Shown here in pieces: positions 1 to 61,911 of a stretch of 61,911 nucleotides of DNA. Origin of the DNA: an uncultured bacterium. Lineage in GTDB: Bacteria > Bacillota_I > Bacilli_A > RFN20 > CAG-826. Below the pieces are notes generated by a model that was not told the origin of the DNA, ran no database searches, and saw only the letters and a program-made list of their open reading frames with translations. How positions within the stretch are numbered: the first letter of the stretch is position 1; each line of letters begins with the position of its first letter. The position numbers and the translations under genes were made by a program. The stretch lies in the NCBI GenBank assembly GCA_949299335.1, contig CASGAD010000004.1, positions 1 through 61,911 of the forward strand, read 5' to 3'.

Positions 1-112
1 GATCCATATTTAATATTTCACCTATTTCTTTTGCGCTACTTCCTTTTGAAAGTAACCTAGATAAAGTTAACCTTTTTTGAAGATTAAACTGAATACCTTT
101 GTTTTTTCCCAT
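1..112 (-). CDS. IS30-like transposase, N-terminal fragment (cut by window edge)
   Basis: The minus strand reads an open frame from an ATG at 112 to the window edge. It starts MGKNKGIQFNLQKRLTLSRL and continues with a helix-turn-helix of the type LLSKGSSAKEIGEILNMD. This resembles the N-terminal HTH of IS30-family transposases (HTH_38 type), which binds the terminal repeats; the DDE catalytic core would lie outside the window. A strong ribosome binding site (AGGAGGTGC, complement of 122-130) precedes the ATG, so the gene start is intact. Only 37 residues are visible, so family placement is tentative; another HTH-containing transposase or regulator is possible. Confidence 0.6.
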   Translation of the reverse strand, partial: MGKNKGIQFNLQKRLTLSRLLSKGSSAKEIGEILNMD

Positions 113-170
113 ATAATATAAGCACCTCCTTTTTTTGTTTTTGGGTACTTATATAATACAAAAAGGAGGT

Positions 171-221
171 CTGACAGACTAAAAGCCGCGTTTGCTTATG
201 AACCTGCATTTAGTTTGTCAG
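171..221. repeat. Inverted repeat near the IS end
   Basis: CTGACAGACTAAA at 171-183 is repeated in inverse as TTTAGTTTGTCAG at 209-221 with one mismatch and a 25-nt loop. It lies outside the transposase start, where the terminal part of the insertion sequence should be. It could be a terminal inverted repeat with subterminal structure or a hairpin protecting the element from read-through. The exact IS end cannot be fixed without the other end. Confidence 0.5.
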
Positions 222-264
222 TTGGCGTTTTTAAAAATTATCTATTAAAATTGTCACTAAAAGT

Positions 265-293
265 TTGAAACATATAGATAAATTCTCTATAAT
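265..293 (+). promoter_or_regulatory. Promoter of gmk
   Basis: TTGAAA at 265-270 and a perfect TATAAT at 288-293 are separated by 17 nt, a textbook sigma-A promoter. The -10 box ends only 9 nt before the gmk ATG at 303, so transcription should start at or within about 3 nt of the start codon. Confidence 0.75.
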
Positions 294-302
294 TTACACA
301 TT

Positions 303-872
303 ATGAAAGGGCTTTTGATTGTTTTAAGCGGACCAAGTGGCGTTGGCAAGGGAACTATTCGCAAAGTTTTAATGAAAGATGACTCATTAAAACTATCTTA
401 TAGTGTGTCTATGACAACAAGATTGCCTAGAGCTGGAGAAGTTGACGGAGAAGATTATTTTTTCGTTACTAAAGATGAGTTTATAAAACATATTAATAAT
501 AACGACTTATTAGAATATGCTTCTTTTGTCGATAATTATTATGGTACTCCAAAAGATTATGTAGAAAAGTTACGTAATGAAGGTAGAAATGTTCTTCTAG
601 AAATAGAAACAACTGGTGCTAGACAAGTGATGGAACAAGTAAAAAATGATGATAAGGTCGTTTCAATTTTCTTATTGCCACCAACCTTTTCTGATCTTGA
701 AGCCAGAATTCGTGGAAGGAAAAGCGAACCTGAAAATATAATTCAAGAGCGTCTTCAAAAAGCGAAGATGGAATTAGGTTTAAAAGATCTATATAAATAT
801 AATGTTGTAAACAAAACTCCTGAACAAGCTGCAGAAGAAATTGCTGAAATCATCAAAGCCGCATCAAAATAG
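303..872 (+). CDS. gmk: Guanylate kinase
   Basis: Cytosolic enzyme that phosphorylates GMP to GDP with ATP. The 189-residue length is typical. The P-loop GPSGVGKGT is at residues 10-18, followed by the GMP-binding segment SMTTRLPRAGEVDGEDYFF and the lid-region RIRGR. No Shine-Dalgarno sequence is visible before ATG 303, and the promoter -10 box lies 9 nt upstream, so the mRNA is probably leaderless. The priA start codon follows the TAG stop directly. gmk beside priA matches the Bacilli order, although rpoZ and coaBC, usually between them, are absent. Confidence 0.96.
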   Translation: MKGLLIVLSGPSGVGKGTIRKVLMKDDSLKLSYSVSMTTRLPRAGEVDGEDYFFVTKDEFIKHINNNDLLEYASFVDNYYGTPKDYVEKLRNEGRNVLLEIETTGARQVMEQVKNDDKVVSIFLLPPTFSDLEARIRGRKSEPENIIQERLQKAKMELGLKDLYKYNVVNKTPEQAAEEIAEIIKAASK

Positions 873-3062
873 ATGTATTTACTAAAAATTTTAGTTCAAC
901 ATAAAGAGTACGCTTTAAATAGAGAATTTATTTATTGCTCAAAAGAAAAAGTAATAATTGGAACGAGAGTTTCCATAAGTTTTAATAAGCAAAGAATTAT
1001 TGGCTTTGTTACTGAATGCACATATTATAATTGTTCGATTGAAGAATTAACAAAAGAGTTTGGCTTCCAAATTAAAGATGTTGATGAAATTATTGATAAA
1101 GAGCCAATAATTAATGAAGAATTATTTTCACTTGCCCAAAAGCTTGCTTCTTATTATTTATATCCATTAATTGGAGTCCTACAAACAATGCTTCCTTCGT
1201 CTTTAAAACCAAGGGATAGTTTATATAATGCCCCTAAAATAAAATACGAATCATTCTATGAACTTTCAGAAGAAAGAACATTTGGTAATTTAAGCAAGCT
1301 TGAACAAAAAATATTAAAAAAATTCGATGGTAGGCTCACATTAAAGACAAATGAAATTGGAAAAAGCAAGTCTCTTCAAAGTTTAATTGATAAAGGAATC
1401 ATTAAATTAATAACAAGGGAAGCAAATAGATATGTACCTTCTATAACCTTTGAATATGAAAAAAATATAACTTTAACTAGCGAACAAAAGTTAGCCTACG
1501 ATACAATTTTAAACTCAGAGCAAAAAGTATTCTTATTAAAAGGTGTAACTGGAAGTGGTAAAACAGAGGTTTATCTTAAACTAGTCGAACATTATCTTAA
1601 AAATAACAAAGGCGTAATAATTTTAGTTCCAGAAATCGCGTTAACTCCTTTAATGATTTCTAGAGTTTTAAGTTACTTTGAAAATGAAGTTGCGGTGTTA
1701 CATTCTTCCTTGACCCCAGCACAAAAATATGATGAATATCGTAAAATTTCTAAAGGAAATGCAAAAATAGTTATTGGAACTAGAAGTGCAATTTTCGCTC
1801 CAGTTCATAATTTAGGCTTAATCATTATCGATGAAGAAAATGATGAATGCTATAAACAAGATGAACAAGGTTTACTTTATAATGCAAAAGAAGTAGCAAT
1901 TTTAAGAGGAGATAATAAAGATATTAAAATTGTTTTAGGAAGTGCAACTCCATCAATTGAAATGATGGCTAAAGCAAAAAATAATCAAATTGGTTTAGTT
2001 GGATTAACACATCGATATAAAGAAATAAAACTTCCTAAAGTGACCGTTGTTAATAGATTAGATCATAATTTGTTTAGTTATCATACATCCATTTTTTCGT
2101 TGCCTTTAATAATGAAATTGAAAGAAGTGATTAAAGCTAATGAACAAGCAATTTTACTTATTAATTCTAGAGGATATTCGAACAACTTAGTTTGCAGAGA
2201 ATGCGGCCATGTTTTTAAATGCCCAACTTGTGGATTGCCTCTCCACTATCATAAAGAAGGGAATGTTTTATATTGTCATCACTGTGATTATAAGATTAAA
2301 AAGCCAACAATTTGTCCTTCGTGTGGAAGTAAATATTTTAAATATGGTAACTTTGGTATTGAAAAAGTCGAAGAAGACTTTAAAAAAATCTTTAATGTTC
2401 CTTACTTAGTTTTAGATAGCGATAGAACAAACAAAACATATCAAATAGAGAAAGTTTTGCGTGATTTTAACGAAGGAAAGGCTAATATTTTAATCGGAAC
2501 GCAACTAGTTTCAAAAGGTCATGATTTTAAAAATGTTTCATTTGTTGGAATTTTAAATGCTGATACTTTATTAAATTATCCTAATTATAGAAGTAAAGAA
2601 ATTACTTTCAATTTAATTAGCCAAACGATAGGAAGAGCTGGGAGAGCGACTAAACAAGGCAATGCAATAATACAAACCTCATATCCAAACGATTATGCAA
2701 TAGTCTATGCTTCAAATCATGATTATGAATCTTTTTATGATGAAGAAATTAAGTATCGTAAGGCCATGCTTAATCCGCCATTTATTGGAATATGTTCTTT
2801 AGAACTATTATCTAAAACACAAGAGTTGGTATATTCAAAAGCTAAAGAAATTAAACAATATTTGGAATCTTTAGGATTAGAGAAAGTAAAAATACTTGGT
2901 CCAAATTTAGTTAGAAAAAAAGGAAATATTTTTTATACACAAATTTTTATTAAGTATAAAAAATTATCTTCAATCAAAGATTCAATCTCAGATTTAATTA
3001 ATGTTTACGGGATACAATCGCAATATAAATTGATTATTAACTTCAATCCTTATAGTTTTTAA
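873..3062 (+). CDS. priA: Primosomal protein N', replication restart helicase
   Basis: Superfamily 2 DNA helicase that recognises stalled forks and reloads the replicative helicase. The 729-residue protein has an N-terminal 3'-DNA-binding region, Walker A GVTGSGKT at residues 224-231, and a zinc-binding insert with four CxxC pairs from CRECGHVFKCPTCG to CPSCG. A conserved helicase C-half contains GTQLVSKGHDF and QTIGRAGRA. The Walker B/DEAH box, usually DEEH in PriA, reads DEEN here (Asn 323), an unusual substitution at the residue coupling ATP hydrolysis to DNA. It starts immediately after the gmk stop and is probably translationally coupled to it. Confidence 0.95.
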   Translation: MYLLKILVQHKEYALNREFIYCSKEKVIIGTRVSISFNKQRIIGFVTECTYYNCSIEELTKEFGFQIKDVDEIIDKEPIINEELFSLAQKLASYYLYPLIGVLQTMLPSSLKPRDSLYNAPKIKYESFYELSEERTFGNLSKLEQKILKKFDGRLTLKTNEIGKSKSLQSLIDKGIIKLITREANRYVPSITFEYEKNITLTSEQKLAYDTILNSEQKVFLLKGVTGSGKTEVYLKLVEHYLKNNKGVIILVPEIALTPLMISRVLSYFENEVAVLHSSLTPAQKYDEYRKISKGNAKIVIGTRSAIFAPVHNLGLIIIDEENDECYKQDEQGLLYNAKEVAILRGDNKDIKIVLGSATPSIEMMAKAKNNQIGLVGLTHRYKEIKLPKVTVVNRLDHNLFSYHTSIFSLPLIMKLKEVIKANEQAILLINSRGYSNNLVCRECGHVFKCPTCGLPLHYHKEGNVLYCHHCDYKIKKPTICPSCGSKYFKYGNFGIEKVEEDFKKIFNVPYLVLDSDRTNKTYQIEKVLRDFNEGKANILIGTQLVSKGHDFKNVSFVGILNADTLLNYPNYRSKEITFNLISQTIGRAGRATKQGNAIIQTSYPNDYAIVYASNHDYESFYDEEIKYRKAMLNPPFIGICSLELLSKTQELVYSKAKEIKQYLESLGLEKVKILGPNLVRKKGNIFYTQIFIKYKKLSSIKDSISDLINVYGIQSQYKLIINFNPYSF

Positions 3063-3170
3063 CTTATTAAGTTTATGTAAAAATAATGAAAATTTACAAG
3101 GTTTACCTTAATAAAAATTGAATTTAATACTCTAATAATCTATGATTATTAATAACGAGGTAACTGTTGG

Positions 3171-3632
3171 ATGATTACTATTTCTGTTATTGGTGTTGAC
3201 CCATATTTAGTTAGACAAATTTCAAAAGCAATGACCGGGAAAATTGCTGCTTTATATGAGGTCGAAAAAGATGAAATTAATTTTTATGCCCCTGAATGCT
3301 TATACATTCATGATGGTGTAGAACAAAACACTTGGAATGTTTTAGTTAAAGTAAATGCTCCTTTGAAAGTTAGAGTTTTAGAAAAGGATGCTGTTAAAGT
3401 TATAAGAGAATATTTAAAAGACGCATGCATAAATTTAGCAATCGAGTTTTATTATTATTCACAAGATAATCGCTATGAATTCGTTGATGACACTCAACCT
3501 AGATTTATGACTGAAGAAAATTCTTATGATATTGTCGAAGATGAATCAATTGAAAACGAAGAGGAAGGTGAAGAACCTTATTTAGGTGATATTTTCGAGG
3601 ATTTCAATAAAAAGATGAATGGAGAAGAATAA
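3171..3632 (+). CDS. Small acidic-tailed protein of unknown function
   Basis: I do not recognise a named family with confidence. The 153-residue protein has a beta-alpha-beta N-terminal half (residues 1 to about 100) that loosely recalls the tautomerase/MIF fold, but the catalytic Pro right after Met is absent. The tail from about residue 105 is very acidic (ENEEEGEEP). A GAGGT sequence about 11 nt upstream of ATG 3171 can serve as ribosome binding site. It overlaps nothing and lies just upstream of the degenerate rsmB-like gene, where def and fmt stand in other Bacilli, so it may be cotranscribed with it. Confidence 0.6.
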   Translation: MITISVIGVDPYLVRQISKAMTGKIAALYEVEKDEINFYAPECLYIHDGVEQNTWNVLVKVNAPLKVRVLEKDAVKVIREYLKDACINLAIEFYYYSQDNRYEFVDDTQPRFMTEENSYDIVEDESIENEEEGEEPYLGDIFEDFNKKMNGEE

Positions 3633-3633
3633 T

Positions 3634-4911
3634 ATGTCCAGTATTTATGAATCTAGTTTTAAAGTTTTAAAAAGTATTTTAAAAGAGAATGAATTTTTCA
3701 CTGTTTCTTTAAAGAAAAATTCTAGTTCAATTAAAAAAGAGGAAATTGTTTCAGTTTCTTCGCTTTGTGGTCTCTTTTTAAGAAATTACTATTTCATTAG
3801 AGTATTAGCTTACAATGTTTTTAATACTCAAGATGTTGAACCAATGATTTATATTGGTTTAGCCTATGTTAATAACAGTTATAAAAAAATAGTTGATACG
3901 AACGAAACTGTTAAATTTTTAGTAAGCAAACTTGCTCTTTATGAAATTAAAGTCACTGATGAAGTGAAAGAATCTTTTAATAAAGTAGTTGTAGCTAAAA
4001 AAGATTATTTAAAAGATGTTTTCTCGAACAAATTAAATAAAGGCGATTCAGCAAAAACCGGTTTTAAATATTTATCAGCGAGAAATAATTTACCTGAATG
4101 GGTAGTAAAAACATTAGTCAAACAATATGGTAGAGATCTTTCGATTAAAACCATTAACGCTATGACAAAAATGCCTAAACAATATGGTTATATCAATGGC
4201 TTATTAGTACATGAAGTTAATGATGAATTAAAAAAAGATTTTAAAATTATCGATGGAAATTTCTTAGAATATACATTAACTTCAAGTATTAGAAAAAACG
4301 GTTATGTTAGAAATGGTGATATCTTACCTTTACAAGTTGCAGAATATGAATTTTTAAAATCTTTACCAACAGTAAATAATGGCCATATAGCATATTATTT
4401 TGAAGAAAAAGAGGCTTTATATGCCATGATTTCTGACAAATATCTAGCTAATAATAAAGTTTCTTTATTAAGCCCAAATCAAAAAAACAACTCAGAATTG
4501 TTTGTTAAAATTAATCCAAATAAGCCAGAAAATTTAGCTATTTATAATAGCGATGAAAGTGGGATAATTTCTCATTTAAGTGAAAAACAAGATTTAGTAG
4601 TTTTTATGCCTAAATCAAGCAATTTAGAATTATTAAGAAGAACTCCAGAATATGGGATTTTATTTGACACAAATAATTTAGATGCAATTATTCAAGGTGA
4701 ATTAGATGGTTTATGTGATATCACTCAATATGTGAAAGATGGAGGATATCTAGCATATGCTGTCCCAACATTTAACATTAAAGAAACAATTATTTTAGTT
4801 AAGAATTTCTTGGCTAAAAATCCCCAATATACATTAGAAAAAGAAAAGATATATTTCCCATTTGAAAAGGAAAATAGTGTATTTTATTTTGCAGTATTTA
4901 AAAGAAAGTAA
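3634..4911 (+). CDS. Degenerate RsmB-like 16S rRNA m5C methyltransferase homologue
   Basis: Position between priA and rlmN is where rsmB (16S rRNA C967 methyltransferase) sits in Bacilli. The 425-residue protein keeps family hallmarks: a substrate-binding stretch RNNLPEWVVKTLVKQYG, a segment LRRTPEYGILFDTNNLDAI aligning with the RsmB rrxPE...dl region, and a C-terminal GGYLAYAVPTFNIKET. The SAM-binding PGGKT loop and the DxPCSG motif cannot be found. The catalytic YSTCT motif reads YAVPT (Pro 378 in place of the nucleophilic Cys). The frame is intact, so it is probably kept for RNA or ribosome binding, not catalysis. Start chosen at ATG 3634, with GGAG at 3621-3624; an upstream ATG at 3619 overlaps the previous gene. 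Confidence 0.75.
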   Translation: MSSIYESSFKVLKSILKENEFFTVSLKKNSSSIKKEEIVSVSSLCGLFLRNYYFIRVLAYNVFNTQDVEPMIYIGLAYVNNSYKKIVDTNETVKFLVSKLALYEIKVTDEVKESFNKVVVAKKDYLKDVFSNKLNKGDSAKTGFKYLSARNNLPEWVVKTLVKQYGRDLSIKTINAMTKMPKQYGYINGLLVHEVNDELKKDFKIIDGNFLEYTLTSSIRKNGYVRNGDILPLQVAEYEFLKSLPTVNNGHIAYYFEEKEALYAMISDKYLANNKVSLLSPNQKNNSELFVKINPNKPENLAIYNSDESGIISHLSEKQDLVVFMPKSSNLELLRRTPEYGILFDTNNLDAIIQGELDGLCDITQYVKDGGYLAYAVPTFNIKETIILVKNFLAKNPQYTLEKEKIYFPFEKENSVFYFAVFKRK

Positions 4912-4918
4912 TTGTTAA

Positions 4919-5965
4919 ATGATAAGTTTATATAATTATACGTTAGAAAAACTAGAAGAACATCTTGTTGCTAGAGGAGAAAAGAAATATAGAGCAACTC
5001 AACTTTTTAAATGGATTTATGAAAAAAGAGTAACTTCATTTGATGAAATGAGCGATGTTTCTAAAAAGTTTCGTGAAGTCTTAAATACTGAATATGAAAT
5101 AAAAAAGCCTAGTATCTATTTAAAACAAGTTTCTAAAGATGGAACAATTAAACTTCTTTTAGAATTAGAAGATGGAAATAAAATCGAAACAGTTTTGATG
5201 CGTTATAATTATGGAAATGTGGCGTGTGTTACTAGTCAGGTTGGCTGCAATATGGGATGTTCATTTTGCGCAAGTGGACTACTTAAAAAGAAAAGAAATC
5301 TTGAAGTTAAAGAACTTATCGGACAAATATTAGTTTTAGATGAATTATTAAAGGAAGAAGGAAATAACGAGAGAGTTTCTCATGTTGTTATAATGGGGAC
5401 AGGTGAACCATTTGATAATTATGATAATGTTCTTGATTTTATTAGAATATTAAATCATCCTTATGGCTTAGCTATAGGAGCTCGTCATATTACAGTTTCA
5501 ACTTGTGGAATTGTTCCAAAAATTTATGATTATGCGAAAGAAGGATTACAAATTAACCTTGCAATCTCATTACATGCACCTAATAATGAAATTAGAAATC
5601 GCATAATGCAAATAAATCATGCATATCCTATTGAAAAGGTTATGGAAGCAGTGAAATATTATGAAAAAACTGCTGGAAGAAGAGTCACCTTTGAGTATAT
5701 TTTGCTTAAAGGTATAAATGATTCTAAAGAAAATGCTATTGAATTAGCTAAATTAATTAAGGGAACTTTAGCATATGTTAATTTAATACCTTATAATGAA
5801 GTTAATGAGATGCGTTATCTTAGAAGTGATGAAAAAAGTGTCCACCAATTCTTGGACACATTAATGAAAAATGGAGTTACGGCTACAATTAGAAAAGAAT
5901 TCGGCACTGACATTGATGCTGCTTGTGGCCAATTAAGGGCAAAAAATGAGCAAAAAGAAATTTAA
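4919..5965 (+). CDS. rlmN: Dual-specificity 23S rRNA A2503 / tRNA A37 C2-methyltransferase
   Basis: Radical-SAM enzyme that methylates C2 of A2503 in 23S rRNA and A37 in some tRNAs. At 348 residues it is of normal length. The 4Fe-4S-binding CxxxCxxC is at Cys110, Cys114 and Cys117. Both mechanistic cysteines are in place: Cys103, seven residues before the cluster, and Cys336 in AACGQLR. GTGEPFDNYDNV and the HAPNNEIRNRIMQIN stretch are also family hallmarks. The end overlaps the start of the phosphatase gene by 20 nt, so the two are translationally coupled. Confidence 0.96.
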   Translation: MISLYNYTLEKLEEHLVARGEKKYRATQLFKWIYEKRVTSFDEMSDVSKKFREVLNTEYEIKKPSIYLKQVSKDGTIKLLLELEDGNKIETVLMRYNYGNVACVTSQVGCNMGCSFCASGLLKKKRNLEVKELIGQILVLDELLKEEGNNERVSHVVIMGTGEPFDNYDNVLDFIRILNHPYGLAIGARHITVSTCGIVPKIYDYAKEGLQINLAISLHAPNNEIRNRIMQINHAYPIEKVMEAVKYYEKTAGRRVTFEYILLKGINDSKENAIELAKLIKGTLAYVNLIPYNEVNEMRYLRSDEKSVHQFLDTLMKNGVTATIRKEFGTDIDAACGQLRAKNEQKEI

Positions 5966-6701
5966 TGGTAGCTTTAGTTTTAAAAAAGACATTGGAAAAG
6001 TAAGAGTTACTAATGAAGACGAAACAAGAGTTTTAATTAATAGCGCTGGCAATGTTCTTTTGATGGTGGCCGATGGAATGGGCGGTCATAATAAAGGTGA
6101 TTATGCATCCAAAGAAACAATCGAGATTGTTTCACAAACTTTTAAAGATAAAAAAGGTTTTATCTCTTTATTTGATGCTGTTAGCCGGTTAAAAAGAATT
6201 GCAAAATTAGCTAATAGTAGAATATATAGAATTCAAGATGAAGATTTAATGTATAAAGGTATGGGTACAACTTTATCTTTAGTACTTATTTATAAAAATA
6301 AATTGATTTCTTTAAATTGTGGTGATAGTAGAACATATTGGGTCAAAAACGGAGAATTAGTTCAAATTAGTGAAGATCAAACCTATGTTAATTTCCTTTT
6401 AAAGAGTGGTCAAATAACTAAAGAAGAAGCTCTTGTACATCCTGAAAGACATGTTTTAACAAATGCTATTGGTTTATTCCCTTCGATTAGTATCGATATT
6501 AAGGTTTTAAAATATAATGGTGAGACCGTACTTTTATGTAGCGATGGACTTTATAATAATGTTAGTGAAAAAGATATTTTAAATATTTTAAATACAAAAC
6601 TTAATACTGAAGAAAAAGTCGAATCACTTATTAACTTAGGCAATTTCAATGGGGGCAGCGACAATATGTCAATAGCACTATGGGAGTCCCTAGATGATTA
6701 G
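5946..6701 (+). CDS. stp: PP2C-type Ser/Thr protein phosphatase
   Basis: PPM/PP2C phosphatase that reverses phosphorylation by the neighbouring kinase. Its 251 residues show the metal-binding motifs in order: GKVRVTNEDE near the N-terminus, ADGMGGHNKGDYAS, GMGTTLSLV, NCGDSRTYW, LCSDGLYN, and a final GGSDNMSIAL. Start ATG 5946 lies inside the end of rlmN, and the end overlaps the kinase start by 8 nt. The rlmN-stp-kinase-rpe order matches the Bacilli rlmN-prpC-prkC-rsgA-rpe cluster, with rsgA missing. Confidence 0.93.
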   Translation: MSKKKFNGSFSFKKDIGKVRVTNEDETRVLINSAGNVLLMVADGMGGHNKGDYASKETIEIVSQTFKDKKGFISLFDAVSRLKRIAKLANSRIYRIQDEDLMYKGMGTTLSLVLIYKNKLISLNCGDSRTYWVKNGELVQISEDQTYVNFLLKSGQITKEEALVHPERHVLTNAIGLFPSISIDIKVLKYNGETVLLCSDGLYNNVSEKDILNILNTKLNTEEKVESLINLGNFNGGSDNMSIALWESLDD

Positions 6702-7581
6702 AGTTAATGATTTAGTTGGAGATAGATATAAAATTGTTAGTGAACTAGGTCATGGCGGAATGAGTGATGTTTTCGAGGCTAGGGACATCATTTTCAAACG
6801 AACGGTTGCAATTAAAATTATTAAATTTGAATATTCAAATAAGATTGAAAATCTAATTAGATTCCAAAATGAGGCTAGATTTTCGGCAGCTTTTAATCAT
6901 CCTAATATCGTTAAAATTTATGATTATGGTGAATATAATAATTTACCTTATATAGTTAATGAGTTTATGAAATCTCAAACTTTAAGGGATGTATTAGATT
7001 ATAAGAAAAATCTAGGGGTTAATGAGACTTGTCAAATCATGCTTCAACTTTGCGATGCAGTAAGTGAAGTACATTCTAAAAACATTATTCATAGAGATAT
7101 AAAACCTCAAAATATTTATTATTTAAGTGATGGGACAGTAAAATTAAGTGATTTTGGAATTAGCGTTTTATTAAATTCACCATTAAACGTTAATGAAAAT
7201 AAAAAAGTAATGGGGACTGTTCAATATTTAGCTCCAGAACTTGTTTATGGTAAAAAATGTTCATTCCAAAGTGATATTTATGCAATGGGTATCACTATGT
7301 TTGAACTATTAACTGGACAAGTTCCTTTCGATGCATCAAAAGTTAGCGACATTGCTTATATGCAAGTGAATGATGAAATGCCTAGCGTGTTAACCATTAT
7401 TCCTACTTTGCCTAAAGAGATAGATAAAATCATTTTTAAAGCAACTGCTAAAGATGTCAAAGAGCGTTATAAAACTGTTGGTGATTTGAGAAAAGATATA
7501 TTATCTTTATATAAGAATAAGAAAATAACTAAAAAGAAAAGTAATTTTTTTGCAAAACTTTTTGGACTGGCGAGGAACTAG
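6694..7581 (+). CDS. Ser/Thr protein kinase without PASTA domains (PrkC position)
   Basis: Hanks-type kinase of 295 residues. The Gly-rich loop LGHGGMSDVF is at residues 18-27, the ATP-anchoring Lys41 in AIKII, the catalytic loop HRDIKPQN at 133-140, then DFGI and the APE-like APELVYG. The domain ends in a basic tail. PrkC and PknB proteins at this locus normally continue through a transmembrane helix into several extracellular PASTA domains that sense peptidoglycan. Nothing of that is present: the gene stops after the kinase domain and 9 nt later rpe begins. The kinase is therefore probably cytosolic and unable to sense muropeptides directly. Confidence 0.92.
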   Translation: MIRVNDLVGDRYKIVSELGHGGMSDVFEARDIIFKRTVAIKIIKFEYSNKIENLIRFQNEARFSAAFNHPNIVKIYDYGEYNNLPYIVNEFMKSQTLRDVLDYKKNLGVNETCQIMLQLCDAVSEVHSKNIIHRDIKPQNIYYLSDGTVKLSDFGISVLLNSPLNVNENKKVMGTVQYLAPELVYGKKCSFQSDIYAMGITMFELLTGQVPFDASKVSDIAYMQVNDEMPSVLTIIPTLPKEIDKIIFKATAKDVKERYKTVGDLRKDILSLYKNKKITKKKSNFFAKLFGLARN

Positions 7582-7589
7582 AAAATTTT

Positions 7590-8249
7590 ATGAAAAAAGT
7601 AGAAGTATCACCATCAATATTAAGTGCTAATTTTTTAAATTTAGAAAAAGACATTAAAGATGTTTATTTTGGTGGTGCTAAATATCTCCATTTCGATGTC
7701 ATGGATGGACATTTTGTTCCAAACATTTCTTTTGGCAGTATAATTTTAAAACAGATTTCCAAAGAACATTTATTAATTAATGATGTGCATTTAATGATTA
7801 GTGATCCAAACAAATATTTAGATGATTTTATTAAAAGCGGTGCTGACATCATTACTTTTCATTATGAAGCTTTTAATAACGATGAAGAAATTTTTGCTTT
7901 AATTAGAAGAATTAAAGAAAATAATGTTAAAGCTGGTCTATCAATTAAACCTGCTACGCCTATAGAAAATATAGCCAAATTTCTTAAAGAATTAGACTTA
8001 GTTTTGGTAATGAGTGTAGAACCTGGATTTGGTGGGCAAAAATTTATGTTTAATTCAGTAGAAAAAATTAAAAAGTTAGATACAATTAAAAAAGAAGGGA
8101 ACTATCATTATTTAATTGAAGTGGATGGCGGCATAAATAATGAGACTTCCAAACTTTGTATTGAAGCGGGAGTAGATATCTTAGTTGCAGGAAGTTATAT
8201 TTACAATAAAGAAAATAAAAAAGAAGCCATAGAAAGTTTAATTAGGTGA
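7590..8249 (+). CDS. rpe: Ribulose-phosphate 3-epimerase
   Basis: Interconverts ribulose-5-phosphate and xylulose-5-phosphate in the pentose phosphate pathway. The 219-residue TIM barrel has the expected motifs SPSILSANF, HFDVMDGHFVPN with the catalytic Asp and metal-binding His, DVHLMI, MSVEPGFGGQKF and EVDGGIN. It ends with TGA, which shows that TGA is a stop in this genome. It follows the kinase gene by 8 nt, in the same place as in Bacillus where rsgA separates the two. Confidence 0.96.
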   Translation: MKKVEVSPSILSANFLNLEKDIKDVYFGGAKYLHFDVMDGHFVPNISFGSIILKQISKEHLLINDVHLMISDPNKYLDDFIKSGADIITFHYEAFNNDEEIFALIRRIKENNVKAGLSIKPATPIENIAKFLKELDLVLVMSVEPGFGGQKFMFNSVEKIKKLDTIKKEGNYHYLIEVDGGINNETSKLCIEAGVDILVAGSYIYNKENKKEAIESLIR

Positions 8250-8253
8250 TTTT

Positions 8254-8943
8254 ATGACCATGAATTTATTATTTGGAGTTAACTTTGTACTAGGAATTAT
8301 TGTTTTATTTCTTGTCTATTATTTAGAAATTAAAGATTTTAATCGAACTGGTGCCCGTAAATTTAAAATATATACTTTTATACCTTTTGAAGTTAATAGA
8401 TTTAAACGTGATCGAAAAGACACCTATCTTTATCCTGCTTTACATGTATTAGGTTCAATTTTACTTTTAGTGCCAATGCTTGTTTTTGCATTAGATGTTC
8501 AAAATAAAGGTGGAGAAGTTATAGTTTCTTATACTTTATTTACGATTATGACATTGGCTTTTTTAGCATATAATATACTAACATTTATTAAATTATCTAA
8601 TTATACGCTACATATGGTATTTACAACTTTGTTTGTAGGTTTAACTTTATTACTAGAAATTCTTTATATATTCTTCTTTAGTAATGATCAATTTATGTAT
8701 GGAAACGGAATCCTTACTAAGGGAGTTCAAATTTCAACTTTTGTTGTTTCAATTATTTTAATTATTTTTGAATTTGCTTTAATGCTAAATCCTAAATATA
8801 AAAATTGGTTTAAAATGGTCAAGGTTGATGCAGAAACCTATAATCGACCAAAATACTGTTACTTAGCAATATTAGAGTGGGGTACCTTATTGAATTTAAT
8901 ATTAAGTTATATACCAATTGGGATTGTTATGTTTTGTAGATAA
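8254..8943 (+). CDS. Multi-pass membrane protein of unknown function
   Basis: No family recognised. The 229-residue protein has about six hydrophobic segments, beginning with NLLFGVNFVLGIIVLFLVYY and ending with NLILSYIPIGIVMF. The loop after the first helix is basic. It starts 4 nt after the rpe stop (ATG 8254, or ATG 8260 two codons later) and closes the gmk-to-rpe gene run. A strong terminator follows directly, so it is probably the last gene of that transcript. Confidence 0.7.
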   Translation: MTMNLLFGVNFVLGIIVLFLVYYLEIKDFNRTGARKFKIYTFIPFEVNRFKRDRKDTYLYPALHVLGSILLLVPMLVFALDVQNKGGEVIVSYTLFTIMTLAFLAYNILTFIKLSNYTLHMVFTTLFVGLTLLLEILYIFFFSNDQFMYGNGILTKGVQISTFVVSIILIIFEFALMLNPKYKNWFKMVKVDAETYNRPKYCYLAILEWGTLLNLILSYIPIGIVMFCR

Positions 8944-8973
8944 AAAAGCTTCCTCATGGTGAGGAAGCTTTTT
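8943..8973. terminator. Bidirectional Rho-independent terminator
   Basis: A 14-bp perfect stem, AAAAAGCTTCCTCA with its complement, closes on a TGG loop. T-runs occur on both strands, so it ends the rpe-side transcript (+) and the rpmB transcript (-). Confidence 0.93.
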
Positions 8974-8975
8974 AA

Positions 8976-9170
8976 TTAATTAGCTTTAAGTGATTTGTTG
9001 AGGGTACGATAAGCACGAGCACTCATTCTTACTTTGCAAACTTTACCATCGATTTCGACTTTATATGTGTGTAAGTTGACATTCCATCTTCTTCTTGTAG
9101 CTCTTAAACTGTGTGAACGGTTGTTACCACTTAATGGTCCTTTACCTGTTACTGGGCAAAATCTTGACAT
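8976..9170 (-). CDS. rpmB: 50S ribosomal protein L28
   Basis: Large-subunit protein of 64 residues beginning MSRFCPVTGKGPLSGNNRSH, the characteristic L28 N-terminus, and ending with RMSARAYRTLNKSLKAN. A longer open frame extends to 9212, but the start at 9170 is right: it gives the usual L28 length and has an SD (GGAGGC, complement of 9179-9184) at proper spacing. In Bacilli rpmB is divergent or convergent to the rpe region, which fits here. Confidence 0.95.
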   Translation of the reverse strand: MSRFCPVTGKGPLSGNNRSHSLRATRRRWNVNLHTYKVEIDGKVCKVRMSARAYRTLNKSLKAN

Positions 9171-9294
9171 ATTCGTTAGCCTCCTTTCAAATCGCGTGTT
9201 TAATAATAACATAAAACAAGTCTCTATGTAAAGCCAAAACTTTTTTGTGGCTCAAAATAGAGTTGCAACTTAGTTATTATACATCATTTTTGCT

Positions 9295-9777
9295 TTATAA
9301 ACGTATTTTTGGAAATTTAACGTGAAATTCTTGTCTACTAATGACATTATGGGCACCTTTAGTGACGGCTTTTAATATTTCACCCTCTTTATCAAGGACT
9401 AAAAACACTGACTTGCCAGTATTCATATAAAAAAGGAGAGTGTTGTGCTTTTTAGTATATTCTTCATCGATATATAAAATGTTATTAAATGAATAGGTTA
9501 CAACTTGATTTAATTTATAATGCGTAATGTCTGTTTTAGTCAAAATATAATAATTTTTGGTATACAAAATATAAATAGCTAAACCAGTAATTAAAGCCCA
9601 AAAAAGAAGAACAATAACATCTTGAACTATATAGCCATTAATATCGTTTTCTTTATCATAAGCCCAAGCAAATCTACTCGAAAAAGCAGCATATAAAATT
9701 ACTAAAATAACAACTGAAAATATGATTATAGTTTTACAAAGTGATTTTCTAGATGGGTATATTCTTTTTTCGTTCAT
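9295..9777 (-). CDS. Two-helix membrane protein with PH-like C-terminal domain
   Basis: A 160-residue protein with two N-terminal hydrophobic segments (TIIIFSVVILVILYAAF and VIVLLFWALITGLAIYILY). These are followed by a cytosolic beta-rich domain beginning NYYILTKTDITHYKLNQVVTYSFNNILYID. Two helices followed by a YxlTxxrI...-type strand pattern are typical of bacterial PH (bPH2/YcxB-like) domain proteins, whose precise roles are mostly unknown. It is monocistronic, facing away from the condensin operon. Confidence 0.55.
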   Translation of the reverse strand: MNEKRIYPSRKSLCKTIIIFSVVILVILYAAFSSRFAWAYDKENDINGYIVQDVIVLLFWALITGLAIYILYTKNYYILTKTDITHYKLNQVVTYSFNNILYIDEEYTKKHNTLLFYMNTGKSVFLVLDKEGEILKAVTKGAHNVISRQEFHVKFPKIRL

Positions 9778-10045
9778 GAAAGAATTATAGTTTAGAAATA
9801 CCTTAAATTCAATTTATTAATTATTAAAATATAATTGATTTTTTTATTAAAAAGTGAATAAAAATTAATGAATTTAAAAATAAATATTTTGCTATTAAAA
9901 TTTAGCGATAAGTTAATGCAAGTTAATAATTAAGTCACTATCGGACTTTTTCAATTTTTTGTCGCTCTATCATTCTTTTAATAGATAAATTCATGCAAAA
10001 AAAGCATAAAATAACAATATTTGTTGTTTATACAAAACTAAATAA
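9778..10045. other. AT-rich intergenic region before the condensin operon
   Basis: This 268-nt stretch separates the divergent PH-like gene and the jetA-like gene. It is very AT-rich and must hold promoters for both, but I see no convincing -35/-10 pair, no tRNA and no clear hairpin. Confidence 0.5.
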
Positions 10046-11494
10046 ATGATATACTTTATTAGTAAAATTATGAATTTATTTGATATCATACCAGGAAATT
10101 ATTTTTCTTTATTTGCAGGTAAAAATCGCGCTGTTTATCTTGAAAGTTTATTGGTGCTTTATAATCTATTAGAAAGTGAAGAATCTTACATTAAGAAGTC
10201 TGATTTTATCAAAACATTAAAGGATAAAGCTAAAGACATTGAAAGTTTCACTTATGAAGACGAAGAGCTTGATGCAACTCAAGATGATGCTCTTCTTTTA
10301 AACACGCTTAGTGGTAAGACATCCTTTATTGTTCGTAGATTAGAAGAAACTGGTTGGATCGATATTATGATGGATCCAGATACTTTTGAGGAAGGTATCA
10401 TTTTACCTCAATATTCAATTATTATTTTAAAAGCGTTTAAAGACATTATTTCAGATGAAGAAAGTCCTTATGTTGGCTATGTCCATTCAACTTATAGTGA
10501 ACTTAAATTAGAAGATGAAGAACAAGACGACTTAATGTATAGCACCCTTGTTAGATGTTATGAAACAACTAAAAAACTTAAGGTTGAATTAATTACTATT
10601 AGTCACTCAATTAGAATTTTCCAAAATAGACTTTCTAAATTATTTGATACTAATCGTGTTTTACATGATTATTTTGATGTCTATAAAAATAAAATTAGTG
10701 ATAGATATTATCACCCATTAAAAACATTTGATAGTGTTACAAAATTTAAGCGTCCAATCATTAAAATTTTAGATAGATGGTTAAGCACAGATGAAATTAG
10801 AAATAAATTAATAGCCCAAGGACTCATTAATTCACCTTCAGCAGAAAGAAAAGATGTTGAAAGTGACGTTATAGAAAAAATTAACTTTATTACTGATACT
10901 TATGAAAAACTTAATTCGACTATCAGTAATGTTGATAAAGAAAATAATGCATATACCAAGAGTAGTACTAATAAAATTTTATATCTTAATAATAACGACA
11001 AAACCATTAAGGGCTATTTGGAAAATATTATGAAAATCTATGCTCGTAATATTAATTCAAATAGTACAAGAAATATCACAACCATCTTATCTAAGATGCA
11101 AGATAGTGTTTATTTCTATGAACAAGGTTATATAAATAGCGATTCATTGACTTTACCAATCTTAAGAAGAATTAGAGAAGAAGGCGTCCCAATGGAACTT
11201 GTAACTTTCGAGGATGCAACTGACTTCTTAATGACTAATTTCTTAGAGCAAACTAATACAGTATTTACCGATGAAAAGATTTACGCCTTTATGGAAGAGG
11301 CATTCGGAGATAAAGAAGAAATTGGTGTTGAAGAAGTACCGCTTGTTAATTTCGATGCCTTAATTTGCTTAATTCTTGCAGTTATTAAAAAAGATGATGA
11401 GAACTGCTTCTACTATGTCGAACAAGTTGATAAATCAAGAATTCATACATACGGATATATAGTTCCAAACTTTAGATTTATAAGGAAGGAGTAG
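10046..11494 (+). CDS. JetA/MksF-type kleisin-like condensin subunit (DUF5716)
   Basis: First gene of a three-gene SMC operon. The N-terminal segment LFDIIPGNYFSLFAGKNRAVYLESLLVLYNLLESEES is characteristic of JetA (DUF5716) proteins, in which a winged-helix kleisin bridges SMC heads. The 482-residue length suits the family. The two candidate starts are ATG 10046 and ATG 10070; neither has a strong SD, so the exact start is open. The gene ends 4 nt before the next ATG. In MksBEF and Wadjet systems the kleisin binds the MksE/JetB dimer and the MksB/JetC ATPase to form a loop-extruding complex. Confidence 0.82.
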   Translation: MIYFISKIMNLFDIIPGNYFSLFAGKNRAVYLESLLVLYNLLESEESYIKKSDFIKTLKDKAKDIESFTYEDEELDATQDDALLLNTLSGKTSFIVRRLEETGWIDIMMDPDTFEEGIILPQYSIIILKAFKDIISDEESPYVGYVHSTYSELKLEDEEQDDLMYSTLVRCYETTKKLKVELITISHSIRIFQNRLSKLFDTNRVLHDYFDVYKNKISDRYYHPLKTFDSVTKFKRPIIKILDRWLSTDEIRNKLIAQGLINSPSAERKDVESDVIEKINFITDTYEKLNSTISNVDKENNAYTKSSTNKILYLNNNDKTIKGYLENIMKIYARNINSNSTRNITTILSKMQDSVYFYEQGYINSDSLTLPILRRIREEGVPMELVTFEDATDFLMTNFLEQTNTVFTDEKIYAFMEEAFGDKEEIGVEEVPLVNFDALICLILAVIKKDDENCFYYVEQVDKSRIHTYGYIVPNFRFIRKE

Positions 11495-11498
11495 AAAA

Positions 11499-12149
11499 AT
11501 GTTTAGTGAAGAATTTTTAAAAATGCCACCAAGTGATCAATCAGAATTTTCTACTGTTATTAATAAATTGCTTTTAAAAGGATTTATTGTTAGAGATGTA
11601 TTTGATACTCGTGAAAAAATTATAAGAATAAATCCTGATTATCGTTTTATTGAAAGATATTTTGATATTGTTAATGATTATTTAAAGTACTCGGGATGGG
11701 CTGTTGAAAAAGACTATGTTTTAGGTGTAATAGCTCTTAATAATTTAAATACAGAAAATAGAATTAGATTAGACCGTGAAACTAGTTTAATTCTTTTTGC
11801 ATTAAGATTGATTTATGAAAATGAAAAGAGTGAGTCTAATTCAACAACTCAAGCAATCTATTTAACTACTCCAGGCTTATTAAAGTTAATGAAAGATAAT
11901 GGCATTCGTTTACAAAATAAGAATTTAACTGGTAGAGGAATGGCTCGTTCATTACGTTTTTTAAGTAATCACAACATTATTTCTAAGGTAAGTGGAAGTT
12001 ATGATGAAGGGAATGTCTCTTTTTATATCCTTCCTTCAATAGTTTACGCTCTTGATAATGATAAAATCGTGGCAATGTCCAACGCCCTTGATGAATTAAG
12101 ATCTCAAGAAACAAGTAAGGAGGACTTATTAAATGAAGCAATTAACTAA
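11499..12149 (+). CDS. JetB/MksE-type condensin subunit (DUF4194)
   Basis: Small winged-helix KITE-like subunit of 216 residues that dimerises on the kleisin. The segment FIVRDVFDTREKIIRINPDYRFIERYFDIVNDYLKYSGW is typical of DUF4194, as is the acidic/hydrophobic C-terminal half. Start ATG 11499 has a good SD (AAGGAG, 10 nt upstream). Its end overlaps the ATPase gene by 17 nt, implying coupled, stoichiometric translation. Confidence 0.8.
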   Translation: MFSEEFLKMPPSDQSEFSTVINKLLLKGFIVRDVFDTREKIIRINPDYRFIERYFDIVNDYLKYSGWAVEKDYVLGVIALNNLNTENRIRLDRETSLILFALRLIYENEKSESNSTTQAIYLTTPGLLKLMKDNGIRLQNKNLTGRGMARSLRFLSNHNIISKVSGSYDEGNVSFYILPSIVYALDNDKIVAMSNALDELRSQETSKEDLLNEAIN

Positions 12150-15100
12150 GGTTAAAATTATAAACTGGCACTATTTTTGGAATGAATGTTTTGATATCAA
12201 ACCAATTGTCTTTTTAACAGGTGTCAATGGTAGTGGTAAATCTACTTTAATTGATGCTTTACAAGTTGTTTTATTAGGTAATACTTCGGGAAACTTTTTT
12301 AACAAGGCAGCAAGTGAAAAAAGTGCTCGTACTTTATCAGGTTATTTAAGAGGTGAACTTGGAGACACCGTCGATGGTGGATTTAAATATCTTCGTAATG
12401 GCAGATTTACCTCCTATATTGCATTAGAATATTATGATGATTTAAATGATGTAAATTTTGTTATGGGATGTGTTTTTGACACATATGATGATGGAAGTAA
12501 TGATCATCACTTTTTCTATTTAGAAAGCAAAATCCCAGAAAATGAATTTATCTTAAATAATGTTCCAATGGAATATAAGACGTTATTAAAATATTTTAAT
12601 GAAAATTACGATAAGAATTCTTTCCAATTTTTTGAAACAAATAAACTTTATCAAGAATTTTTAAAACGTAAATTTGGTGGGTTAAAGCAACGTTATTTTG
12701 ATCTTTTCAAAAGAGCAACTTCCTTCTCACCAATTTCTAATATTACTGAGTTTATCACAGATTATGTTTGTGACCCTCAAAAAGATATTAATATCGCAAC
12801 TCTTCAAGACAACATTGTTCAATATAAAAAGCTTGAAAACGAAGCTTTAAATATTGAAAAGAGAGTGAAAAGACTTGAAGAAATTTCTAATGCCTATGGA
12901 ATTTATAATAAGCAAAGAGAAAATTTAACGGTTGCTAGATACATTTTAGAAAAGTGTCAATTAGAACAATGTTATGATAAATTAAAGAATTTTAATAAAC
13001 AAATTGAACATAATAACAAAAGAGTTGCTGAAATTGAAAGCGAATTAAAAGAATTTCAATCAAATTTAGAAGATTTTGAAAGAAAAAAGAACTTATTAAT
13101 TGCTGATAAAGCAAGTAATGACACTTTTAGAGTTACTGAAGAATTAAAACGTGAGAAAAAAGAAGTTATCGATAAGATTAATAAAATCAATGCTAATATC
13201 GATACGGTAAAAGCAACTTTGTCTCGTTATATTAATGCTTTCTATAACGCAGCTAATATTCTTAGCGAAAATTTAGACAAGGTTAATATTGATTTATTAG
13301 GTGAAGATACAACTAGCGAAGTTGAAGAATTAAAAGATAGTGCTAAAGATATTAAAAATATTACTGTTTCATTTAGAGAAAATTATTTAGCCGATTTATC
13401 TAAACTAGATAAAGATACATTAAATGAATTTAGAGATTCTTTATTCTTATTCAAAAATAAGGGTTCATCTTTAAGCGTTACTTTAAATAAGATTATTTCT
13501 GAATTAGATAAAAAGATTAGAGGTTTAAAAGACCAAGAAGTTGAGATGAAAAAAGGTACTAAACCTTATGATTCTAGACTTGTATACATTAAACGTGCTT
13601 TAGAACAAGAACTTGAGAGAGAATTTAATAAAAAAATTGAAGTTTCAATTTATGCTGATTTAATTGACATTGACGATTTAAGTTGGTCAAATGCAATTGA
13701 AGGATTCTTATATGCTCAAAAGTTTAATCTTTTTGTTGCACCAAAATACTATAACGAAGCCTATAGAATTTTAAGAAAACTTCTAGAAGAATATAAATTC
13801 TATGGAACAGCTTTAGTTGATGAAGAAAAAATTATTGAAAGAAATTTCAAGTGTGAAAGTGAATCGTTAGCTGAAGAAATAATTACAGAACATGATGGAG
13901 CTAGAGCTTATACCAATTTCTTAATTGGTCGTTTGCATAAGGCTAGAGATATTAACGATGCTAGAGAAAGTGGAAATGGTATCACCAAAGAATGCGATAT
14001 TTATCGTAATTTTGCCCTCTCTAGACTTAATCCAAGAACATACCAAGAAAGTTTTATTGGAAGAAATGTTGATAATCGTTTTATTGATCAAAAAGCAAGA
14101 CAATTATCAGAACTTTCTAGTAATTTAGAATATCTTAGAAGAATAAAAAATGTTGTCGATGAAGTAAATAAACTTGAAGTCTTTACATTAAGCGAAATCG
14201 ATAACTATTTTGTCTTATTAAGTGGCATAAGTGATTTACCAGGTTTAAGAAAGAATTATGACTATATCGAAGATGAACTTAATGGTGGAGATACTCCTTT
14301 AAGTGAATCTTTAGATAATAGAATCAAAGATGTCGAAGAAGACATTAAATCAATTCATGATTTAAAAGATAGAATCATCGTTGAAAAAGCTAATTTATTA
14401 AAAGATAATGAGCAAATTATTAACGAGAAAATTTTAAACGAGCAAAAAATCGCTAAAGAAAAAGAAGATTCTATCAATACAAATTATGATCCGTTCTTAG
14501 TGAACGATATTGCTTTACCTTTATATCAAAGTAAGCTTAATGAAGGCAAACGTATTTTTGAAATTTTCCAAGAATATAACGTTGAATTTTCACGTTTACA
14601 ATATTTAGTTAATAACATGAACAACCAAGTTATTAAATTAAGAAGAGATTATTTACAAGATTATCATTTAAGTTATGATGCAGAATGTGAAAATAATGAT
14701 CGCTTTGAAGAGGAATTAAAAGAATATAGAGATGTTAAACTTCCTGAATATCGTGAAAAAATTCAAGATTCCTACGAAAAAGCTACTAAACAATTCAAAG
14801 ATGACTTTATCTTTAATTTAAGAGAAGCCATTGGTGATGTTGAAGATCAAATTGAAAACTTAAATCTTGCTTTAAAACAATCAAGTTTTGGTAAAGATTT
14901 ATATAGATTTACTGTTAAACCTTCCGTTGTTTATCGTAGATATTATGACATGTTAAAGGATGATTTAATCCTTGAAACTGGAAAGGACGATAGCGCCTTT
15001 ATTGAAAAATATAAAGATGTAATGGAAGAATTATTTAGACAAATAGTTGATGTTGGTGATGGTACCAAATCTGGATTATTAGAAGAAAATGTTAGAAAGT

Positions 15101-15516
15101 TTACTGACTACCGTAGCTATTTAGATTTCGATTTAATAGTGTATAATAAAGATACAGGTGATGAACAAAGACTTTCTAAAATGATTAAGAAAAAGAGTGG
15201 TGGTGAAACTCAAACCCCATTCTATATCTCAGTTTTAGCATCCTTCGCACAACTCTATCATATTAACAGCGAAGGAGAATTAGGTAACACTGTGAGACTT
15301 ATTATTTTTGATGAAGCATTCTCAAAAATGGATAAGGCTAGAATGACTGAAGCAATTAGATTACTAAAGAAATTAGATTTACAAGTCATTTTGAGTGCTC
15401 CAAGTGATAAAGTACCTGACATTTCCCCATTAGTTGATGAGACCTTAATTGTCTTACGTGATAAGAATAGAAGTTGTGTTGGATTATTTGAAAAAGAAGA
15501 GGCTAAACAAAGCTAA
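12133..15516 (+). CDS. JetC/MksB-type SMC ATPase
   Basis: SMC-like ATPase of 1127 residues. Walker A GVNGSGKST is at residues 30-38, the ABC signature SGGE at about 1022, and Walker B LIIFDEAF with Asp1060. Between the two head halves lie long coiled coils (about residues 230-370 and 660-920) with a hinge-like globular region between. This is the architecture of MukB/MksB/JetC. An SD AAGGAGG lies 7 nt before the ATG. The DNA-cleaving JetD subunit of Wadjet is not downstream; 47 nt later glgC starts. The operon therefore looks like a JetD-less condensin, probably for chromosome organisation, though a distant jetD cannot be excluded. Confidence 0.9.
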   Translation: MKQLTKVKIINWHYFWNECFDIKPIVFLTGVNGSGKSTLIDALQVVLLGNTSGNFFNKAASEKSARTLSGYLRGELGDTVDGGFKYLRNGRFTSYIALEYYDDLNDVNFVMGCVFDTYDDGSNDHHFFYLESKIPENEFILNNVPMEYKTLLKYFNENYDKNSFQFFETNKLYQEFLKRKFGGLKQRYFDLFKRATSFSPISNITEFITDYVCDPQKDINIATLQDNIVQYKKLENEALNIEKRVKRLEEISNAYGIYNKQRENLTVARYILEKCQLEQCYDKLKNFNKQIEHNNKRVAEIESELKEFQSNLEDFERKKNLLIADKASNDTFRVTEELKREKKEVIDKINKINANIDTVKATLSRYINAFYNAANILSENLDKVNIDLLGEDTTSEVEELKDSAKDIKNITVSFRENYLADLSKLDKDTLNEFRDSLFLFKNKGSSLSVTLNKIISELDKKIRGLKDQEVEMKKGTKPYDSRLVYIKRALEQELEREFNKKIEVSIYADLIDIDDLSWSNAIEGFLYAQKFNLFVAPKYYNEAYRILRKLLEEYKFYGTALVDEEKIIERNFKCESESLAEEIITEHDGARAYTNFLIGRLHKARDINDARESGNGITKECDIYRNFALSRLNPRTYQESFIGRNVDNRFIDQKARQLSELSSNLEYLRRIKNVVDEVNKLEVFTLSEIDNYFVLLSGISDLPGLRKNYDYIEDELNGGDTPLSESLDNRIKDVEEDIKSIHDLKDRIIVEKANLLKDNEQIINEKILNEQKIAKEKEDSINTNYDPFLVNDIALPLYQSKLNEGKRIFEIFQEYNVEFSRLQYLVNNMNNQVIKLRRDYLQDYHLSYDAECENNDRFEEELKEYRDVKLPEYREKIQDSYEKATKQFKDDFIFNLREAIGDVEDQIENLNLALKQSSFGKDLYRFTVKPSVVYRRYYDMLKDDLILETGKDDSAFIEKYKDVMEELFRQIVDVGDGTKSGLLEENVRKFTDYRSYLDFDLIVYNKDTGDEQRLSKMIKKKSGGETQTPFYISVLASFAQLYHINSEGELGNTVRLIIFDEAFSKMDKARMTEAIRLLKKLDLQVILSAPSDKVPDISPLVDETLIVLRDKNRSCVGLFEKEEAKQS

Positions 15517-15563
15517 AGTAAGGTAATAATTTAATTATTATATAAAATTAAGGGAGGAATTTT

Positions 15564-16700
15564 ATGGCTAGAAAAGTTATTGCAATGATTCTCGCGGGTG
15601 GAAAAGGAACTCGTCTCCATGCATTAACAAAAAAGATTGCAAAACCTGCAGTTTACTTTGGCGGCAAATATCGTATTATCGATTTTTCGCTTTCCAATGT
15701 AGCCAATAGCGACATTGAGTGTTGTGGGGTTTTAACTCAATATGAGTCTGTTGCCTTAAATAACTATATCGGTAACGGAAGCACTTGGGGTTTTGATGGT
15801 GTAAATGGAAAATGTTCAACTTTACCACCACGTCAAACCGAAGAAGGTGCCAACTGGTACGAAGGAACAGCTGATGCTATTTTTCAAAATTTAGATTTTC
15901 TTGATGAAGAAGATCCTCAATACGTTCTTATTTTAAGTGGAGATCATATTTATAAAACAAGTTATTCTGATATGATTGATTTCCATATTAAAAATAATGC
16001 TACATGTACAATTAGTGTTTTAGAGGTTGATTGGAAGGAAGCTTCAAGATTTGGTATTTTGGAAGTTAATGAAAAAGATCAAATTACAAAATTTGTTGAA
16101 AAGCCAAAAGAGCCAAAGAGTAATTTAGCTTCAATGGGTGTTTATATCTTCACATATAAAGACTTAAGAAGAGCCTTAATTGCTGATAGTAAAGATCCTA
16201 AGAGTGAGCATGATTTTGGTAAAAATATTATTCCAAATTTACTTGCTGACAATAAAAAATTATTTGCTTATAGATTCCATGGATATTGGAGAGATGTTGG
16301 AACTTTAGATAGTTTACATACAGCTAATATGGAGCTTTTACCATCAAATAGAAACGAAGAAACTATTAATTTTGATGAATATCCAATTGTTTATAGTGAA
16401 GATACCTATTCAGCACCACAATTTATTGGTAAAAAAGCAGTTGTTACAGACTCATTAATTAACCAAGGTGCCATTATTAAAGGCAAAGTTACACAATCAG
16501 TTATTTCAAATGAAGTTGTCATCGAAGATGGTGCATATGTCAATAGATCAGTTATTATGCCAGGCGTTAGAATTGGTAAAAACGCTCATGTTAATAACGC
16601 AATTATTGGTCCTAACACTCAAATCAAAGATGGCGAAGAGATTAATAAAGGAAACGATACTGTTGTTTTAATTGATTATGAAAGGAGCCTTCAAAAATGA
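15564..16700 (+). CDS. glgC: Glucose-1-phosphate adenylyltransferase
   Basis: Catalytic subunit making ADP-glucose from glucose-1-phosphate and ATP, the first committed step of glycogen synthesis. The 378-residue protein has the nucleotidyltransferase signature AGGKGTRL near residue 12, YRIIDFSLSN, the substrate-binding YEGTADAIFQN, and a C-terminal left-handed beta-helix (hexapeptide repeats, from about residue 290). An excellent SD (GGGAGG) precedes ATG 15564. The end overlaps glgD by 4 nt. GlgC/GlgD heterotetramers are known in Bacillus-type bacteria. Confidence 0.96.
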   Translation: MARKVIAMILAGGKGTRLHALTKKIAKPAVYFGGKYRIIDFSLSNVANSDIECCGVLTQYESVALNNYIGNGSTWGFDGVNGKCSTLPPRQTEEGANWYEGTADAIFQNLDFLDEEDPQYVLILSGDHIYKTSYSDMIDFHIKNNATCTISVLEVDWKEASRFGILEVNEKDQITKFVEKPKEPKSNLASMGVYIFTYKDLRRALIADSKDPKSEHDFGKNIIPNLLADNKKLFAYRFHGYWRDVGTLDSLHTANMELLPSNRNEETINFDEYPIVYSEDTYSAPQFIGKKAVVTDSLINQGAIIKGKVTQSVISNEVVIEDGAYVNRSVIMPGVRIGKNAHVNNAIIGPNTQIKDGEEINKGNDTVVLIDYERSLQK

Positions 16701-17812
16701 ATGATGTAGTTGCTTTAATTGATTTATATTCTTCAAGAGGACTCGATTTACTTACAAAAGATCGTCCTTTAGCATCAACCACTTTCTTAGCTAGATACGC
16801 ATTTATTGACTTCGCTTTATCTAACTTCTCAAATAGTGGAATTGATAATATTGGTGTCTTAGTTAAAGATCATCCAAACAGCATTAATAAACATATTTAT
16901 AATCCAAATGTTTATTTATCAAATCCTAAGACTGGTTTCTTAAGTTTATTTATAAATGAAAAAGGAAATATTAACCCAGTCTTTAATACAGATTTAAATA
17001 ATATTAAAGAAAATGACTATTTCCTCTATGATTCAAAGGTAAAATATATTGTCATTACAGATCCTTCATTTATTAAAAAGGCTGATTATAGGCCAATTAT
17101 TGAAGAGCATAAAAAGAGTGGAAGATTAGCTTCAGTTCTTTATGCACATACTGATGATGGTGGTGAATTCCCACATGCAAAGAAATTAGTAATTGACAAT
17201 TTAGGTGATGTTCAAAAAATCTATGAAGATAATAGAGAAAAGGAAAGTGATGTATTATTAAATACTCTTATTATTGATAAGAGTTTCTTAGTTGAGTTAT
17301 TAAAATTAAGTAATACCATCTCTGTTATTTATTCACTTCATGATTTAATTGCATATTGTATTAGCTTTGTTAGCAAGATTCATGCAATTAAATATGATGG
17401 ATATGTTAGACATGTTTCATCATTACAATCATATTTTAAATGGAGTATGGAATTCATTAATAACCCAGAATTAATCGCTGATTTACTTTCTGACCCAGAA
17501 TGGAGTTTCTATACAACAACTCATAACTCTCGTCCAGTCTTATATGGGCCAAATTCAAAAGTAACATCTTCAATAGTTGCTAATGGAACCACAATTAATG
17601 GTGTGGTCAAAAATTCAATTATTTCTCGTGACGTTACAATTGAAGAAGGTGCGGTTGTTGAAAATTGTATCTTATTTACTCACTCAGTTGTCAAATCAGG
17701 TGTCCATTTAAAGAACGTAATTTGTGATAAACGTGTCACATTTAAATCAAAGAGTGAAGTTGAAGGAACCGAAGATAATCCTTTATATTTCCCACGTGGA
17801 GTTAATGTATAG
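16697..17812 (+). CDS. glgD: Regulatory subunit of ADP-glucose pyrophosphorylase
   Basis: Paralogue of glgC, 371 residues, lacking the intact GGxGTRL catalytic loop (the N-terminus reads YSSRGLDLLTKDRPLASTTF). It keeps YAFIDFALSNFSNSGI and the C-terminal hexapeptide beta-helix, the usual pattern for GlgD, which modulates GlgC. ATG 16697 overlaps the glgC stop in an ATGA junction, with AAGGAG upstream. It is followed by glgA after 3 nt. Confidence 0.95.
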   Translation: MNDVVALIDLYSSRGLDLLTKDRPLASTTFLARYAFIDFALSNFSNSGIDNIGVLVKDHPNSINKHIYNPNVYLSNPKTGFLSLFINEKGNINPVFNTDLNNIKENDYFLYDSKVKYIVITDPSFIKKADYRPIIEEHKKSGRLASVLYAHTDDGGEFPHAKKLVIDNLGDVQKIYEDNREKESDVLLNTLIIDKSFLVELLKLSNTISVIYSLHDLIAYCISFVSKIHAIKYDGYVRHVSSLQSYFKWSMEFINNPELIADLLSDPEWSFYTTTHNSRPVLYGPNSKVTSSIVANGTTINGVVKNSIISRDVTIEEGAVVENCILFTHSVVKSGVHLKNVICDKRVTFKSKSEVEGTEDNPLYFPRGVNV

Positions 17813-17815
17813 TTT

Positions 17816-19255
17816 ATGAATATTTTAATGGCAACAAGCGAATGCTTACCTTATTCAAAAACAGGTGGTTTAGCTGATGTAAGTTATGCACTTAGTGCTG
17901 AGTTAGTAAAATTAGGTCACCATGTTTCAATTTGCGTTCCTTATTATAAAGAATTAGATAAAAAATCAAAAATTAAATATCTCTATACTCTTGAAATAAG
18001 AATGAATTGGAGATATTTAAAAGCTGATGTTTTCCATTTAGTCCATGATGGAATTGAATATTATTTCATTGGAAACGACTACTATTTTAGAAGAAATGGT
18101 GGATTATATGGATATTTTGATGATGGTGAAAGATATGCTTTCTTTGATTTAGCTGTCATTGAGTTAATGAAAAAATTGCCTTACGAACTTGACATTTTAC
18201 ATGTTCATGACTGGCAAACAGGTATGTTACCTTGTTTATTAAAAGTTAAATATAATCAAGATCCAAAGTTAGGTAGAGTAAGAACAGTCTTAACAATCCA
18301 TAACCCAATGTTTAAAGGATACTTTAATCCTGGAAGCTTATATGATTTATATGAATTAGATTATTATTTATATGATCAAGGTTTAGTTAGATTGGATAAT
18401 CAAGTATCAACTTTAAAAGCTGGTATTCATTTTGCTGATAAGATCACAACAGTTTCACCAACACATGCTGAAGAACTTTTGACTCCAGAAGGAAGCAAAG
18501 GTTTATGGTATGATTTATCTTTAAGAAGAAATGATTTTGTTGGAATTATTAATGGTATGGATTATAAGGAATTTAATCATTGTAAAGACCCATTAATTTA
18601 TACAAAATTTAATAATAGAAATAGAAAAGCTGGGAAGAGAGCTAACAAAGTTGCATTCTGTAGAGAGTTTAATTTAGACCCAAATAAAGCAATTTATAGT
18701 GTTGTTAGTAGATTAACAGATCAAAAGGGTCTCGATTTAATCTTTGCTATGGCTGAATTTGTTTGTTCGAGTGGTGGAATTTTCTGTGTTTTAGGAAGTG
18801 GCGAAAAATACGCTGAAGATTACTTCAATAATCTTTATATGAGATATCCAAATAACTGTAAGGTTTATATTGGATATAGTAACGAATTAGCACATAAGAT
18901 GTATGTTGCAAGTGACTTCTTTATTATGCCAAGTGCTTTCGAACCATGTGGTTTAGGTCAAATGATTGCACAAAGATATGGTACTTTGCCAATTGTTAGA
19001 AGAACTGGCGGATTAAAAGATAGTGTCATACCTTATAACTTCAATTTAAAAAATAGTGATGTTGCTGATGGATTCGGTTTCGATAACTATTCAACAATTG
19101 ATGCCATTGTAGTTACTGCTCAAACAATGATGGTATATAATTCAATGAAGAAAGAATTTGAAAGAATGGTAAATAATGCAATTACTGCTGATCATTCTTG
19201 GAAGAAATCTTGTCTTGAATATGTTGAATTATATAAAACATGCTTAAGTTATTAA
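17816..19255 (+). CDS. glgA: Glycogen synthase (ADP-glucose dependent)
   Basis: GT5 enzyme of 479 residues that extends alpha-1,4-glucan chains from ADP-glucose. The N-terminal ADP-glucose-binding motif KTGGLADV is at residues 15-22. HVHDWQTG, LTIHNPMFKGYF, NGMDYKEFNH, and the C-terminal PSAFEPCGLGQMIAQRYG and RRTGGLKDSV are all family hallmarks. Branching enzyme (glgB) and phosphorylase (glgP) are not in this window. A terminator follows. Confidence 0.96.
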   Translation: MNILMATSECLPYSKTGGLADVSYALSAELVKLGHHVSICVPYYKELDKKSKIKYLYTLEIRMNWRYLKADVFHLVHDGIEYYFIGNDYYFRRNGGLYGYFDDGERYAFFDLAVIELMKKLPYELDILHVHDWQTGMLPCLLKVKYNQDPKLGRVRTVLTIHNPMFKGYFNPGSLYDLYELDYYLYDQGLVRLDNQVSTLKAGIHFADKITTVSPTHAEELLTPEGSKGLWYDLSLRRNDFVGIINGMDYKEFNHCKDPLIYTKFNNRNRKAGKRANKVAFCREFNLDPNKAIYSVVSRLTDQKGLDLIFAMAEFVCSSGGIFCVLGSGEKYAEDYFNNLYMRYPNNCKVYIGYSNELAHKMYVASDFFIMPSAFEPCGLGQMIAQRYGTLPIVRRTGGLKDSVIPYNFNLKNSDVADGFGFDNYSTIDAIVVTAQTMMVYNSMKKEFERMVNNAITADHSWKKSCLEYVELYKTCLSY

Positions 19256-19274
19256 ATAAATAGGATAAACAATT

Positions 19275-19301
19275 AAGAGCCGGGAAGTATCTGGCTCTTT
19301 T
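19275..19301 (+). terminator. Terminator of the glycogen operon
   Basis: AAGAGCCGG pairs with CTGGCTCTT (nine pairs, one G-T) around an eight- or nine-base loop and is followed by a T-run. Confidence 0.85.
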
Positions 19302-19446
19302 ATAGTGCAAAAAAGTGCTGATTTAATCATTATAATTTAATATATTTTCAAATTATGTGAATGTTTGACTCTTATTTTAGATAATTGAAATTTGTTGTCT
19401 TTTTTTAAGACTTAAACATAAAGAATTTGGTCTAGTCTCATTAAGG

Positions 19447-19475
19447 TTGTTAGAATTTTTAAATTTCATTATAAT
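19447..19475 (+). promoter_or_regulatory. Promoter of leuS
   Basis: TTGTTA at 19447-19452 and TATAAT at 19470-19475 are 17 nt apart. The leader to ATG 19552 is only about 70 nt. No T-box specifier or AGGGTGG-type antiterminator sequence is present in the 296-nt intergenic region, unlike leuS in many Bacillota. Confidence 0.65.
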
Positions 19476-19494
19476 AATTCAAGATGATTGTAAG

Positions 19495-19515
19495 GAAAGT
19501 ACTAATAGTACTTTC
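19495..19515. promoter_or_regulatory. Perfect palindrome in the leuS leader
   Basis: GAAAGTACTA, a single central A, then TAGTACTTTC: a 10-bp perfect inverted repeat. It begins roughly 12 nt after the predicted transcription start of leuS. With a one-base centre it suits a DNA operator for a dimeric repressor better than an RNA hairpin, though a cruciform RNA stem is also possible. Confidence 0.55.
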
Positions 19516-19551
19516 AGTGTTTAATTTAACGATTTATGGAGGTGTACATTT

Positions 19552-21957
19552 ATGTATAATCACAAGGTAACTGAAGAAAAATGGAAAAATATATGGCTTG
19601 AAAGAAAGGAATATCGTTGCGATACTAGCGATTTTTCTAAGCCAAAATATTACGCATTAGATATGTTTCCATATCCAAGTGGACAAGGTTTACATGTTGG
19701 TCACCCAGAAGGATATACAGCAACTGATATTGTTTGTCGTATGAAAAGAATGCAAGGTTTTAATGTTTTGCATCCAATTGGTTGGGACGCTTTTGGTTTA
19801 CCAGCTGAGCAATATGCTATGAAGATGAATGAACATCCTGAAGGATTTACTTTAAAAAACATTGCAAACTTTAGAAGACAAATTCAAGCGCTTGGTTTTT
19901 CTTACGATTACGATAGAGAAATTATGACTTGTGACCCTAAGTACTATAAATGGACACAATGGATTTTTGCTAAAATGTTTGATAAAGGTTTAGCATATGT
20001 TGATTATAAACCTGTCAACTGGTGCCCTGAGCTTGGAACCGTTTTAGCAAACGAAGAAGTGATCGATGGCAAGAGTGAAAGAGGTGGTTTCCCTGTCATT
20101 AGAAAACCTATGAGACAATGGATGCTAAAAATCACAGCTTATGCGGATAGACTTGCTACTGATTTAGATGGATTAGACTGGCCTCAATCAACAATCGAAT
20201 TGCAAAGAAATTGGATTGGTAGAAGTGAAGGAACTGAGATTGTTTTTAAAATTAAAGATAGTGATGAAACTTTCAAAGTTTTTACTACAAGAGCTGATAC
20301 ATTATTTGGTTGCTCTTATTGCTGTTTAGCTCCAGAACATCCACTAGTTAAAGAATTAGTTACTCCTGAACACAAAAAAGAAGTTGAAGAATATATTGAG
20401 AAAGTTTCTCATAAGAGTGACTTAGATAGAACTGAATTAAATAAAGATAAAACAGGAGTTTTTATTGGAAGATACGCTATTAATCCAATAAACAATGCAG
20501 AAGTGCCATTATTTATCGCTGATTACGTTCTAGCAAGTTATGGAAGCGGTGCAGTTATGGCTGTTCCAGCACATGATGAAAGAGATTATGCTTTCGCTAA
20601 AAAGTATAATTTACCAATTAAGAAAGTCATTGAAAGTGATGTTTCAACTTGTGCTTATGTTGATGATGGAAAACATATAAATAGTGATTTTATTAATGGA
20701 TTAAATATTAAAGAAGGGAAAAAGAAAATCACTGAAAGACTTATTGAGCTTGGTGCTGGTAATTTAAAAGTTAATTACAAATTAAGAGATTGGCTTTTCT
20801 CAAGACAAAGATATTGGGGCGAACCTATTCCAATTGCAACTTATGATGATACAAATGAATTAGTACGTTTGCCTGATAGTTGCTTACCTTTAACTTTGCC
20901 TGAACTTGATGAATATAAGCCAAGTGGAACAGGCGAAAGCCCTTTAGCAAACGCAACAAATTGGTTACATATTACTTTAAATGATAAAAAAGCTACTTTA
21001 GAAACAAACACAATGCCTCAATGGGCAGGAAGTTGCTGGTACTATATAAGATATATAGATCCAAATAATGATAATGCAATAGGCGATAAGAAATTATTAG
21101 ACCATTGGTTACCTGTTGATTTATATATTGGTGGACAAGAGCACGCTGTTTTACATTTACTTTATGCTCGTTTTTGGCATAAGTTTTTGTATGATAATGG
21201 CGTAGTTTCGTGCAAGGAACCATTCACAAAATTATTCCATCAAGGGATGATTTTAGGTCCTAATGGTGAGAAGATGTCAAAATCTAGAGGGAACGTTATT
21301 AATCCTGATGATATTGTTGAGAATTATGGCGCAGATACCTTAAGACTTTACGAGATGTTTATGGGACCACTTGAAGCAAGCTTACCATGGTCTACTACTG
21401 GTCTAGAAGGTTCAAGAAAATTCATTGATAGAGTTTATAGAATGTTTGAAGATGAAACATTTAGAGCTAAATTTACAACTAAAAATGATGGAAGTTTAGA
21501 TTATATTTATAATGTTACAGTTAAAAAAGTAACTAATGATTTTTCTAATCTTCAATTTAATACAGCCATAGCTCAAATGATGATTTTCGTTAATGAATTA
21601 TACAAAGCTAAAGAAATTTACTTACCATATGTTGAAAACTTTATAAAAATGTTTGATTGTGTTTGCCCATTTGTTGGTGAAGAAATTTATCATACATTCT
21701 TACATCATGATGAATTAATTACTTTTGCACCATGGCCAACTTACGATGAAAGTAAAACAGTTTTATCTAAAGTAAAAATGGCTGTTCAAGTTAATGGTAA
21801 ATTAAGAGACACAATTGAAGTTAATAAAGATGAAGATGATGAAAAAGTTAAGGAAATAGCTCTTTCTAGCGAAAATATTAAGAAAAATATTGAAGGAAAG
21901 ACCATCAAAAAGATTATAGTTGTTAAAAATAAAATCGTTTCAATCGTAGTTTGTTAA
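19552..21957 (+). CDS. leuS: Leucyl-tRNA synthetase
   Basis: Class I synthetase charging tRNA-Leu. The 801-residue protein is full length: HIGH-type HVGH in [17 protein letters not shown] at about residue 44, [12 protein letters not shown], the CP1 editing domain with TTRADTLFG and GTGAVMAVP-like [15 protein letters not shown], and KMSKS at 574-578. An excellent SD (GGAGGTG) precedes ATG 19552. The gene is intact over 2.4 kb, useful as a control for sequence quality when judging the frameshifted genes elsewhere in the window. Confidence 0.97.
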
Positions 21958-22049
21958 CTAAGGTTGTTGCTTTTGTAAATAATAAATGCTTTAATATCTC
22001 CGTTTGATATTCACGGTACTTTTATAGACTGTAGAAAGGAAGAGACTTT

Positions 22050-22799
22050 ATGATTTTATGTTTAGATTGTGGAAACACATCTATTAAAATCGGGCTTTTC
22101 GAAGATGGCATTTTAAAAAAAGTTTATACTTTGAAAACCGATAGGAACAAATCAAGTGATGAATATGCACTTTCGATGAGTAGCTTAATAAAAGCGAAAG
22201 TTGAAGGAGCGATTATATCTAGCGTTGTTCCGTTACTTACGTTAATTTTAAAAGACGCAATTAAAAGTTCATTTGATGTAGATGCTTTAATCGTGGGAAA
22301 AAAACTCAAAACGAAGTTACCAATAAAAATTGATAATCCTAATGAGTTAGGAAGCGACATGCTTGTTGGGGCAGTTGGAGGCAAAGATATTGCTGAGTGT
22401 CCTTTTATAGTCGCTGATTTAGGCACGGCAACTAAGCTTTATGTTGTTGACAAAAATGGAAATTTTATAGGTGGAGTAATTACTGCGGGAATGCAAATTT
22501 CTTTAAAAGCACTTGTAGGAAGTACTGCACAACTTTTAGAAACCCCAATTATCGCTCCTAGCAAGATTGTAGGAACTAACACAAAGGATTGCATACAATC
22601 TGGTATTGTTTTTGGACAAGCTTATATGGTTAGTGAATTTGCTAGAAGAATTGAAAAAGAACTGGGCTATGAATTAAATAGAATAGTCACTGGTGGATTT
22701 GCTAAAGAAATAAAAGATGAAATTGTTTGTTTTAAATATGAACCATATCTAGTTTTAAAGGGTTTGTATTCGATTTATAAAATTAATGAGGTAAAGTAA
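22050..22799 (+). CDS. coaX: Type III pantothenate kinase
   Basis: First step of coenzyme A synthesis: phosphorylates pantothenate. The 249-residue ASKHA-fold protein has the phosphate-binding LDCGNTSIKIG at residues 4-14, the pantothenate-site GSDMLVGAVGG, and ADLGTATK plus GGVITAGMQIS. An SD AGGAAG precedes ATG 22050. It is followed after 1 nt by a vitamin transporter S-component, coupling uptake and phosphorylation of pantothenate. Confidence 0.94.
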   Translation: MILCLDCGNTSIKIGLFEDGILKKVYTLKTDRNKSSDEYALSMSSLIKAKVEGAIISSVVPLLTLILKDAIKSSFDVDALIVGKKLKTKLPIKIDNPNELGSDMLVGAVGGKDIAECPFIVADLGTATKLYVVDKNGNFIGGVITAGMQISLKALVGSTAQLLETPIIAPSKIVGTNTKDCIQSGIVFGQAYMVSEFARRIEKELGYELNRIVTGGFAKEIKDEIVCFKYEPYLVLKGLYSIYKINEVK

Positions 22800-22800
22800 C

Positions 22801-23571
22801 ATGCAAAATAGAAAAAGTATTTTAAATATTAGTATTTCGGCTATATTTTTAGCTTTAATTATTGTTTTTTCATATATTCCTAATTTAGGTTATATTACAT
22901 TTGGACCAATAAGTTTTACTACAATCCATCTTATTGTACTTATCGGTGCTATGATTTTTGGCAAGTGGAAGGGTCTAATTTTTGGAACTTTCTTTGGAAT
23001 TTTTTCACTTATAATTTCCATGCAATACCCTGGAACAGTCAACTATCTATTTTTAAATCCATTTGTTAGTGTTTTACCAAGAATGCTTTTTGGATTCATT
23101 AGTGGATGGTTATTTGATTATTTTAGAAAACATACTGATAAAGTTGGATTTCTAGCAATTTGTGCACCTCTTGCGGGGATTTTAACTATACTGCACACAT
23201 TTTTAACTTTAATTTGTTTATATGTGTTTGGTTATTTAGACATTTTTAAAATTAGTGAAGGTTTAGGAATGATGGATATTATTAAAGCTAATGAAGCTGC
23301 TTTTGGTAGCTTTGGCAATTTTATTTTAGCCTTTATTGCACCAGGATCAGTTTGTGAATGTGTTGCTGCTATTATTTTGACTCCAAGCGTATCATCACTT
23401 TATGTTTATGACAAATTGCCAACAAATTTCTATAAATTAGGTGTTGTAAGAGAGATAGGAGATAGTGAACTTATTTTCTCTAAGAAAGTTGCTATCATTA
23501 TTGTTTCAATTTTTAGTGTAATTGCCATCGCTTTATGTGTCTTAATATTATGTTTATATTACTTGATGTAA
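22801..23571 (+). CDS. ECF transporter S-component, probably pantothenate
   Basis: Integral membrane substrate-binding subunit of an energy-coupling-factor transporter, 256 residues with about six helices. The N-terminal half (ISISAIFLALIIVFSYIPN, then ITFGPISFTTIHLIVLIGAMIFGKWKG and GTFFGIFSLI) is typical of the ECF S-component superfamily. Specificity for pantothenate is inferred from immediate adjacency to coaX, as for PanT. The shared ATPases and the T-component would be encoded elsewhere. A C-terminal helix ends the protein. Confidence 0.8.
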   Translation: MQNRKSILNISISAIFLALIIVFSYIPNLGYITFGPISFTTIHLIVLIGAMIFGKWKGLIFGTFFGIFSLIISMQYPGTVNYLFLNPFVSVLPRMLFGFISGWLFDYFRKHTDKVGFLAICAPLAGILTILHTFLTLICLYVFGYLDIFKISEGLGMMDIIKANEAAFGSFGNFILAFIAPGSVCECVAAIILTPSVSSLYVYDKLPTNFYKLGVVREIGDSELIFSKKVAIIIVSIFSVIAIALCVLILCLYYLM

Positions 23572-23615
23572 TATAATATTAGTTCGATGGTTTCGAATTA
23601 ATAAGGAGGTCCTTT

Positions 23616-24983
23616 ATGATAGATTTTAAAAATATTTGTAAAAAATATGAAAAAGAAGCGTTAGAAACATTAACAAAAGATGTTCAAATTAATAGTGTTT
23701 ACGATGCCTCGACAATCACTAAAGAAATGCCATATGGAAAAGGAGTTCATGATTGTTTTGAACTTTTAAAAGATATTGCACTTAAAGACGGATTTAATGT
23801 TGATATGTGTGATGGTAGATGCATTGAAATTAGTTGTGGCGAAGGTGAAAAACTAATTTGTGTTTTTGCCCATCAAGATGTTGTACCTGTAAGTGGAGAA
23901 TGGATTCATCCACCATTTAGTGCTTATATCGATGAAAAGGAAAATAGAATGTATGGAAGAGGAACTAGTGACGATAAAGGACCTGCAATCGCTTCTTACT
24001 ATGCATTAAAAGCTTTAAAAGAAAACGGGCTAATTAAAAACTTTAGAGTAAAATTAGTTTTTGGTGGAGATGAAGAGAGAGGTTCATCTTGTCTTGACTA
24101 TTATTTCCATAAGTTAAATAAAGAAAAAACAACTTATGGATTTACTCCTGATGGAGATTTCCCTTTAATTTATGGTGAAAAAGGTATTGTAAATTATAAA
24201 TACGAAGGACATTTACCTTTAAATAATGTAATTTCAATTGATGCTGGTGTGGTTAGCAATAGTGTAATAGATAAAGCAATTGTTAAAGTAACCGAACCAG
24301 AGAAATTAAATGAATATTTAAAAGAGCATAAAGAAATTAAATATGAAAGGATTGATGAAAATACTTTCAACTTTATTGGAAAATCTGCTCATGGATCTTT
24401 ACCTGAATTAGGAATTAATAGTGGTATTATTGCTTTAGGTGTTCTAGGTGATGTATACAATAACCCAATGTTAACCTTATTATGTAATGAATATGGGGAT
24501 CCATTTGGACAAAATATGCATGTTAAGTACGAGTCTAAAGATATGGGTAAGACAACTTACAATGTTGGTTTAATTTCTTATAAAGATAATGTATTTTCAA
24601 TGACTGTTAATTTTAGACATCCAGAAAATTGTAATCCAGATGAAGTAATAGCTAAAGTAGAGGCTTGTTCGCCTTTACCTATAACAGTTTTATCAAAAGC
24701 TCCTTATCTTTATTTCAATCCAGAAACCACCCCTTTTATTAAGAAACTTTATAGTGTATATAAAGAAGAAACTGGCGATTTAATTCATAAACCAATGGCT
24801 ATTGGTGGAGGAACTTATGCTAAAGAAGCTCCAAATACAGTTGCTTTTGGAAGTTGTTTCCCAGGTAAAGTAGACCATATTCATGAACCAAATGAAAAGA
24901 TTGACTTAGAAGATTTTTATGGCTCAATGCCAATATATGCCCACGCAATCTATGCTTTAGGAAATTTAAAAGATGAGAACTAA
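23616..24983 (+). CDS. PepV-like M20 dipeptidase
   Basis: Dinuclear zinc aminopeptidase/dipeptidase of 455 residues. Metal and catalytic motifs are in order: AHQDVVPVSGEW with the first His and Asp, RGTSDDKGP with the bridging Asp, and GGDEERGSSC with the general-base Glu; a Gly-rich GGGTYAKEAPN near the C-terminus completes the site. This is the PepV (Xaa-His dipeptidase-like) branch. A perfect AAGGAGG SD precedes ATG 23616. Its end overlaps trmB by 11 nt. Confidence 0.9.
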   Translation: MIDFKNICKKYEKEALETLTKDVQINSVYDASTITKEMPYGKGVHDCFELLKDIALKDGFNVDMCDGRCIEISCGEGEKLICVFAHQDVVPVSGEWIHPPFSAYIDEKENRMYGRGTSDDKGPAIASYYALKALKENGLIKNFRVKLVFGGDEERGSSCLDYYFHKLNKEKTTYGFTPDGDFPLIYGEKGIVNYKYEGHLPLNNVISIDAGVVSNSVIDKAIVKVTEPEKLNEYLKEHKEIKYERIDENTFNFIGKSAHGSLPELGINSGIIALGVLGDVYNNPMLTLLCNEYGDPFGQNMHVKYESKDMGKTTYNVGLISYKDNVFSMTVNFRHPENCNPDEVIAKVEACSPLPITVLSKAPYLYFNPETTPFIKKLYSVYKEETGDLIHKPMAIGGGTYAKEAPNTVAFGSCFPGKVDHIHEPNEKIDLEDFYGSMPIYAHAIYALGNLKDEN

Positions 24984-25653
24984 ATATAAACCAAAAGCAG
25001 TAGAATACTTGAATTCTCACTTTGATAATCAATTTAAAATCGATGATGAAGATAGTATTTTAAAACTTAAAGAGTATGTAAAAAAGGGCAATATATTTTT
25101 AGAAATTGGTCCAGGTAAAGGCCAATTTATATTAAATATGGCGCAAAAATACCCTCAAATTAATTTTTTAGTTTGCGAATTAAACCCTACAATATGTGGA
25201 ATTGCTTTAAAAAAGATTGATGAAAGTGGACTAAATAATGTCAAATTAATTTATGGCAATTTTTATAAATTAAGAGATCTCCTTTCTGAAAACATCTTTG
25301 ATGGATTATTTTTAAATTTTAGTGATCCTTGGCCTAAAAAAAGACACGAAAAAAGAAGATTAACATCAGATTTATTCTTAGTAGAATATGCTAAAGTTTT
25401 AAAAGAAGGCGCTTTAATTTATTTTAAAACAGATAACGATGGCCTTTATGAATATTCTTTAGAACAGTTTATTAAATATAAACGGGATATTTTAATGAAT
25501 TCGAAAGATTATGATACAAGTTTAGATGAATTTGATGCACAAACGGAATTTGAGACAAGATATAAGAATGAAGGTGTCAAAATTAAAAGATTAATTTTAA
25601 AGAAAACTTGTAATACAATAAATAAAGTTGTTGAGGAGACAGATTCACTATGA
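24973..25653 (+). CDS. trmB: tRNA (guanine-N7)-methyltransferase
   Basis: Methylates N7 of G46 in tRNA using SAM. The 226-residue protein has the SAM loop EIGPGKGQFILNMA, the acidic FLVCELNP, and the signature LNFSDPWPKKRHEKRRLTSD. The C-terminal TEFETRYKNEGVKIKRL closes the fold. The start is embedded in the end of the dipeptidase gene and its end overlaps ytpR in an ATGA junction, so all three are probably cotranslated. Confidence 0.95.
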   Translation: MRTKYKPKAVEYLNSHFDNQFKIDDEDSILKLKEYVKKGNIFLEIGPGKGQFILNMAQKYPQINFLVCELNPTICGIALKKIDESGLNNVKLIYGNFYKLRDLLSENIFDGLFLNFSDPWPKKRHEKRRLTSDLFLVEYAKVLKEGALIYFKTDNDGLYEYSLEQFIKYKRDILMNSKDYDTSLDEFDAQTEFETRYKNEGVKIKRLILKKTCNTINKVVEETDSL

Positions 25654-26258
25654 AATATGCGCTTTATTATGATTATGAAACAATTGGAGATGTCCTTTTA
25701 ATTGTTATAAATCCAAGTTTAATTCCTACTAAAGAAGTCAAAACTAATGATGTAGTTGCTTTATATTATCATGATGAGTTAATTGGTATTAATATTTTTA
25801 ATATTTCAAAAATTATTAAGATTAAAGCAAAAGGATTAATCCCACTAATTAATGAAGATGTTTTAAATGTAATTAATCACGTTTTAGAAAATGCTTCATT
25901 AAATAAATTACCTCCTTTGGATGATAGTGGGTTTAAAGTTGCTAAAATTATTGATATCGAAGAACATCCAGACAGTGAGCATCTACATATTTGCCAAGTA
26001 GATGTTGGAGAAAAAGAGCCATTACAAATTGTTTGTGGAGCTGCTAACGCAAGAAAAGATTTACTTTGTGTTTGCGCAACACCTTATACATTTATGCCTA
26101 ATGGTCAACAAATCATCCCAAATAAATTATTAGGCATCCAAAGTAATGGAATGCTTTGCTCTGGTAGAGAACTTAATCTTGAAGGATATGAAGGCAAAAG
26201 AGGTTTATTAGAACTTTCTAGTGAATATAAAGTTGGTACTGATTTTTGGAAATATTGA
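25650..26258 (+). CDS. ytpR: YtpR family tRNA-binding protein
   Basis: A 202-residue protein with an N-terminal domain specific to YtpR (ALYYDYETIGDVLLIVINP, also resembling the PheT N-terminus) and a C-terminal EMAP/Trbp111 OB-fold. That fold includes DIEEHPDSEHLHICQVDVG, IVCGAANAR, and the SNGMLCSGREL stretch. It binds tRNA non-specifically; the physiological role is poorly defined. Overlaps trmB by 4 nt. A terminator follows. Confidence 0.9.
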   Translation: MKYALYYDYETIGDVLLIVINPSLIPTKEVKTNDVVALYYHDELIGINIFNISKIIKIKAKGLIPLINEDVLNVINHVLENASLNKLPPLDDSGFKVAKIIDIEEHPDSEHLHICQVDVGEKEPLQIVCGAANARKDLLCVCATPYTFMPNGQQIIPNKLLGIQSNGMLCSGRELNLEGYEGKRGLLELSSEYKVGTDFWKY

Positions 26259-26319
26259 TATTATTTTTTTGAAATAAAATGTAAAAATTTTCTAAATTAT
26301 TTGTTATATATGGAATAAG

Positions 26320-26344
26320 AAAAGTGCGATAAAATCGCACTTTT
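26320..26344. terminator. Terminator after ytpR
   Basis: AAAAGTGCGAT, loop AAA, then ATCGCACTTTT, an 11-bp perfect stem followed by T residues; works on the plus strand. Confidence 0.92.
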
Positions 26345-26389
26345 TTGTATTTTAGCAAAGCTTAATCCTCTTGCTTTTCAGCAAAAGTG

Positions 26390-26403
26390 TGAAAATATTT
26401 TCA
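26390..26403. promoter_or_regulatory. Palindromic operator candidate for the LacI-type regulator
   Basis: TGAAAATATTTTCA is a 14-bp perfect palindrome. It lies about 28 nt upstream of an extended -10 (TGCTAAAAT, ending at 26437), i.e. over the expected -35 region of the regulator gene. Autoregulation is plausible. It lacks the central CG step usual for LacI-family operators, so the assignment is only moderate. Confidence 0.45.
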
Positions 26404-26460
26404 TTTTCATTTTAAAAAAATTTTAATGTGCTAAAATTATCAATAGAAAGGGAGATTTTT

Positions 26461-27459
26461 ATGGATAACTTAAAGGAACGTGTAACCATTTACGAAGTAG
26501 CAAAATCTAGTGGGGTCTCTTTAGCTACTGTTTCAAGAGTTATTAACAATTCCGGTACAGTAAAAGAAGACACTAAAAATAAAGTATTAGCGGTTATTAA
26601 AAAATTAGGCTATAAGCCTAGTGGACTTGCTCAAGCTTTAGCTACTAACAAAACAACAAATATTGGCGTTATTATTCCAAGTGCAAATTACGTTTACATT
26701 AGTAATATGCTTAATGGAATTACTGAAGTATGTAAGGATAAGGGCTTTACAGTTAGTTTATATACTACTTCTCATAGTAGAGAAGATGCTTTAAATTGCT
26801 TAGAAAGAGTTATTAAATCACATGTTGATGGTGTAATTGTTTTCGATGATGAACTTAATGGTGAAGATTTAGAAGTTTTTAACAATTATGCTGTCCCTGT
26901 TATTGATGTAAATAATAGCATTACAGCTAGTAAAATTGGTTGTATACCATTTGGTTATGAGCATTTAATTAAAAAGATTATTGAAGACAACTTTACAAAA
27001 GGTGATAAAAAGATGACTTTCTTACATGTTCATAATGCAGGTAGATTATTATCAAGAGTAGAAAATCAATTTATCAAAGTTCATATGCATAATGATAGGG
27101 AATATAATATCGTTAATTGTGATGATAGTTATCAAAGAACATATCAGGACTTTTTAGAAAGATTTAAATATGTTAGAAAAGAATATGTTATAGCTTATCG
27201 TGATTCAATTGCTGCTGCAGTATTAAATGCTGCAACTGATAGTGGTCTTTCAGTTCCTGAAGATATAGAAGTTTTATCTATTATTGGTACTAAATATTCA
27301 TCAATTCTTCGTCCTTCGATTTCTAATTTGCATATAGATTTCCAAGATGTCGGAAAAAGAGCAATGTATATGCTTATTGATTTAATAAATGGTACACTTA
27401 TAGAGAAAGAATACAAATTTGAGAGTGTCTATGTAAAAAAGAATTCTACAAAATATTAA
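26461..27459 (+). CDS. LacI/GalR-family transcriptional regulator
   Basis: DNA-binding repressor of 332 residues. The HTH and hinge are at the N-terminus: VTIYEVAKSSGVSLATVSRV followed by INNSG and LGYKPSGLAQALATNKT. The rest is a periplasmic-binding-protein-like effector domain (IGVIIPSANYVYISNMLNGI onward). The start is ATG 26461 with SD GGGAG; a longer frame from 26428 lacks one. It could be CcpA-like, but I cannot assign the effector. The apt gene follows 20 nt downstream. Confidence 0.88.
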   Translation: MDNLKERVTIYEVAKSSGVSLATVSRVINNSGTVKEDTKNKVLAVIKKLGYKPSGLAQALATNKTTNIGVIIPSANYVYISNMLNGITEVCKDKGFTVSLYTTSHSREDALNCLERVIKSHVDGVIVFDDELNGEDLEVFNNYAVPVIDVNNSITASKIGCIPFGYEHLIKKIIEDNFTKGDKKMTFLHVHNAGRLLSRVENQFIKVHMHNDREYNIVNCDDSYQRTYQDFLERFKYVRKEYVIAYRDSIAAAVLNAATDSGLSVPEDIEVLSIIGTKYSSILRPSISNLHIDFQDVGKRAMYMLIDLINGTLIEKEYKFESVYVKKNSTKY

Positions 27460-27479
27460 AAAAATAAAGGAGTTTTACA

Positions 27480-28190
27480 ATGGATTTATATGAAAAGTTT
27501 ATAAGAACTATTAATGATTTTCCAATTCCTGGAATTAAATTTAGAGACATTACCCCATTACTTTCTGATGGAGATGCTTTCCATCAAGTAATTATGGATT
27601 TAAATAAGGAACTCCCTAGTTATGATAATTGGGACAAAATTATTGCTGCTGAAAGTAGAGGATTTATCTTTGCTGCTCCATTAGCTAGCATTAATAGTAA
27701 AGGTTTAGTTTTAGCTAGAAAAGCTGGAAAATTACCTCTTGTCGGTTATCGTGAAACTTATAAATTAGAGTATGGTGAAGCCACTATTGAAATTCCTAAA
27801 GATAGTATTAAACCAGGAGATAGAGTCATTATTATGGATGATTTAATTGCTACTGGTGGGAGTGCTAAAGCAATGGTTGACTTAGTTAGACAAGCTGGTG
27901 GGATTCCTATTATGGGACTATTCCTAATTGAATTACGTAGTTTATCTGGCTATAAAAAACTTGGTATACCTGTAATTAGTATTGTTAATTATGGTTTACA
28001 TTTAAATGATTTATTGCAAGTTGAATCTAAAAATGGATCAATGGCAAAATTTAAATCAAAAATAAATGAAAATGAAGTAGAAGTTGAATTTGAAAACGGT
28101 GTAAATGAAGTAATTCATAAAAATAAAATTATCTCTATTGTTCAAGTAGAGAAAAACGGAAGATTAACTTACATTAAATACCGTGATTAG
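27480..28190 (+). CDS. apt: Adenine phosphoribosyltransferase with C-terminal extension
   Basis: Salvages adenine to AMP using PRPP. The N-terminal 170 residues are canonical Apt: DFPIPGIKFRDITPLL, AAESRGFIFAAPLA, ARKAGKLPLVGYRETYKLEYG, and the PRPP motif VIIMDDLIATGGSAKAM. Usual Apt proteins are about 170-180 residues; this one has 236. The last 60 or so residues form a charged beta-strand-like extension (KINENEVEVEFENGVNEVI) with no family I recognise. An AAAGGAG SD precedes the ATG. It is followed directly by tyrS. Confidence 0.92.
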   Translation: MDLYEKFIRTINDFPIPGIKFRDITPLLSDGDAFHQVIMDLNKELPSYDNWDKIIAAESRGFIFAAPLASINSKGLVLARKAGKLPLVGYRETYKLEYGEATIEIPKDSIKPGDRVIIMDDLIATGGSAKAMVDLVRQAGGIPIMGLFLIELRSLSGYKKLGIPVISIVNYGLHLNDLLQVESKNGSMAKFKSKINENEVEVEFENGVNEVIHKNKIISIVQVEKNGRLTYIKYRD

Positions 28191-28201
28191 TGAGGGAAAA
28201 T

Positions 28202-29455
28202 ATGCAAAACATTATAGATGAATTAAATTGGAGAGGTCTTATTAAAGAATACTCTAACGAAGAAAATCTTAGAAAATTATTCGAAGGTAAACAAACAATA
28301 TATTGTGGATTTGATCCAAGTGCATCAAGTATGCATATCGGAAACTTTGTTATGATTTCTATTTTAATGAGATTACAAAGAGCCGGTCATAAGATTGTTG
28401 CTGTTGTCGGTGGAGCAACCGGCATGATTGGTGATCCAAGTGGAAAAAGTAAAGAAAGAAATTTATTAACACCTGATAAAGTTAAAGAAAATACAGATTC
28501 TATTAGAAAACAACTTGAAAGATTTTTAGACTTATCAAATCCAGATAAAGGAATCATCTTAAATAACTATGATTGGTTAAGTAAATTATCTTTACTTGAT
28601 TACTTACGTGATACAGCAAAATTCTTCCCAATTAACTATATGTTAAACAAGGACATCGTAAAATCTAGACTTGAGGTTGGTATTTCACTTACTGAATTTT
28701 GTTATATGACCTTACAATCCTATGATTTTAAGTATTTACATGATAATTTTGGAGTTAATATTCAAATTGGTGGTAACGATCAATGGGGAAATTTAACTGC
28801 TGGATTAGATTTTATTAGAAGAACTGAAGGTGAAGAAGCAAAAGTCGAATGTATGACAGCTCATCTCATTACTAGAAGTGATGGAAAAAAATTCGGTAAA
28901 AGTGAAGATGGAGCCTTATTCTTAGATTCCAAGTTAACTTCGCCATATAAGTTATATCAATTCTTTATTAATCAAAGCGATGAAGATTGCATTAAATATT
29001 TAAAGGTTTTCACCTTCTTAACTAAAGAAGAAATAGTTGAAGTAGAAAAAGAACATTTAGCTAATTTAGGTGCAAGAATCGGACAAAAGAAATTAGCCTA
29101 TGAAGTTACAAAAGTAATTCATGGTGAAGAAGCCGCTAATGAAGCTAAAAAAATGAGCGAAGCTTTATTTTCAAACGATTTTAAATCTTTAAAAGAGGAA
29201 TCAATTCAAGAATTATTTGGCAATATGGAAGTTAAACTCGATGAGCCATTAATTTTAGAAGATCTTTTAATTAAAGTTAAGGGTGCATCTTCAAAAAGAG
29301 AAGCAAGAGAATTTATTAAAAACGGTGCTTGTAGCATCAATGGAGAAAAAGTTACTGAAGCTACAAAATTAATCGATAGTTCATTTGCTTTGTATGGCAA
29401 ATATATTGTTATTAGAAGAGGTAAAAAGAATTATTACCTTGCTAGATTAGGCTAA
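28202..29455 (+). CDS. tyrS: Tyrosyl-tRNA synthetase
   Basis: Class I synthetase of 417 residues. HIGH-like SMHIGNFV follows YCGFDPSA, then GGATGMIGDPSGKSKER, the tyrosine-binding GGNDQWGN and KFGKS (the KMSKS equivalent). The C-terminal S4 RNA-binding domain starts about residue 350 (SSKREAREFIKNGACSING). Start ATG 28202 has AGGG at 28193-28196; a GTG at 28190 overlapping the apt stop is less likely. No T-box leader is visible. Confidence 0.95.
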   Translation: MQNIIDELNWRGLIKEYSNEENLRKLFEGKQTIYCGFDPSASSMHIGNFVMISILMRLQRAGHKIVAVVGGATGMIGDPSGKSKERNLLTPDKVKENTDSIRKQLERFLDLSNPDKGIILNNYDWLSKLSLLDYLRDTAKFFPINYMLNKDIVKSRLEVGISLTEFCYMTLQSYDFKYLHDNFGVNIQIGGNDQWGNLTAGLDFIRRTEGEEAKVECMTAHLITRSDGKKFGKSEDGALFLDSKLTSPYKLYQFFINQSDEDCIKYLKVFTFLTKEEIVEVEKEHLANLGARIGQKKLAYEVTKVIHGEEAANEAKKMSEALFSNDFKSLKEESIQELFGNMEVKLDEPLILEDLLIKVKGASSKREAREFIKNGACSINGEKVTEATKLIDSSFALYGKYIVIRRGKKNYYLARLG

Positions 29456-30135
29456 TGAATTTTTTTAAAAAGAATATAGTTATATTTATTTTTATGATTT
29501 TAGAGGCATTTTTATATGCCTCTTTTTTGACTCTAGATTTTATTAATGTAGGTGTTGCTCAAAATATAAAATATGTTTCAATTTTATTATGTCTAGTAAT
29601 GTCATTTATTCTTATAATTATAAAAAAATATAGTTTTTGCAGTCTTTTCACTTGTTTCGCTATGATTTTTACATGCATAAGTGATTATTTCCTATTGTTA
29701 AATCATGACTCTAAATACTATTTAGTAGGTGTAGTAACATTTATTTTTGCTCAACTTTTTTACATGGTAATAATTAACCAAAAAAGTGATTATAAATACC
29801 TATATTTAGATTTATTTACTAGGATCGCTTTAGTTACATTAATTGTCATAATTGGTCCATCTATAAAAGTAGATACTTTAACTATTGTGGCATTAATTTA
29901 TTTTACTCAACTATTATGTAACTTTTTAAATTCATTACTATTAATAAAGTTAAATAAAAAGAACGCAATTTTGCCAATCGCATTCTTTTTATTTATTTTT
30001 TGTGATATTTCAGTCGCTTTAAATAATTTAAATTTAAATAACGAGAATTTATCATTTGCAGTTTATTATTTGATGCGGCTATTTTATTTACCAAGTCAGG
30101 TAATTTTATCGACTAATACTTATTTTTTAGAGTAA
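29455..30135 (+). CDS. YhhN-like (lysoplasmalogenase-type) membrane protein
   Basis: A 226-residue protein with about seven hydrophobic helices. The helix pair FTCISDYFLLL and YYLVGVVTFIFAQLFYMV, and later FIFCDISVALNNL and LMRLFYLPSQVILS, fit the YhhN/TMEM86 pattern, whose members hydrolyse lysoplasmalogens or have unknown roles. The start overlaps the tyrS stop by 1 nt. The 3' end overlaps the convergent DJ-1-like gene by 16 nt. Confidence 0.6.
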   Translation: MNFFKKNIVIFIFMILEAFLYASFLTLDFINVGVAQNIKYVSILLCLVMSFILIIIKKYSFCSLFTCFAMIFTCISDYFLLLNHDSKYYLVGVVTFIFAQLFYMVIINQKSDYKYLYLDLFTRIALVTLIVIIGPSIKVDTLTIVALIYFTQLLCNFLNSLLLIKLNKKNAILPIAFFLFIFCDISVALNNLNLNNENLSFAVYYLMRLFYLPSQVILSTNTYFLE

Positions 30136-30665
30136 TAGTAAATGGAATTTTTAACCACTTCTGTTACTTCTTTTCCTCTTATAACCTCTAAAATTTCAAA
30201 AGCAAAATCTAATGTTCCACTAGCACTAATTCCAGTGATAATCTTGCCATCTTTTACTGCGTAATCATCTATATATGTACCACCAAAGTCTTCATTCATG
30301 CTAGTGAAACAAGTATATTTTTTGCCTTTTAATAAACCTAAATGACCAAGTAAAGTAGGGCCAGCGCAAATTGCGGCAATATAGCATCCTCTATTAAAGA
30401 AATCTAATATTACAGATTTAAAGAAGGTACTACTTTCTAATTCCACATATTGAGAACCACCTGGAATAAATAAAAAATCATAACTATGAACATTAAGTGC
30501 CTCAAGAGGGTATAGATTTTTTATGGTAATGCCGTGTTTTCCTGTTGCTTCAGTGCCATGCATACTATAAATATCTACATTAACACCACCTCTTCTTAAA
30601 ATATCAATCGTTCCAAGTGTTTCAATTTCTTCAAAACCATTAGTAATTATTGTTAATACTTTCAT
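30120..30665 (-). CDS. DJ-1/PfpI family protein
   Basis: A 181-residue class I glutamine-amidotransferase-fold protein. The nucleophile elbow AAICAGPTLLG contains the reactive Cys at about residue 100, after FLFIPGGSQY, and the N-terminus VLTIITNGFEEIETLGTID carries the conserved Glu. Members include ThiJ/YajL and stress-related deglycase-like proteins; the substrate cannot be told. It is transcribed convergently with the YhhN-like gene and divergently from the aldo/keto reductase, sharing a 56-nt intergenic region. Confidence 0.9.
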   Translation of the reverse strand: MKVLTIITNGFEEIETLGTIDILRRGGVNVDIYSMHGTEATGKHGITIKNLYPLEALNVHSYDFLFIPGGSQYVELESSTFFKSVILDFFNRGCYIAAICAGPTLLGHLGLLKGKKYTCFTSMNEDFGGTYIDDYAVKDGKIITGISASGTLDFAFEILEVIRGKEVTEVVKNSIYYYSKK

Positions 30666-30721
30666 ATATTTTTATTAACTCCTTTTGTATAATTATAACA
30701 TAAAGAAAGAAGAGGTAATTT

Positions 30722-31639
30722 ATGGCTTTTAATTCTTCAAATCATCCTATTATTCAAGGATTAATGCGTTTAAAAGGAATGAGCGTTGATGATCTTTATA
30801 ATTTAATTAAATATGATATTGATCACGGAGTACATTTTTTCGATATTAGTGATATTTATAATGATGGTGAATGTGAATCTTTATTAGGTGAGGTTTTAAC
30901 TTTGCATCCTGAGTTAAGAGAACAAATGATTATTCAAACTAAGTGTGGAATAGTTAAAGATCGTGAAAAAGATATTGTTTATTATGATTTAAGTTATGAT
31001 CATATCATAGAATCTGTTAATAATTCTTTAAAGAGAATGAACATTAAATATATTGATTCGTTCTTACTTCATAGACCAGATATATTCTTTAATGCTCCTG
31101 AAGTTGCTAGAGCTTTTGCAACACTATCTCAAGAGGGTAAAGTTTTATCGTTTGGCGTATCTAATTTCCCTCATGAAGCTTTAAAGTATTTAAAAGATCA
31201 CACCAATATTCCAATTACAGTAAATCAACTTCAACTTGGATTAGGTCATTTAGATTTAGTGAGGGAAGTTTTGAATTTAAACATGAATAATGAGGAAGGT
31301 GCTGAACATACAGGGGAATTATTTTTCTATATGAAAAGATACAATATTGTTTTACAATGTTGGTCGCCTTATCAATATGGATTCTTTGGCGGAAGCATCT
31401 ATACAGAGCCTAAATTTAAAGAGTGCAATGAATATTTAGAAGAACTTGCTGAAAAATATAAAACTTCTAAGTGTGCAATTGCAACAGCGTTTTTACTAGC
31501 TTTAGGGAATGATATTCAAGTAATTACTGGTTCAACCAACCCTAAGCATGTTCAAGAAACTATTGATGGAACAAGAGTTAAACTAACTAAACCAGAGTGG
31601 TATACGTTATATAGGAAAACTGGCAATTTATTGCCATAA
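30722..31639 (+). CDS. Aldo/keto reductase
   Basis: NAD(P)H-dependent oxidoreductase with a TIM barrel, 305 residues. The catalytic tetrad can be followed: Asp and Tyr in FFDISDIYNDGECE, Lys in IIQTKCGI, and His in DSFLLHRPD. The cofactor-binding C-terminal ITGSTNPKHVQE is present. It most resembles the YdhF-type AKR group. SD AGAGGT is 6 nt before ATG. A terminator follows. Confidence 0.92.
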   Translation: MAFNSSNHPIIQGLMRLKGMSVDDLYNLIKYDIDHGVHFFDISDIYNDGECESLLGEVLTLHPELREQMIIQTKCGIVKDREKDIVYYDLSYDHIIESVNNSLKRMNIKYIDSFLLHRPDIFFNAPEVARAFATLSQEGKVLSFGVSNFPHEALKYLKDHTNIPITVNQLQLGLGHLDLVREVLNLNMNNEEGAEHTGELFFYMKRYNIVLQCWSPYQYGFFGGSIYTEPKFKECNEYLEELAEKYKTSKCAIATAFLLALGNDIQVITGSTNPKHVQETIDGTRVKLTKPEWYTLYRKTGNLLP

Positions 31640-31640
31640 T

Positions 31641-31668
31641 AAAAGCACCCTTATTGAGTGCTTTTTTT
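31641..31668 (+). terminator. Terminator after the aldo/keto reductase
   Basis: AAAAGCAC and GTGCTTTT form the stem with a nine-base loop, and a seven-T run follows. Confidence 0.9.
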
Positions 31669-32038
31669 AAGATGTAAGTGAATCCTTTATTTTAAAATAA
31701 ATCTTGTCTTCAAGAACAGTTACAAGTTTTCTGCTTTGAGATTCTGCATCACTTTCTTCAACCCCCATACTCAACAAATAATTGTGGATGGATGTAAGTT
31801 TTTCATAAAGATTTTTTCCAAGCTCTTTCCCTTCATCCGTCAAGTTTACATCGCCATAATAAACTTTCCTTAAGTATCCACAGGATGCGAGTTTCTTAGT
31901 CGCTTTTGTTACAGCAGCTCTTGTTACATTCAGCCTTTGTGCAATAACATTTGGCTGTACCCCTAAAGAAGATTTAAGTTCTTCCTCATAAATTACTTCC
32001 AAGTAATTTATTAAGGATTCTGATAACTTTATCCTCAT
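31667..32038 (-). CDS. DtxR/MntR-family metalloregulator, short and metal-site-altered
   Basis: A 123-residue winged-helix regulator with a dimerisation domain. The N-terminal LSESLINYLEVIYEEE and the HTH NVIAQRLNVTRAAVTKATKK match MntR/IdeR. So does LTDEGKELGKNLYEKLTSIHNYLLSMGV, which contains the first-site His. The C-terminal metal motif, LEH in MntR, reads LED, so one ligand is substituted. No SH3-like third domain is present. It could sense Mn2+ or Fe2+ with altered affinity. Divergent from nothing; the 424-nt noncoding region upstream should hold its promoter. Confidence 0.75.
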   Translation of the reverse strand: MRIKLSESLINYLEVIYEEELKSSLGVQPNVIAQRLNVTRAAVTKATKKLASCGYLRKVYYGDVNLTDEGKELGKNLYEKLTSIHNYLLSMGVEESDAESQSRKLVTVLEDKIYFKIKDSLTS

Positions 32039-32462
32039 GCGTTTATTTTATATATTTTTTAGATTTTTTGCACTAAATAATAGCAAAAATAATCAATTTT
32101 CTTACGATATAATGAGAAGTTTTTAGGAAATTGCAATGGAAAATCATTAATATTAAAAATACATTGCAAATCGTGAATAAACTTTAATAGAAATTGCAAT
32201 TTCTAAAATTTAACCTAAAAAACATGAAAAAGAATTTTAAATTTGTTTATCATTAAAATTTAAAAGCGTAAATTTTAAGAAGTGGTTATTATTTATTTAT
32301 GGCTTACTTAATCTATCATAAGTAAAAGAATGAACAATCATTGAACTTTGAAAAGGTTAGTTTATAAAAAGCGACATTTTTATCAAAAGTACTTGCTGAA
32401 TTAGTTTCGCTATGCTATATTATTAAAGCGCTTTTAAGCGTGTGCCTAGAAATAAATTCTAT
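32039..32462. other. Noncoding region between the metalloregulator and the tRNA operon
   Basis: 424 nt without a supportable gene. It contains the tRNA operon promoter (32393-32421) near its right end. At 32127-32203 three copies of an ATTGCAA-containing motif occur: GAAATTGCAATGG at 32127-32139, ACATTGCAAAT at 32161-32171, and the perfect palindrome GAAATTGCAATTTC at 32190-32203. These may be operators of the adjacent metalloregulator. A consensus-like ATATAAT (32107-32113) lies just to the left. Confidence 0.55.
32393..32421 (+). promoter_or_regulatory. Promoter of the tRNA operon
   Basis: TTGCTG at 32393-32398 and TATATT at 32416-32421 are 17 nt apart, and about 42 nt separate the -10 box from the first tRNA. 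Confidence 0.65.
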
Positions 32463-32463
32463 T

Positions 32464-32537
32464 GGGCCCTTAGTTAAATGGGATAACGTTAGCTTTGCAA
32501 GCTTAAGTTAGGAGTTCGATTCTCCTAGGGTCCACCA
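32464..32537 (+). tRNA. tRNA-Ala (TGC)
   Basis: Seven-base acceptor GGGCCCT pairs with AGGGTCC. The G3-T70 wobble, the alanine identity element, is present. The anticodon loop TTTGCAA gives TGC, the T-loop is TTCGATT, and CCA is encoded. The D-arm is short, and one T-T mismatch is seen in the anticodon stem. Confidence 0.92.
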
Positions 32538-32543
32538 ATTTAT

Positions 32544-32620
32544 GGCAGCGTAGCTCAGTTGGTTAGAGCAATCGGCTCATACCCGGTGCGTCGAGGGTTC
32601 GAATCCCCCCGCTGCTACCA
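32544..32620 (+). tRNA. tRNA-Met (CAT), elongator type
   Basis: Acceptor GGCAGCG pairs with CGCTGCT (first pair G-T), the anticodon loop is CTCATAC, the T-arm GGGTTCGAATCCC-like, and CCA is encoded. It lacks the three G-C pairs of initiator tRNA next to the loop, so it is taken as elongator methionine. Confidence 0.85.
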
Positions 32621-32652
32621 AACTAAAAGAATTTATTTAGGTCGAAAATTGT

Positions 32653-32728
32653 GGACTCTTAGCGCAATGGTTAGAGCTATCGGCCCATAACCGATCGGTT
32701 ACAGGTTCGAGTCCTGTAGAGTCCACCA
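32653..32728 (+). tRNA. tRNA with CAT anticodon, probably tRNA-Ile2
   Basis: Acceptor GGACTCT/AGAGTCC, anticodon CAT in CCCATAA, T-arm CAGGTTCGAGTCCTG and CCA encoded. The acceptor GGAC... and TTAGAGC...CATAACCGATCGGT body resembles tRNA-Ile2, whose C34 becomes lysidine by TilS to read AUA. An elongator Met identity cannot be excluded by sequence alone. Confidence 0.8.
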
Positions 32729-32732
32729 TTAT

Positions 32733-32823
32733 GGAGAAATACCCAAGTGGCTGAAGGGGTCGGTCTTGAAAACCGATAGTGGATGCAAGTCCAGCGAGGG
32801 TTCGAATCCCTCTTTCTCCGCCA
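32733..32823 (+). tRNA. tRNA-Ser (TGA)
   Basis: 91-nt class II tRNA with a long variable arm. Acceptor GGAGAAA pairs with TTTCTCC, the anticodon loop CTTGAAA gives TGA, T-loop TTCGAAT, discriminator G73 as expected for serine, and encoded CCA. Confidence 0.95.
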
Positions 32824-32831
32824 TATTATAT

Positions 32832-32908
<77 letters not shown>

Positions 32909-32922
32909 AACTTAAAGATATG

Positions 32923-32946
32923 AGACTTCGTTGAAGTCTTTTTTTC
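32923..32946 (+). terminator. Terminator of the tRNA operon
   Basis: AGACTTC, loop GTT, GAAGTCT, then seven T residues. Confidence 0.93.
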
Positions 32947-32976
32947 TTGCTTACAAAATTGTGATAAAATCTTTTT

Positions 32977-33882
32977 ATGAAAACTTATAAAAATTATATA
33001 AAATTTGTTGATAAAAATATCAAAAGTATTAAGCCAAATTCATTAATCGCAATAACTGGAGCTACAGGTTCAACCGGGAAAGCTTTAGCTTATTATTTAT
33101 CATATTTAAAATGCAATTTAATTTTATTAGTAAGAGATGTTAAATCAGGTGAAGCATTAAAAAATAGTCTAATTAAAGAGTATTCTAATGAAGTAGAAGT
33201 ATATTATTTAGATTATTCGAGTAAGAAAAGTGTTGATGATATCTATGAAATTTTGATAAGTAAGAAAATTGATGTATTTTTTAATAACGCAGGAATTTAT
33301 CATCAGCCTTTAAAATTGGTAAACAATTTTGATATAACATTTTTTGTTAATTTTTTAATGCCTGCATATCTAGAAGAAAAATTAATAAGTGTTAATCAAT
33401 CATTAAAAATAATAAATACAGGAAGCATCTCATATAGATATTTAAGATTAAATAGTAATGATTTATTAAAATTAAAAGAGAATAATAGGACTTTAAGATA
33501 CGCTAATAGTAAAAGGCTTATAATGTTATATTCTTTAATAAAAAGAAAAGAAGGGAAGAACTTTTTGTTAGCACATCCTGGAATTTCAACAACTAACTTA
33601 TTTAATGCAAAAAATAAAGCGTACCCAAAGATTTTTTACATCTTTATCACACCAATTATGAAAATAATTTTCATGAATCCATCTAAGGCTGCTTTGTCTT
33701 TATTAAAGGGTGTAGATGTTAGTAATTTAGATAATACTAAATGGGTAGGACCTAGAGGTTTATTCCATGCACGGGGTTACCCTTCAATTCAAGATATTAA
33801 AGAAGGCTTATTAGATGAAGTTAATAATACTAATCTTGTTGGATTAGTAACTAATATAGTAAAAGAAGAAATAAATAAGTAA
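32977..33882 (+). CDS. Short-chain dehydrogenase/reductase
   Basis: Rossmann-fold oxidoreductase of 301 residues. The cofactor loop ITGATGSTGKALAYY (TGxxxxxG pattern) is near residue 28, NNAGIYH is the NAG motif, and YANSK carries the catalytic Tyr and Lys preceded by a Ser (NTGSIS). The closest subgroup is the retinol-dehydrogenase-like (RDH/WWOX-type) SDRs. The substrate is not predictable. It stands alone after the tRNA operon. Confidence 0.85.
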   Translation: MKTYKNYIKFVDKNIKSIKPNSLIAITGATGSTGKALAYYLSYLKCNLILLVRDVKSGEALKNSLIKEYSNEVEVYYLDYSSKKSVDDIYEILISKKIDVFFNNAGIYHQPLKLVNNFDITFFVNFLMPAYLEEKLISVNQSLKIINTGSISYRYLRLNSNDLLKLKENNRTLRYANSKRLIMLYSLIKRKEGKNFLLAHPGISTTNLFNAKNKAYPKIFYIFITPIMKIIFMNPSKAALSLLKGVDVSNLDNTKWVGPRGLFHARGYPSIQDIKEGLLDEVNNTNLVGLVTNIVKEEINK

Positions 33883-33987
33883 GGATTTGCAACAAAAAAA
33901 TATTATTTTTTACTTTTTTATCTATTTTTGTATTCTTTTATTTTATTATCTTTAATTTTAAAAACCATAGTCGTATACTCTTCATTT

Positions 33988-35396
33988 ATGAGAAGTAGAG
34001 AGATTGATTTTACTTATGGAAACATTTTTAAAAAGATGATTGTATTTATAATCCCTTTAATTCTTTCTACAGTTTTACAACTATTTTACTCAAGCGCGGA
34101 TTTATTTACTGTTTCTAATTTTGGTGGTGGTGAAAATTCCATGAACGCAGTTGGCGCAAACGGATCTTTAATAAATTTAATTGTTGCTCTTTTTACTGGT
34201 TTAAGCGTAGGGGCTAATGTTTATATAGCTAACGCTAGAGGAAGAAACGATAAGGAAGCTGCTAAAAAAGGCATTGGGACGTCATTATTTCTTTCTTTAA
34301 TTGTTGGGATAATTGTTCTATTATTTGGAACATTGTGTGCTAGAGAACTATTGATATTGATGCAAACGCCAATCAATGTATTAGACAAAGCAACCGAATA
34401 TTTAACGATTTATTTTTTAGGAATTCCATTTTTAATGATTTATAACTATGGAAGCGCTTGTTTAAGGTCACTAGGTGATTCCAAGAAACCTTTTTATATC
34501 TTGCTTCTTAGTGGAGTATTTAATATTGGGTTCAATTTTTTCTTGTTATAACTTTTGGATTAGATGTTAAAGGTGTTGCTATTTCTACTATTGTTAGCGA
34601 AGCAATATCTGCGATTTGCGTAGTTATTTTTCTTTTTTACAATAAAAATGGATTTGCAGCTTTAGAGATTAAACACCTTAAATTATATAAAAAAGAACTA
34701 CTTTCAATTTAAAAATAGGCGCATTTTCAGGTCTAGAATCGTTCATTTTTTTTGCTAATGTTTTCATTCAAAGAGAAGCCAACACATTTGGTGAAATCGC
34801 TATGGCAGGAAATACTGCTAGTAATAATTTAGAAGGCTATCTATATAATATTTTAAATTCATTTAGCGTTGCGGTTGTGGCTATGGTTGCTCAAAACTAT
34901 GGAGCTAAAAATAGTAAAAACATCAAAAAGATATTATTTTATGCCATAGCAACAGTTACGGTACTTGGTTTATTTATTGGCTTATTGATGGATGCTTTTA
35001 GTTATCAACTGTTAGGAATTTTTGTACAATCTAAAGAAGCCTTAGACATGGGTAGAAGTAGGCTACTAGTCATTTGTTCAACATATTTTTTGCGGAATTA
35101 TGGATGTAATGAGTGCCTATTTAAGAGGATTAGAGCATCCAGTAACACCTACTATAATTACTTTATTTGGTGCATGTGTTTTGCGTTTAGTTTTTATTTT
35201 TACAATTTTCCAAATGATTCCAGAAATACATACATTGCCATGGTTATATGCATCTTTTCCAATCTCATGGTGCGTGGTAATCTTAATTTACATACCATTT
35301 ATAGTTGTATTTTCACGAAGAGTTTTTAAAATCATTGAACTAAAAAATAATATTATAGGCTATAGAAAAGCTGACAAAATAGCCATAAATAACTGA
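33988..35396 (+). pseudogene. MATE-family efflux transporter, broken by three frameshifts
   Basis: A MATE protein of about 460 residues can be read only by changing frame three times. Part 1 (33988-34551) begins MRSREIDFTYGNIFKKMIVF and includes LRSLGDSKKPFY. Part 2 (about 34545-34710) has ITFGLDVKGVAISTIVSEAIS. Part 3 (about 34712-35085) has GAFSGLESFIFFANVFIQRE and VVAMVAQNYGAKN. Part 4 (about 35088-35396) contains IMDVMSAYLRGLEHPV. The joints fall in A/T homopolymers near 34540, 34708 and 35085. An upstream TTG-initiated frame at 33928 has no support. Substrate unknown; probably inactive unless the breaks are sequencing errors. Confidence 0.85.
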
Positions 35397-35473
35397 AATT
35401 TCTAGTTTTTTAGCACTTTTCTATCTTGGTTTGTTTGCTAATTATTTTAATTATTAATATAATAATTAAAGAT

Positions 35474-36778
35474 ATGGATTTACTAACAATTGTTAACTGG
35501 ATGGATTTTGCGGTAACGATGGCGACCATACTTTTTTTATGTTCTTTATGGTACTATCTTTACTATTTTACTATCGTTTTAAAACCAGTTAAAAAGTTTG
35601 AGAATGCAAAAGATTATTACAAGTTTGGAATATTAATTCCAGCTAGAAACGAATCTAAGGTTATTTCAAATATTCTTCAGTCAATTTCTAAATTTGAATA
35701 CCCTAGAGATAAGTACGAAGTTTTTGTAATTGTGGAAAGCGAAAATGATCCAACTTGTGAAATAGTCAAAAAATTCGGATTTACTACTGTCGTTAGAGGT
35801 GACTTAACTAATAGAAGAACAAAGGGTTATGCGTTAGATGATGCGTATCATTATATTAAAGACCATAATTTAAAATTTGACGCTTATCTTGTTTTCGATG
35901 CTGATAATGTTATAAATAGTGATTATTTAATTCATATGAATAATGTAAAACATCACGGATATCAAGTTGGAGTTGGTTATAGAAGTTTTACTAATGCAAC
36001 TAAAAATTGGATTTGTGCAACTAGTGCAACATTATTTTCTTTTATGAATCAATTTACTTCTAGAGGTAGATCTGAAACATTTGAAAAAGCAACACTAACT
36101 GGAACCGGATATTATATTGATGCGAATATTGTTGATGAAGTAGGTGGATGGATTTGGAATGGTATGACCGAAGATGTTGAATTAACAACCTATTGTTATT
36201 ATCACAATATTAGAATGCGTTATTATCCTTATGCTAGATATTACGATGAACAACCTGAAGATAGAAAAACACTTCACAAGCAGCACATCAGATGGGTTTG
36301 GGGATTTTTTACAAATAGAAAAAAGTATAAAACAGGTGGAGTCGTATATAAGCCAAAATCTAAAATTAATCGTTTCTTTTCTATTATTGAATATAATTTA
36401 AGCATTTATCCGTTTTTAGTAATGACAGTTGTTTTATTGATTTCGGCAATAGTAACTTTTATTTTGGGTTGTGTTTCAATACCTTTTGAGCAAGAAAATA
36501 GTGGATATATTTTTGCTCATTCTGTTTATCAGTTTTCTTTAATCTACATGATTTTTATGTTTGTCGCTGCATTTACTTTAGCGGTCGATAATGAAAATTT
36601 AAAATTCACTGTGAAACAATGTATTATCATAGTTTTAACCTATTTATTCTTCTTTGGAGACTTTTTATCAGCTTTCCTCGATGGACTATTCCATAAAGAG
36701 AAGAGAACTACATGGCGTGAGATTGAACATAAAGGTGAGATTATAGATCAACAAGCAGTGGAGAGTAAACATGATTAA
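35474..36778 (+). CDS. Membrane-bound family 2 glycosyltransferase (processive type)
   Basis: A 434-residue GT2 enzyme. The N-terminal helix VTMATILFLCSLWYYLYYF precedes the GT-A domain (GILIPARNESKVI), with the metal-binding DADN, the acceptor-region TGTGYYI, the TEDVEL catalytic base, and the product-binding QHIRWVWG. Three C-terminal membrane helices follow. This arrangement resembles cellulose/hyaluronan/poly-GlcNAc synthases. Start taken at ATG 35474; the open frame extends to a TTG at 35426. Its end overlaps the acyltransferase gene by 8 nt. Product unknown. Confidence 0.85.
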   Translation: MDLLTIVNWMDFAVTMATILFLCSLWYYLYYFTIVLKPVKKFENAKDYYKFGILIPARNESKVISNILQSISKFEYPRDKYEVFVIVESENDPTCEIVKKFGFTTVVRGDLTNRRTKGYALDDAYHYIKDHNLKFDAYLVFDADNVINSDYLIHMNNVKHHGYQVGVGYRSFTNATKNWICATSATLFSFMNQFTSRGRSETFEKATLTGTGYYIDANIVDEVGGWIWNGMTEDVELTTYCYYHNIRMRYYPYARYYDEQPEDRKTLHKQHIRWVWGFFTNRKKYKTGGVVYKPKSKINRFFSIIEYNLSIYPFLVMTVVLLISAIVTFILGCVSIPFEQENSGYIFAHSVYQFSLIYMIFMFVAAFTLAVDNENLKFTVKQCIIIVLTYLFFFGDFLSAFLDGLFHKEKRTTWREIEHKGEIIDQQAVESKHD

Positions 36779-37586
36779 GAAAAATGAAAAGTTCAAATTT
36801 GGTTCTGTAATCTATTATGAGGATGAACTAAATGATGATTTTGAGACAACTAATTTAAAACGTATTGAAATTCCTGAGGATTTTAAATTTGTTCATAAAG
36901 GGTGGTTTTATAACTTTTGGGCTAACTTATTATATTTTGGAGTTGCTGTTCCAGTGCTCGGTTTGATTTCAAAATTTGGGGGAATAAAGGTTAAAGGTCG
37001 TGAAAATTTAAAAGAATTAAATAAGGAAGGTTGCTTCATTTATTCTAATCACACCTCATTTTTTGATGTTTTTGATAACCAAGTTTTAGTGTTCCCTTTT
37101 AAAAAAACTCATATTTTAGGTTATACAGATGCATTATCAAATAAATTACTAAAAGTGGTTACACCAATGTTAGGACATATTCCAATTCCTGATTCACCAA
37201 AAAGTTTTAGAAAATTTCAAGATAGTTTGGAATATTATGTGATAAAGAAAAATCGTAATGTCTTGGTATATCCAGAGGCCCACATTTGGCCTTATTACAC
37301 TAAAATTCGTCCATTCATATCTACATCATTTAAATATCCAGCTAAATTGAATAGACCAGTCTTGCCTATAACAGCTTGTTATAGAAAAAGTAAATTCTCT
37401 TCAAAAGCAAAAATTACTCTATATATTGGTAAACCAATTTATCCTAAAGTAGATTTAAGTGTTAATGAAAATAAAGAGTATTTAAGAGATGAGTGCTATA
37501 ATACTATGGTTGAGACAGCTGAAAAATACTCAACTTATGAATATATAAAATACATTAAAAAGGAATCTAACGATGACAAAAAATAA
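36771..37586 (+). CDS. PlsC-like 1-acylglycerol-phosphate acyltransferase
   Basis: Acyltransferase of 271 residues. It has a short N-terminal membrane-associated stretch (ANLLYFGVAVPVLGLISKFGG), the catalytic NHxxxxD motif as SNHTSFFD, and the glycerol-phosphate-binding YPEAHIWPYYTKIRPF in place of the usual EGTR motif. It could transfer an acyl chain to lysophosphatidate or to another membrane acceptor made by the upstream GT2. The 3' end overlaps the Nudix gene by 14 nt. Confidence 0.82.
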   Translation: MIKKNEKFKFGSVIYYEDELNDDFETTNLKRIEIPEDFKFVHKGWFYNFWANLLYFGVAVPVLGLISKFGGIKVKGRENLKELNKEGCFIYSNHTSFFDVFDNQVLVFPFKKTHILGYTDALSNKLLKVVTPMLGHIPIPDSPKSFRKFQDSLEYYVIKKNRNVLVYPEAHIWPYYTKIRPFISTSFKYPAKLNRPVLPITACYRKSKFSSKAKITLYIGKPIYPKVDLSVNENKEYLRDECYNTMVETAEKYSTYEYIKYIKKESNDDKK

Positions 37587-38349
37587 GAAAGATAAGATAT
37601 ATGAAATAGACAAGATCTTTTATGGAAGACTTGTAATTTACTTTACTTTGACGGCGATTTTACTTTTTTTGATTACCTTTTTTGCAATTGGTTTTGCTTA
37701 TGTTGCTGATATAGATATTTCAGGATTAAGTAAAGATGTATGTGATGCTGAAAGCTCTAATTATAGTGCGTTTTTATGTTATTTAAGTTCGCTTGATGGG
37801 AACACATTTTATTATGTTGTCTATAATTTCTTTGCTATAGGCTTAATTTTCATGCTTCTAGCTTTTTTAGTTTTAAACATTTTTTATATTGCTAATAAAT
37901 TTTATTTTAAAAAACTTCTTAAAGAAAAAAGTTGTGGAGCAGTCATATTTAAAATAGAAAATAAAGTCATTTATTATTTAGTTTTAAAAATGGGCTATGG
38001 TCATACTTCATTATGTAAGGGCCATCAAGAAAATAACGAAAATGATGAAGAGACTGCTATTCGTGAAATAAAAGAAGAAACAAATCTAGATGTTGAATTG
38101 AATTCAGATTTCTCTGAATATATCAAATATAAGCCTACACCTAATTCAATTAAAACTGTGAGATTTTATTTAGCTACTCCTACTAAAACTGATGAAGTAC
38201 CTATAGATCTTCATGATGATGAAGTGAGTAGTATGGAATGGTGTACTTATAATGATGCTTTATTAAGAATTACACATCAATCGGATAGAAGAATCGTAAA
38301 AAAAGCCAATCGATATATTAAGAAACATTATTTTATAGAGGATATTTAA
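37573..38349 (+). CDS. Membrane-anchored Nudix hydrolase
   Basis: A 258-residue fusion. Two N-terminal helices (LVIYFTLTAILLFLITFFAI and VVYNFFAIGLIFMLLAFLVL) bracket an extracytoplasmic loop with a Cys pair. Then comes a cytosolic Nudix domain with the box GHQENNENDEETAIREIKEETNLDV (positions about 151-175), which has the GX5EX7REUXEEXG pattern. Nudix enzymes cleave nucleoside diphosphate-linked substrates; the membrane anchor suggests action on a nucleotide-activated lipid or sugar precursor from the same operon. The function is inferred only. Confidence 0.8.
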   Translation: MTKNKKDKIYEIDKIFYGRLVIYFTLTAILLFLITFFAIGFAYVADIDISGLSKDVCDAESSNYSAFLCYLSSLDGNTFYYVVYNFFAIGLIFMLLAFLVLNIFYIANKFYFKKLLKEKSCGAVIFKIENKVIYYLVLKMGYGHTSLCKGHQENNENDEETAIREIKEETNLDVELNSDFSEYIKYKPTPNSIKTVRFYLATPTKTDEVPIDLHDDEVSSMEWCTYNDALLRITHQSDRRIVKKANRYIKKHYFIEDI

Positions 38350-38354
38350 AAAAA

Positions 38355-38386
38355 TAAAAAAACTGATTTTTCAATCAGTTATTTTA
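38355..38386. terminator. Bidirectional terminator
   Basis: AACTGATT, loop TTTC, AATCAGTT (38361-38380), with A-rich and T-rich flanks on both sides. It ends the envelope operon (+) and tRNA-Thr (-). Confidence 0.85.
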
Positions 38387-38393
38387 TTATCAA

Positions 38394-38469
38394 TGGTGCC
38401 GAATGTCAGACTCGAACCAACGACCTACTCATTACGAATGAGTTGCTCTACCAACTAAGCTAATTCGGC
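38394..38469 (-). tRNA. tRNA-Thr (CGT)
   Basis: 76 nt on the minus strand: acceptor GCCGAAT pairs with ATTCGGC, the anticodon loop is TTCGTAA (CGT), the T-loop TTCGAGT and CCA is encoded. A TATAAT (complement of 38480-38485) lies immediately upstream of the 5' end. Confidence 0.94.
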
Positions 38470-38536
38470 GTCGATTAAAATTATACTTTATTTTATTGAT
38501 ATATTCATTAAAATTTTAAAGTGGTGAGGGGAATTT

Positions 38537-39538
38537 ATGAAAGAGAAAAATAACGAAAAAGATATTGTTAAAGAAGAAGATGGCGATATTAAAATAGAAA
38601 AATACACTACAAAATCTTGGTTAAATTCTGCAATTAGCGGGTTTTTAATTGGACTAGGAGTTATTTTACCTGGAATAAGTGGAAGCACTATTGCAATATT
38701 ATTTAAGATTTATGATAAGATGCTATATGCAATCAGTAAAATTTTTAAAAAGTTTAAGACAAGTTTTTTATATCTACTTCCAATTATTATTGGGGCTGTT
38801 TTAGGCTTTGTAATAGGATTTTTTGTTGTTCAAAACGTCATTGAAAGTTATACATTTATTGTCGTTTGTGTTTTTGGAGGGTTGATGTTAGGAGCTTCTC
38901 CAGAAATATTTTTAGAAATAAAAGATGATATTAAAAAACCTAAATGGTATCAAATTGTATTGCTTGTAGTCGGATTTATTTTTCCAATCGCTCTAGCCGC
39001 TTCATTTGCTAACATTAAAGAAATTGATAATAGTGAAATGTTAACAACTTTCCCATTTTATTCTTATATAATTGCTTTTATATTAGGAGCAGTGGTCTCT
39101 CTTACTCAAATTGTTCCAGGTTTAAGTGCAACAGTTTTATTGATGTCTTTAGGATTTTTTAAACCAATTATGGAAGCATTGCATTTTGATGTTTTAATGA
39201 ATGAACCACGCTGGATTGCTTTTATTTTACTTCTTGCTTTAGGATTTTTAGTGGGATTTTTCTTATTAAGTAAAGTAATGTCCCTCTTATTTAAAAAGTA
39301 TAGATTATCAATGTACTTTTTAATAACCGGCTTAACATTTGGCTCGATTGTATCAGTATTTTATAATAGTGACGTTAAAGGAGTCTATGATGCCTGGAGT
39401 ATTGGAGAAGGCAATATGGCTTTAGACTTAGGGTTAGGAATTCCTTTATTTATTATTTTTACAGCTGTAGCTTTTGTTTTAGTAATGTATCAAAGAAAGA
39501 AGAATACTGAGTTAGAAAATAAAGAATCAAATAATTAA
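38537..39538 (+). CDS. DUF368 polyprenyl-phosphate flippase-type membrane protein
   Basis: A 333-residue multi-helix membrane protein. The motif GFLIGLGVILPGISGSTIAI and the repeat-like VSLTQIVPGLSATVLLM are diagnostic of DUF368. Some DUF368 proteins (PopT) have been shown to recycle undecaprenyl phosphate across the membrane, which would fit the neighbouring envelope genes; whether this one does is inferred. A GGTGAGGGGA sequence precedes ATG 38537. The 3' end overlaps the convergent phosphodiesterase gene by 4 nt. Confidence 0.85.
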   Translation: MKEKNNEKDIVKEEDGDIKIEKYTTKSWLNSAISGFLIGLGVILPGISGSTIAILFKIYDKMLYAISKIFKKFKTSFLYLLPIIIGAVLGFVIGFFVVQNVIESYTFIVVCVFGGLMLGASPEIFLEIKDDIKKPKWYQIVLLVVGFIFPIALAASFANIKEIDNSEMLTTFPFYSYIIAFILGAVVSLTQIVPGLSATVLLMSLGFFKPIMEALHFDVLMNEPRWIAFILLLALGFLVGFFLLSKVMSLLFKKYRLSMYFLITGLTFGSIVSVFYNSDVKGVYDAWSIGEGNMALDLGLGIPLFIIFTAVAFVLVMYQRKKNTELENKESNN

Positions 39539-40638
39539 ATATTAAAAGCTAATAAGTAAATATTTGTTTCTCCTTCAGTTATACCTGCGTGAGCACCTTT
39601 AAATCCAATTGGATTTTCTCCCATATAAAATGAATATTTACCTGTAGCGATTAAAGTATAATCTTTAATAACATTTAAAGAGTTTTCATGAACTTCGCCA
39701 TAACCAAAGGTATGTTCCGCTAAAAGCTCTTTTTTACTTTTTATAATAAAGTCTTTCCCATAATATTTATTGGCTAATTCAAGGAATTTTTCTTTGTTTT
39801 TTACTGAAAAAGTCGCAAATCTACCTTCGATTGAACAAACTGGCTCACTCAAAGTAGCAACAAAATCAGGATGTTCAAAAATAGAAATTTCTTCAATATC
39901 TTTAAAACCATGATCAGCAGTGAGGAAGAACAAAGTATCTGGATTATTTTCTACAAGTTCCTTAACTTTTTTATCTAAATAAATCAAAATTTGTCTAATA
40001 GCTTCATCTTCAGTTCCATAATCATGTAATAAATGATCTGGATTCGAAGAATAAATATAAACAAAATCATGACTTTTAACTAACGTTGAAGCGCTGTCAA
40101 AAAAGAAGTCAAAATCATCTTCACCATTTTCTAATTTTTTCATATAAGAAGAAATTGAAGTGGCATTAAATTTTTGAGTCTGATTTATTAAATCCCAAAT
40201 TTTATCTACTTGTAATTCTTTAAGAGTGACTGGTGGAGTATGGACTTTATCAGGAACCAGTGCGTCCATAGAAGGAAAAACATGGATGTAAGCATTTCTT
40301 GATTTAAAATATTGTGTCCATCCTAAATAAGAAGTTTCAATAGGATATCGGCCAGTTGTTAAAGCGGTAGTGGCTGCAACAGTTGTTGGTGGATATACAC
40401 TTTTAAAAGTTGTAACGATATGGGAATAAAGATAAGGAATATCATCTTTATACTTATCAAATATAATTTGCCCCATTCCATCAAGCAAAATCAAAGCGAC
40501 TTTCTTTTTATTCGTTTTCTTTAAAATTTCATCAGCAGCTTTTAGTGAGTCATGAAATTTTTGAACTTCAAAAAACCCTAAAATTGAATTTCCAAGATTT
40601 GTAAGTGATTGTTTTGAATCTAAAATTAATTTTTCCAT
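39535..40638 (-). CDS. Alkaline phosphatase superfamily phosphodiesterase
   Basis: A 367-residue member of the type I phosphodiesterase/nucleotide pyrophosphatase group. Metal-binding segments: LILLDGMG with the first Asp, YPPTTVAATTAL with the nucleophilic Thr, HLLHDYGTEDEA, and FLTADHGFKD. No signal peptide is present, so it is cytosolic, and the substrate is unknown. Similar single-domain proteins are common in Bacillota. Confidence 0.85.
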   Translation of the reverse strand: MEKLILDSKQSLTNLGNSILGFFEVQKFHDSLKAADEILKKTNKKKVALILLDGMGQIIFDKYKDDIPYLYSHIVTTFKSVYPPTTVAATTALTTGRYPIETSYLGWTQYFKSRNAYIHVFPSMDALVPDKVHTPPVTLKELQVDKIWDLINQTQKFNATSISSYMKKLENGEDDFDFFFDSASTLVKSHDFVYIYSSNPDHLLHDYGTEDEAIRQILIYLDKKVKELVENNPDTLFFLTADHGFKDIEEISIFEHPDFVATLSEPVCSIEGRFATFSVKNKEKFLELANKYYGKDFIIKSKKELLAEHTFGYGEVHENSLNVIKDYTLIATGKYSFYMGENPIGFKGAHAGITEGETNIYLLAFNI

Positions 40639-40660
40639 AGTATTTTATTATAGCAAAAAT

Positions 40661-40693
40661 AAAGAAAAAACCTAGTCCAATATGAACTAGGTT
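40661..40693 (-). terminator. Terminator of rpsD
   Basis: Read on the minus strand: AACCTAGT, nine-base loop, ACTAGGTT, then a T-run (A-run on the plus strand at 40661-40670). Confidence 0.88.
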
Positions 40694-40715
40694 AGGGTTG
40701 CTACAAGAATTGAAA

Positions 40716-41342
40716 CTATAACAATCTGTTATAGAATTCAACGATAAGAGACTCGTCGATATCTTTAGCTAATTCGCTTCTTTCAGGAAGTCTAACTAAT
40801 TTACCACTCTTTTTCTCTTTATCAACTTCAACATAAGGAACAGTTGTGGTTTGTGCTTCTAAAGCAGCTTTAACAACGACTAAATCCTTACTATTTTCTC
40901 TTAAAGCAATTTCATCTCCGACATTACAAATGTAGCTAGGGATATCAATTGTTTTACCATTAACTTGAATATGTTTATGGTTAACTAATTGTCTAGCTGC
41001 TCTACGTGTTGCAGCAAAGCCAAGTCTATAAACTAAGTTATCAAGTCTTGTTTCAAGAATTGTCATAAACTTAGTACCAGTAACTTCCTTTGAATTACTA
41101 GCGATTAAGAATAATCTACGGAATTGTCTTTCGCTAATTCCATAAGTATCTCTTAACTTTTGCTTTTCAGCTAATTGCTTTCCGTATTCAGATAATTTCT
41201 TTTTATCTGCTCCGTGTTGTCCAGGTGCGTATTCTCTTTTATCACCTTTTTTTAAAGTATGACCGGAAAATTCTTCACCGGTTCCTAATAAAGAGTAGTT
41301 AAGTCTTCTAGCTCTTTTCCATTTTGGTCCTGTATATCTCAT
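40716..41342 (-). CDS. rpsD: 30S ribosomal protein S4
   Basis: Primary 16S rRNA-binding and small-subunit assembly protein, 208 residues. It starts [20 protein letters not shown], followed by the conserved [17 protein letters not shown] and the S4 RNA-binding domain [19 protein letters not shown] conserved AGGAG SD precedes the ATG. In Bacillota S4 represses its own mRNA by binding a structured leader, which fits the leader seen upstream. Confidence 0.97.
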
Positions 41343-41505
41343 ATAGAACTCCTTTCTTTACATTTACATATAAAGCAAGGGATAAATTCCTTCTTCTACG
41401 GTGAGTTAACTGCCAGGTTCGCCTTTGTAGCATAAGGTTACTGCTTTAAGAACTTTTGTTCCTTAACACACTAGGCAAGAAGTATTTAACTGCTGCGTTA
41501 CATGC
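41343..41505 (-). ncRNA. Structured rpsD leader, putative S4 autoregulatory RNA
   Basis: The roughly 160-nt leader between the promoter and the rpsD ATG is markedly more GC-rich than its surroundings. It contains potential stems such as TTAAGGAAC with GTTCTTAA (41438-41465) and CTTCTTGCC elements facing GGCAG and AGAAGAAGG. It is in the place where Bacillota S4 leaders lie. I could not reconstruct the family fold by eye, so identity is inferred from position and composition. Confidence 0.6.
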
Positions 41506-41511
41506 CTTAAT

Positions 41512-41540
41512 AAAATACAATTTTATTGTTTCTAAGTCAA
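41512..41540 (-). promoter_or_regulatory. Promoter of rpsD
   Basis: On the minus strand TTGACT (complement of 41535-41540) and TATTTT (complement of 41512-41517) are 17 nt apart. Confidence 0.7.
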
Positions 41541-41851
41541 CCAATATTTTTACTAGTAATGTCTTTAGGAGACTTGCACATTCATCTTATTTAATATATA
41601 AACTAAAATAAATAAGTCGAATTAATTAAAAAATATGCAAAAGTTGGCTTAAAATTACTTATTTAAAAATTATTTCTTTATTTTTTATTAGAGAGATTAT
41701 ATCAAAAGAAAATAATTGTTCTTTTTATATTTATTTAAAAACTAACTTTATAAACGAATATCGAAGGGCGATAAATTAAAGACAATATATCTTCTTTATA
41801 ATTCAAAAAAATAGGCTAATAGTATAAAATACTATTAAGAGGTTTTTTCGT
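41541..41851. other. Intergenic region between rpsD and ezrA
   Basis: About 310 nt of AT-rich DNA with no supportable gene. On the plus strand it has TATAAT at 41797-41802 without a good -35. A hairpin, AATAGTAT, AAA, ATACTATT (41818-41836), overlaps the ezrA ribosome binding site AAGAGG and is followed by six T residues, so it could act as a weak attenuator. Confidence 0.5.
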
Positions 41852-43597
41852 ATGGCAATTTTAAATGAAATAATTGTACTAGATGCAATTGATACAAACT
41901 TAGTTATTATTCTTTCTGTAGTTGGAGGAGCATTAATTTTATGTATAATTTTATTTTTAATCTTAAATAAATTTATATTAATTAGAAAAAGATGCACTAA
42001 AACCTTAAAAGATTTAGTTAAAAAGTATGAATACTTACATGCTTTACTAACTGGTCAAGATCTCCAATATATTCAAAGATTAGAAATCATTTCAAGAACT
42101 AATCTTCTTTATGTCGATATTCATTCATCATATTTTAAAAGAAGTAAAGAAATTAGAGATACCATCGATGTTACTGTGAATAATATTTTAACTGACTTAG
42201 GAGAATATCTAGAGGAAAAGAAATATAAGGAATTCAAACAATATTATAAAGAGCATTTAGGTATCATTAGACAATATGAAAACTCAGTAAATCAATTAAA
42301 TAATGATTTAGTCCAAGTTATTAAGCCAGAAGAAGAATGTAGAGAAGCTGCAGTTGCCTTAAAAGAAAAACTTCGTGAACTTAAATCAAAATATAATCTT
42401 AATGAAGATAAGTTACAATTTGTGGCTTTATCATTCGAAAGAGTTTTTGACAATATTGATAGAACTTTTAATGAATTTGAGGCTAAAGTTGAAACGGCAG
42501 ATTATGATGAAGCGAATCGCATTATTCCTAGAATCGATAAAGTTATTGATGTATTAAGTAAATTAATTGATGAAATTCCACCTTTAGTTGAAGAATATAA
42601 TGTAAAAATACCAGCTAGAGTTACTGAATTGGTAAGTAAATATCATGAATTATTGCGTGAAGGTAAACCATTAAAGCATCTTCAAGTTGATGAAAAAGTC
42701 GAAGCTATTAATTCAGCTTTAGAAAACGCTAAAGATATGATTAAAAAGTTAAGCATTTCAACTTTAGCAAATGAAGCCCAAACTATTAATAAAGAAATTG
42801 ATGATATTTTTGCATCTTTCGAAAAAGAAGTTGAAGCAAGTTTAGAGTTTAAAAAGAAAAAAGACAAGGTCTTAACTCAGTTTAACGAATATGAAAAAGA
42901 GTATATTAAAATTAAAAACAATATCAATAAATTTAGAAAAGTCTACATTATTGACCCTGAACATGAAAACTTATTAACTGAAATGAATACTAAGTTAGAT
43001 ATCGTAAGTAAAGATAAAAGAAGACTAGATGTCTATATTCACGCAGTTGATTCTTCTCCTTACTCAGTATTAATTGAGAAAGTTAATGTTCTTGAAAAAG
43101 GTACCCAAGATTTTGGCGAAAAAGTTGATACATTTAGAAATTATTTAGCGAGTTTAAAAAATGATAGCGAGGGTGCTTTTAACAATTTAAAGGTAAGATA
43201 TGAGCAATTAAAGAACGCCGAATATACAATTAGAGAATGGAAAATTTCTGATTTTAATGAAAAATATCGTCCATATTTCGATGTGTGTTATCAATTTATC
43301 GATGAGTGCTATCATCTATTAAATTCTGTCCCAATTGATGTAAACGCAGTTAATGTTTGTACAAATAAACTTAATGAAGCTACTAATAATTTAATTAAAG
43401 AAATTCAAGAAATTGACAATTATAAATCAAGAACAGTTGATCAAATTTTATTAGCTAATCGTGATAGAATGAAGTTTGCTGAAATTAACAATTTAGTTTT
43501 ACAAAGCGAAACTTTATATCTTAATGGCGACTTTAAGAGTGCCTTTGAAAGTAGCGATGGTATTATTAAAAAATTGAATTTACGTGATGGTAAATAA
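41852..43597 (+). CDS. ezrA: Septation ring formation regulator EzrA-like protein
   Basis: A 581-residue protein with one N-terminal membrane helix (about residues 18-41, VIILSVVGGALILCIILFLI) followed by coiled coil to the end, the spectrin-like EzrA architecture. EzrA binds FtsZ and peptidoglycan synthase partners at the division ring. Context is strong: ezrA-nifS-thiI is the Bacillus order and rpsD is nearby. Sequence conservation in EzrA is low, so the assignment leans on architecture and synteny. Start ATG 41852 has AAGAGG at about 41836-41841. Overlaps the next frame's first codons, but the nifS start is downstream. Confidence 0.85.
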   Translation: MAILNEIIVLDAIDTNLVIILSVVGGALILCIILFLILNKFILIRKRCTKTLKDLVKKYEYLHALLTGQDLQYIQRLEIISRTNLLYVDIHSSYFKRSKEIRDTIDVTVNNILTDLGEYLEEKKYKEFKQYYKEHLGIIRQYENSVNQLNNDLVQVIKPEEECREAAVALKEKLRELKSKYNLNEDKLQFVALSFERVFDNIDRTFNEFEAKVETADYDEANRIIPRIDKVIDVLSKLIDEIPPLVEEYNVKIPARVTELVSKYHELLREGKPLKHLQVDEKVEAINSALENAKDMIKKLSISTLANEAQTINKEIDDIFASFEKEVEASLEFKKKKDKVLTQFNEYEKEYIKIKNNINKFRKVYIIDPEHENLLTEMNTKLDIVSKDKRRLDVYIHAVDSSPYSVLIEKVNVLEKGTQDFGEKVDTFRNYLASLKNDSEGAFNNLKVRYEQLKNAEYTIREWKISDFNEKYRPYFDVCYQFIDECYHLLNSVPIDVNAVNVCTNKLNEATNNLIKEIQEIDNYKSRTVDQILLANRDRMKFAEINNLVLQSETLYLNGDFKSAFESSDGIIKKLNLRDGK

Positions 43598-43598
43598 G

Positions 43599-44729
43599 AT
43601 GATATATTTTGATAATGCAGCAAGTACTAAGCCTTCAAAAGAAGTCTTAGATGCTTATTTATCTGCGGCTTTAAATGATTTTGAAAACCCAAATTCTTTG
43701 CATAAATATGGGGTTAAAAATTTAACTGATATTAATAGAATTAGACAAAATATCTTAAAATTGTTTGGTTTTTCTAGCGATTATGAGGTTATTTTTACTA
43801 GTGGTGCTACTGAAAGTAACAACTTAGCTATTTTAGGATACGCTAGAAAAAATTCTTCTAGAGGGAAAAAGATAATAACTTCAAGTGTGGAGCACGAGTC
43901 AGTTTTAAATGTTTTTAAAGAGCTTGAAAAAGAAGGATTTAATGTTACTTATTTGTCACCAAATAATGAAGGCAAATTTGATTTAGAAAAATTTAAAAAA
44001 GAATTTACAAAAGATACAATATTAGTTTCTATTATGACTGTTAATAACGAAGCAGGATTTAAAACTAATATTGAGGAAATTGCTAAAATTGTTCATGAGA
44101 ATCCAAAATGTGTTTTACATAGCGATTGTGCCCAAACTTTAGGAAAATATAAAGTTAATTTTAATACATTTGATTTAGTGACGATTAGTGGACATAAAAT
44201 CAACGGATTAAAAGGAATTGGTGCGTTAATTAAAAAGAAAAAAGTTAATCTTGAACCTATTGTTTATGGAGGTGGACAAGAAAATGGTCTACGTTCTGGG
44301 ACGCTTGATTATCCTTCGATTGTTGCCTTTAATGTTGCAATTGAAAATGCAATGAAAAATTTTGCAATTAATTACTCTAATATAACTAAATTACATGATT
44401 ACTTAATTGATGAACTTAGTAAAATTGAAGAAGTGACCCTACATTTATTTAAAGACTATACACCTTATATAATTAATTTTTCTTTAAGAACAAAAAAAGG
44501 AAGTGTAATAGTAGAAGCCCTTTCTAATAAAGAGGTTTTTGTAAGTAGTGTTAGTGCATGCAATTCTAAAAATGAACCATTATCCTATGTTTTATTGAAC
44601 TTAGGCAAATCTATTGAGGAAGCAAAAAATTCAATTAGATTGTCGCTAGGAAAAGATAGTACTATTGAAGAATGCCAAGATTTTATTAGAATATTTAAAG
44701 AAATTTTATTAGAAGTGAGAGGAAGATAA
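43599..44729 (+). CDS. Cysteine desulfurase (NifS/IscS type) partnering ThiI
   Basis: PLP enzyme of 376 residues that takes sulfur from cysteine. MIYFDNAAST opens the protein, the PLP-binding Lys200 lies in ISGHKINGLKG, and the catalytic Cys is in SSVSACNS. The longer frame beginning 43584 overlaps ezrA and is unlikely; ATG 43599 starts with the standard IYFDNAAST. It follows ezrA by 1 nt and precedes thiI by 1 nt, so it probably supplies sulfur for tRNA 4-thiouridine. Confidence 0.93.
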   Translation: MIYFDNAASTKPSKEVLDAYLSAALNDFENPNSLHKYGVKNLTDINRIRQNILKLFGFSSDYEVIFTSGATESNNLAILGYARKNSSRGKKIITSSVEHESVLNVFKELEKEGFNVTYLSPNNEGKFDLEKFKKEFTKDTILVSIMTVNNEAGFKTNIEEIAKIVHENPKCVLHSDCAQTLGKYKVNFNTFDLVTISGHKINGLKGIGALIKKKKVNLEPIVYGGGQENGLRSGTLDYPSIVAFNVAIENAMKNFAINYSNITKLHDYLIDELSKIEEVTLHLFKDYTPYIINFSLRTKKGSVIVEALSNKEVFVSSVSACNSKNEPLSYVLLNLGKSIEEAKNSIRLSLGKDSTIEECQDFIRIFKEILLEVRGR

Positions 44730-44730
44730 A

Positions 44731-45888
44731 ATGGATTACAATGTCGTTATTGTTAGATTTGGTGAAATGTCTACTAAAGGTAAGAACAAAAGAGATTTTG
44801 TTTTCAGATTAGCTCATTCAATTCGCTTAAATTTGAGGGATTATGAAGATGACTATGAAATGGTTATTAGACATGACCATATTTATTTAAATATCAAAAA
44901 TAAGATTGATAACTTAGTTGATATTTTAAAAGAAATTAGTGGGATGTACTCTTTCTCATTAGCATTAAAAATAGATGCGGATTTAGAAAATATTAAGGAA
45001 GAGGCGTTAAATATATTTAAAGAAAGTGAAGGCAAAACATTTAAAATCCATGCTCGTAGAATCGACAAATCCTATCCTTTTTTAAGTGATGAAATTAATA
45101 GAACTATTGCTGGTGTAATTTTAAAAAATACTGATAAAACTGTAGATGTTCATAATCCTGATATTACATTAGATATAGAAATTAGAGACGATGGAGCTTA
45201 TTTGTTCACTACTACAATTAAAGGAATGGGAGGTTATCCTAGTGGATCAACCGGCAAATGTTTGATGATGCTAAGTGGTGGAATTGATTCACCAGTTGCT
45301 AGTTATTTGTTAATTAGACGTGGTATTGAGATAACTTGCATTCATTTTGCTGCACCTCCTTACACTAATAGTGGAGTAATTGATAAGCTAGAAGACTTAT
45401 TACACACACTCAATAAGTATCAACCAAAGATTAGATTGTTTATTGTTCCTTTTACTAAAATACAAGAAAAAATCTATGAGATTTCTACTGAAGGTTACCC
45501 AATAACTATTATGAGAAGAATGATGTATCGAATTGCTAGTCGTCTAGCAACAAGATTAAGAATTCCTTGCTTAGCAACTGGAGAAAGTGTAGGTCAAGTT
45601 GCTAGTCAAACTCTAGATTCATTAAATGTAATTAATGAAGTAACTAATATGGCAGTTTTAAGACCTCTTTGTACTTATGATAAAGTTGATATTATTAAAA
45701 TAAGTGAAAAGATAGGAACTTATGAAATTTCAATAAGACCATTTGAAGATTGCTGCACAATTTTTGCTCCGGTTAAGCCTAAAACTTCACCTCATTTAGA
45801 TGAATGCAAACATATTGAGTCTAAATTTGATTTTGAACCATTAATAGAAGAAGCACTAAATAATTTAGATGTTCGCTATATAAAATAA
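44731..45888 (+). CDS. thiI: tRNA 4-thiouridine synthase
   Basis: A 385-residue protein that adenylates U8 of tRNA for sulfur transfer. It has the N-terminal ferredoxin-like and THUMP domains (RFGEMSTKGKNKRDFV and PDITLDIEIRDDGAYL), then the PP-loop ATPase SGGIDSPVASYL at about residue 182. The C-terminal rhodanese domain of Escherichia ThiI is absent, as usual for Bacillota. It directly follows the cysteine desulfurase. Confidence 0.95.
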   Translation: MDYNVVIVRFGEMSTKGKNKRDFVFRLAHSIRLNLRDYEDDYEMVIRHDHIYLNIKNKIDNLVDILKEISGMYSFSLALKIDADLENIKEEALNIFKESEGKTFKIHARRIDKSYPFLSDEINRTIAGVILKNTDKTVDVHNPDITLDIEIRDDGAYLFTTTIKGMGGYPSGSTGKCLMMLSGGIDSPVASYLLIRRGIEITCIHFAAPPYTNSGVIDKLEDLLHTLNKYQPKIRLFIVPFTKIQEKIYEISTEGYPITIMRRMMYRIASRLATRLRIPCLATGESVGQVASQTLDSLNVINEVTNMAVLRPLCTYDKVDIIKISEKIGTYEISIRPFEDCCTIFAPVKPKTSPHLDECKHIESKFDFEPLIEEALNNLDVRYIK

Positions 45889-45929
45889 TTCGGATTTTAA
45901 TTAATTAGTTAATTTTTGCACGGATTTTT

Positions 45930-48457
45930 ATGAAAAACTATGTTTATAATCACATTAGAATTGAATATTTATGCGATAGCATAATAAACGTTGAAGAAAG
46001 CAAAACTAGAAATTTTTGTGAAAGGAATACTTTTTCTTTATTGGTAAGTCTGATTTAAGTAAATGAGAATTCGAAGTTTATGAAATTAATGAAAATATTG
46101 AATGCACTTTTGGTGAATATACTTTAATTTTTAAAAAGGATAATCCATTAGAAGGATTGAAAGTTATTAATAAAAGTAATGAAGTAATTTATAAATATAA
46201 GAAATTGCATAATTCAGGTGAACTTCCTTCCCCTAGTAAAACTCCTATTATATTTCCAATATTTGATAACCCTAGAATGGTAATCCCTTTATCGGGTTAT
46301 AATGATGAAAAATTAATACAAAATAATGAGAAGTTTATCGTTGAAGAAAATGTTAATGATTTTTATTTATTAATCGCTAATAAAGATCCTCTTTTATTAC
46401 GTAAACTATATGTATTATTAACTGGTCGAAGTGAATTAGTACGTTTTAAAACGCTTGGGTTTTGGCAAAGTCGTTATTTTAAGTATGACGAAAATAGCGC
46501 TAAAGAGATGATATTAGAGCATGCAAAGCATAATATTCCATTAGACAATATGGTAATTGATACCGATTGGAGAAAAGCTAGCGATAGAGGTATAGGATAT
46601 GAAATAGACACTAGTTTATTTCCTGATATGAGTGGATTTTTTGCTTTTGCTCATAAAAATGATGTCGATATTATGTTTAATGATCATCCTGAGCCGCTTG
46701 AAGGTGCTAAAAATGTATTTAGTTTAGAGGAAATTAAGTATCGAAAAGATAATTTGTCTCGTTTAATGGAATTAGGATTAGATTACTGGTGGTATGATCG
46801 AAATTGGACCACTAAATTAATTTCTCCAACTAAGCATATAAGTCCAGAAACTTTGGGAGATTATTTATTTAATGATATTACAAAACAATTTAATATTTCT
46901 AAAGCCAATAATGATTTAGTCTATCGTAGACCAATAATTATGTGTAATGTTGACAATATCTTAAATGGTGACTATAAAAAAATATTTAATAGCGCCTCAC
47001 ATCGTTATTCAATTCAACGGACAGGAGATATTGATTCTAAATTAGATTCTATATCTAAAGAAGTATATAACTTAATTAGAGGTACAAGTAATGAAATTAC
47101 CTATATTAATAGTGATATAGGTGGTCATATTGGGAATCCTACAAAAGAAGAATATATTCGTTGGATGCAATTAGGAACATTTGAGCCTATTTTTAGAATT
47201 CATTGTACTAATTCAGTTGCTCGTTTTAGAGAGCCATGGAATTATGATGAAGAAACATTAAATATTTCTAGAAAATATATTAATCTAAGATATAGACTTT
47301 TGCCTTTAATTTACTCAAAATGTTTTGATAATTATTTTAGTGGTGAGCCTTTATTTAAAGAACTTTCTTTTAATTATAGAGATAAAAAATCTAGAAATAT
47401 TAAACACGAGTATTTACTAGCTAATGACATTTTAATATCTCATTTTGGCAAAAAGCCTTCAAAAATCCTCTCAAAAAATTCATATATTGGAAAAGTTGAG
47501 GCTGAATATTTTACTAACCCTGACTTAATTGGAGAACCATTTTATAAAGAAAGTTTAAATGAAGTAAGACTAAGTTTATCTCATGAACCTCCAGTTAAAG
47601 GGATGTCACCATATGAATTTAGCATTCGCTATCGCTTTAAATTAAGATTTAATAAGCTAACAACTTTAAGTGTTACTAGCGATGATGGATGTACTGTTTT
47701 TGTAGATGGAGTTAAAATTCATGAAGATAAATCGATGCATGGTCTCTCCTCATCTAGTTTAGGAAAATTTGAAGCTAATAAACTATATGATTTTGTTATT
47801 GAATATTACCAACACGGTGGAGAAGCTGGAATTTATTTATCAACTTATGATGATTTAGCAATTCTTAATAGAACATACTTACCTAAAGACGAATGGATTG
47901 ATGCTTTTAATGGCAAAATTTATAGCAAAAATAGAATGGTAAGTAAGGATATAAATGTTATAGATGAAATGAGTTTATTTATTAGAGGAGGTAGTATTTT
48001 GCCTCTTGTTGAAGAAGAAAATAGAGCCATGGATCTCGACTATTCTAAACTTTACTTAGATTATTATCCTTCTAAAAATAATGAAGATTATCAAACTTTG
48101 TATGAAGATGATAAGGAAACCACCGCATATAAATTAGGAAACTATAGAGTTGCTAATATTTCTTCTAAATTCGATAAAACTAATAACGAAATGGTTATAA
48201 GTATTTCTAAAGTCAAAGGAAACTATAATGATGAAATAAACTTTAGAGATGTGATTTTAAAATATCATTTATTAAAGGGAATGAATAAGGTTAAAGAAGT
48301 TAGAATTAATGATGAAATTGTTCCTTTTAAAATATTCAAAAAAGATTCTTCACTTATGCCTTTAAGCGCTACAGATAGTAGTAGATGCGAAAAGACATTA
48401 GTTGTGAAATTTAAAATTGATTTATCAAAGAATTATGTTATTAGATTTAAATTATAG
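45930..48457 (+). pseudogene. GH31 family glycosidase with PA14 domain, 5' end broken
   Basis: The main open frame from about 46067 to 48457 encodes most of a GH31 alpha-glycosidase/xylosidase-type protein. VIDTDWRKASDRG, GLDYWWYDRNW with the likely nucleophile Asp, and the acid/base region NSDIGGHIGNPTKEEYIRWM are visible. A PA14-like carbohydrate-binding insertion (LSVTSDDGCTVFVDG) sits about 200 residues before the C-terminus. The natural N-terminus starts at ATG 45930 in another frame (MKNYVYNHIRIEYLCDSI). A frameshift near 46040 and an in-frame TGA at 46064-46066 separate the parts. The only starts after the break lack an SD (for example TTG 46157), so the gene is probably inactive. Confidence 0.8.
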
Positions 48458-48465
48458 ATTGGGAG

Positions 48466-48490
48466 TAATAGATTAGCCTATTAGTCTTTT
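48466..48490 (+). terminator. Weak terminator after the GH31 gene
   Basis: TAATAG and CTATTA form a six-base stem followed by T-rich sequence; modest strength. Confidence 0.45.
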
Positions 48491-48502
48491 ATTGTATGCA
48501 AA

Positions 48503-48527
48503 AGAAAAACCGCTTTTTACAGCGGTT
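48503..48527 (-). terminator. Terminator of infC-rpmI-rplT
   Basis: On the minus strand AACCGCT, GC-rich stem with a five-base loop, AAGCGGTT, then a T-run. It lies 21 nt after the rplT stop. Confidence 0.9.
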
Positions 48528-48547
48528 AAATTCTAAGGTTTATTTGA

Positions 48548-48898
48548 TTACTTTGCTTTTTTAGCAACTTTGACTAAATCAGCAAATCCTTGAGGATCGT
48601 GAATTGCAATTTCGCTTAACATTTTTCTATTTAAGTCGATTTTAGCAACTTTTAATCCGTGCATAAACTTTGAATATGAAATATCGTTTAATCTGCAAGC
48701 AGCATTGATTCTCTTAATCCAGAGTTTTCTAAAATCTCTTTTAATTCTTCTACGATCAATATAAGCGTATCTTTTTGAACGCATTACTTGTTCTTTAGCA
48801 GTTTTGAATAAGATATGTTTACTGCCGAAGTAACCTTTAGCTTGCTTAATGATTTTCTTTCTTCTTAAATGTGTGACTTTACCACCTTTGACTCTCAT
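48548..48898 (-). CDS. rplT: 50S ribosomal protein L20
   Basis: Large-subunit assembly protein of 116 residues, starting [20 protein letters not shown] and containing the conserved [15 protein letters not shown] and [20 protein letters not shown]20 is the repressor that controls infC-rpmI-rplT through the leader RNA upstream of infC in Bacillus-type bacteria. SD AGGAGG precedes the start. Confidence 0.97.
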
Positions 48899-48915
48899 GC
48901 TAGTTACCTCCTAAA

Positions 48916-49110
48916 TTATTGTTGAATGAGATACTTAATTCTCTTCATATCGCTCTTTGAAACGATTGTTGCTTTTCTTAAGTGTCTCTTTTGTTTGTGT
49001 GTTTTGTGTGGTGCTAAATGGCTAACATAAGCGTGATGTCTTCTGACTTTGCCACTACCAGTAACTTTAATTCTTTTTGTTAAAGCTTTTTTGCTCTTCA
49101 TTTTTGGCAT
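48916..49110 (-). CDS. rpmI: 50S ribosomal protein L35
   Basis: 64 residues, [20 protein letters not shown] at the start and the [15 protein letters not shown] core, as in L35. It is the middle gene of the operon, 18 nt from both neighbours. Confidence 0.97.
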
Positions 49111-49128
49111 AAAAATAATCCTCTCTTT

Positions 49129-49692
49129 CTACTTTTTAGTTTTACTTGATAATACACATGTAAGCCATTTTCCATCGAGGACAGGCTTCTTTTCAATATT
49201 ACAGTAATCTTTTACACACTCTAGAAATCTATTTAATGCATCTTCGCCAACTTCAGGGTGGGACATTTGTCTTCCTTTGAATCTGACACCAACTTTAACT
49301 TTGTTGCCTTCTTCAAAAAACTTTATAGCTGCCTTTACTTTGGTTTCGATATCATGTTGCCCAATCTGAGGAGTTAATTGAATCTCTTTAATTTCAATAA
49401 TTTTTTGATTCTTTTTGGCTTCCTTAGCTTTCTTTTGAGCCTCGAAACGATATTTTCCATAGTTAACGATTTTACAAACTGGTGGATTTGCTTGTGGAGC
49501 AACACAAAGTAAATCAAGTTCGTATTCCTCAGCTTTTTTAATGGCATCGAATCTTTTCATTTTACCTAAGCTTTCGCCATCAGGTCCAATTACTAAAACT
49601 TCTGGAAAACGTATTTTTTCGTTTACAATGTCACCATTATAACGATCTTTTTTGGTGTTTTTATCCATTTGTGGATTAAATCCGGTTGCTAT
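49129..49692 (-). CDS. infC: Translation initiation factor IF-3, ATA start codon
   Basis: IF-3 discriminates against non-AUG start codons and keeps subunits apart. The N- and C-domains are visible: INEKIRF-like VNEKIRFPEVLVIG, AEEYELDLLCVAPQANPPVCKIVNYG, and KVGVRFKGRQMSHPEVGE. The first ATG (49668) lies 32 nt from the AGGAGG (complement of 49701-49706), too far. An in-frame ATA at 49690-49692 lies 8 nt from it and adds eight residues (start then ATGFNPQ). Non-AUG start codons are a known self-limiting device of infC (AUU in E. coli). The protein is 187 residues with this start. Confidence 0.88.
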   Translation of the reverse strand: MATGFNPQMDKNTKKDRYNGDIVNEKIRFPEVLVIGPDGESLGKMKRFDAIKKAEEYELDLLCVAPQANPPVCKIVNYGKYRFEAQKKAKEAKKNQKIIEIKEIQLTPQIGQHDIETKVKAAIKFFEEGNKVKVGVRFKGRQMSHPEVGEDALNRFLECVKDYCNIEKKPVLDGKWLTCVLSSKTKK

Positions 49693-49831
49693 AGTATCTT
49701 CCTCCTAAAATAAAACGGACGCATTAAGTTTACGTCCGTTAAAAATACTCATAGTTTTACAACTTAGTAGCTTTTAAGACCAATCGATACATTCAATCTG
49801 GTGAGAAGCGGACGCTCTTCTTTCTACGTGC
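49693..49831 (-). ncRNA. infC leader RNA with L20-type attenuator
   Basis: The leader of about 139 nt holds a Rho-independent terminator 23 nt upstream of the infC start: ACGGACG (complement of 49733-49739) pairs with CGTCCGT (complement of 49715-49721), followed by a T-rich stretch. The sequence GCGTCCG occurs again near the 5' end (complement of 49809-49815). It could pair with the terminator's first arm to form an antiterminator. This mutually exclusive pairing is the logic of the Bacillota L20 leader (Rfam RF00558). Confidence 0.8.
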
Positions 49832-49837
49832 TGAAAT

Positions 49838-49866
49838 ATAATATCGAAATTTTATTTTAAAATCAA
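49838..49866 (-). promoter_or_regulatory. Promoter of infC-rpmI-rplT
   Basis: TTGATT (complement of 49861-49866) and TATTAT (complement of 49838-49843) are 17 nt apart. Confidence 0.72.
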
Positions 49867-49874
49867 TAGTAAAT

Positions 49875-50306
49875 TTAGTCTTCGTTTGGTGTGTAGACTA
49901 AGAAATAAATTGAAGTAGCGATTCCGATAAGTGTGATAATTAATACAAATATCAATGAGTTTTGTGGATTATAGCTTATATTAATAAATTTTGAACAAAG
50001 TGTAGTAATTGAAAATGCTAAAGCTACTGTCCAAGATGAGATATTGAAAATAGAAACGACTTTTTCATCTACACTTGAAACGAAAGCAAATGCTAAATTA
50101 GTTAATGTAATGACACCTATTAAACAAACGAGTGTGCCTAAAACTGAACTAACTGATAAATTCTCTAAACTTGCGAAATCATAGCCATTATAGTAATTGC
50201 CGGTTACGTTTTGAACGTGATAAGCAAATGTTCCAAACAAAACGAGTGCAAAGATGGCAAGGATTAAAGTAGAAGAGATTGCTAATTTTTTCTTTGATAA
50301 TACCAT
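49875..50306 (-). CDS. Small four-helix membrane protein of unknown function
   Basis: 143 residues with four hydrophobic segments: ISSTLILAIFALVLFGTFAY near the N-terminus, VLGTLVCLIGVITLTNLAFAFV, SSWTVALAFSITTLC, and IFVLIITLIGIATSIYFLV at the C-terminus. No family recognised. Start ATG 50306 has AAGGAG upstream; a longer frame to 50327 is less likely. It lies directly upstream of the infC promoter, in the same direction. Confidence 0.65.
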   Translation of the reverse strand: MVLSKKKLAISSTLILAIFALVLFGTFAYHVQNVTGNYYNGYDFASLENLSVSSVLGTLVCLIGVITLTNLAFAFVSSVDEKVVSIFNISSWTVALAFSITTLCSKFINISYNPQNSLIFVLIITLIGIATSIYFLVYTPNED

Positions 50307-50491
50307 AAATTTCTCCTTGAGCCTCAATAGTTAATATTTTATAAATCTTTAGATTTTTTTCAACAATATATTGAAGGTCTAAGTAAATATTTTTGATTTT
50401 TCAATTCTAATTTAGGTTTATTGTGAAATAAATTATATTTATTTTTAAATAAATTTATTTATAATGAATTTTGGAATTGAGGAAATTATAG

Positions 50492-51139
50492 ATGAAAAAA
50501 GTCTTAGTGTTTGATTTTGATGGAACTTTATGCCACTCATTAGAGCTAGTTAAATTAGGAATGAAAGAGGCAATTACTAAATGTTCTAATTTAGAAATGG
50601 AAGATAATGTTTTGCTTAAATACTTTGGTCCAAATGAAGAAGGCATTTTGTTAAAAATATTAGGTGAAAAAGTATATAAAGATGCTTTTTATCAATACTT
50701 ATTAACTTATTATCAAAATCATGATCAATACGTTAAAGATTTTTTCCCAAATTTAAGAAAACTATTAGAAAAATTAAATAAAGATGGATTTACCATTTAT
50801 TTATTAACTGGAAGAAGCGTTGAAAGTTTAATGATTTCGTTAACTAAACTTGAGGCCTTTAATCTTTTTAAGGGATATTATACTGGAGGATTAAATGGTG
50901 CGATTAAAGACGAATTATTGCTTAAACTTTTAAAAGATCATAACTTAAGTAAGGAAGATATTATATATATTGGTGACTCTATTAAAGATGTAATTCAATG
51001 TCAAAAAATCGGCGTAAAAATTATTAGTGGACTATATGACAATTTTGAAAGTCATGAAGGAGTTAAAGAATTAAATCCTTACTTAATCGCAACAAATATT
51101 GAGGATTTAGAGGCTTTAATTTATAAAGAGGCATTATAA
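50492..51139 (+). CDS. HAD-superfamily hydrolase (phosphoglycolate phosphatase-like)
   Basis: A 215-residue HAD phosphatase. Motif I FDFDGTLCHS is near residue 9, motif II Thr lies in YLLTGRSVESL, and motif IV is in IIYIGDSIKDV. A four-helix cap region lies between motifs I and II. The substrate is not identifiable. An SD GAGGAA precedes the ATG, and the gene ends immediately before the DUF1275 gene. Confidence 0.88.
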   Translation: MKKVLVFDFDGTLCHSLELVKLGMKEAITKCSNLEMEDNVLLKYFGPNEEGILLKILGEKVYKDAFYQYLLTYYQNHDQYVKDFFPNLRKLLEKLNKDGFTIYLLTGRSVESLMISLTKLEAFNLFKGYYTGGLNGAIKDELLLKLLKDHNLSKEDIIYIGDSIKDVIQCQKIGVKIISGLYDNFESHEGVKELNPYLIATNIEDLEALIYKEAL

Positions 51140-51931
51140 GTGAATAAGCAAAAGAAAAATAAAATTCATTATTTGAGTTTTTTAGTAGCCATAATTGCAT
51201 GTTTAGCTAGTGGAATTTTAGATGGCTATTCATACTTATTTAAAGGTAATTTTGGATTAATTCAAACTGGTAACTTAATAAACAGTGTTTTCTATTTATT
51301 AAATGGTCAATTCTATACATTTATTACAACGTTTTCCAATATAATATGTTTTTGTATTGCTATTTTTATTGCACATTATATTGAGTTTAAATTAAAAGAT
51401 AAAAATCTTGATATCAAAAATATTGAGATTATTATCATTTTAGTTTTGATAGCTATTAATATGTGCATTCCTAATTCATTCGAAGCTAGTGAAGGAGAAG
51501 TGACACTTAATAGATGGATTTGGGTAAATATACTTTCTAATTGCATATTTGCTTTTGTGGGTGCCTTTATTTTTAGAGCTTTTATGGAATTTAATGGCAA
51601 TACTTATGTTAGTACGATGATGACAGCGAATATGACTAGATTTGTTGGCGCATCTTTTAATGGCACAATAAAAAAAGAAAAAGGTGAAAATTTAAAGGCC
51701 TTACAATATTTATTAATTATTTTAAGTTTTGTAATCGGTATTGGAGTAATTTATATATTTTATCGTTACTATTTTTTAGAAAATGTTAATGACAATTCTC
51801 TATTTTTCTTTAACTATATTCCTAATTTAATGTTAATCGCACCTTTAGTGTTACTAACAATTTGCCTATTACTTAAAAGATATATTTATAAAATTAGCAA
51901 TAAAGAAGTTAATAATGAATCTTTGAAATAA
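51140..51931 (+). CDS. YoaK/DUF1275 family membrane protein
   Basis: 263 residues with about six helices, GTG start at 51140 directly after the HAD stop. The N-terminal ASGILDGYSYLFKGNFGLIQ and TGNLINSVFYLLNG match the DUF1275 motif (G-x-x-D...TGN). The function of the family is unknown. The 3' end overlaps the convergent GIY-YIG gene by 23 nt. Confidence 0.82.
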   Translation: MNKQKKNKIHYLSFLVAIIACLASGILDGYSYLFKGNFGLIQTGNLINSVFYLLNGQFYTFITTFSNIICFCIAIFIAHYIEFKLKDKNLDIKNIEIIIILVLIAINMCIPNSFEASEGEVTLNRWIWVNILSNCIFAFVGAFIFRAFMEFNGNTYVSTMMTANMTRFVGASFNGTIKKEKGENLKALQYLLIILSFVIGIGVIYIFYRYYFLENVNDNSLFFFNYIPNLMLIAPLVLLTICLLLKRYIYKISNKEVNNESLK

Positions 51932-52760
51932 TAAACTCCTTGAATGAGAGTTTGCTACGCTTATCGCAAAAAGTATCTGCATCGATATTTAAGTCAATAT
52001 AATAAGGCTTATCTTTTCTAACAAAAAGGTTTCCATCATCATCTAATGATGCTTTAAAGGTATTTGCTGGAATTCTAATTAAATAAAGAGTATTTGTTAT
52101 TTGATTATTAAGAATTAAATCCCAATCTTTTTTAAGAAATTCAGTTTTTGGGTTTATCCAAAAAATATTTTTGTTTTCTTGCAATTTCCCATAAGATTTA
52201 ATTTTTAATAATTTAATTTTTTGTTCTTCAAGAAATTTAAGCGCCTCGCCCTTTGCTCTTACTGCAATATCTTTGTTGCTCATAACAGGGATGGTCTTAA
52301 TTATCGATTCTTTCTTTTTGTCTTTCGAGAAAACATCTACTCCAATGAGCTGCAGAATAAATAGTGCTTCATCTAAATATTGATCTAATAATTTTTTTGT
52401 AAATTTATCTAAATTTGATTTATTACCATCAGTTTTATTATCGCAATCCAAGGTTCCACATTCTTGGGCTTTAGATATAAGTGAAGCTTCTAAATATGTA
52501 ATATATGATTGATTAAGTTCATCATTTTTAGAAGTCAATAAAATTACTTTTTCCCACCAATCTTTTTTAAGTAAATGATGTTTTATTCTTTGTCTTAAAT
52601 CTGTAGATTGCCCGACATAAACCTTTTCAGAAGATAGAAGTAAATACACGCCATATTTATCACATGAATCATCGTTCAACAAAATATCAGTTGAATCCCT
52701 TGGGCACGAATAAAGGATCCCTCCTAAATCCCATCCATCAGACTCACTAACATATGTCAT
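51909..52760 (-). CDS. GIY-YIG nuclease-domain protein, N-terminus displaced by a frameshift
   Basis: 283 residues with a GIY-YIG domain at about 35-130: YGVYLLLSSEKVYVGQSTDL corresponds to the GIY and YIG signature with a following Arg. The C-terminal half is compatible with a DUF4357-type tail. Relatives begin about 20 residues earlier with a KKIELYLxxGTxNG strand. That stretch is present upstream (IELYLYNGTLNG) but has no in-frame start: it connects to ATG 52814-52816 only if one A is added to a six-A run (T6 at 52796-52801). Stand-alone members are often of unknown function, sometimes defence-linked. Confidence 0.75.
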   Translation of the reverse strand: MTYVSESDGWDLGGILYSCPRDSTDILLNDDSCDKYGVYLLLSSEKVYVGQSTDLRQRIKHHLLKKDWWEKVILLTSKNDELNQSYITYLEASLISKAQECGTLDCDNKTDGNKSNLDKFTKKLLDQYLDEALFILQLIGVDVFSKDKKKESIIKTIPVMSNKDIAVRAKGEALKFLEEQKIKLLKIKSYGKLQENKNIFWINPKTEFLKKDWDLILNNQITNTLYLIRIPANTFKASLDDDGNLFVRKDKPYYIDLNIDADTFCDKRSKLSFKEFIISKIHY

Positions 52761-52816
52761 TCCGTTGAGTGTCCCGTTATAAAGATATAATTCAATTTTT
52801 TGGCTTTTGCATTCAT

Positions 52817-53175
52817 AATTACTACCTTAAACAGTTTATCAGATTGAATATTATTTAACCGGATCTACTATTTGTTTCAAACAATTTAAAACATAGTAAT
52901 AAGTAATGAAATTAAGGAAATTGATTAAACCTTTTCGTGAATAAATTATTAAGTATTTAGGTTCGATGTTTGAGGTGGTTTGCTTTTAAATAATAGGTCA
53001 TTTAAAACAAAAAAATGCCGATATAATCGGCATAATTTTCATTTTGGTGACCTTGAGGCGACTAAAACCCTGTTTATTTATAATTAAAATTTATAATTTT
53101 AATTAAAATTAGTTATTTTTATTAATATAATTTATGTAAATATTTTCAATATTTAAGAATTGTATCAAAAATGTA
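52817..53175. other. Noncoding region at the left edge of the accessory element
   Basis: 359 nt with no gene. It contains the terminator at 53008-53033, a tRNA-3'-end-like stretch at 53040-53071, a sequence resembling a dif site (53115-53142), and an 8-bp direct repeat TGTATCAA at 53161-53168 and 53172-53179. It is a plausible attachment-site region for the element to the right. Confidence 0.5.
53008..53033 (-). terminator. Terminator of the repressor operon
   Basis: ATGCCGAT, ATA loop, ATCGGCAT (53015-53033). On the minus strand it is followed by seven T residues, so it ends transcripts coming from the XRE genes at 53176-54387. Confidence 0.85.
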
Positions 53176-53454
53176 TCAACTATTTTTATTTGTTTTTATC
53201 TTATCAACAATGGAAGAAATATTTTTTAGTTTTTTATAATCTTCTATGGAAATTGATACTGTTTTTTCATCACCAATTAATTCGTTTATTGAAATATTGT
53301 ATAGAGTCGATAATTTTTTAAGTTGGGATAATTTAATGTCGTTTTTTTCTAGTTCGATATTAGAATAATTTGCTTGTGAAATATTAAGATATTTTGCTAT
53401 ATCTTTTTGCTTGAATTTATTTTTTTGTCTATAAAATTTTAAATTATTCATCAA
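53176..53454 (-). CDS. XRE-family transcriptional regulator (second)
   Basis: 92 residues with a Cro/C1-type HTH: LKFYRQKNKFKQKDIAKYLN followed by ISQANYSNIELEKNDIKLSQLKKLSTLYNISINELIG. A short C-terminal helix follows. It is the last gene of a three-gene minus-strand operon and its start overlaps the end of the preceding gene by 11 nt. Either of the first two Met codons could be used. Similar pairs of small XRE proteins control prophage and ICE gene expression. Confidence 0.85.
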   Translation of the reverse strand: MMNNLKFYRQKNKFKQKDIAKYLNISQANYSNIELEKNDIKLSQLKKLSTLYNISINELIGDEKTVSISIEDYKKLKNISSIVDKIKTNKNS

Positions 53455-54061
53455 AATCTTTTATTTTATTAAGTTCATCTAAAGCCTTACCAGAATTGAA
53501 GAAGAAGTTTAAAAAATCCGTACATTGCTTTATTTGGCTATCTAATTTAACATGATCTTCTTTGTTTTCTGATGTATAGGAAAATACGTAGCTTATAATT
53601 TCTATGTTTGCTGGTAGAAATTGTTGTAGGATTTGCTTATATGTAAAACATTGTTGAGCTTTAACTAAGTAGCTGGAAATTTTAAATGTAAATTCAAGTA
53701 TACATATTTTGTTATCTTTAATTAGAAGAAAATCACAGCGATTATTCCTTGTATATGGTATTGAATATTCCTGGATAAGTTTTGCATCTCTTCTTATTTC
53801 TTCGTTTAAGTTTTGGCTTTCAAATATTCTGTATATTAAACTTAAGGAATCTATCCAAGATAAAATGTCTTTGTTTGAATATTTTTTATTTTCGCTAATG
53901 TTAGAAGTAAGTTCTTTGAAAAGTGTAGAATTTTCTAATTTTTCTAATCTTTCATCCCAACTTACATCAGAAATTATCCATTTATTTATTTTTGGATATC
54001 TCTTTTTGATGTCTGAGAAATTAGTAAAAAAATTAATACAATTTTTTGACTCTATAATCAT
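53444..54061 (-). CDS. Protein of unknown function with possible PD-(D/E)xK nuclease core
   Basis: 205 residues, not recognised as a named family. The centre reads IPYTRNNRCDFLLIKDNKICILEFTF, which follows the restriction-endonuclease-like pattern R-x-D-hh...hhh-E-x, with Asp and Glu about ten residues apart. The Lys of ExK is replaced by Thr, although a Lys follows. A helix KAQQCFTYKQILQQFLP comes next, as in DUF2075-type proteins. No membrane segment. It lies between two XRE repressors and overlaps the downstream one, so it is probably coexpressed; a nuclease or a regulator partner are both open. Confidence 0.6.
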   Translation of the reverse strand: MIIESKNCINFFTNFSDIKKRYPKINKWIISDVSWDERLEKLENSTLFKELTSNISENKKYSNKDILSWIDSLSLIYRIFESQNLNEEIRRDAKLIQEYSIPYTRNNRCDFLLIKDNKICILEFTFKISSYLVKAQQCFTYKQILQQFLPANIEIISYVFSYTSENKEDHVKLDSQIKQCTDFLNFFFNSGKALDELNKIKDFDE

Positions 54062-54063
54062 TA

Positions 54064-54387
54064 TTAGTCTCCGTTTTTTAAGTTAATAATTCCGTGATTA
54101 TCGTTTATTACATTAGTTTGATTATTTATTTTGCTAAATATTCTATTTAGGTCGTCAATATCTTTTTGACTTAAAATTATATAATTTTCAGTACTATTTT
54201 TTCTTAGGAGTTGCATAGGCGATATTTCTAAATAATCACAAATAAGTAAAAAATTATCTAAAGTAAGTCGTATTTTTGATGATTCAATATCCCTATAAGT
54301 ACCTTGCGATATATTTAAATAATTTGCAATTTTTGCTTGAGAAATTTTTTTTGCTTCTCTTATTTTTCTTATTTCATCGATTATCAT
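54064..54387 (-). CDS. XRE-family transcriptional repressor (first)
   Basis: 107 residues. The N-terminal HTH is IREAKKISQAKIANYLNISQG followed by TYRDIESSKIRLTLDNFLLICDYLEISPMQLL; the C-terminal 40 residues are coil-like. First gene of the minus-strand operon, 2 nt before the nuclease-like gene. Its promoter overlaps that of the plus-strand gene block, an arrangement as in the C1/Cro switch, and inverted repeats there are candidate operators. Confidence 0.87.
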   Translation of the reverse strand: MIIDEIRKIREAKKISQAKIANYLNISQGTYRDIESSKIRLTLDNFLLICDYLEISPMQLLRKNSTENYIILSQKDIDDLNRIFSKINNQTNVINDNHGIINLKNGD

Positions 54388-54430
54388 ACTTATATTTTAT
54401 TTTTTCAGAGTAATATACGCTATTTAGTTA

Positions 54431-54487
54431 TTGACAATATCGTTATAAACTACAATAATAAAAGTAAATTGTAGTAATAGACTACAT
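54431..54487. promoter_or_regulatory. Divergent promoter/operator region of the accessory element
   Basis: Plus promoter: TTGACA 54431-54436, 17-nt spacer, AATAAT 54454-54459. A minus-strand TTGTCA (complement of 54432-54437) overlaps it. Three related half-sites follow: CTACAAT at 54450-54456, its inverse ATTGTAG at 54468-54474, and ACTACAT at 54481-54487. The spacing puts them over the plus -10 and start point, as for repressor operators. Confidence 0.7.
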
Positions 54488-54508
54488 TATGATCTTTTGG
54501 GAGTGTAT

Positions 54509-54679
54509 ATGATTGATTTAACTAATGAAATAAAATTAGGCAAATCTAATAGATATCATATTAGAGTTGCAGTGTGGCAAAAAAGAAATAATAGGATAAT
54601 GCCGAAAAAATTAAAAAGAAAACTTTATGAGGGAACTTATAAGGTGGAGCTTAATAAGAATGATTTAAAAAATCTTTAG
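54509..54679 (+). CDS. Small basic protein, early gene of the element
   Basis: 56 residues, very basic (KKLKRKLYEGTYKVELNKND), no family recognised. ATG 54509 has GGGAG 5 nt upstream; a TTG 12 nt earlier is possible but unneeded. First plus-strand gene after the divergent promoter, so probably expressed early when the XRE repressor is released. Confidence 0.6.
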   Translation: MIDLTNEIKLGKSNRYHIRVAVWQKRNNRIMPKKLKRKLYEGTYKVELNKNDLKNL

Positions 54680-54717
54680 TTTTAAATCATCAGATAAGGT
54701 TGCTAGAAATTATTTTT

Positions 54718-54999
54718 ATGGAGATTAAAAAGAATAGATTTTATTTAAATAAAAAAACAAAACATAATTCTTTCATTCTCAATCCAGGTAATAAAAAATC
54801 AAGTAGCTTAGACTTAACTCATCATCCTTCAAAAAAACATTTAAACGAATATATGAAACTATTAATTAATCCGAATCCTTTAGATAAAAGTGAATCATAT
54901 ATAGGTTTAAAGGAAAGGGAGTTTGAAAATATTCATTATGTTCGTGAAAGAAAAAATCGGATATATTCATTCAGCTCAAAGGAAGTTTGTTCTTCCTAG
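54718..54999 (+). CDS. Small basic protein of unknown function
   Basis: 93 residues starting MEIKKNRFYLNKKTKHNSFI; the frame opens slightly earlier with a TTG at 54700. It is rich in Lys/Arg and Ser, with a C-terminal YVRERKNRIYSFSSKEV. No family recognised. Its final 60 nt are overlapped by another small frame (54938-55042). Confidence 0.6.
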   Translation: MEIKKNRFYLNKKTKHNSFILNPGNKKSSSLDLTHHPSKKHLNEYMKLLINPNPLDKSESYIGLKEREFENIHYVRERKNRIYSFSSKEVCSS

Positions 55000-55042
55000 A
55001 AGTAGAAGAGAAAATAAGAAATTTGGTGTGAAAGGTTGGTGA
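54938..55042 (+). CDS. Possible 34-residue basic protein overlapping the previous gene
   Basis: Frame from ATG 54938 reads MFVKEKIGYIHSAQRKFVLP and ends in a basic segment KKFGVKGW before TGA 55040-55042. It overlaps the end of the preceding gene by 62 nt in another frame. The next gene starts 9 nt later. The protein-like tail suggests it is real or that the two are parts of one frameshifted gene; no SD is obvious. Confidence 0.35.
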   Translation: MFVKEKIGYIHSAQRKFVLPRSRRENKKFGVKGW

Positions 55043-55050
55043 TTATTTAA

Positions 55051-55233
55051 ATGAGATACCGAGTTGTTAATTCTAATGATGACAATGTATTTATGACAAA
55101 TAAATTAAGCGAAGTTAAATGGTTTTTAAAGAATCATTATGTTGGTAGAGGATATGTTTCAAAGGGATATGGCAAAGATTATCAACAAAGATTTATTAGT
55201 AATGGTTTTGTTGATTTAAAAAAATTCAGATGA
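55051..55233 (+). CDS. Small protein of unknown function
   Basis: 60 residues (MRYRVVNSNDDNVFMTNKLS opening), mixed charge, with a Tyr/Gly-rich middle. No SD stronger than GGTGATTA. It is 8 nt after the preceding frame and overlaps the next gene by 4 nt (ATGA), so is probably cotranslated. No family recognised. Confidence 0.55.
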   Translation: MRYRVVNSNDDNVFMTNKLSEVKWFLKNHYVGRGYVSKGYGKDYQQRFISNGFVDLKKFR

Positions 55234-55616
55234 AAAAGAAATTTAAAAGACATTTTAGGATTTATTTAGTTAACAATCATCCGGCTTATATAGTTGATGA
55301 GAGTGGTGATGAGTATGTGTTTCATCGAACTTCTCATAAAAATAAAATAAGCAACAAATCAACGTTTGAAATTAGAGAAAATCCTATTATTGGCGATTTT
55401 AAACCAATGTATATCGCAAAGAGACGACAAACTGAAAAGAAAGGTAGATTTTCGAGAGTTAAATTACCAATTAAAAGAGATGTAAATATAAATTATGAGT
55501 TTATAGATTCAGATTTATTGGACAAAAAAACTCCCTCGAAACAGATTTATCAAAATCGTTCAACTACATCTGGGAGTAAAACTATTAAATCAAAAAGTAA
55601 AAAGGTTGTCAAATAG
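55230..55616 (+). CDS. Basic protein of unknown function
   Basis: 128 residues, strongly basic throughout, starting MKKKFKRHFRIYLVNNHPAY. The tail (TSGSKTIKSKSKKVVK) looks disordered and nucleic-acid-like. Nucleic-acid binding is plausible but only from charge. Confidence 0.6.
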   Translation: MKKKFKRHFRIYLVNNHPAYIVDESGDEYVFHRTSHKNKISNKSTFEIRENPIIGDFKPMYIAKRRQTEKKGRFSRVKLPIKRDVNINYEFIDSDLLDKKTPSKQIYQNRSTTSGSKTIKSKSKKVVK

Positions 55617-55624
55617 GTATTTAT

Positions 55625-55810
55625 ATGAATAAAGGTTATAAGATTTCGCAAAAATATCATTTACGTATGATGAAGAAAGCTGAAAAGAAAGGAAATAAAC
55701 AGCTTGCTTTATATCATAAAGAAATTTATGAAGATCAAATAAAGCATGGCAAAATTGTTGAACGTCCTATTCGTGAAGGCTACTACAAGATAATTTTTAA
55801 GGAACGTTAA
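55625..55810 (+). CDS. Small basic protein of unknown function
   Basis: 61 residues, MNKGYKISQKYHLRMMKKAE start, helical and Lys-rich, then a Tyr/Ile end (YYKIIFKER). Preceded by a gap of 8 nt and followed after 2 nt by the next gene. No family recognised. Confidence 0.6.
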   Translation: MNKGYKISQKYHLRMMKKAEKKGNKQLALYHKEIYEDQIKHGKIVERPIREGYYKIIFKER

Positions 55811-55812
55811 TT

Positions 55813-56073
55813 ATGGATAATAAGAGATTTCATTTTATAGGTTGGTGGAAAAATGGTGATGAAATGTCAATTTGTTCCATTGCGCCGACAAAGAAACAAG
55901 CTTGGATTAATGTTTTAAAAGGTCGTAAAAACGGAAAGTTTAAGTATAAAAAAGGTGATAACTTTCGATTAGTTTATCAAACTGAGGAAGATGTTGAGAA
56001 GATTTATAGAAGGCCTTATAAACACGGTCATACTACTTGGATAGTTGATGGTGATGATATAAAGAGAAATTAA
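55813..56073 (+). CDS. Small protein of unknown function
   Basis: 86 residues with a FHFIGWWKNGDEM start and several aromatic and basic residues (FRLVYQTEEDVEKIYRRPY). No family recognised. Its stop codon lies 1 nt before the first copy of the 26-nt repeat. Confidence 0.6.
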   Translation: MDNKRFHFIGWWKNGDEMSICSIAPTKKQAWINVLKGRKNGKFKYKKGDNFRLVYQTEEDVEKIYRRPYKHGHTTWIVDGDDIKRN

Positions 56074-56074
56074 T

Positions 56075-56100
56075 TGGGTTAGCTTCACCGAAAGAAAGCA
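56075..56100 (+). repeat. Hairpin-forming 26-nt repeat, copy 1
   Basis: Begins TGGGTTAGCTTCACCG and is identical over 26 nt to 56802-56827. GCTTC can pair with GAAAGC, leaving a bulged A and the loop ACCGAAA. It starts 2 nt after a stop codon and ends 6 nt before ATG 56107. Confidence 0.85.
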
Positions 56101-56106
56101 AGAGAT

Positions 56107-56367
56107 ATGAAATATAAGTTAGTAGTTGATAGTGATGAATTACGTTTAATTCATGACTGTATTAGTTATACATACACAGAAGGATCATTATTAAAGTCCT
56201 ACAGTGTAACTGAATTTATTAATTTAATGGACATTGTTGCTAATGCTTCTTTAGAAAATTATCAAGAAGCATATGACTTTGTAAAGTCAGTTGTTGGAAA
56301 CGATGTTTCCAGGCTTAGCAAAGAGTCTGTTGTTAAATTATTTGATTCTTTTAAAAAAGGAGGTTGA
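56107..56367 (+). CDS. Small acidic/helical protein of unknown function
   Basis: 86 residues, starting MKYKLVVDSDELRLIHDCIS. Unlike its neighbours it is not strongly basic and looks alpha-helical. No family recognised. It lies 6 nt after the 26-nt hairpin repeat, whose 3' end AGAAAGCAAGAG may act as its ribosome binding site. Confidence 0.6.
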   Translation: MKYKLVVDSDELRLIHDCISYTYTEGSLLKSYSVTEFINLMDIVANASLENYQEAYDFVKSVVGNDVSRLSKESVVKLFDSFKKGG

Positions 56368-56438
56368 TAAGATCCAGGGAATAGTCATGTGTGATTGGTC
56401 TTCGTTATTTATAAATAAACTGTTAAGGATTAGTAATT

Positions 56439-56801
56439 ATGAAATTTAAACATTCTTATAAATTCAAAGATTTACCTGAGGATAATCAATGCAAGTTTTG
56501 CGTAGATTCTGCTATTAACAATTATAAAAAGTTTAAGAAAACTTTTAAAAAGCGTTATCCAGATTATGACAAAGCTACTAAAGAATTAAAAGAAAATTAT
56601 GATTTCTATAATTCTTTTATTCAGAGTTGTTATCATTCAATGTTTCGTTCTAAAGCTATAAAAAAGGGCGATAAATTGAGTAAACATTATCATGATAACT
56701 GTTGTTTATTTATAGATTATGTAAAAAGGCCATTAAGTAATGAAGAAAAGAAACTTTGCTATGAAAAAGCGAAGGAAATGTCAAAATTTGACAAAAGTTA
56801 A
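56439..56801 (+). CDS. Cys/His-containing basic protein of unknown function
   Basis: 120 residues with CKFC near residue 19, an isolated Cys-x-x-x-His (SCYHS), HYHDNCCLF and a late Cys. The mixture could bind a metal ion, though no standard zinc-ribbon spacing is complete. The protein is helical and Lys-rich. Stop codon TAA lies directly before the second 26-nt repeat copy. Confidence 0.6.
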   Translation: MKFKHSYKFKDLPEDNQCKFCVDSAINNYKKFKKTFKKRYPDYDKATKELKENYDFYNSFIQSCYHSMFRSKAIKKGDKLSKHYHDNCCLFIDYVKRPLSNEEKKLCYEKAKEMSKFDKS

Positions 56802-56827
56802 TGGGTTAGCTTCACCGAAAGAAAGCA
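56802..56827 (+). repeat. Hairpin-forming 26-nt repeat, copy 2
   Basis: Identical to 56075-56100. It starts at the base after the stop codon of the preceding gene and ends 18 nt before ATG 56846, just upstream of the SD TGGAGG. Confidence 0.85.
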
Positions 56828-56845
56828 TTTTGGAGGTTTAAAAAA

Positions 56846-57307
56846 ATGGAAAATAAAGTATTTAAAAAATTAAATGAATTAAATAATGAAGATTGCAAGA
56901 ATCTTGAAGTCGTTAAGGTTGAATTACGTCATAATGTTTCAAAAGATTATGGACATACTTATTCTTGTGAAATGTTAGTTGGTCCATATCATGTAAAATT
57001 TAGAAAAAACTTTAGCGAGCTAAATTATTACTCAATTTTAATTGCTCAAAAGGACATTAAAGAAGGTAGTTTAGTCACTGTTAATGCTTATCGTAGATGG
57101 ACTAAGGGAATGGCCAAAAATGGTAAAGAATACCATCAAGTTCAGTTAATTTTTGGAAAAGATACATTTTTAACAAGAATGATAAGTGATTCTGAGTTAT
57201 CGTTATTTAATGATTTTATAAAACGTAAAATGATTAAAGAAATCGAGTGGGTAGAAGTACCTGCAAATATTGGTGTTGATGAGGAGGTTATTAGTTTAGA
57301 CGAATAA
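56846..57307 (+). CDS. Beta-rich protein, possibly ssDNA-binding
   Basis: 153 residues. The centre (YSCEMLVGPYHVKFRKNFS, SLVTVNAYRRWTKGMAKNG, KEYHQVQLIFGK) looks like a beta-barrel with basic and aromatic surface residues, as in OB-fold or gene V-type ssDNA-binding proteins; the tail is acidic (DEEVISLDE), a common SSB feature. This is a weak structural guess. A good SD TGGAGG precedes ATG 56846. Confidence 0.55.
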   Translation: MENKVFKKLNELNNEDCKNLEVVKVELRHNVSKDYGHTYSCEMLVGPYHVKFRKNFSELNYYSILIAQKDIKEGSLVTVNAYRRWTKGMAKNGKEYHQVQLIFGKDTFLTRMISDSELSLFNDFIKRKMIKEIEWVEVPANIGVDEEVISLDE

Positions 57308-57317
57308 CCCTTTTGCT

Positions 57318-57542
57318 ATGAGTAAAAGAAATTATTTAGCAGGAAAAAAATACGGATTATATTACAAAGATCTTTCTTTGGATGAAAAGGTAAAGATTAG
57401 AGATCGTTATTTACGTAAAACTAAAAATATTGAAATTAATAATACGTTTTTAAGGGCTAATCAAATTGAAAATCGTATTGATTTCTATTGTGGGGTTATT
57501 GATTATCTAAATAAAGTTATAAAAGATGAAAAAAAAGACTAG
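57318..57542 (+). CDS. Small basic helical protein of unknown function
   Basis: 74 residues, starting MSKRNYLAGKKYGLYYKDLS, Lys/Arg-rich and predicted helical. Its end overlaps the following secreted protein gene by 17 nt. No family recognised. Confidence 0.55.
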   Translation: MSKRNYLAGKKYGLYYKDLSLDEKVKIRDRYLRKTKNIEINNTFLRANQIENRIDFYCGVIDYLNKVIKDEKKD

Positions 57543-58824
57543 AGGAGTTTTATTGTGTGTTGCATCACTACTTATTTTAGGAAGTGCTGTAGCTGTTGTT
57601 GGAGTTGGTTCAAATGGCTTTAAAAATTGGGACACTTCTACTTGGTTTAAGGATGCTTTTAGTGGTGTTCAAATTGAAAGTAAAGTTTTTGAATACGATG
57701 GGGAGAATAAAGTTTTAGACATTGTTGTTCCAGAAAATGCAACTTATGAATTAACAATTACTAATTCAAATAACGAAATTGTAGATTCTTGCATTGAGAT
57801 TGGAATTTATAATTACAAAGTTGTTGTTAAAATTGGTGATTTGACTAAAGAATATAATGCAACATTAGAAATTGTCGAAAATTTAAATGAGGTTACTGAG
57901 GAAACAATAGTTAATGTTTCAAATGTAAATGGACTTAGATTTGTACAAAAAGCTGCTGTTAATAATGGGGATGGAACGTTTACTGAAACAATTACATATA
58001 CAACAAATGGGGATGTAACTAATAATTTTTATGTAACTTTAGCTTGGTCTCAAGATTATGTTGATGATGTTTATAATTATTATTCTGTTGATTTAAGCTT
58101 AGAAAGTAAAACTATAAGTATAACCAATAAGAAGGCTTGTCCTAAACAAGCTACTTTGAAAATCGTACATAATGATGATCCATCTATTAATGCTAGTTTA
58201 ACTATCGATTATAAAGTTAAAAAATTATCCAGTGCATCTATTACTATTAGTGGTGGTGAAAATTCTATTTTGCAAGATGGATTGAATTTAGTTCCTTCTA
58301 TCACTGCTCCTACTTATAGTGTCGGATCAATAGATATTGCTCGTGAAAGTGAAAATTTTTCAGTTAGTGGTAATATGAATTGGGCATCTGCAAGTGGTTA
58401 TTCAGGAGTCGGTCAAATTTTATCTCTTTCGACAGAGTTATACACTGCATATAGTGATTACAAATATAAAGGTACTAATTATGATTCATCTACTGATTTA
58501 TTAAAAGCTATGCAAAGCGAGATAACTAACGCTTTTAATTCTATTTATTCTCTTAGTGATAAAACTATTTCTTTTAATTTTTCTGCTTTAAAAGAAGCAT
58601 TAACTTATCAATATTCTTATAAAACATTTACGATTAACTATTCTAACGCAAATTTATATAGTGAATTTATAAATGAATTTAGCACATTGTGTTCGTCTCG
58701 AGGGAGTTCATATCGAGTAACTTTTAGTGCTTATGGTGTTAATAAATCGATTGATTTTAAAAATCTTTCTATGACTACTTTAAGTGGTGGTATTTCCTTA
58801 GATAACGAAAGTATTGTTTTTTAA
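57526..58824 (+). CDS. Secreted or N-anchored protein with Ig-like domain
   Basis: 432 residues. A Lys-rich N-terminus and hydrophobic stretch VLLCVASLLILGSAVAVVGVG act as signal or anchor. Residues about 45-110 (VFEYDGENKVLDIVVPE ... GDLTKEYNATLEIVE) look like a MBG/Ig-like beta-sandwich, then Ser/Thr-rich beta repeats follow. There is no C-terminal membrane helix or sortase LPxTG motif. First of five envelope-directed genes; could be a virion, pilus or surface protein. The ATG overlaps the previous gene. Confidence 0.65.
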   Translation: MKKKTRGVLLCVASLLILGSAVAVVGVGSNGFKNWDTSTWFKDAFSGVQIESKVFEYDGENKVLDIVVPENATYELTITNSNNEIVDSCIEIGIYNYKVVVKIGDLTKEYNATLEIVENLNEVTEETIVNVSNVNGLRFVQKAAVNNGDGTFTETITYTTNGDVTNNFYVTLAWSQDYVDDVYNYYSVDLSLESKTISITNKKACPKQATLKIVHNDDPSINASLTIDYKVKKLSSASITISGGENSILQDGLNLVPSITAPTYSVGSIDIARESENFSVSGNMNWASASGYSGVGQILSLSTELYTAYSDYKYKGTNYDSSTDLLKAMQSEITNAFNSIYSLSDKTISFNFSALKEALTYQYSYKTFTINYSNANLYSEFINEFSTLCSSRGSSYRVTFSAYGVNKSIDFKNLSMTTLSGGISLDNESIVF

Positions 58825-58845
58825 ATTTTATGGCTGAGGTTTTTT

Positions 58846-59409
58846 ATGCAAATTAAAAGTTTTAAAAAGTATTTTATTGGTATTACTTCAGCCATAATTT
58901 TATTTGGAATAGGTATTACATTTATATATTTATGGAAATCATCTAATGGTTTTAATAAAAATTTAGTTGGTTTTTATTTAAAATCTGATGATGAAAAATT
59001 ATATTTATATGATCAAAATATTACTTTTGATAGTAATAAAGAATATTGTTTCGAAATTATAGAAACATTAAATAATAATAGTTCATATGATGTTAATTTT
59101 GAAATATATAATGATTTTACATTTGAATACGAATCTATAATATATAAGTTTTCAGACCTTGCTGTAGATTTGAATGAAATTTTTAATTTAAAAATTGATG
59201 GAAAGAAATTTTATTTTTCAACTTATTATGATATTAATGACATTATTAGTTATAGCTTTGGTAATAATATTGTTATTGATGAATTAGCACTTGATGAATA
59301 TTATTTTAAATTTTCTGTTAAATCAAATAGTTCATATTTAGAATTTCCGTTTAATTATAAAATTCCTTTAGTTGAGATTAATTTAGATATTCCCGGGGTT
59401 ATATTTTGA
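58846..59409 (+). CDS. N-anchored extracytoplasmic protein
   Basis: 187 residues. One N-terminal membrane helix (YFIGITSAIILFGIGITFIYL) is followed by a beta-rich acidic extracytoplasmic domain. No family recognised. GAGG lies a few nt before ATG 58846. Its TGA stop overlaps the following TTG start, so the two are likely cotranslated. Confidence 0.62.
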   Translation: MQIKSFKKYFIGITSAIILFGIGITFIYLWKSSNGFNKNLVGFYLKSDDEKLYLYDQNITFDSNKEYCFEIIETLNNNSSYDVNFEIYNDFTFEYESIIYKFSDLAVDLNEIFNLKIDGKKFYFSTYYDINDIISYSFGNNIVIDELALDEYYFKFSVKSNSSYLEFPFNYKIPLVEINLDIPGVIF

Positions 59410-60809
59410 AAAATTTAATTTTGTTATCATTAATTAGTTTAAATTTTGTGAGCACTTATAATTCGAAAGATTATATTTTAAGTGAGTTAAAACAAGATAT
59501 TAAATTTGATGAAAATTCTTTTATTATTGATAAAAATTGTGCATTACATGAAGATTTTCAAGGAATTTTATTATATGAGCATTCTGATAATGATTTAATT
59601 TTTTACTTATTTAATCAAGCTGGTTTCGGTCTTTTAAATACAGATAATTGTAGAATTTTAATGTCATATAATGATTCAATTTATAATCATTATTCATTAG
59701 AGTTTTTAGGTAACTCAAACGACTTAAAGTTTTATAAATTTAAAATTAAAGATTTCTATGTCGATTATTCAATTAGCGAACGTACTTATAACATTGTAGA
59801 GTTTGAAATTAAGCAAGAAAGAGTTTTTGAAGGTGATAATGCTATTGGTGTTAAAGCTATTGATAACTATTATTCGTGTGATATCAGTCAAGAATATACT
59901 TATATAGATAATTCATATTCTATGAATGAATTAAAAACTTTAACTATCGATGTAAATGCTGATTATTTTAGAGTACCAGGTTCAAAAAATAATTATCCTA
60001 ATTTTGAAATAGTTCAAACTGATATTTTCTATATTTATTTCCTAATGCCTACTAATTATGGTGATTTAATTAGTATTGATATTGAGTGGTATGAAAATTT
60101 CGAGCATTATAGAGGCTATAATTCGAGTGATCCATTTTATGAACCAGAGGATTATTATGATTCTTATATTAATAAATATGTGAGAAAAATTATTAGTGAA
60201 GATGATAATACTTCATTAGATGCAAATAGTTTTTACTTCTTCAATCCTGCTAATTGGTTTGTTGGTGGGTCTAAAGGATATGACCTAAAAAATCTACAAT
60301 CTTTTGCTTTAAATGATTTGGATGAATTGAACAATAAAGAAAACAATTATTGCTTAACTAATAATTCCATTAATTTCATTAAAGAAAACTTAGCTAATTT
60401 GCAAACTGTTCCTTACGTCATAAGATTTGATGCAAAAGATTTTTGCCGTAGAGATTACTCAGTTGTTGGGGAATTTGGTGTTTTAGAATTTTATTACGAG
60501 ATAAAAAGATTTTATATGACTGATGTAGATGTGATTACTTGTACATTTAACAAAAATGGGGAAGTATATATTTTGCCGGTTGTTTCTAATACTAATAATA
60601 TAACGACAGGTGATAATATCGTGCCTAATAATGAATACTTGGCTTTAATTAAAAAGATAATTTTTATAGCTCTTATTATAATTTGTTTTATCTTATTATT
60701 ACCTATTATTCCTGCATTAATTAATTTAATAATTTTTATTATTTCTTTACCTTTTAGATTTATTAAACGGATTATTAAAACTTTTAAAAAGGAAAAGAAA
60801 GATGGATAA
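59406..60809 (+). CDS. Secreted protein with C-terminal membrane anchor
   Basis: 467 residues. N-terminal signal-like MKNLILLSLISLNFVSTYNS, a long beta-rich extracytoplasmic region, and near the end two close hydrophobic segments (IIFIALIIICFILLLPIIPA and LINLIIFIISLPF) followed by a basic tail. The TTG start (59406) has GGGG 7 nt upstream and overlaps the previous stop. This N-secreted, C-anchored architecture is that of filamentous-phage minor coat proteins (pIII-like) but also of other surface proteins. Confidence 0.62.
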   Translation: MKNLILLSLISLNFVSTYNSKDYILSELKQDIKFDENSFIIDKNCALHEDFQGILLYEHSDNDLIFYLFNQAGFGLLNTDNCRILMSYNDSIYNHYSLEFLGNSNDLKFYKFKIKDFYVDYSISERTYNIVEFEIKQERVFEGDNAIGVKAIDNYYSCDISQEYTYIDNSYSMNELKTLTIDVNADYFRVPGSKNNYPNFEIVQTDIFYIYFLMPTNYGDLISIDIEWYENFEHYRGYNSSDPFYEPEDYYDSYINKYVRKIISEDDNTSLDANSFYFFNPANWFVGGSKGYDLKNLQSFALNDLDELNNKENNYCLTNNSINFIKENLANLQTVPYVIRFDAKDFCRRDYSVVGEFGVLEFYYEIKRFYMTDVDVITCTFNKNGEVYILPVVSNTNNITTGDNIVPNNEYLALIKKIIFIALIIICFILLLPIIPALINLIIFIISLPFRFIKRIIKTFKKEKKDG

Positions 60810-60871
60810 ATTCAAATGGTTCTTTTATAGAAATAATTAAAAATAAATAATTTTATTGGAGGGCTAGCATA

Positions 60872-61246
60872 ATGAATAATAAATCTAATGTAATAAAATT
60901 GAGTTTATGTATCTTAATTTTAATTTCTTTTATTTATTTTATTTATTATGCTTTTGCCCCCTTTTTTATTTATTGTAGCTCTAAAGATACATCTATAGAT
61001 TTTCTAATTAATAATGTTTATCTCTGCGATTCTGATAAGAGAGGTATTCTCATTGAAAGTGATAGCAAAATGAGATTATTTGATTATGAAGGAAAGGCAC
61101 CTGATATTTTTATTAATAAGGAAACTTTTTATACGTTTAATTATTTAGATGGAATTTTTATTACATCTGAATCTAAATATTTTGTTTATGGGAGTGATTT
61201 CCTTTATGAAGAAAATACAAAAGTTCTCTATAAAAAGTTTAATTAA
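60872..61246 (+). CDS. Small membrane-anchored protein
   Basis: 124 residues. An N-terminal helix (LSLCILILISFIYFIYYAFAPFF) is followed by a short extracytoplasmic domain. A strong SD TTGGAGG precedes ATG 60872. Its last 41 nt overlap the next gene. No family recognised. Confidence 0.6.
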   Translation: MNNKSNVIKLSLCILILISFIYFIYYAFAPFFIYCSSKDTSIDFLINNVYLCDSDKRGILIESDSKMRLFDYEGKAPDIFINKETFYTFNYLDGIFITSESKYFVYGSDFLYEENTKVLYKKFN

Positions 61247-61859
61247 GAATAATTTATTTTTAATTATTAATTTATTTATTATTTTAATATTAACTATAAT
61301 TCTTAGTTGTTTTTTTAGCTCTTCATATAGACATGCTTATTTTTCTATTAAATATTTTATAGATTCTTTTAAATGTTATTTTGCTGCTGTTTTTAGAATT
61401 GAATTTTCTAATGAAGTATATACGACTTATGATTATATCGTAGATTTGAATCATGGTAATATTGCTAGCCCTTTTTTAAATTCTGTTGAATTTTATTTAC
61501 CAGTTAATTTTGATGATATAAACATTTATATTAAAGCAAGTTGGTTTACTTTTTGGAATTTTGAAAATTTTAAAAGCAGCTTTAATTTTATTTTTAATAT
61601 ACTTGAATATTTTAATATTGTTTTTTTAATTGTTGTTCTTTCTTTTACATTGTTGTTGATTGTTGACTCTTTGTATTTTTCTGAAAAGAAAAGTAATGTT
61701 GATGGTTTTACTCGAGGATCTAATTTTTATTTCTTAATTAATCGTAAGTTTTTTAAGTTTAGATTGTTCGTTGGAAAGAGGAAAATAAAAATAACCATAA
61801 TGAGGAATTTAAATACGCCAATATTGGTAACTAAATTTCAATATTGTATAAACTTATAA
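61206..61859 (+). CDS. Two-helix membrane protein
   Basis: 217 residues from ATG 61206 (MKKIQKFSIKSLIKNNLFL). The frame extends to 61149 but that part overlaps the previous gene. Two hydrophobic segments, LIINLFIILILTIILSCFF near the N-terminus and FNIVFLIVVLSFTLLLIVDSLYF about 140 residues later, bracket an extracytoplasmic aromatic-rich region; a basic C-terminus is cytosolic. No family recognised. Confidence 0.58.
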   Translation: MKKIQKFSIKSLIKNNLFLIINLFIILILTIILSCFFSSSYRHAYFSIKYFIDSFKCYFAAVFRIEFSNEVYTTYDYIVDLNHGNIASPFLNSVEFYLPVNFDDINIYIKASWFTFWNFENFKSSFNFIFNILEYFNIVFLIVVLSFTLLLIVDSLYFSEKKSNVDGFTRGSNFYFLINRKFFKFRLFVGKRKIKITIMRNLNTPILVTKFQYCINL

Positions 61860-61878
61860 AAAGAAAGGTTATACAAGA

Positions 61879-61911
61879 ATGAAATATGATATAGAAAGTG
61901 CCATATCAAGA
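61879..61911 (+). CDS. Start of a further gene, cut by the window edge
   Basis: ATG 61879 with AAGAAAGG 11 nt upstream begins MKYDIESAISR and is open to the window edge. Too short to identify. In a filamentous-phage order a morphogenesis ATPase or structural gene could be expected here, but nothing yet shows this. Confidence 0.5.
   Translation, partial: MKYDIESAISR

Follow-up and report, generated by a model that had tools for sequence, protein, structure and literature searches.

Why would a bacterium keep, as an intact gene in the place of rsmB, a protein that has lost the residues with which RsmB methylates 16S rRNA? The question is raised by an uncultured member of the Bacilli, of which we analysed one stretch of 61,911 nucleotides (the window), an entire contig of a 98%-complete assembly of 1.42 Mb in 37 contigs.

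The RsmB-like gene and its lost active site

The frame of the gene is intact from its ATG to its stop, with an additional in-frame ATG upstream (Table 1). The gene order in the window is gmk, priA, X153, the rsmB-like gene, rlmN, a prpC-like phosphatase and a prkC-like kinase, the priA, rlmN, prpC and prkC neighbourhood of rsmB thus being present around the gene, as an earlier note on this DNA had claimed. The nearest named relative, a locus of an uncultured Bacilli metagenome assembly (L135), is 88% identical in the RsmB-like protein. Between L135 and window positions 303-8246, gmk and priA share 72-78% identity and the genes from X153 through rpe 84-94%, a step that looks as if the X153-rpe segment had been exchanged. 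The contig itself starts within an ORF on the minus strand (window 1-113) beginning MGKNKGIQFNLQKRLTLSRLL, which we take to resemble the start of an IS30-type transposase; this start inside an ORF is likely an assembly break.

Table 1. Genes of the rsmB-like locus and the former motif places within the rsmB-like gene (window coordinates)
Feature	Position	Strand	Remarks
priA	873..3062	+	neighbour, conserved synteny
X153, small DUF1904-like protein with acidic tail	3171..3632	+	occurs in dead-RsmB families; linked to priA, not to the dead gene
rsmB-like pseudo-methyltransferase gene	3634..4911	+	425 aa; 430 aa from in-frame ATG at 3619
motif I place (SAM loop; D-CAAPG(S/T)K in active relatives)	4393..4422	+	YYFEEKEALY, residues 254-263; lost (alignments)
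motif IV place (DAPCSG)	4606..4623	+	MPKSSN, residues 325-330; lost (alignments)
motif VI place (YSTCT, catalytic Cys)	4756..4770	+	YAVPT, residues 375-379; Cys lost
rlmN	4919..5965	+	neighbour, conserved synteny
prpC-type protein phosphatase	5946..6701	+	neighbour
prkC-type protein kinase	6694..7581	+	neighbour

The relationship to RsmB extends over the full length of the protein, N-terminal domain included. The window protein matched the NCBIfam model PRK14902 rsmB (NF011494) with E 1.9e-13 and Pfam PF01189 with E 2.6e-4, the latter under the gathering score. A profile built from 30 relatives matched E. coli Fmu/RsmB (1sqf) over profile positions 6-419 with E 1.6e-12 and a second solved Fmu protein (2yxl) with E 1e-18, and profile-profile comparison with eight active RsmBs of the same order gave a probability of 100 and E 5e-48 over 418 columns. 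Profile alignment, the check that the earlier note had proposed for its claim of a likeness to RsmB along the length, thus found the relationship. Since a structure model of the window protein with L135 (A3) reached a pLDDT of only 38, too poor for a fold search, retention of the fold rests on these sequence profiles.

The motif readings in the alignments likewise bear out the absence of the PGGKT SAM loop, the PCSG motif and the catalytic Cys (YAVPT for YSTCT) described in the earlier note, the motif numbers and roles being those that we take from the RsmB/NSUN literature. None of the 121 aligned dead proteins (100 from f1, 15 from f3 and 6 from f5, families being coded f1 to f25 as in the genome collection) retains the Asp of motif I, II or IV, the Lys of motif I or the Cys of motif VI. 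The R-R-x-P-E/D segment downstream of the motif IV place is retained, as are the fold-core residues G371, Y375, T379 and E384 (window numbering), which are kept in 97-100 of the 100 f1 proteins, the last three in nearly all f1 and f3 dead proteins. A regular-expression search of 122 dead-family proteins, including L103, whose frame is cut by N and which was left out of the alignment set, found PC(S/T/L/A)G in none, PGxK in one, elsewhere in the chain, and TC(S/T) in two, out of register. Among 48 active controls (L113, active with a frame partly N, was placed in the tree and not among these), motif I was present in all and the PC motif in 47. Read from its sequence, the window protein is a catalytically dead pseudoenzyme derived from RsmB. 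Lacking SAM loop, PCSG and catalytic Cys, it cannot be expected to carry out m5C967 methylation.

A second active rsmB elsewhere in the genome, or an active-site-bearing region overlooked before, was also considered and rejected: only an RsmF-like protein on contig C1 (431 aa, with intact DMCSAPGGK, DAPCSG and YSTCS), the sole other RsmB/F-type protein, and RsmD, which is a third, weak PF01189 match on contig C26, were found. Intact RsmB/F-type methyltransferases of only about 300 aa, which lack the N-terminal domain, were seen at L114-L116, L118, L120 and L122; such short relatives occur in g6, from which the dead rsmB has been deleted, and in some of the f3 genomes. The m2G966/m5C967 pair is located at the initiator-tRNA site. 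Loss of formylation as the cause of the dead rsmB was rejected, as fmt is located elsewhere in 109/116 family genomes, the window genome included; def and fmt are not part of the window operon.

Spread, age and maintenance of the dead state

A homologue was found in 101 of the 116 genomes of the window's family (search at E 1e-4), with further homologues in G029 and G053 by profile and in G062 at a contig edge. Motifs were read in all of these 101 genomes but G007, G023 and G042, and the 101 loci of the 98 genomes read, three of which have two loci, were all in the dead state. Together with 15 f3 and 6 f5 proteins, the dead state was found in 122/122 rsmB-like proteins of three families (f1, f3, f5) of the order, so that the question in the earlier note of whether relatives share the loss can be answered with yes; the dead-profile search covered 41 of the 55 order-level non-f1 genomes. 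Full RsmB occurs in f2, f6, f7 and f8 of the same order, and in f4 RsmF-type matches alone were seen. The catalytic Cys is present in 40/40 RsmB loci fetched from other orders of the class, STC is present in 48/48 RsmBs of further families in the order and class, and L258 and L282, read individually, are active. An identical loss in 122/122 proteins against STC in 48/48 is therefore more than chance. As a separate observation, three g30 genomes (G107, G074 and G099) hold two dead-RsmB loci each (L082/L085, L092/L095 and L096/L104), and X153 was not found in the fetched stretch of the second copies L085, L092 and L096.

A maximum-likelihood tree of 60 proteins unites all 43 dead ones in a single clade (SH-aLRT 100, stem 0.91), with active RsmB next to it and RsmF outside; the dead proteins thereby group with RsmB rather than RsmF, and one change of state suffices. 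The tree was obtained by a quick search and contains some long branches, and the active rows are weakly supported as one group (35). SAM binding and the catalytic Cys were lost on the branch leading to a clade that comprises at least three families of a single Bacilli order, in which the dead rsmB has kept its fold signature, its operon place and its selective constraint.

Compared with L135, the window gene gave a dN/dS of 0.059 (at dS 1.36, near saturation), next to 0.051 for rlmN, 0.107 for rpe, 0.113 for gmk and 0.156 for priA. Sixty dead pairs, which were more than 60% identical in a BLAST comparison and which share sequences and are not independent, gave 0.025-0.235 in the 51 that were unsaturated, nine having saturated dS, and 0.025-0.222 where dS was under 1; two active pairs gave 0.147 and 0.212. 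These values support purifying selection on the dead rsmB as read from its codons, with no sign of recent decay, and together with the loss common to relatives they uphold the earlier reading of a dead gene that is kept intact.

A decaying relic carried along with the operon could account for several independent deletions and for a fast long-term divergence, the window protein being 20-48% identical to other family members. In all four g6 genomes and in G039 of g9, priA, X153 and rlmN directly adjoin; in G090 rlmN comes directly after X153, the ORF upstream of X153 being labelled gmk there. The clean deletions indicate that the dead gene is dispensable. However, with dN/dS at 0.059 and 0.025-0.235, well below 1 in all unsaturated pairs, with no internal stop in any family-search match, and with retention in three families after a single ancient loss, the dead rsmB is not a decaying relic; this explanation is refuted on the tested pairs and we regard it as most improbable. 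An assembly artefact or a mis-binned contig may come to mind as the nearest named record is itself a metagenome assembly, but the identical gene, state and synteny recur in scores of separate genomes, which refutes this idea and leaves it practically no probability.

A possible role on 16S helix 31

Selection on a dead RsmB in uncultured Bacilli suggests that the protein is useful without the chemistry. According to the available part of the source, E. coli RsmB and RsmD reduce a misfolded helix 30/31 class independently of SAM in vitro, an effect that was measured with the two proteins added together (PMC13004024). In the available text of a second study, the particle on which E. coli RsmB acts is an early 30S intermediate that S19 has yet to join, and deletion of rsmB leads to accumulation of the 17S precursor (PMC7056703). 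Whole-length homology to RsmB, taken with the E. coli RsmB/RsmD effect as far as the accessible part of that report describes it (PMC13004024), speaks for a role at the same place, of the kind (16S binding or ribosome assembly) that the earlier note had suggested, and we infer, at a probability that falls just short of even, that the gene encodes a pseudo-methyltransferase with a retained, SAM-independent, chaperone-like role on 16S helix 31. The pseudo-RsmB would act by binding alone, without methylation, and would cap the helix 31 loop in early, unfolded pre-30S rRNA; capping would limit misfolding of the rRNA, as E. coli RsmB together with RsmD is reported to do independently of SAM, and would leave no m5C967 behind. 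RsmD, which writes the adjacent m2G966, is still there as judged by gene presence (110/112 family genomes, the window genome included). Against the helix 31 role stand the clean deletions in g6, G039 and G090 and the fast divergence of the protein within the family.

The presumed target loop could be matched in 51 of the 196 order genomes (52 rows, counted by hand) with a pattern that required G966, positions 966-971 following what we take to be E. coli numbering; the window's own genome gave no match to this G966-requiring pattern. C967 is kept in 50/52 matched stretches and is changed to A in G027 and in G179, the latter of the window's genus. Both also have A in place of G971, which may be a paired change of the helix 31 loop, seen in two genera of the family. 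U stands at position 968 in 32/44 f1, 3/3 f3 and 2/2 f5 rows, that is, in 37/49 dead-family stretches, and A in both f2 rows and in the single f4 row. A strict coupling of the dead state to A968U was rejected, A968 being kept in 12/44 f1 stretches. With positions 967 and 968 changed in dead families and A968 kept in some, the loop has therefore drifted, and not in step with the gene. The frequent retention of C967 could also be taken to mean that the window protein still methylates RNA via an unusual active site, and in the same direction point a Cys in the motif IV Cys column of about 10/100 f1 proteins and a Cys located two residues past the motif VI position in L055 and L071. We nevertheless consider this very unlikely, since the Asp of motifs I, II and IV, the Lys of motif I and the Cys of motif VI are missing from every aligned dead protein, there is no Gly-rich SAM loop, and C967 itself is gone from the two dead-family genomes named above.

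The gene directly upstream offers a different lead. X153 is an acidic-tailed protein of 153 aa that carries a conserved H-x-G-V-E-Q motif and is usually encoded just after priA, and its family is near Pfam DUF1904 (17/26 members at E below 0.1, best 9e-6). A PDB sequence search with X153 returned nothing, and its structure prediction (A5, pLDDT 52) was too poor for a fold search. Relatives with Cys/His-rich tails were seen at L028, L136 and L164, and in two genomes an ORF of 690-735 residues with a secretion-signal-like start lies between X153 and the dead rsmB (L295 3035-5239; L296 1106-3166). X153 is present in 136/141 f1, 17/18 f3 and 23/23 f5 genomes, in 0/10 genomes of the RsmB-active families of the order and, weakly, in 2/4 f4 genomes; in the class sample it occurs in 32/247 genomes, all f1 or f3. 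Its presence in 176/182 dead-family genomes, against 0/10 RsmB-active-family genomes and 0/215 genomes of other orders, and its position directly upstream in 25/30 f1 and 14/15 f3 loci, counted on loci with longer flanks (f1: 1.5 kb; the upstream flanks of L034 to L104 are mostly ~0.4 kb), would fit a pseudo-RsmB that no longer works on the ribosome and has become a protein scaffold or regulator, for instance with X153 or another product of the priA-rlmN-prpC-prkC region. On the other hand, X153 stays beside priA where deletion has removed the dead gene (g6, G039) or where the latter lies elsewhere (three f5 genomes), and G090, which lacks the dead gene, has X153 too; X153 is thus not tied to the dead gene and outlasts its deletion, and the shared distribution of the two may reflect shared ancestry alone. 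An obligate partnership or two-gene module was rejected on the same persistence in g6, G039 and G090.

The charge of the N-terminal domain cuts both ways. Over the N-terminal 140 residues the median net charge is -2 in 121 dead proteins vs +5 in 48 active ones (Mann-Whitney p 3e-14, uncorrected for relatedness), and this loss of basic charge from dead N-domains as a set argues against a general RNA-binding role and is in favour of a scaffold or regulator. In contrast, the N-domain of the window protein is still basic (+5), with values of +3 to +8 in 8/8 of the window's genus. For this reason the helix 31 role is given slightly less than an even chance and a role on protein partners is regarded as possible but rather doubtful. 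Building on the helix 31 role, we tentatively propose that a clade of several Bacilli families separated the two jobs of RsmB, with m5C967 dropped, the SAM-free helix 31 chaperone kept and the loop changed beside the target.

Relation to known systems

Ribosomal RNA methyltransferases are suspected of being kept for the quality control of assembly rather than for the methyl group, which is hard to show with wild enzymes because they serve both ends. A lineage in which a dead RsmB became fixed a single time and was afterwards maintained by selection in several families would amount to a separation-of-function experiment done by nature. For annotation the locus is a warning, as homology and synteny would label such genes rsmB and wrongly predict m5C967. 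With RsmB itself (Sun/Fmu; 1sqf, NF011494), the 16S m5C967 enzyme, the window-type proteins share full-length homology, an orthologous place in the tree and the operon neighbours; they differ in having no SAM loop, PCSG or catalytic Cys and, in most members, a less basic N-domain. RsmF (the YebU-type m5C1407 enzyme) is of the same superfamily and has an intact copy in the window genome, but falls outside the RsmB and dead clade in the tree. The Mollicutes, Bacilli-related reduced genomes in which m5C967 has been dropped, are similar in that loss, whereas in the available part of the source rsmB is either absent or present there and no dead, intact form is described (PMC4014445). Our search of the open-licence literature found no paper on a dead RsmB, and a dead RsmB that is fixed, selected and common to a whole clade was not met there, although non-catalytic roles of relatives are already known. 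Human NOP2/NSUN1, an m5C methyltransferase of the same superfamily, has a role in ribosome synthesis that needs no catalysis, according to the accessible part of the report (PMC9561284). As described in that same part, however, NOP2 has retained an intact active site and continues to methylate 28S rRNA (PMC9561284), whereas the window protein has lost its active site.

Follow-up and report, generated by a model that had tools for sequence, protein, structure and literature searches.

A tRNA-integrated element recurring in Bacilli and Clostridia, probably the provirus of a non-lytic virus with a membrane-embedded export ATPase

The stretch of DNA that we analysed (61,911 nucleotides; hereafter the window) is the entire contig C4 of a 1.42 Mb genome (37 contigs, 98% complete), and its right-hand end carries part of a discrete integrative element, inside which the window ends. 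The left border of this element lies at 53064, rather than at 53040 as given in a first-pass annotation of the sequence, directly after a 60-bp direct repeat of the 3' end of a tRNA-Arg gene. The repeat, attL (53004..53063, no strand assigned), comprises the tRNA-Arg(TCT) 3' end together with its terminator hairpin, and the second copy, attR, lies at the tRNA-Arg of contig C8 of the same genome, where the complete tRNA-Arg(TCT) was found at L007:288-364. In a BLAST comparison of element DNA with its own genome, left-end positions 53004-53073 matched C8 at 93% over 70 bp, with 58 of 60 bases identical within the att repeat, up to 53063. Because the 60-base repeat is the tRNA-Arg 3' end with its terminator hairpin, attL (ending at 53063) and attR on C8 were taken to enclose the element. 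A GIY-YIG gene (51909-52760) was ruled out as part of the element since it lies outside attL, and an Rfam search of 50000-61911 returned no match.

The left part of the element contains two minus-strand genes for XRE-family repressors (53176..53454 and 54064..54387; Pfam HTH_3, E 2.9e-11 and 1.5e-11, respectively), in agreement with the divergent XRE control proposed in the first-pass annotation. Related elements carry homologues of the first repressor at the corresponding end, and the second starts the divergent switch. Between both repressors, also on the minus strand, is the gene of a 205-aa protein (53444..54061) with a weak PADLOC match to the candidate defence family PDC-S41 (E 7.6e-7); it occupies a variable slot, of which the position but not the sequence is conserved among relatives. 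On the plus strand, the ORF list shows about eight small early proteins of 60-128 aa, mostly basic (54497..56801), a few of which have relatives in sister elements; those compared with Pfam gave no significant match. Next are the plus-strand genes of a 153-aa protein (56846..57307) and, again from the ORF list, of a 74-aa basic protein (57318..57542). The 153-aa protein is conserved directly 5' of the surface-protein genes (family in 9 loci, duplicates counted) and had no Pfam match; its gene position suggests that it may be a single-stranded DNA-binding protein. An attempt to link the SSB-like family of the window's type with that of the Clostridia type failed.

These genes are followed, as had been noted from the sequence, by consecutive plus-strand ORFs for secreted or membrane proteins of 432, 187, 467, 124 and 236 aa. 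All five ORFs are present, although the 236-aa ORF proved to be the N-terminal quarter of an interrupted ATPase of ~750 aa rather than a protein of its own. The 432-aa surface protein (57526..58824; family in 32 loci, duplicates counted) has an N-terminal membrane anchor and ends in the motif ...LDNESIVF, and the 187-aa surface protein (58846..59409; family in 15 loci, duplicates counted) has an N-terminal anchor and a similar C-terminal motif; short C-terminal motifs of this kind are common to many N-anchored proteins of several families. The 467-aa protein (59406..60809; family in 35 loci, duplicates counted) combines a signal peptide, a beta-rich ectodomain, C-terminal membrane helices and a basic tail, and would serve as a spike. 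Its AlphaFold model (pLDDT 79) resembled only Ig/FN3-like folds in the PDB (Z at most 7), and its top match in BFVD was ORF1 of Acholeplasma phage L2, a plasmavirus (Foldseek E 1.7e-4, next match 1.4e-2; TM-score low, 0.12-0.15). A sequence-profile match of the spike to L2-like prophages (E 8.9e-7) did not survive masking of the C-terminal helix and tail, and masked spike-slot proteins scored no higher against the ectodomain profile than shuffled controls did; this sequence match was therefore not counted as evidence.

Directly 5' of the ATPase gene lies the gene of a 124-aa one-helix membrane protein (60872..61246, plus strand), and a small one-helix ORF occupies the same place in nearly all related loci. 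It is 28-48 aa long in many Clostridia members versus 112-132 aa in Bacilli, the Bacilli protein being the Clostridia-type peptide with an extra domain of ~80 aa. A classical coat gene (30-90 aa, one transmembrane segment) was searched for in the window's element and none was found.

The ATPase gene itself is split. Alignment to full-length relatives placed its 5' part at 61149..61770 on the plus strand (likely start 61206; N-terminal membrane region) and its remainder at L007:3369-5030 on the minus strand of C8: the window's last ORF aligns with the N-terminal ~200 residues of relatives of ~750 aa, while the remaining residues are covered by the C8 ORF. From 61771 to the end of the contig at 61911 (no strand assigned) runs the start of a repeat, probably an insertion sequence, of which these last 141 bases are identical to the reverse complement of C7:1-141. 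The same inverted-repeat motif was found at both broken ends of the ATPase gene and on contigs C2, C7 and C21, and the break is flanked by a short direct repeat. The simplest reading is that one insertion sequence entered the ATPase gene at ~61771 and that its repeated body was lost from the assembly. Other genomes contain full-length ATPase relatives. With its ATPase gene probably split by an insertion sequence, this copy of the element is probably defective and probably cannot extrude.

Contig C8 (5,132 bases) supplies the missing right half of the element. Read in the direction of the window, it encodes the 553-aa fragment of the P-loop membrane protein, a 417-aa rolling-circle initiator (Pfam Rep_trans E 4e-23, Rol_Rep_N 1e-6), a 108-aa ORF, a 352-aa tyrosine integrase (E 7e-24) and the tRNA-Arg(TCT). 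The rolling-circle Rep, P-loop ATPase and closing attachment site that the first-pass annotation had proposed looking for to the right of the window are thus on C8, as is the integrase that it had missed in the window. We infer the adjacency of C4 and C8, which are separate contigs, from the split ATPase gene and the common att site; joined in this way, the element measures about 13.5 kb, the insertion sequence not counted. In a genome of the same genus (G014) the tRNA-Arg site is empty: it carries, in order, a HAD phosphatase, a DUF1275-like membrane protein, an intact tRNA-Arg and the next gene, with no element. The first two, for which we presume these names from the sequences rather than from a database, recur beside the element in the window (50492-51139 and 51140-51931), where the GIY-YIG gene and attL come after them. 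As the site is empty in G014, the region is not an ordinary chromosomal segment common to all relatives. With its tyrosine integrase, its direct repeats at a tRNA gene and the empty site in another genome, this is a site-specific integrative element, which bears out the earlier view that the region is mobile.

Relatives of the ATPase were present in 13 of 96 related genomes, with a patchy distribution, and a second one was found in the element's own genome. A scan of GTDB with one short sequence pattern gave 47 loci, mostly in metagenome-assembled genomes of Bacilli and Clostridia and many of them from gut or rumen according to their titles, for about 50 loci overall. Nine elements could be delimited by direct repeats; these are 11.0-17.0 kb long, and eight of the nine lie in tRNA genes (Arg, Cys, Glu, Ala, Leu, Arg, Thr and Lys). 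Some other loci are inside long contigs, with unrelated genes around them. The left part is constant in layout, with repressors facing left, small early genes and one to four N-anchored surface proteins, as is the right part, with the spike-like protein, the small one-helix membrane protein and the ATPase, followed in many cases by a Rep, and the integrase. Among loci with at least 3 kb of upstream DNA (n = 38), the order spike, small membrane protein, ATPase was found in 28 by spike family and in 36 by family or architecture; since it repeats in independent loci, the arrangement is not due to chance. The Rep adjoining the ATPase belongs to one of three unrelated rolling-circle families (Rep_trans, REP_ORF2-G2P or Rep_1), and this exchange of unrelated initiators at one slot argues for a rolling-circle mode of replication. 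No recognised Rep was located downstream in 18 of 46 loci, and the second copy in the host genome and locus L032 were without one. Pattern scans, which have limited sensitivity, matched one IMG/VR contig and one INPHARED record, the latter a human faecal scaffold with the same gene module, and no plasmid record in PLSDB; a single-protein pattern scan of IMG/VR gave no match. The lineage thus appears to be widespread in the gut and nearly missing from virus databases.

One explanation of these data is that the elements are decayed or domesticated, retained for their surface proteins or defence gene and no longer mobile as a type. The ATPase gene interrupted in this genome and the fragmentary state of some relatives are consistent with this explanation, but many copies are intact and full-length, have well-preserved direct repeats and occupy different tRNA genes, and we regard general decay as very unlikely.

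An AlphaFold model of the ATPase family (41 sequences, mean pLDDT 81.5) was compared with 672 PDB chains, among which the best match was the N-terminal domain of Zot from Neisseria (2r2a; Z 11.2, rmsd 3.5, 161 of 191 residues aligned). Rad51/RecA, TcpA, VirB4 and FtsK came next (Z 8.8 to 10.5); the advantage of Zot over the RecA, TcpA and FtsK chains was under 1 to 2.4 Z, a near tie, so that the model supports a Zot-like fold as a lead rather than as proof. At the level of sequence, none of the 41 ATPase members matched the Pfam Zot family (PF05707), and a search of the host genome with this family gave only a weak match, on contig C24 (E 0.04). In hhalign comparisons with profiles including Zot, FtsK, VirD4 and HerA, only the Walker A region aligned; Zot was the best of five (probability 36), and FtsK and VirD4 scored below it. 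The ATPases of this family have four N-terminal helices.

These structural scores bear on the possibility that the element is an integrative conjugative element, in which a single FtsK/TcpA-type motor would act with a Rep_trans relaxase, as in Tn916-like elements or AICEs, and the surface proteins would form a mating apparatus. TcpA and FtsK score close to Zot, Rep_trans also includes MobT relaxases (compare PMC6499999), and both Tn916/ICEBs1-type elements and AICEs carry a Rep_trans adjoining an ATPase of the FtsK-HerA superfamily, together with a tyrosine integrase. However, Pfam searches of the element recognised no second ATPase, VirB4/VirB6-like protein, cell-wall hydrolase or other mating-pair gene, searches of the host genome gave no match to VirD4 (PF02534) or DUF87/HerA (PF01935), and the FtsK and VirD4 profiles fell short of Zot. 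Relatives moreover carry plasmid- or phage-type Reps, the alternatives Rep_1 and REP_ORF2-G2P being replication initiators. Conjugation, raised in the first-pass annotation as an alternative to a phage, is made less likely because these searches found no coupling or mating ATPase in either element or host genome, and we consider it improbable.

We consider it probable (roughly 70%) that the element is the integrated provirus of a non-lytic virus that replicates by rolling circle and uses a membrane-embedded, probably Zot-type export ATPase. The gene order common to the loci and the Zot domain as the nearest solved fold of the ATPase both support a virus extruded through the membrane without lysis. 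Under this explanation, the XRE repressors would keep the provirus silent; upon induction, the tyrosine integrase would excise the element from tRNA-Arg and the Rep_trans initiator would replicate it by rolling circle, with the small binding protein possibly coating single strands. The N-anchored surface proteins and the spike would assemble in the membrane, through which the membrane-bound ATPase would push genome and surface proteins, and the spike would then dock on the next cell. The integration site, the empty site, the gene content and order, the Rep and integrase families and the recurrence of the element are observed, and predicted structure supports the Zot-like ATPase fold; extrusion, a virion, the function of the spike and the packaging of either single- or double-stranded DNA are inferred.

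Such a virus could take two forms, and the likelihoods that we attach to them overlap with that of the general provirus explanation, of which both are versions; between a filamentous, inovirus-like particle and a pleomorphic, enveloped, plasmavirus-like one the balance is close to even. In the enveloped form, the element would be a pleomorphic budding virus and a rolling-circle relative of plasmavirus L2 (NC_001447), its surface proteins being envelope spikes with no rigid coat. L2, the type of the Plasmaviridae, is an enveloped, pleomorphic virus of 12 kb that is thought to bud, and its prophage relatives occur in tRNA genes (PMC12662186). Like the element, L2 encodes anchored envelope proteins, and the genes matched here are in the same order, namely spike (ORF1), small membrane protein (ORF2, 81 aa), P-loop ATPase (ORF3), integrase and attP; XRE genes adjoin the att side in L2-like prophages as well. 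Besides the ORF1 match to the spike model, L2 ORF3 was the sixth-ranked match for the ATPase model, and the ORF3-type ATPase of the L2-like prophages that we collected is itself a Zot homologue by profile comparison (hhalign 97.9%). No PF00905 transpeptidase was found in the 98% complete host genome, and this single marker would fit a wall-less host, as for L2. However, the fold matches have low TM-scores (0.12-0.39), and after masking no significant sequence similarity to L2 remains except in the integrase. L2 also has no Rep and replicates bidirectionally, its 312-aa ATPase is without the four N-terminal helices, its ORF13 and ORF14 are anchored C-terminally rather than N-terminally, and many relatives of the element reside in Clostridia. 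The enveloped form is a serious possibility that falls somewhat short of an even chance.

In the filamentous form, the element would represent a new inovirus-like lineage, the tiny one-helix protein being the coat and the N-anchored proteins minor coat or tip proteins. Propionibacterium phage B5 (Paulinoviridae; AF428260), which is filamentous and infects a Gram-positive host, shows the same order of a 485-aa spike with signal peptide and C-terminal helix, a 90-aa membrane protein, a Zot ATPase and a rolling-circle Rep. Sequence homology between B5 and the element was not detectable, and B5 differs in its length of 5.8 kb, its three coat-like proteins of 27-57 aa and a Zot that is seen by Pfam. 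The one-helix peptides of 28-48 aa found 5' of the ATPase in many Clostridia members, and Rep families typical of single-stranded DNA replicons, also favour a filamentous particle, although the Bacilli peptide carries its extra domain and the window's element has no short coat gene. Inoviruses (Roux 2019, PMC6813254) share with the element a pI-like ATPase, here by a near-tied structural match, as well as a Rep and tRNA att sites, and an atypical N-terminal transmembrane form of pI is known among them (PMC6813254). The published detector, by contrast, relies on Zot as the closest Pfam domain, one or two transmembrane domains in pI and a coat of 30-90 aa (PMC6813254), and the element departs from this pattern; a canonical inovirus that does occur in this host family, and that has a true Zot and a coat-like protein of 66 aa, also looks different. 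The filamentous phage suggested in the first-pass annotation therefore stands in part: the Rep, the Zot-like best fold and the order seen in B5 agree with it, but there is no Zot sequence match and no short coat gene in this element, and L2 has the same order. Membership of the Inoviridae is not supported, because the ATPase has no Zot sequence match and four N-terminal helices and because the element lacks a coat gene of 30-90 aa, and a filamentous particle of a new lineage is only slightly less likely than the enveloped form.

It is also conceivable, though less likely than not, that these elements form a new provirus family in Bacilli and Clostridia of the gut and link plasmavirus L2 with the filamentous phages, with pleomorphic, budding, rolling-circle members that leave the cell non-lytically by a Zot-type ATPase; such a family would be a bacterial counterpart of the archaeal pleolipoviruses. 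Whichever form the particle takes, a provirus type that recurs at about 50 loci is nearly missing from virus collections, and inovirus detectors in current use, given the criteria published for them (PMC6813254), would not pick it up. According to the ICTV in 2018, plasmaviruses have only the integrase in common with other viruses (PMC12662186). The profile comparison of L2 ORF3 suggests that they also carry a Zot-type ATPase, so that the same exit motor may serve enveloped budding phages and filamentous ones, which would make phage budding approachable in more hosts.

Just beyond attL, flanked by a DUF1275-like gene and the provirus-like element, was a gene encoding a GIY-YIG protein (51909-52760) that matched the PADLOC candidate PDC-S14 (E = 5e-35). 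This gene was absent from the corresponding place in G014, a genome of the same genus in which the tRNA-Arg site is empty. Within the element, the slot between both repressors was taken by a 205-aa gene (53444-54061) with a weak match to PDC-S41, and was occupied by differing genes across sister elements; it may serve superinfection or defence functions.

Several of the surface proteins, including those encoded at 57526-58824 and 58846-59409, were otherwise unlike one another and had in common a motif of roughly L-x4-I-x-F at the extreme C-terminus, as if it were a common docking signal. In the Clostridia members L045, L054, L070 and L087, a conserved SSB-like gene (~113 aa) and/or basic gene (~90 aa) was located upstream of the surface-protein genes, and large serine recombinases replaced tyrosine integrases in some loci. 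Long genes followed the Rep gene of the element on a human faecal scaffold (L088, MT835493; 15004-25285) and are possibly its cargo.

The window's own genome contained a second, distinct member of the element family (L033, contig C16), with a 31% identical ATPase and without a recognised Rep. This genome, which is 98% complete, had zero matches to the PF00905 transpeptidase, and the host may thus lack a peptidoglycan wall. In another genome of the same host family (G047), a canonical inovirus (L099) encoded a true Zot as well as a coat-like protein of 66 aa.

Profile comparison (97.9%) also identified the plasmavirus ATPase family, comprising ORF3 of Acholeplasma phage L2 (L212:2278-3216) and its counterparts in L2-like prophages (L234-L246), as a Zot/pI homologue. 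A Zot/pI-type ATPase in plasmaviruses contrasts with the 2018 ICTV listing, in which the integrase was the only plasmavirus feature common to other viruses (PMC12662186).

Follow-up and report, generated by a model that had tools for sequence, protein, structure and literature searches.

What is the function of a short non-coding sequence that stands unchanged in front of two different small genes? Within the window (i.e., the whole stretch of DNA analysed here, which is one entire contig of 61,911 nt), TGGGTTAGCTTCACCGAAAGAAAGCA is the sole 26-mer that is present twice, namely at 56075..56100 (copy 1) and 56802..56827 (copy 2), both on the forward strand. The first-pass annotation had described two copies matching over all 26 nt, each placed just after a stop codon and near the next start, and this is what we find: copy 1 starts 1 nt past the TAA at 56071-56073 and ends about 6-7 nt ahead of the ATG at 56107, and copy 2 follows the TAA at 56799-56801 without a gap, with 18 nt between its end and the ATG at 56846. 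A genome-wide search for the 24-nt core, allowing up to 3 mismatches, found no third copy.

The gene behind copy 1 (56107..56367, + strand, 86 aa) has a weak ribosome-binding site and is an orphan, i.e., no homologue was found among the 25 other genomes of the genus. Copy 2 belongs to the leader of a 153-aa gene (56846..57307, + strand), whose Shine-Dalgarno sequence GGAGG (56832..56836, + strand) lies between the copy and the start codon and is followed by the A/U-rich stretch GUUUAAAAAAAUG. The likeness of the two flanks reaches about 8 nt upstream of the 26-mer; otherwise the flanks do not align, and no homology was found between the genes flanking copy 1 and those flanking copy 2. A tandem duplication of a gene block, which had been named beforehand as the competing explanation, is thus contradicted. 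We also observe that the site (56801-56809 in the window, and in relatives) opens with a two-codon mini-ORF AUG GGU UAG, which overlaps the upstream stop codon in copy 2, starts with UUG in copy 1 and in genome G015, and is absent in G024.

The 153-aa gene and its phage-like element

From about 53 kb onward, the right end of the window is an integrated element. Divergent XRE regulators come first, then small genes and the 153-aa gene, then genes for secreted and spike-like proteins, and finally the beginning of a gene for a large membrane protein. The leftward regulatory module (53176..54387, - strand), in which two XRE-type regulators (53176-53454, 54064-54387) flank a 205-aa protein, diverges from the rightward genes. 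The latter begin with small early genes, several of them basic, that lead to copy 1 (54497..56073, + strand; homologues of those at 54497, 54700 and 55230 occur in other elements). Behind the 153-aa gene follow, all on the + strand, a 432-aa secreted or membrane-anchored protein (57526..58824), to which the first secreted protein in related elements is homologous, a spike-like protein (59406..60809) that has a signal peptide plus a membrane anchor at its C-terminus, i.e., an adsorption-protein candidate, and the N-terminal piece of a morphogenesis-type membrane protein (61149..61859).

In genus-mates, related elements are complete: behind the spike gene, they encode a membrane protein of about 750 aa, a Rep of the rolling-circle type (matches to Rep_trans with E 1.9e-33 and 7.3e-31) and a tyrosine integrase. 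A homologous 417-aa Rep ORF, an integrase and the rest of the ATPase, i.e., the remainder of the morphogenesis-type protein, are located on contig G000:C8 and probably belong to the window's element. Among about 20 elements of the order, the membrane-protein family spans 713-818 aa and carries a Walker A motif (e.g., GPPGTGKT, GAPGVGKT) as well as hhDEQ in some members; the family has no match to Pfam Zot, and no coat protein was identified in the elements. The layout is that of an inovirus-like (filamentous-phage-like) prophage, known here from its genes.

The morphogenesis-protein gene is split between two contig ends (window 61800-61911 and G000:C8), and their likely terminal inverted repeats (GGAATTTAAATACGCCAATATTG vs. 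CAAAATTGGCGTTTTTAAATTCC) suggest that a transposon interrupts it. G018 seemingly has the element twice, in closely related versions on contigs C13, C14 and C15, and contig ends interrupt both at one and the same position in the morphogenesis gene. The leftward modules of loci L009 (11014-12306) and L043 (6629-7682) hold a Mrr-like nuclease with an HRDC domain beside the XRE regulators; in L009 this nuclease is flanked by two XREs, and the window has the different 205-aa protein between its own. Elsewhere in the window (33928-35396), a MATE-type transporter gene is apparently broken up into three overlapping or adjacent reading frames.

The product of the 153-aa gene is probably the single-stranded-DNA-binding protein (SSB) of the element, as judged from C-terminal tips, position and fold topology. 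Its predicted structure (pLDDT 81) has a b-b-b-a-b-b-b-a topology with OB-like strand order. Profile searches returned no match in Pfam and one weak, functionless match in PHROG, with no SSB match. No PDB model confirmed an SSB, i.e., both Foldseek (best E 0.046) and a VIA search with the SSB model (Z at most 3.7) gave weak mixed matches. Since the structure searches are without a confident match, the fold is assigned by strand order alone. Remote homologues, i.e., proteins from the same place in related elements plus others in the class, end in DPLPF, DEIPF, NNIPF, NSVPF, LEDFSF or SEFTF; such acidic tips closed by aromatics resemble those of SSBs. Furthermore, the element resembles ssDNA phages, and the gene precedes the structural genes in it.

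Conservation among relatives and the pseudoknot model

The site is present in 6/26 genomes of the genus, which are exactly those with a close SSB orthologue. A profile search places these orthologues, beside that of the window, in G010, G015, G018, G021 and G024, and the site precedes the gene in each. That is, related elements do hold further copies, as had been proposed for checking: each of the five genus-mates carries the site once, and it stands before one orthologous gene in 6/6 genomes, with a spacing of 17-21 nt to the SSB start (five genomes measured, window included). Identity to the window copies is 22/24 in G010, G018, G021 and G024 and 20/24 in G015; the corresponding values (relatives vs. 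window) are 23-43% for the 60 nt upstream and 51-56% for the SSB coding DNA. Of the 13-mers that all six elements share when up to one mismatch is tolerated, only CCGAAAGAAAGCA is not AT-rich and also keeps its position; one-mismatch matches at other places in the order occur in unrelated context that is apparently coding. The earlier argument that such non-coding conservation implies selection or recent duplication is borne out on the side of selection, since the site was kept in five other genomes while its surroundings diverged. We conclude that the repeat is a real, selected cis-acting element. A protein-coding 24-mer was considered and rejected, as most variant differences would change an amino acid.

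The element is confined to one genus. It is absent from the leaders of remote SSB homologues. In viral contigs, an exact 24-mer search gave no match and a degenerate search gave two, both in unrelated context; relatives of the SSB and of the morphogenesis protein were not found in these contigs, nor were SSB relatives found in phage records. Rfam lists no family at this place above the gathering threshold, and a relaxed search yielded chance-level matches only. Two genus-mates (G008, G022) have a different strong 10-bp hairpin (GAGGCAAGAT...ATCTTGCCTC, z -2.18) just before an SSB-like gene (L090 of G022 at 11310-11400; L111 of G008), which is possibly another operator type. Between loci L007 (G010) and L009 (G021), the upstream parts are unrelated (33% identity) and the site plus the downstream genes are nearly identical, a contrast that reads as a recombination boundary right at the leader.

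Four sequence variants are observed, i.e., GGGTTAGCTTCACCGAAAGAAAGC (window), GGGTTAGCTTTGCCGAAAGAAAGC (G010, G018, G021), GAGTTAGCTTCACTGAAAGAAAGC (G024) and GGGTTAACTTTGCCGAAAGAAAGT (G015), which give the 24-nt core GRGUUARCUUYRCYGAAAGAAAGY when written as RNA. Judging from these variants, the core probably folds into a very small H-type pseudoknot. Its helix S1 would pair positions 2-4 with 12-14 (GGU/ACC; 56077-56079 with 56087-56089 in copy 1, 56804-56806 with 56814-56816 in copy 2) and its helix S2 positions 7-10 with 21-24 (GCUU/AAGC; 56082-56085 with 56096-56099 and 56809-56812 with 56823-56826, respectively), such that the two helices interleave. The resulting loop lengths of 2, 1 and 6 appear sterically plausible for an H-type pseudoknot; loop 3 is the A-rich GAAAGA (56090-56095 in copy 1, 56817-56822 in copy 2, + strand).

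The first-pass annotation had instead proposed a hairpin of GCTTC with GAAAGC, having a bulged A and a seven-base loop, and had likened it to operators bound by phage proteins. These pairs can form, but only with -2.0 kcal/mol, which is no better than shuffles (z +0.68), and the hairpin covers half of the pseudoknot; it is thus not the best model. Nor is the bulge required, as G010, G018, G021 and G015 (4/6 genomes) can form five pairs without it (GCUUU/AAAGC or ACUUU/AAAGU). What stands of the operator idea is a conserved RNA-like site before genes of a phage-like element; what it missed is the second, interleaved helix GGU/ACC.

Covariation in relatives, which had been named as a check, is indeed seen with one compensatory change per helix. 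The stem 7-10/21-24, already part of the hairpin, shows a 7/24 change from G-C to A-U in G015, and helix 2-4/12-14 shows a 2/14 change from G-C to A-U in G024 as well as a U-A/U-G pair at 4/12. All 28/28 pair cells are standard, i.e., 7/7 pairs are intact in all four variants, compared to 17-54% paired in slid control pairings; the bulged-hairpin model has one compensatory pair. Under simulated random substitution, 1.3% of cases have shared helices with at least two compensatory pairs, and 35/500 shuffles reach the observed covariation, with only four distinct variants available. For structure on these four variants, P is about 0.01-0.07. The covariation support for the pseudoknot is good, not decisive.

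Readings of the element

We propose, at about even chances, that the repeat serves as a translational operator and allows the SSB to repress the gene that encodes it, in a T4 gene 32-like manner, with the second copy adding the orphan gene. Whenever free SSB exceeds exposed ssDNA, it would bind the leader pseudoknot and would next cover the adjacent A/U-rich ribosome-binding region (GGAGGUUUAAAAAAAUG after the site in the window), which would block translation of its own gene. As ssDNA accumulates, SSB would be titrated away and translation would resume. Copy 1, about 6-7 nt before the 86-aa orphan gene, would place that gene under the same SSB control. Between site and AUG, most copies show UUUAAA or UAAAA within a segment of only 17-21 nt. 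It is likely that the SSB-like product of the gene itself binds the site, and not one of the small basic proteins that had first been named as candidates.

The same conservation and covariation would also fit a structured leader that regulates the SSB gene with another ligand (a host protein, an RNase or a small molecule) or that serves as 5' stabiliser or translation enhancer. Tiny riboswitch aptamers have a similar small A-rich H-type shape, and the different strong hairpin of G022 and G008 (z -2.18) hints that structured leaders may be a general feature. Rfam has no matching family even at a relaxed threshold, however, and the element accompanies a single phage gene, which points to a ligand that the phage encodes; we assign this reading a modest probability. 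It is unlikely that the site acts as double-stranded DNA, i.e., as an operator or part of a promoter to which an XRE regulator of the element or another transcription factor binds. GCTT-N10-AAGC forms an inverted repeat, a DNA palindrome would likewise accommodate the 7/24 change, and a promoter-like TATAAG abuts the site in G024; yet interleaving of two helices is more readily reconciled with RNA than with a DNA site for a dimer, the upstream -10-like sequence is not conserved, and no promoter-like coding-strand match is found just upstream of either window copy. Furthermore, no additional copy was found in the elements, be it between the divergent XRE regulators, where their promoters would lie, or at another place, and the absence of copies from this regulator region led us to reject an XRE operator.

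More unlikely still is a signal in single-stranded phage DNA, i.e., a replication origin, a packaging signal or an SSB nucleation site. The elements look ssDNA-phage-like with a rolling-circle Rep, and the site would also be present in one DNA strand, but it is very small, occurs twice in the window and, at a distance from rep, keeps a constant spacing of 17-21 nt to a single start codon. A minicistron (AUG GGU UAG) or other translated leader can be read in copy 2, G010, G018 and G021 (ATG GGT TAG) as well as in copy 1 and G015 (TTG GGT TAG/TAA), but G024 has AAG AGT TAG, and both the conservation of positions 8-24 and the 2/14 and 7/24 double changes would be left unexplained; we consider it highly improbable. 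Next to no probability is given to a neutral recent duplication. The identity of copies 1 and 2 and the similarity of about 8 nt upstream agree with it, while the conservation of orthologous sites in five other genomes amid diverged surroundings already contradicts it for copy 2; copy 1, to which it may still apply, may well be a recent insertion.

Comparison with known operators and significance

The closest parallel to the proposed SSB operator is found in T4-like phages, for which autogenous SSB control via an mRNA pseudoknot is already known: the SSB of T4 gene 32 binds a pseudoknot of about 28 nt in its own leader, followed by an unstructured, UUAAA-rich ribosome-binding segment (PMC535899). 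Like the gene 32 leaders of T4 and RB69, the element is a putative pseudoknot in the leader of a probable phage SSB gene, followed by an A/U-rich, UUUAAA-containing ribosome-binding region. In contrast, no sequence similarity was detected in protein or RNA, the phage class is an inovirus-like prophage, and the window holds a second target gene. The putative pseudoknot is also smaller (24 nt with 3- and 4-bp stems vs. about 28 nt) and nearer to the start codon (17-21 nt vs. >40 nt). Given that the protein has no Pfam or PHROG SSB match, the system may be said to work like the T4 gene 32 type, not to be a member of it. The T4-like phage RB49 is reported without a recognisable pseudoknot (PMC535899), an operator divergence similar to that of SSB leaders in the group studied here.

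M13 gp5 is a second SSB known to repress an mRNA, namely that of gene II, and whether other SSB proteins regulate specific mRNAs was not known in 2004 (PMC535899). The gene V protein of the Ff phages (M13/f1/fd) is alike in being a filamentous-phage SSB for which translational repression via an mRNA leader has been proposed, as it is here. Unlike in the gene V/gene II case, the site stands before the SSB gene and not the rep gene (no copy was found near rep in the scanned elements), and it would be a compact folded element. The coat operators of MS2, R17 and Qbeta are likewise small hairpins close to a start codon and have a bulged A, as in the hairpin first proposed, but the bulge is not required in four genomes here, RNA-phage genes are lacking, and the second helix and the conserved A-rich loop differ. 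A search of open-licence papers gave no earlier description of inovirus leaders with a pseudoknot.

We regard the element as a probable new RNA operator; its kind is known, its setting is new. Somewhat short of even chances, we further consider that it is among the smallest natural pseudoknot operators, that a filamentous-phage SSB without sequence relation to T4 gp32 evolved this pseudoknot-based autogenous control independently, and that the window's element copied it such that a second gene was recruited into the SSB regulon. The small size and the informative natural variants make the claim testable with a handful of mutants, and the element provides a sequence handle on little-known integrated elements of uncultured gut Bacilli. 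If true, filamentous-phage-like elements would provide another case that evolved independently, which would point to convergence, with ssDNA phages gauging free SSB via a tiny folded leader.
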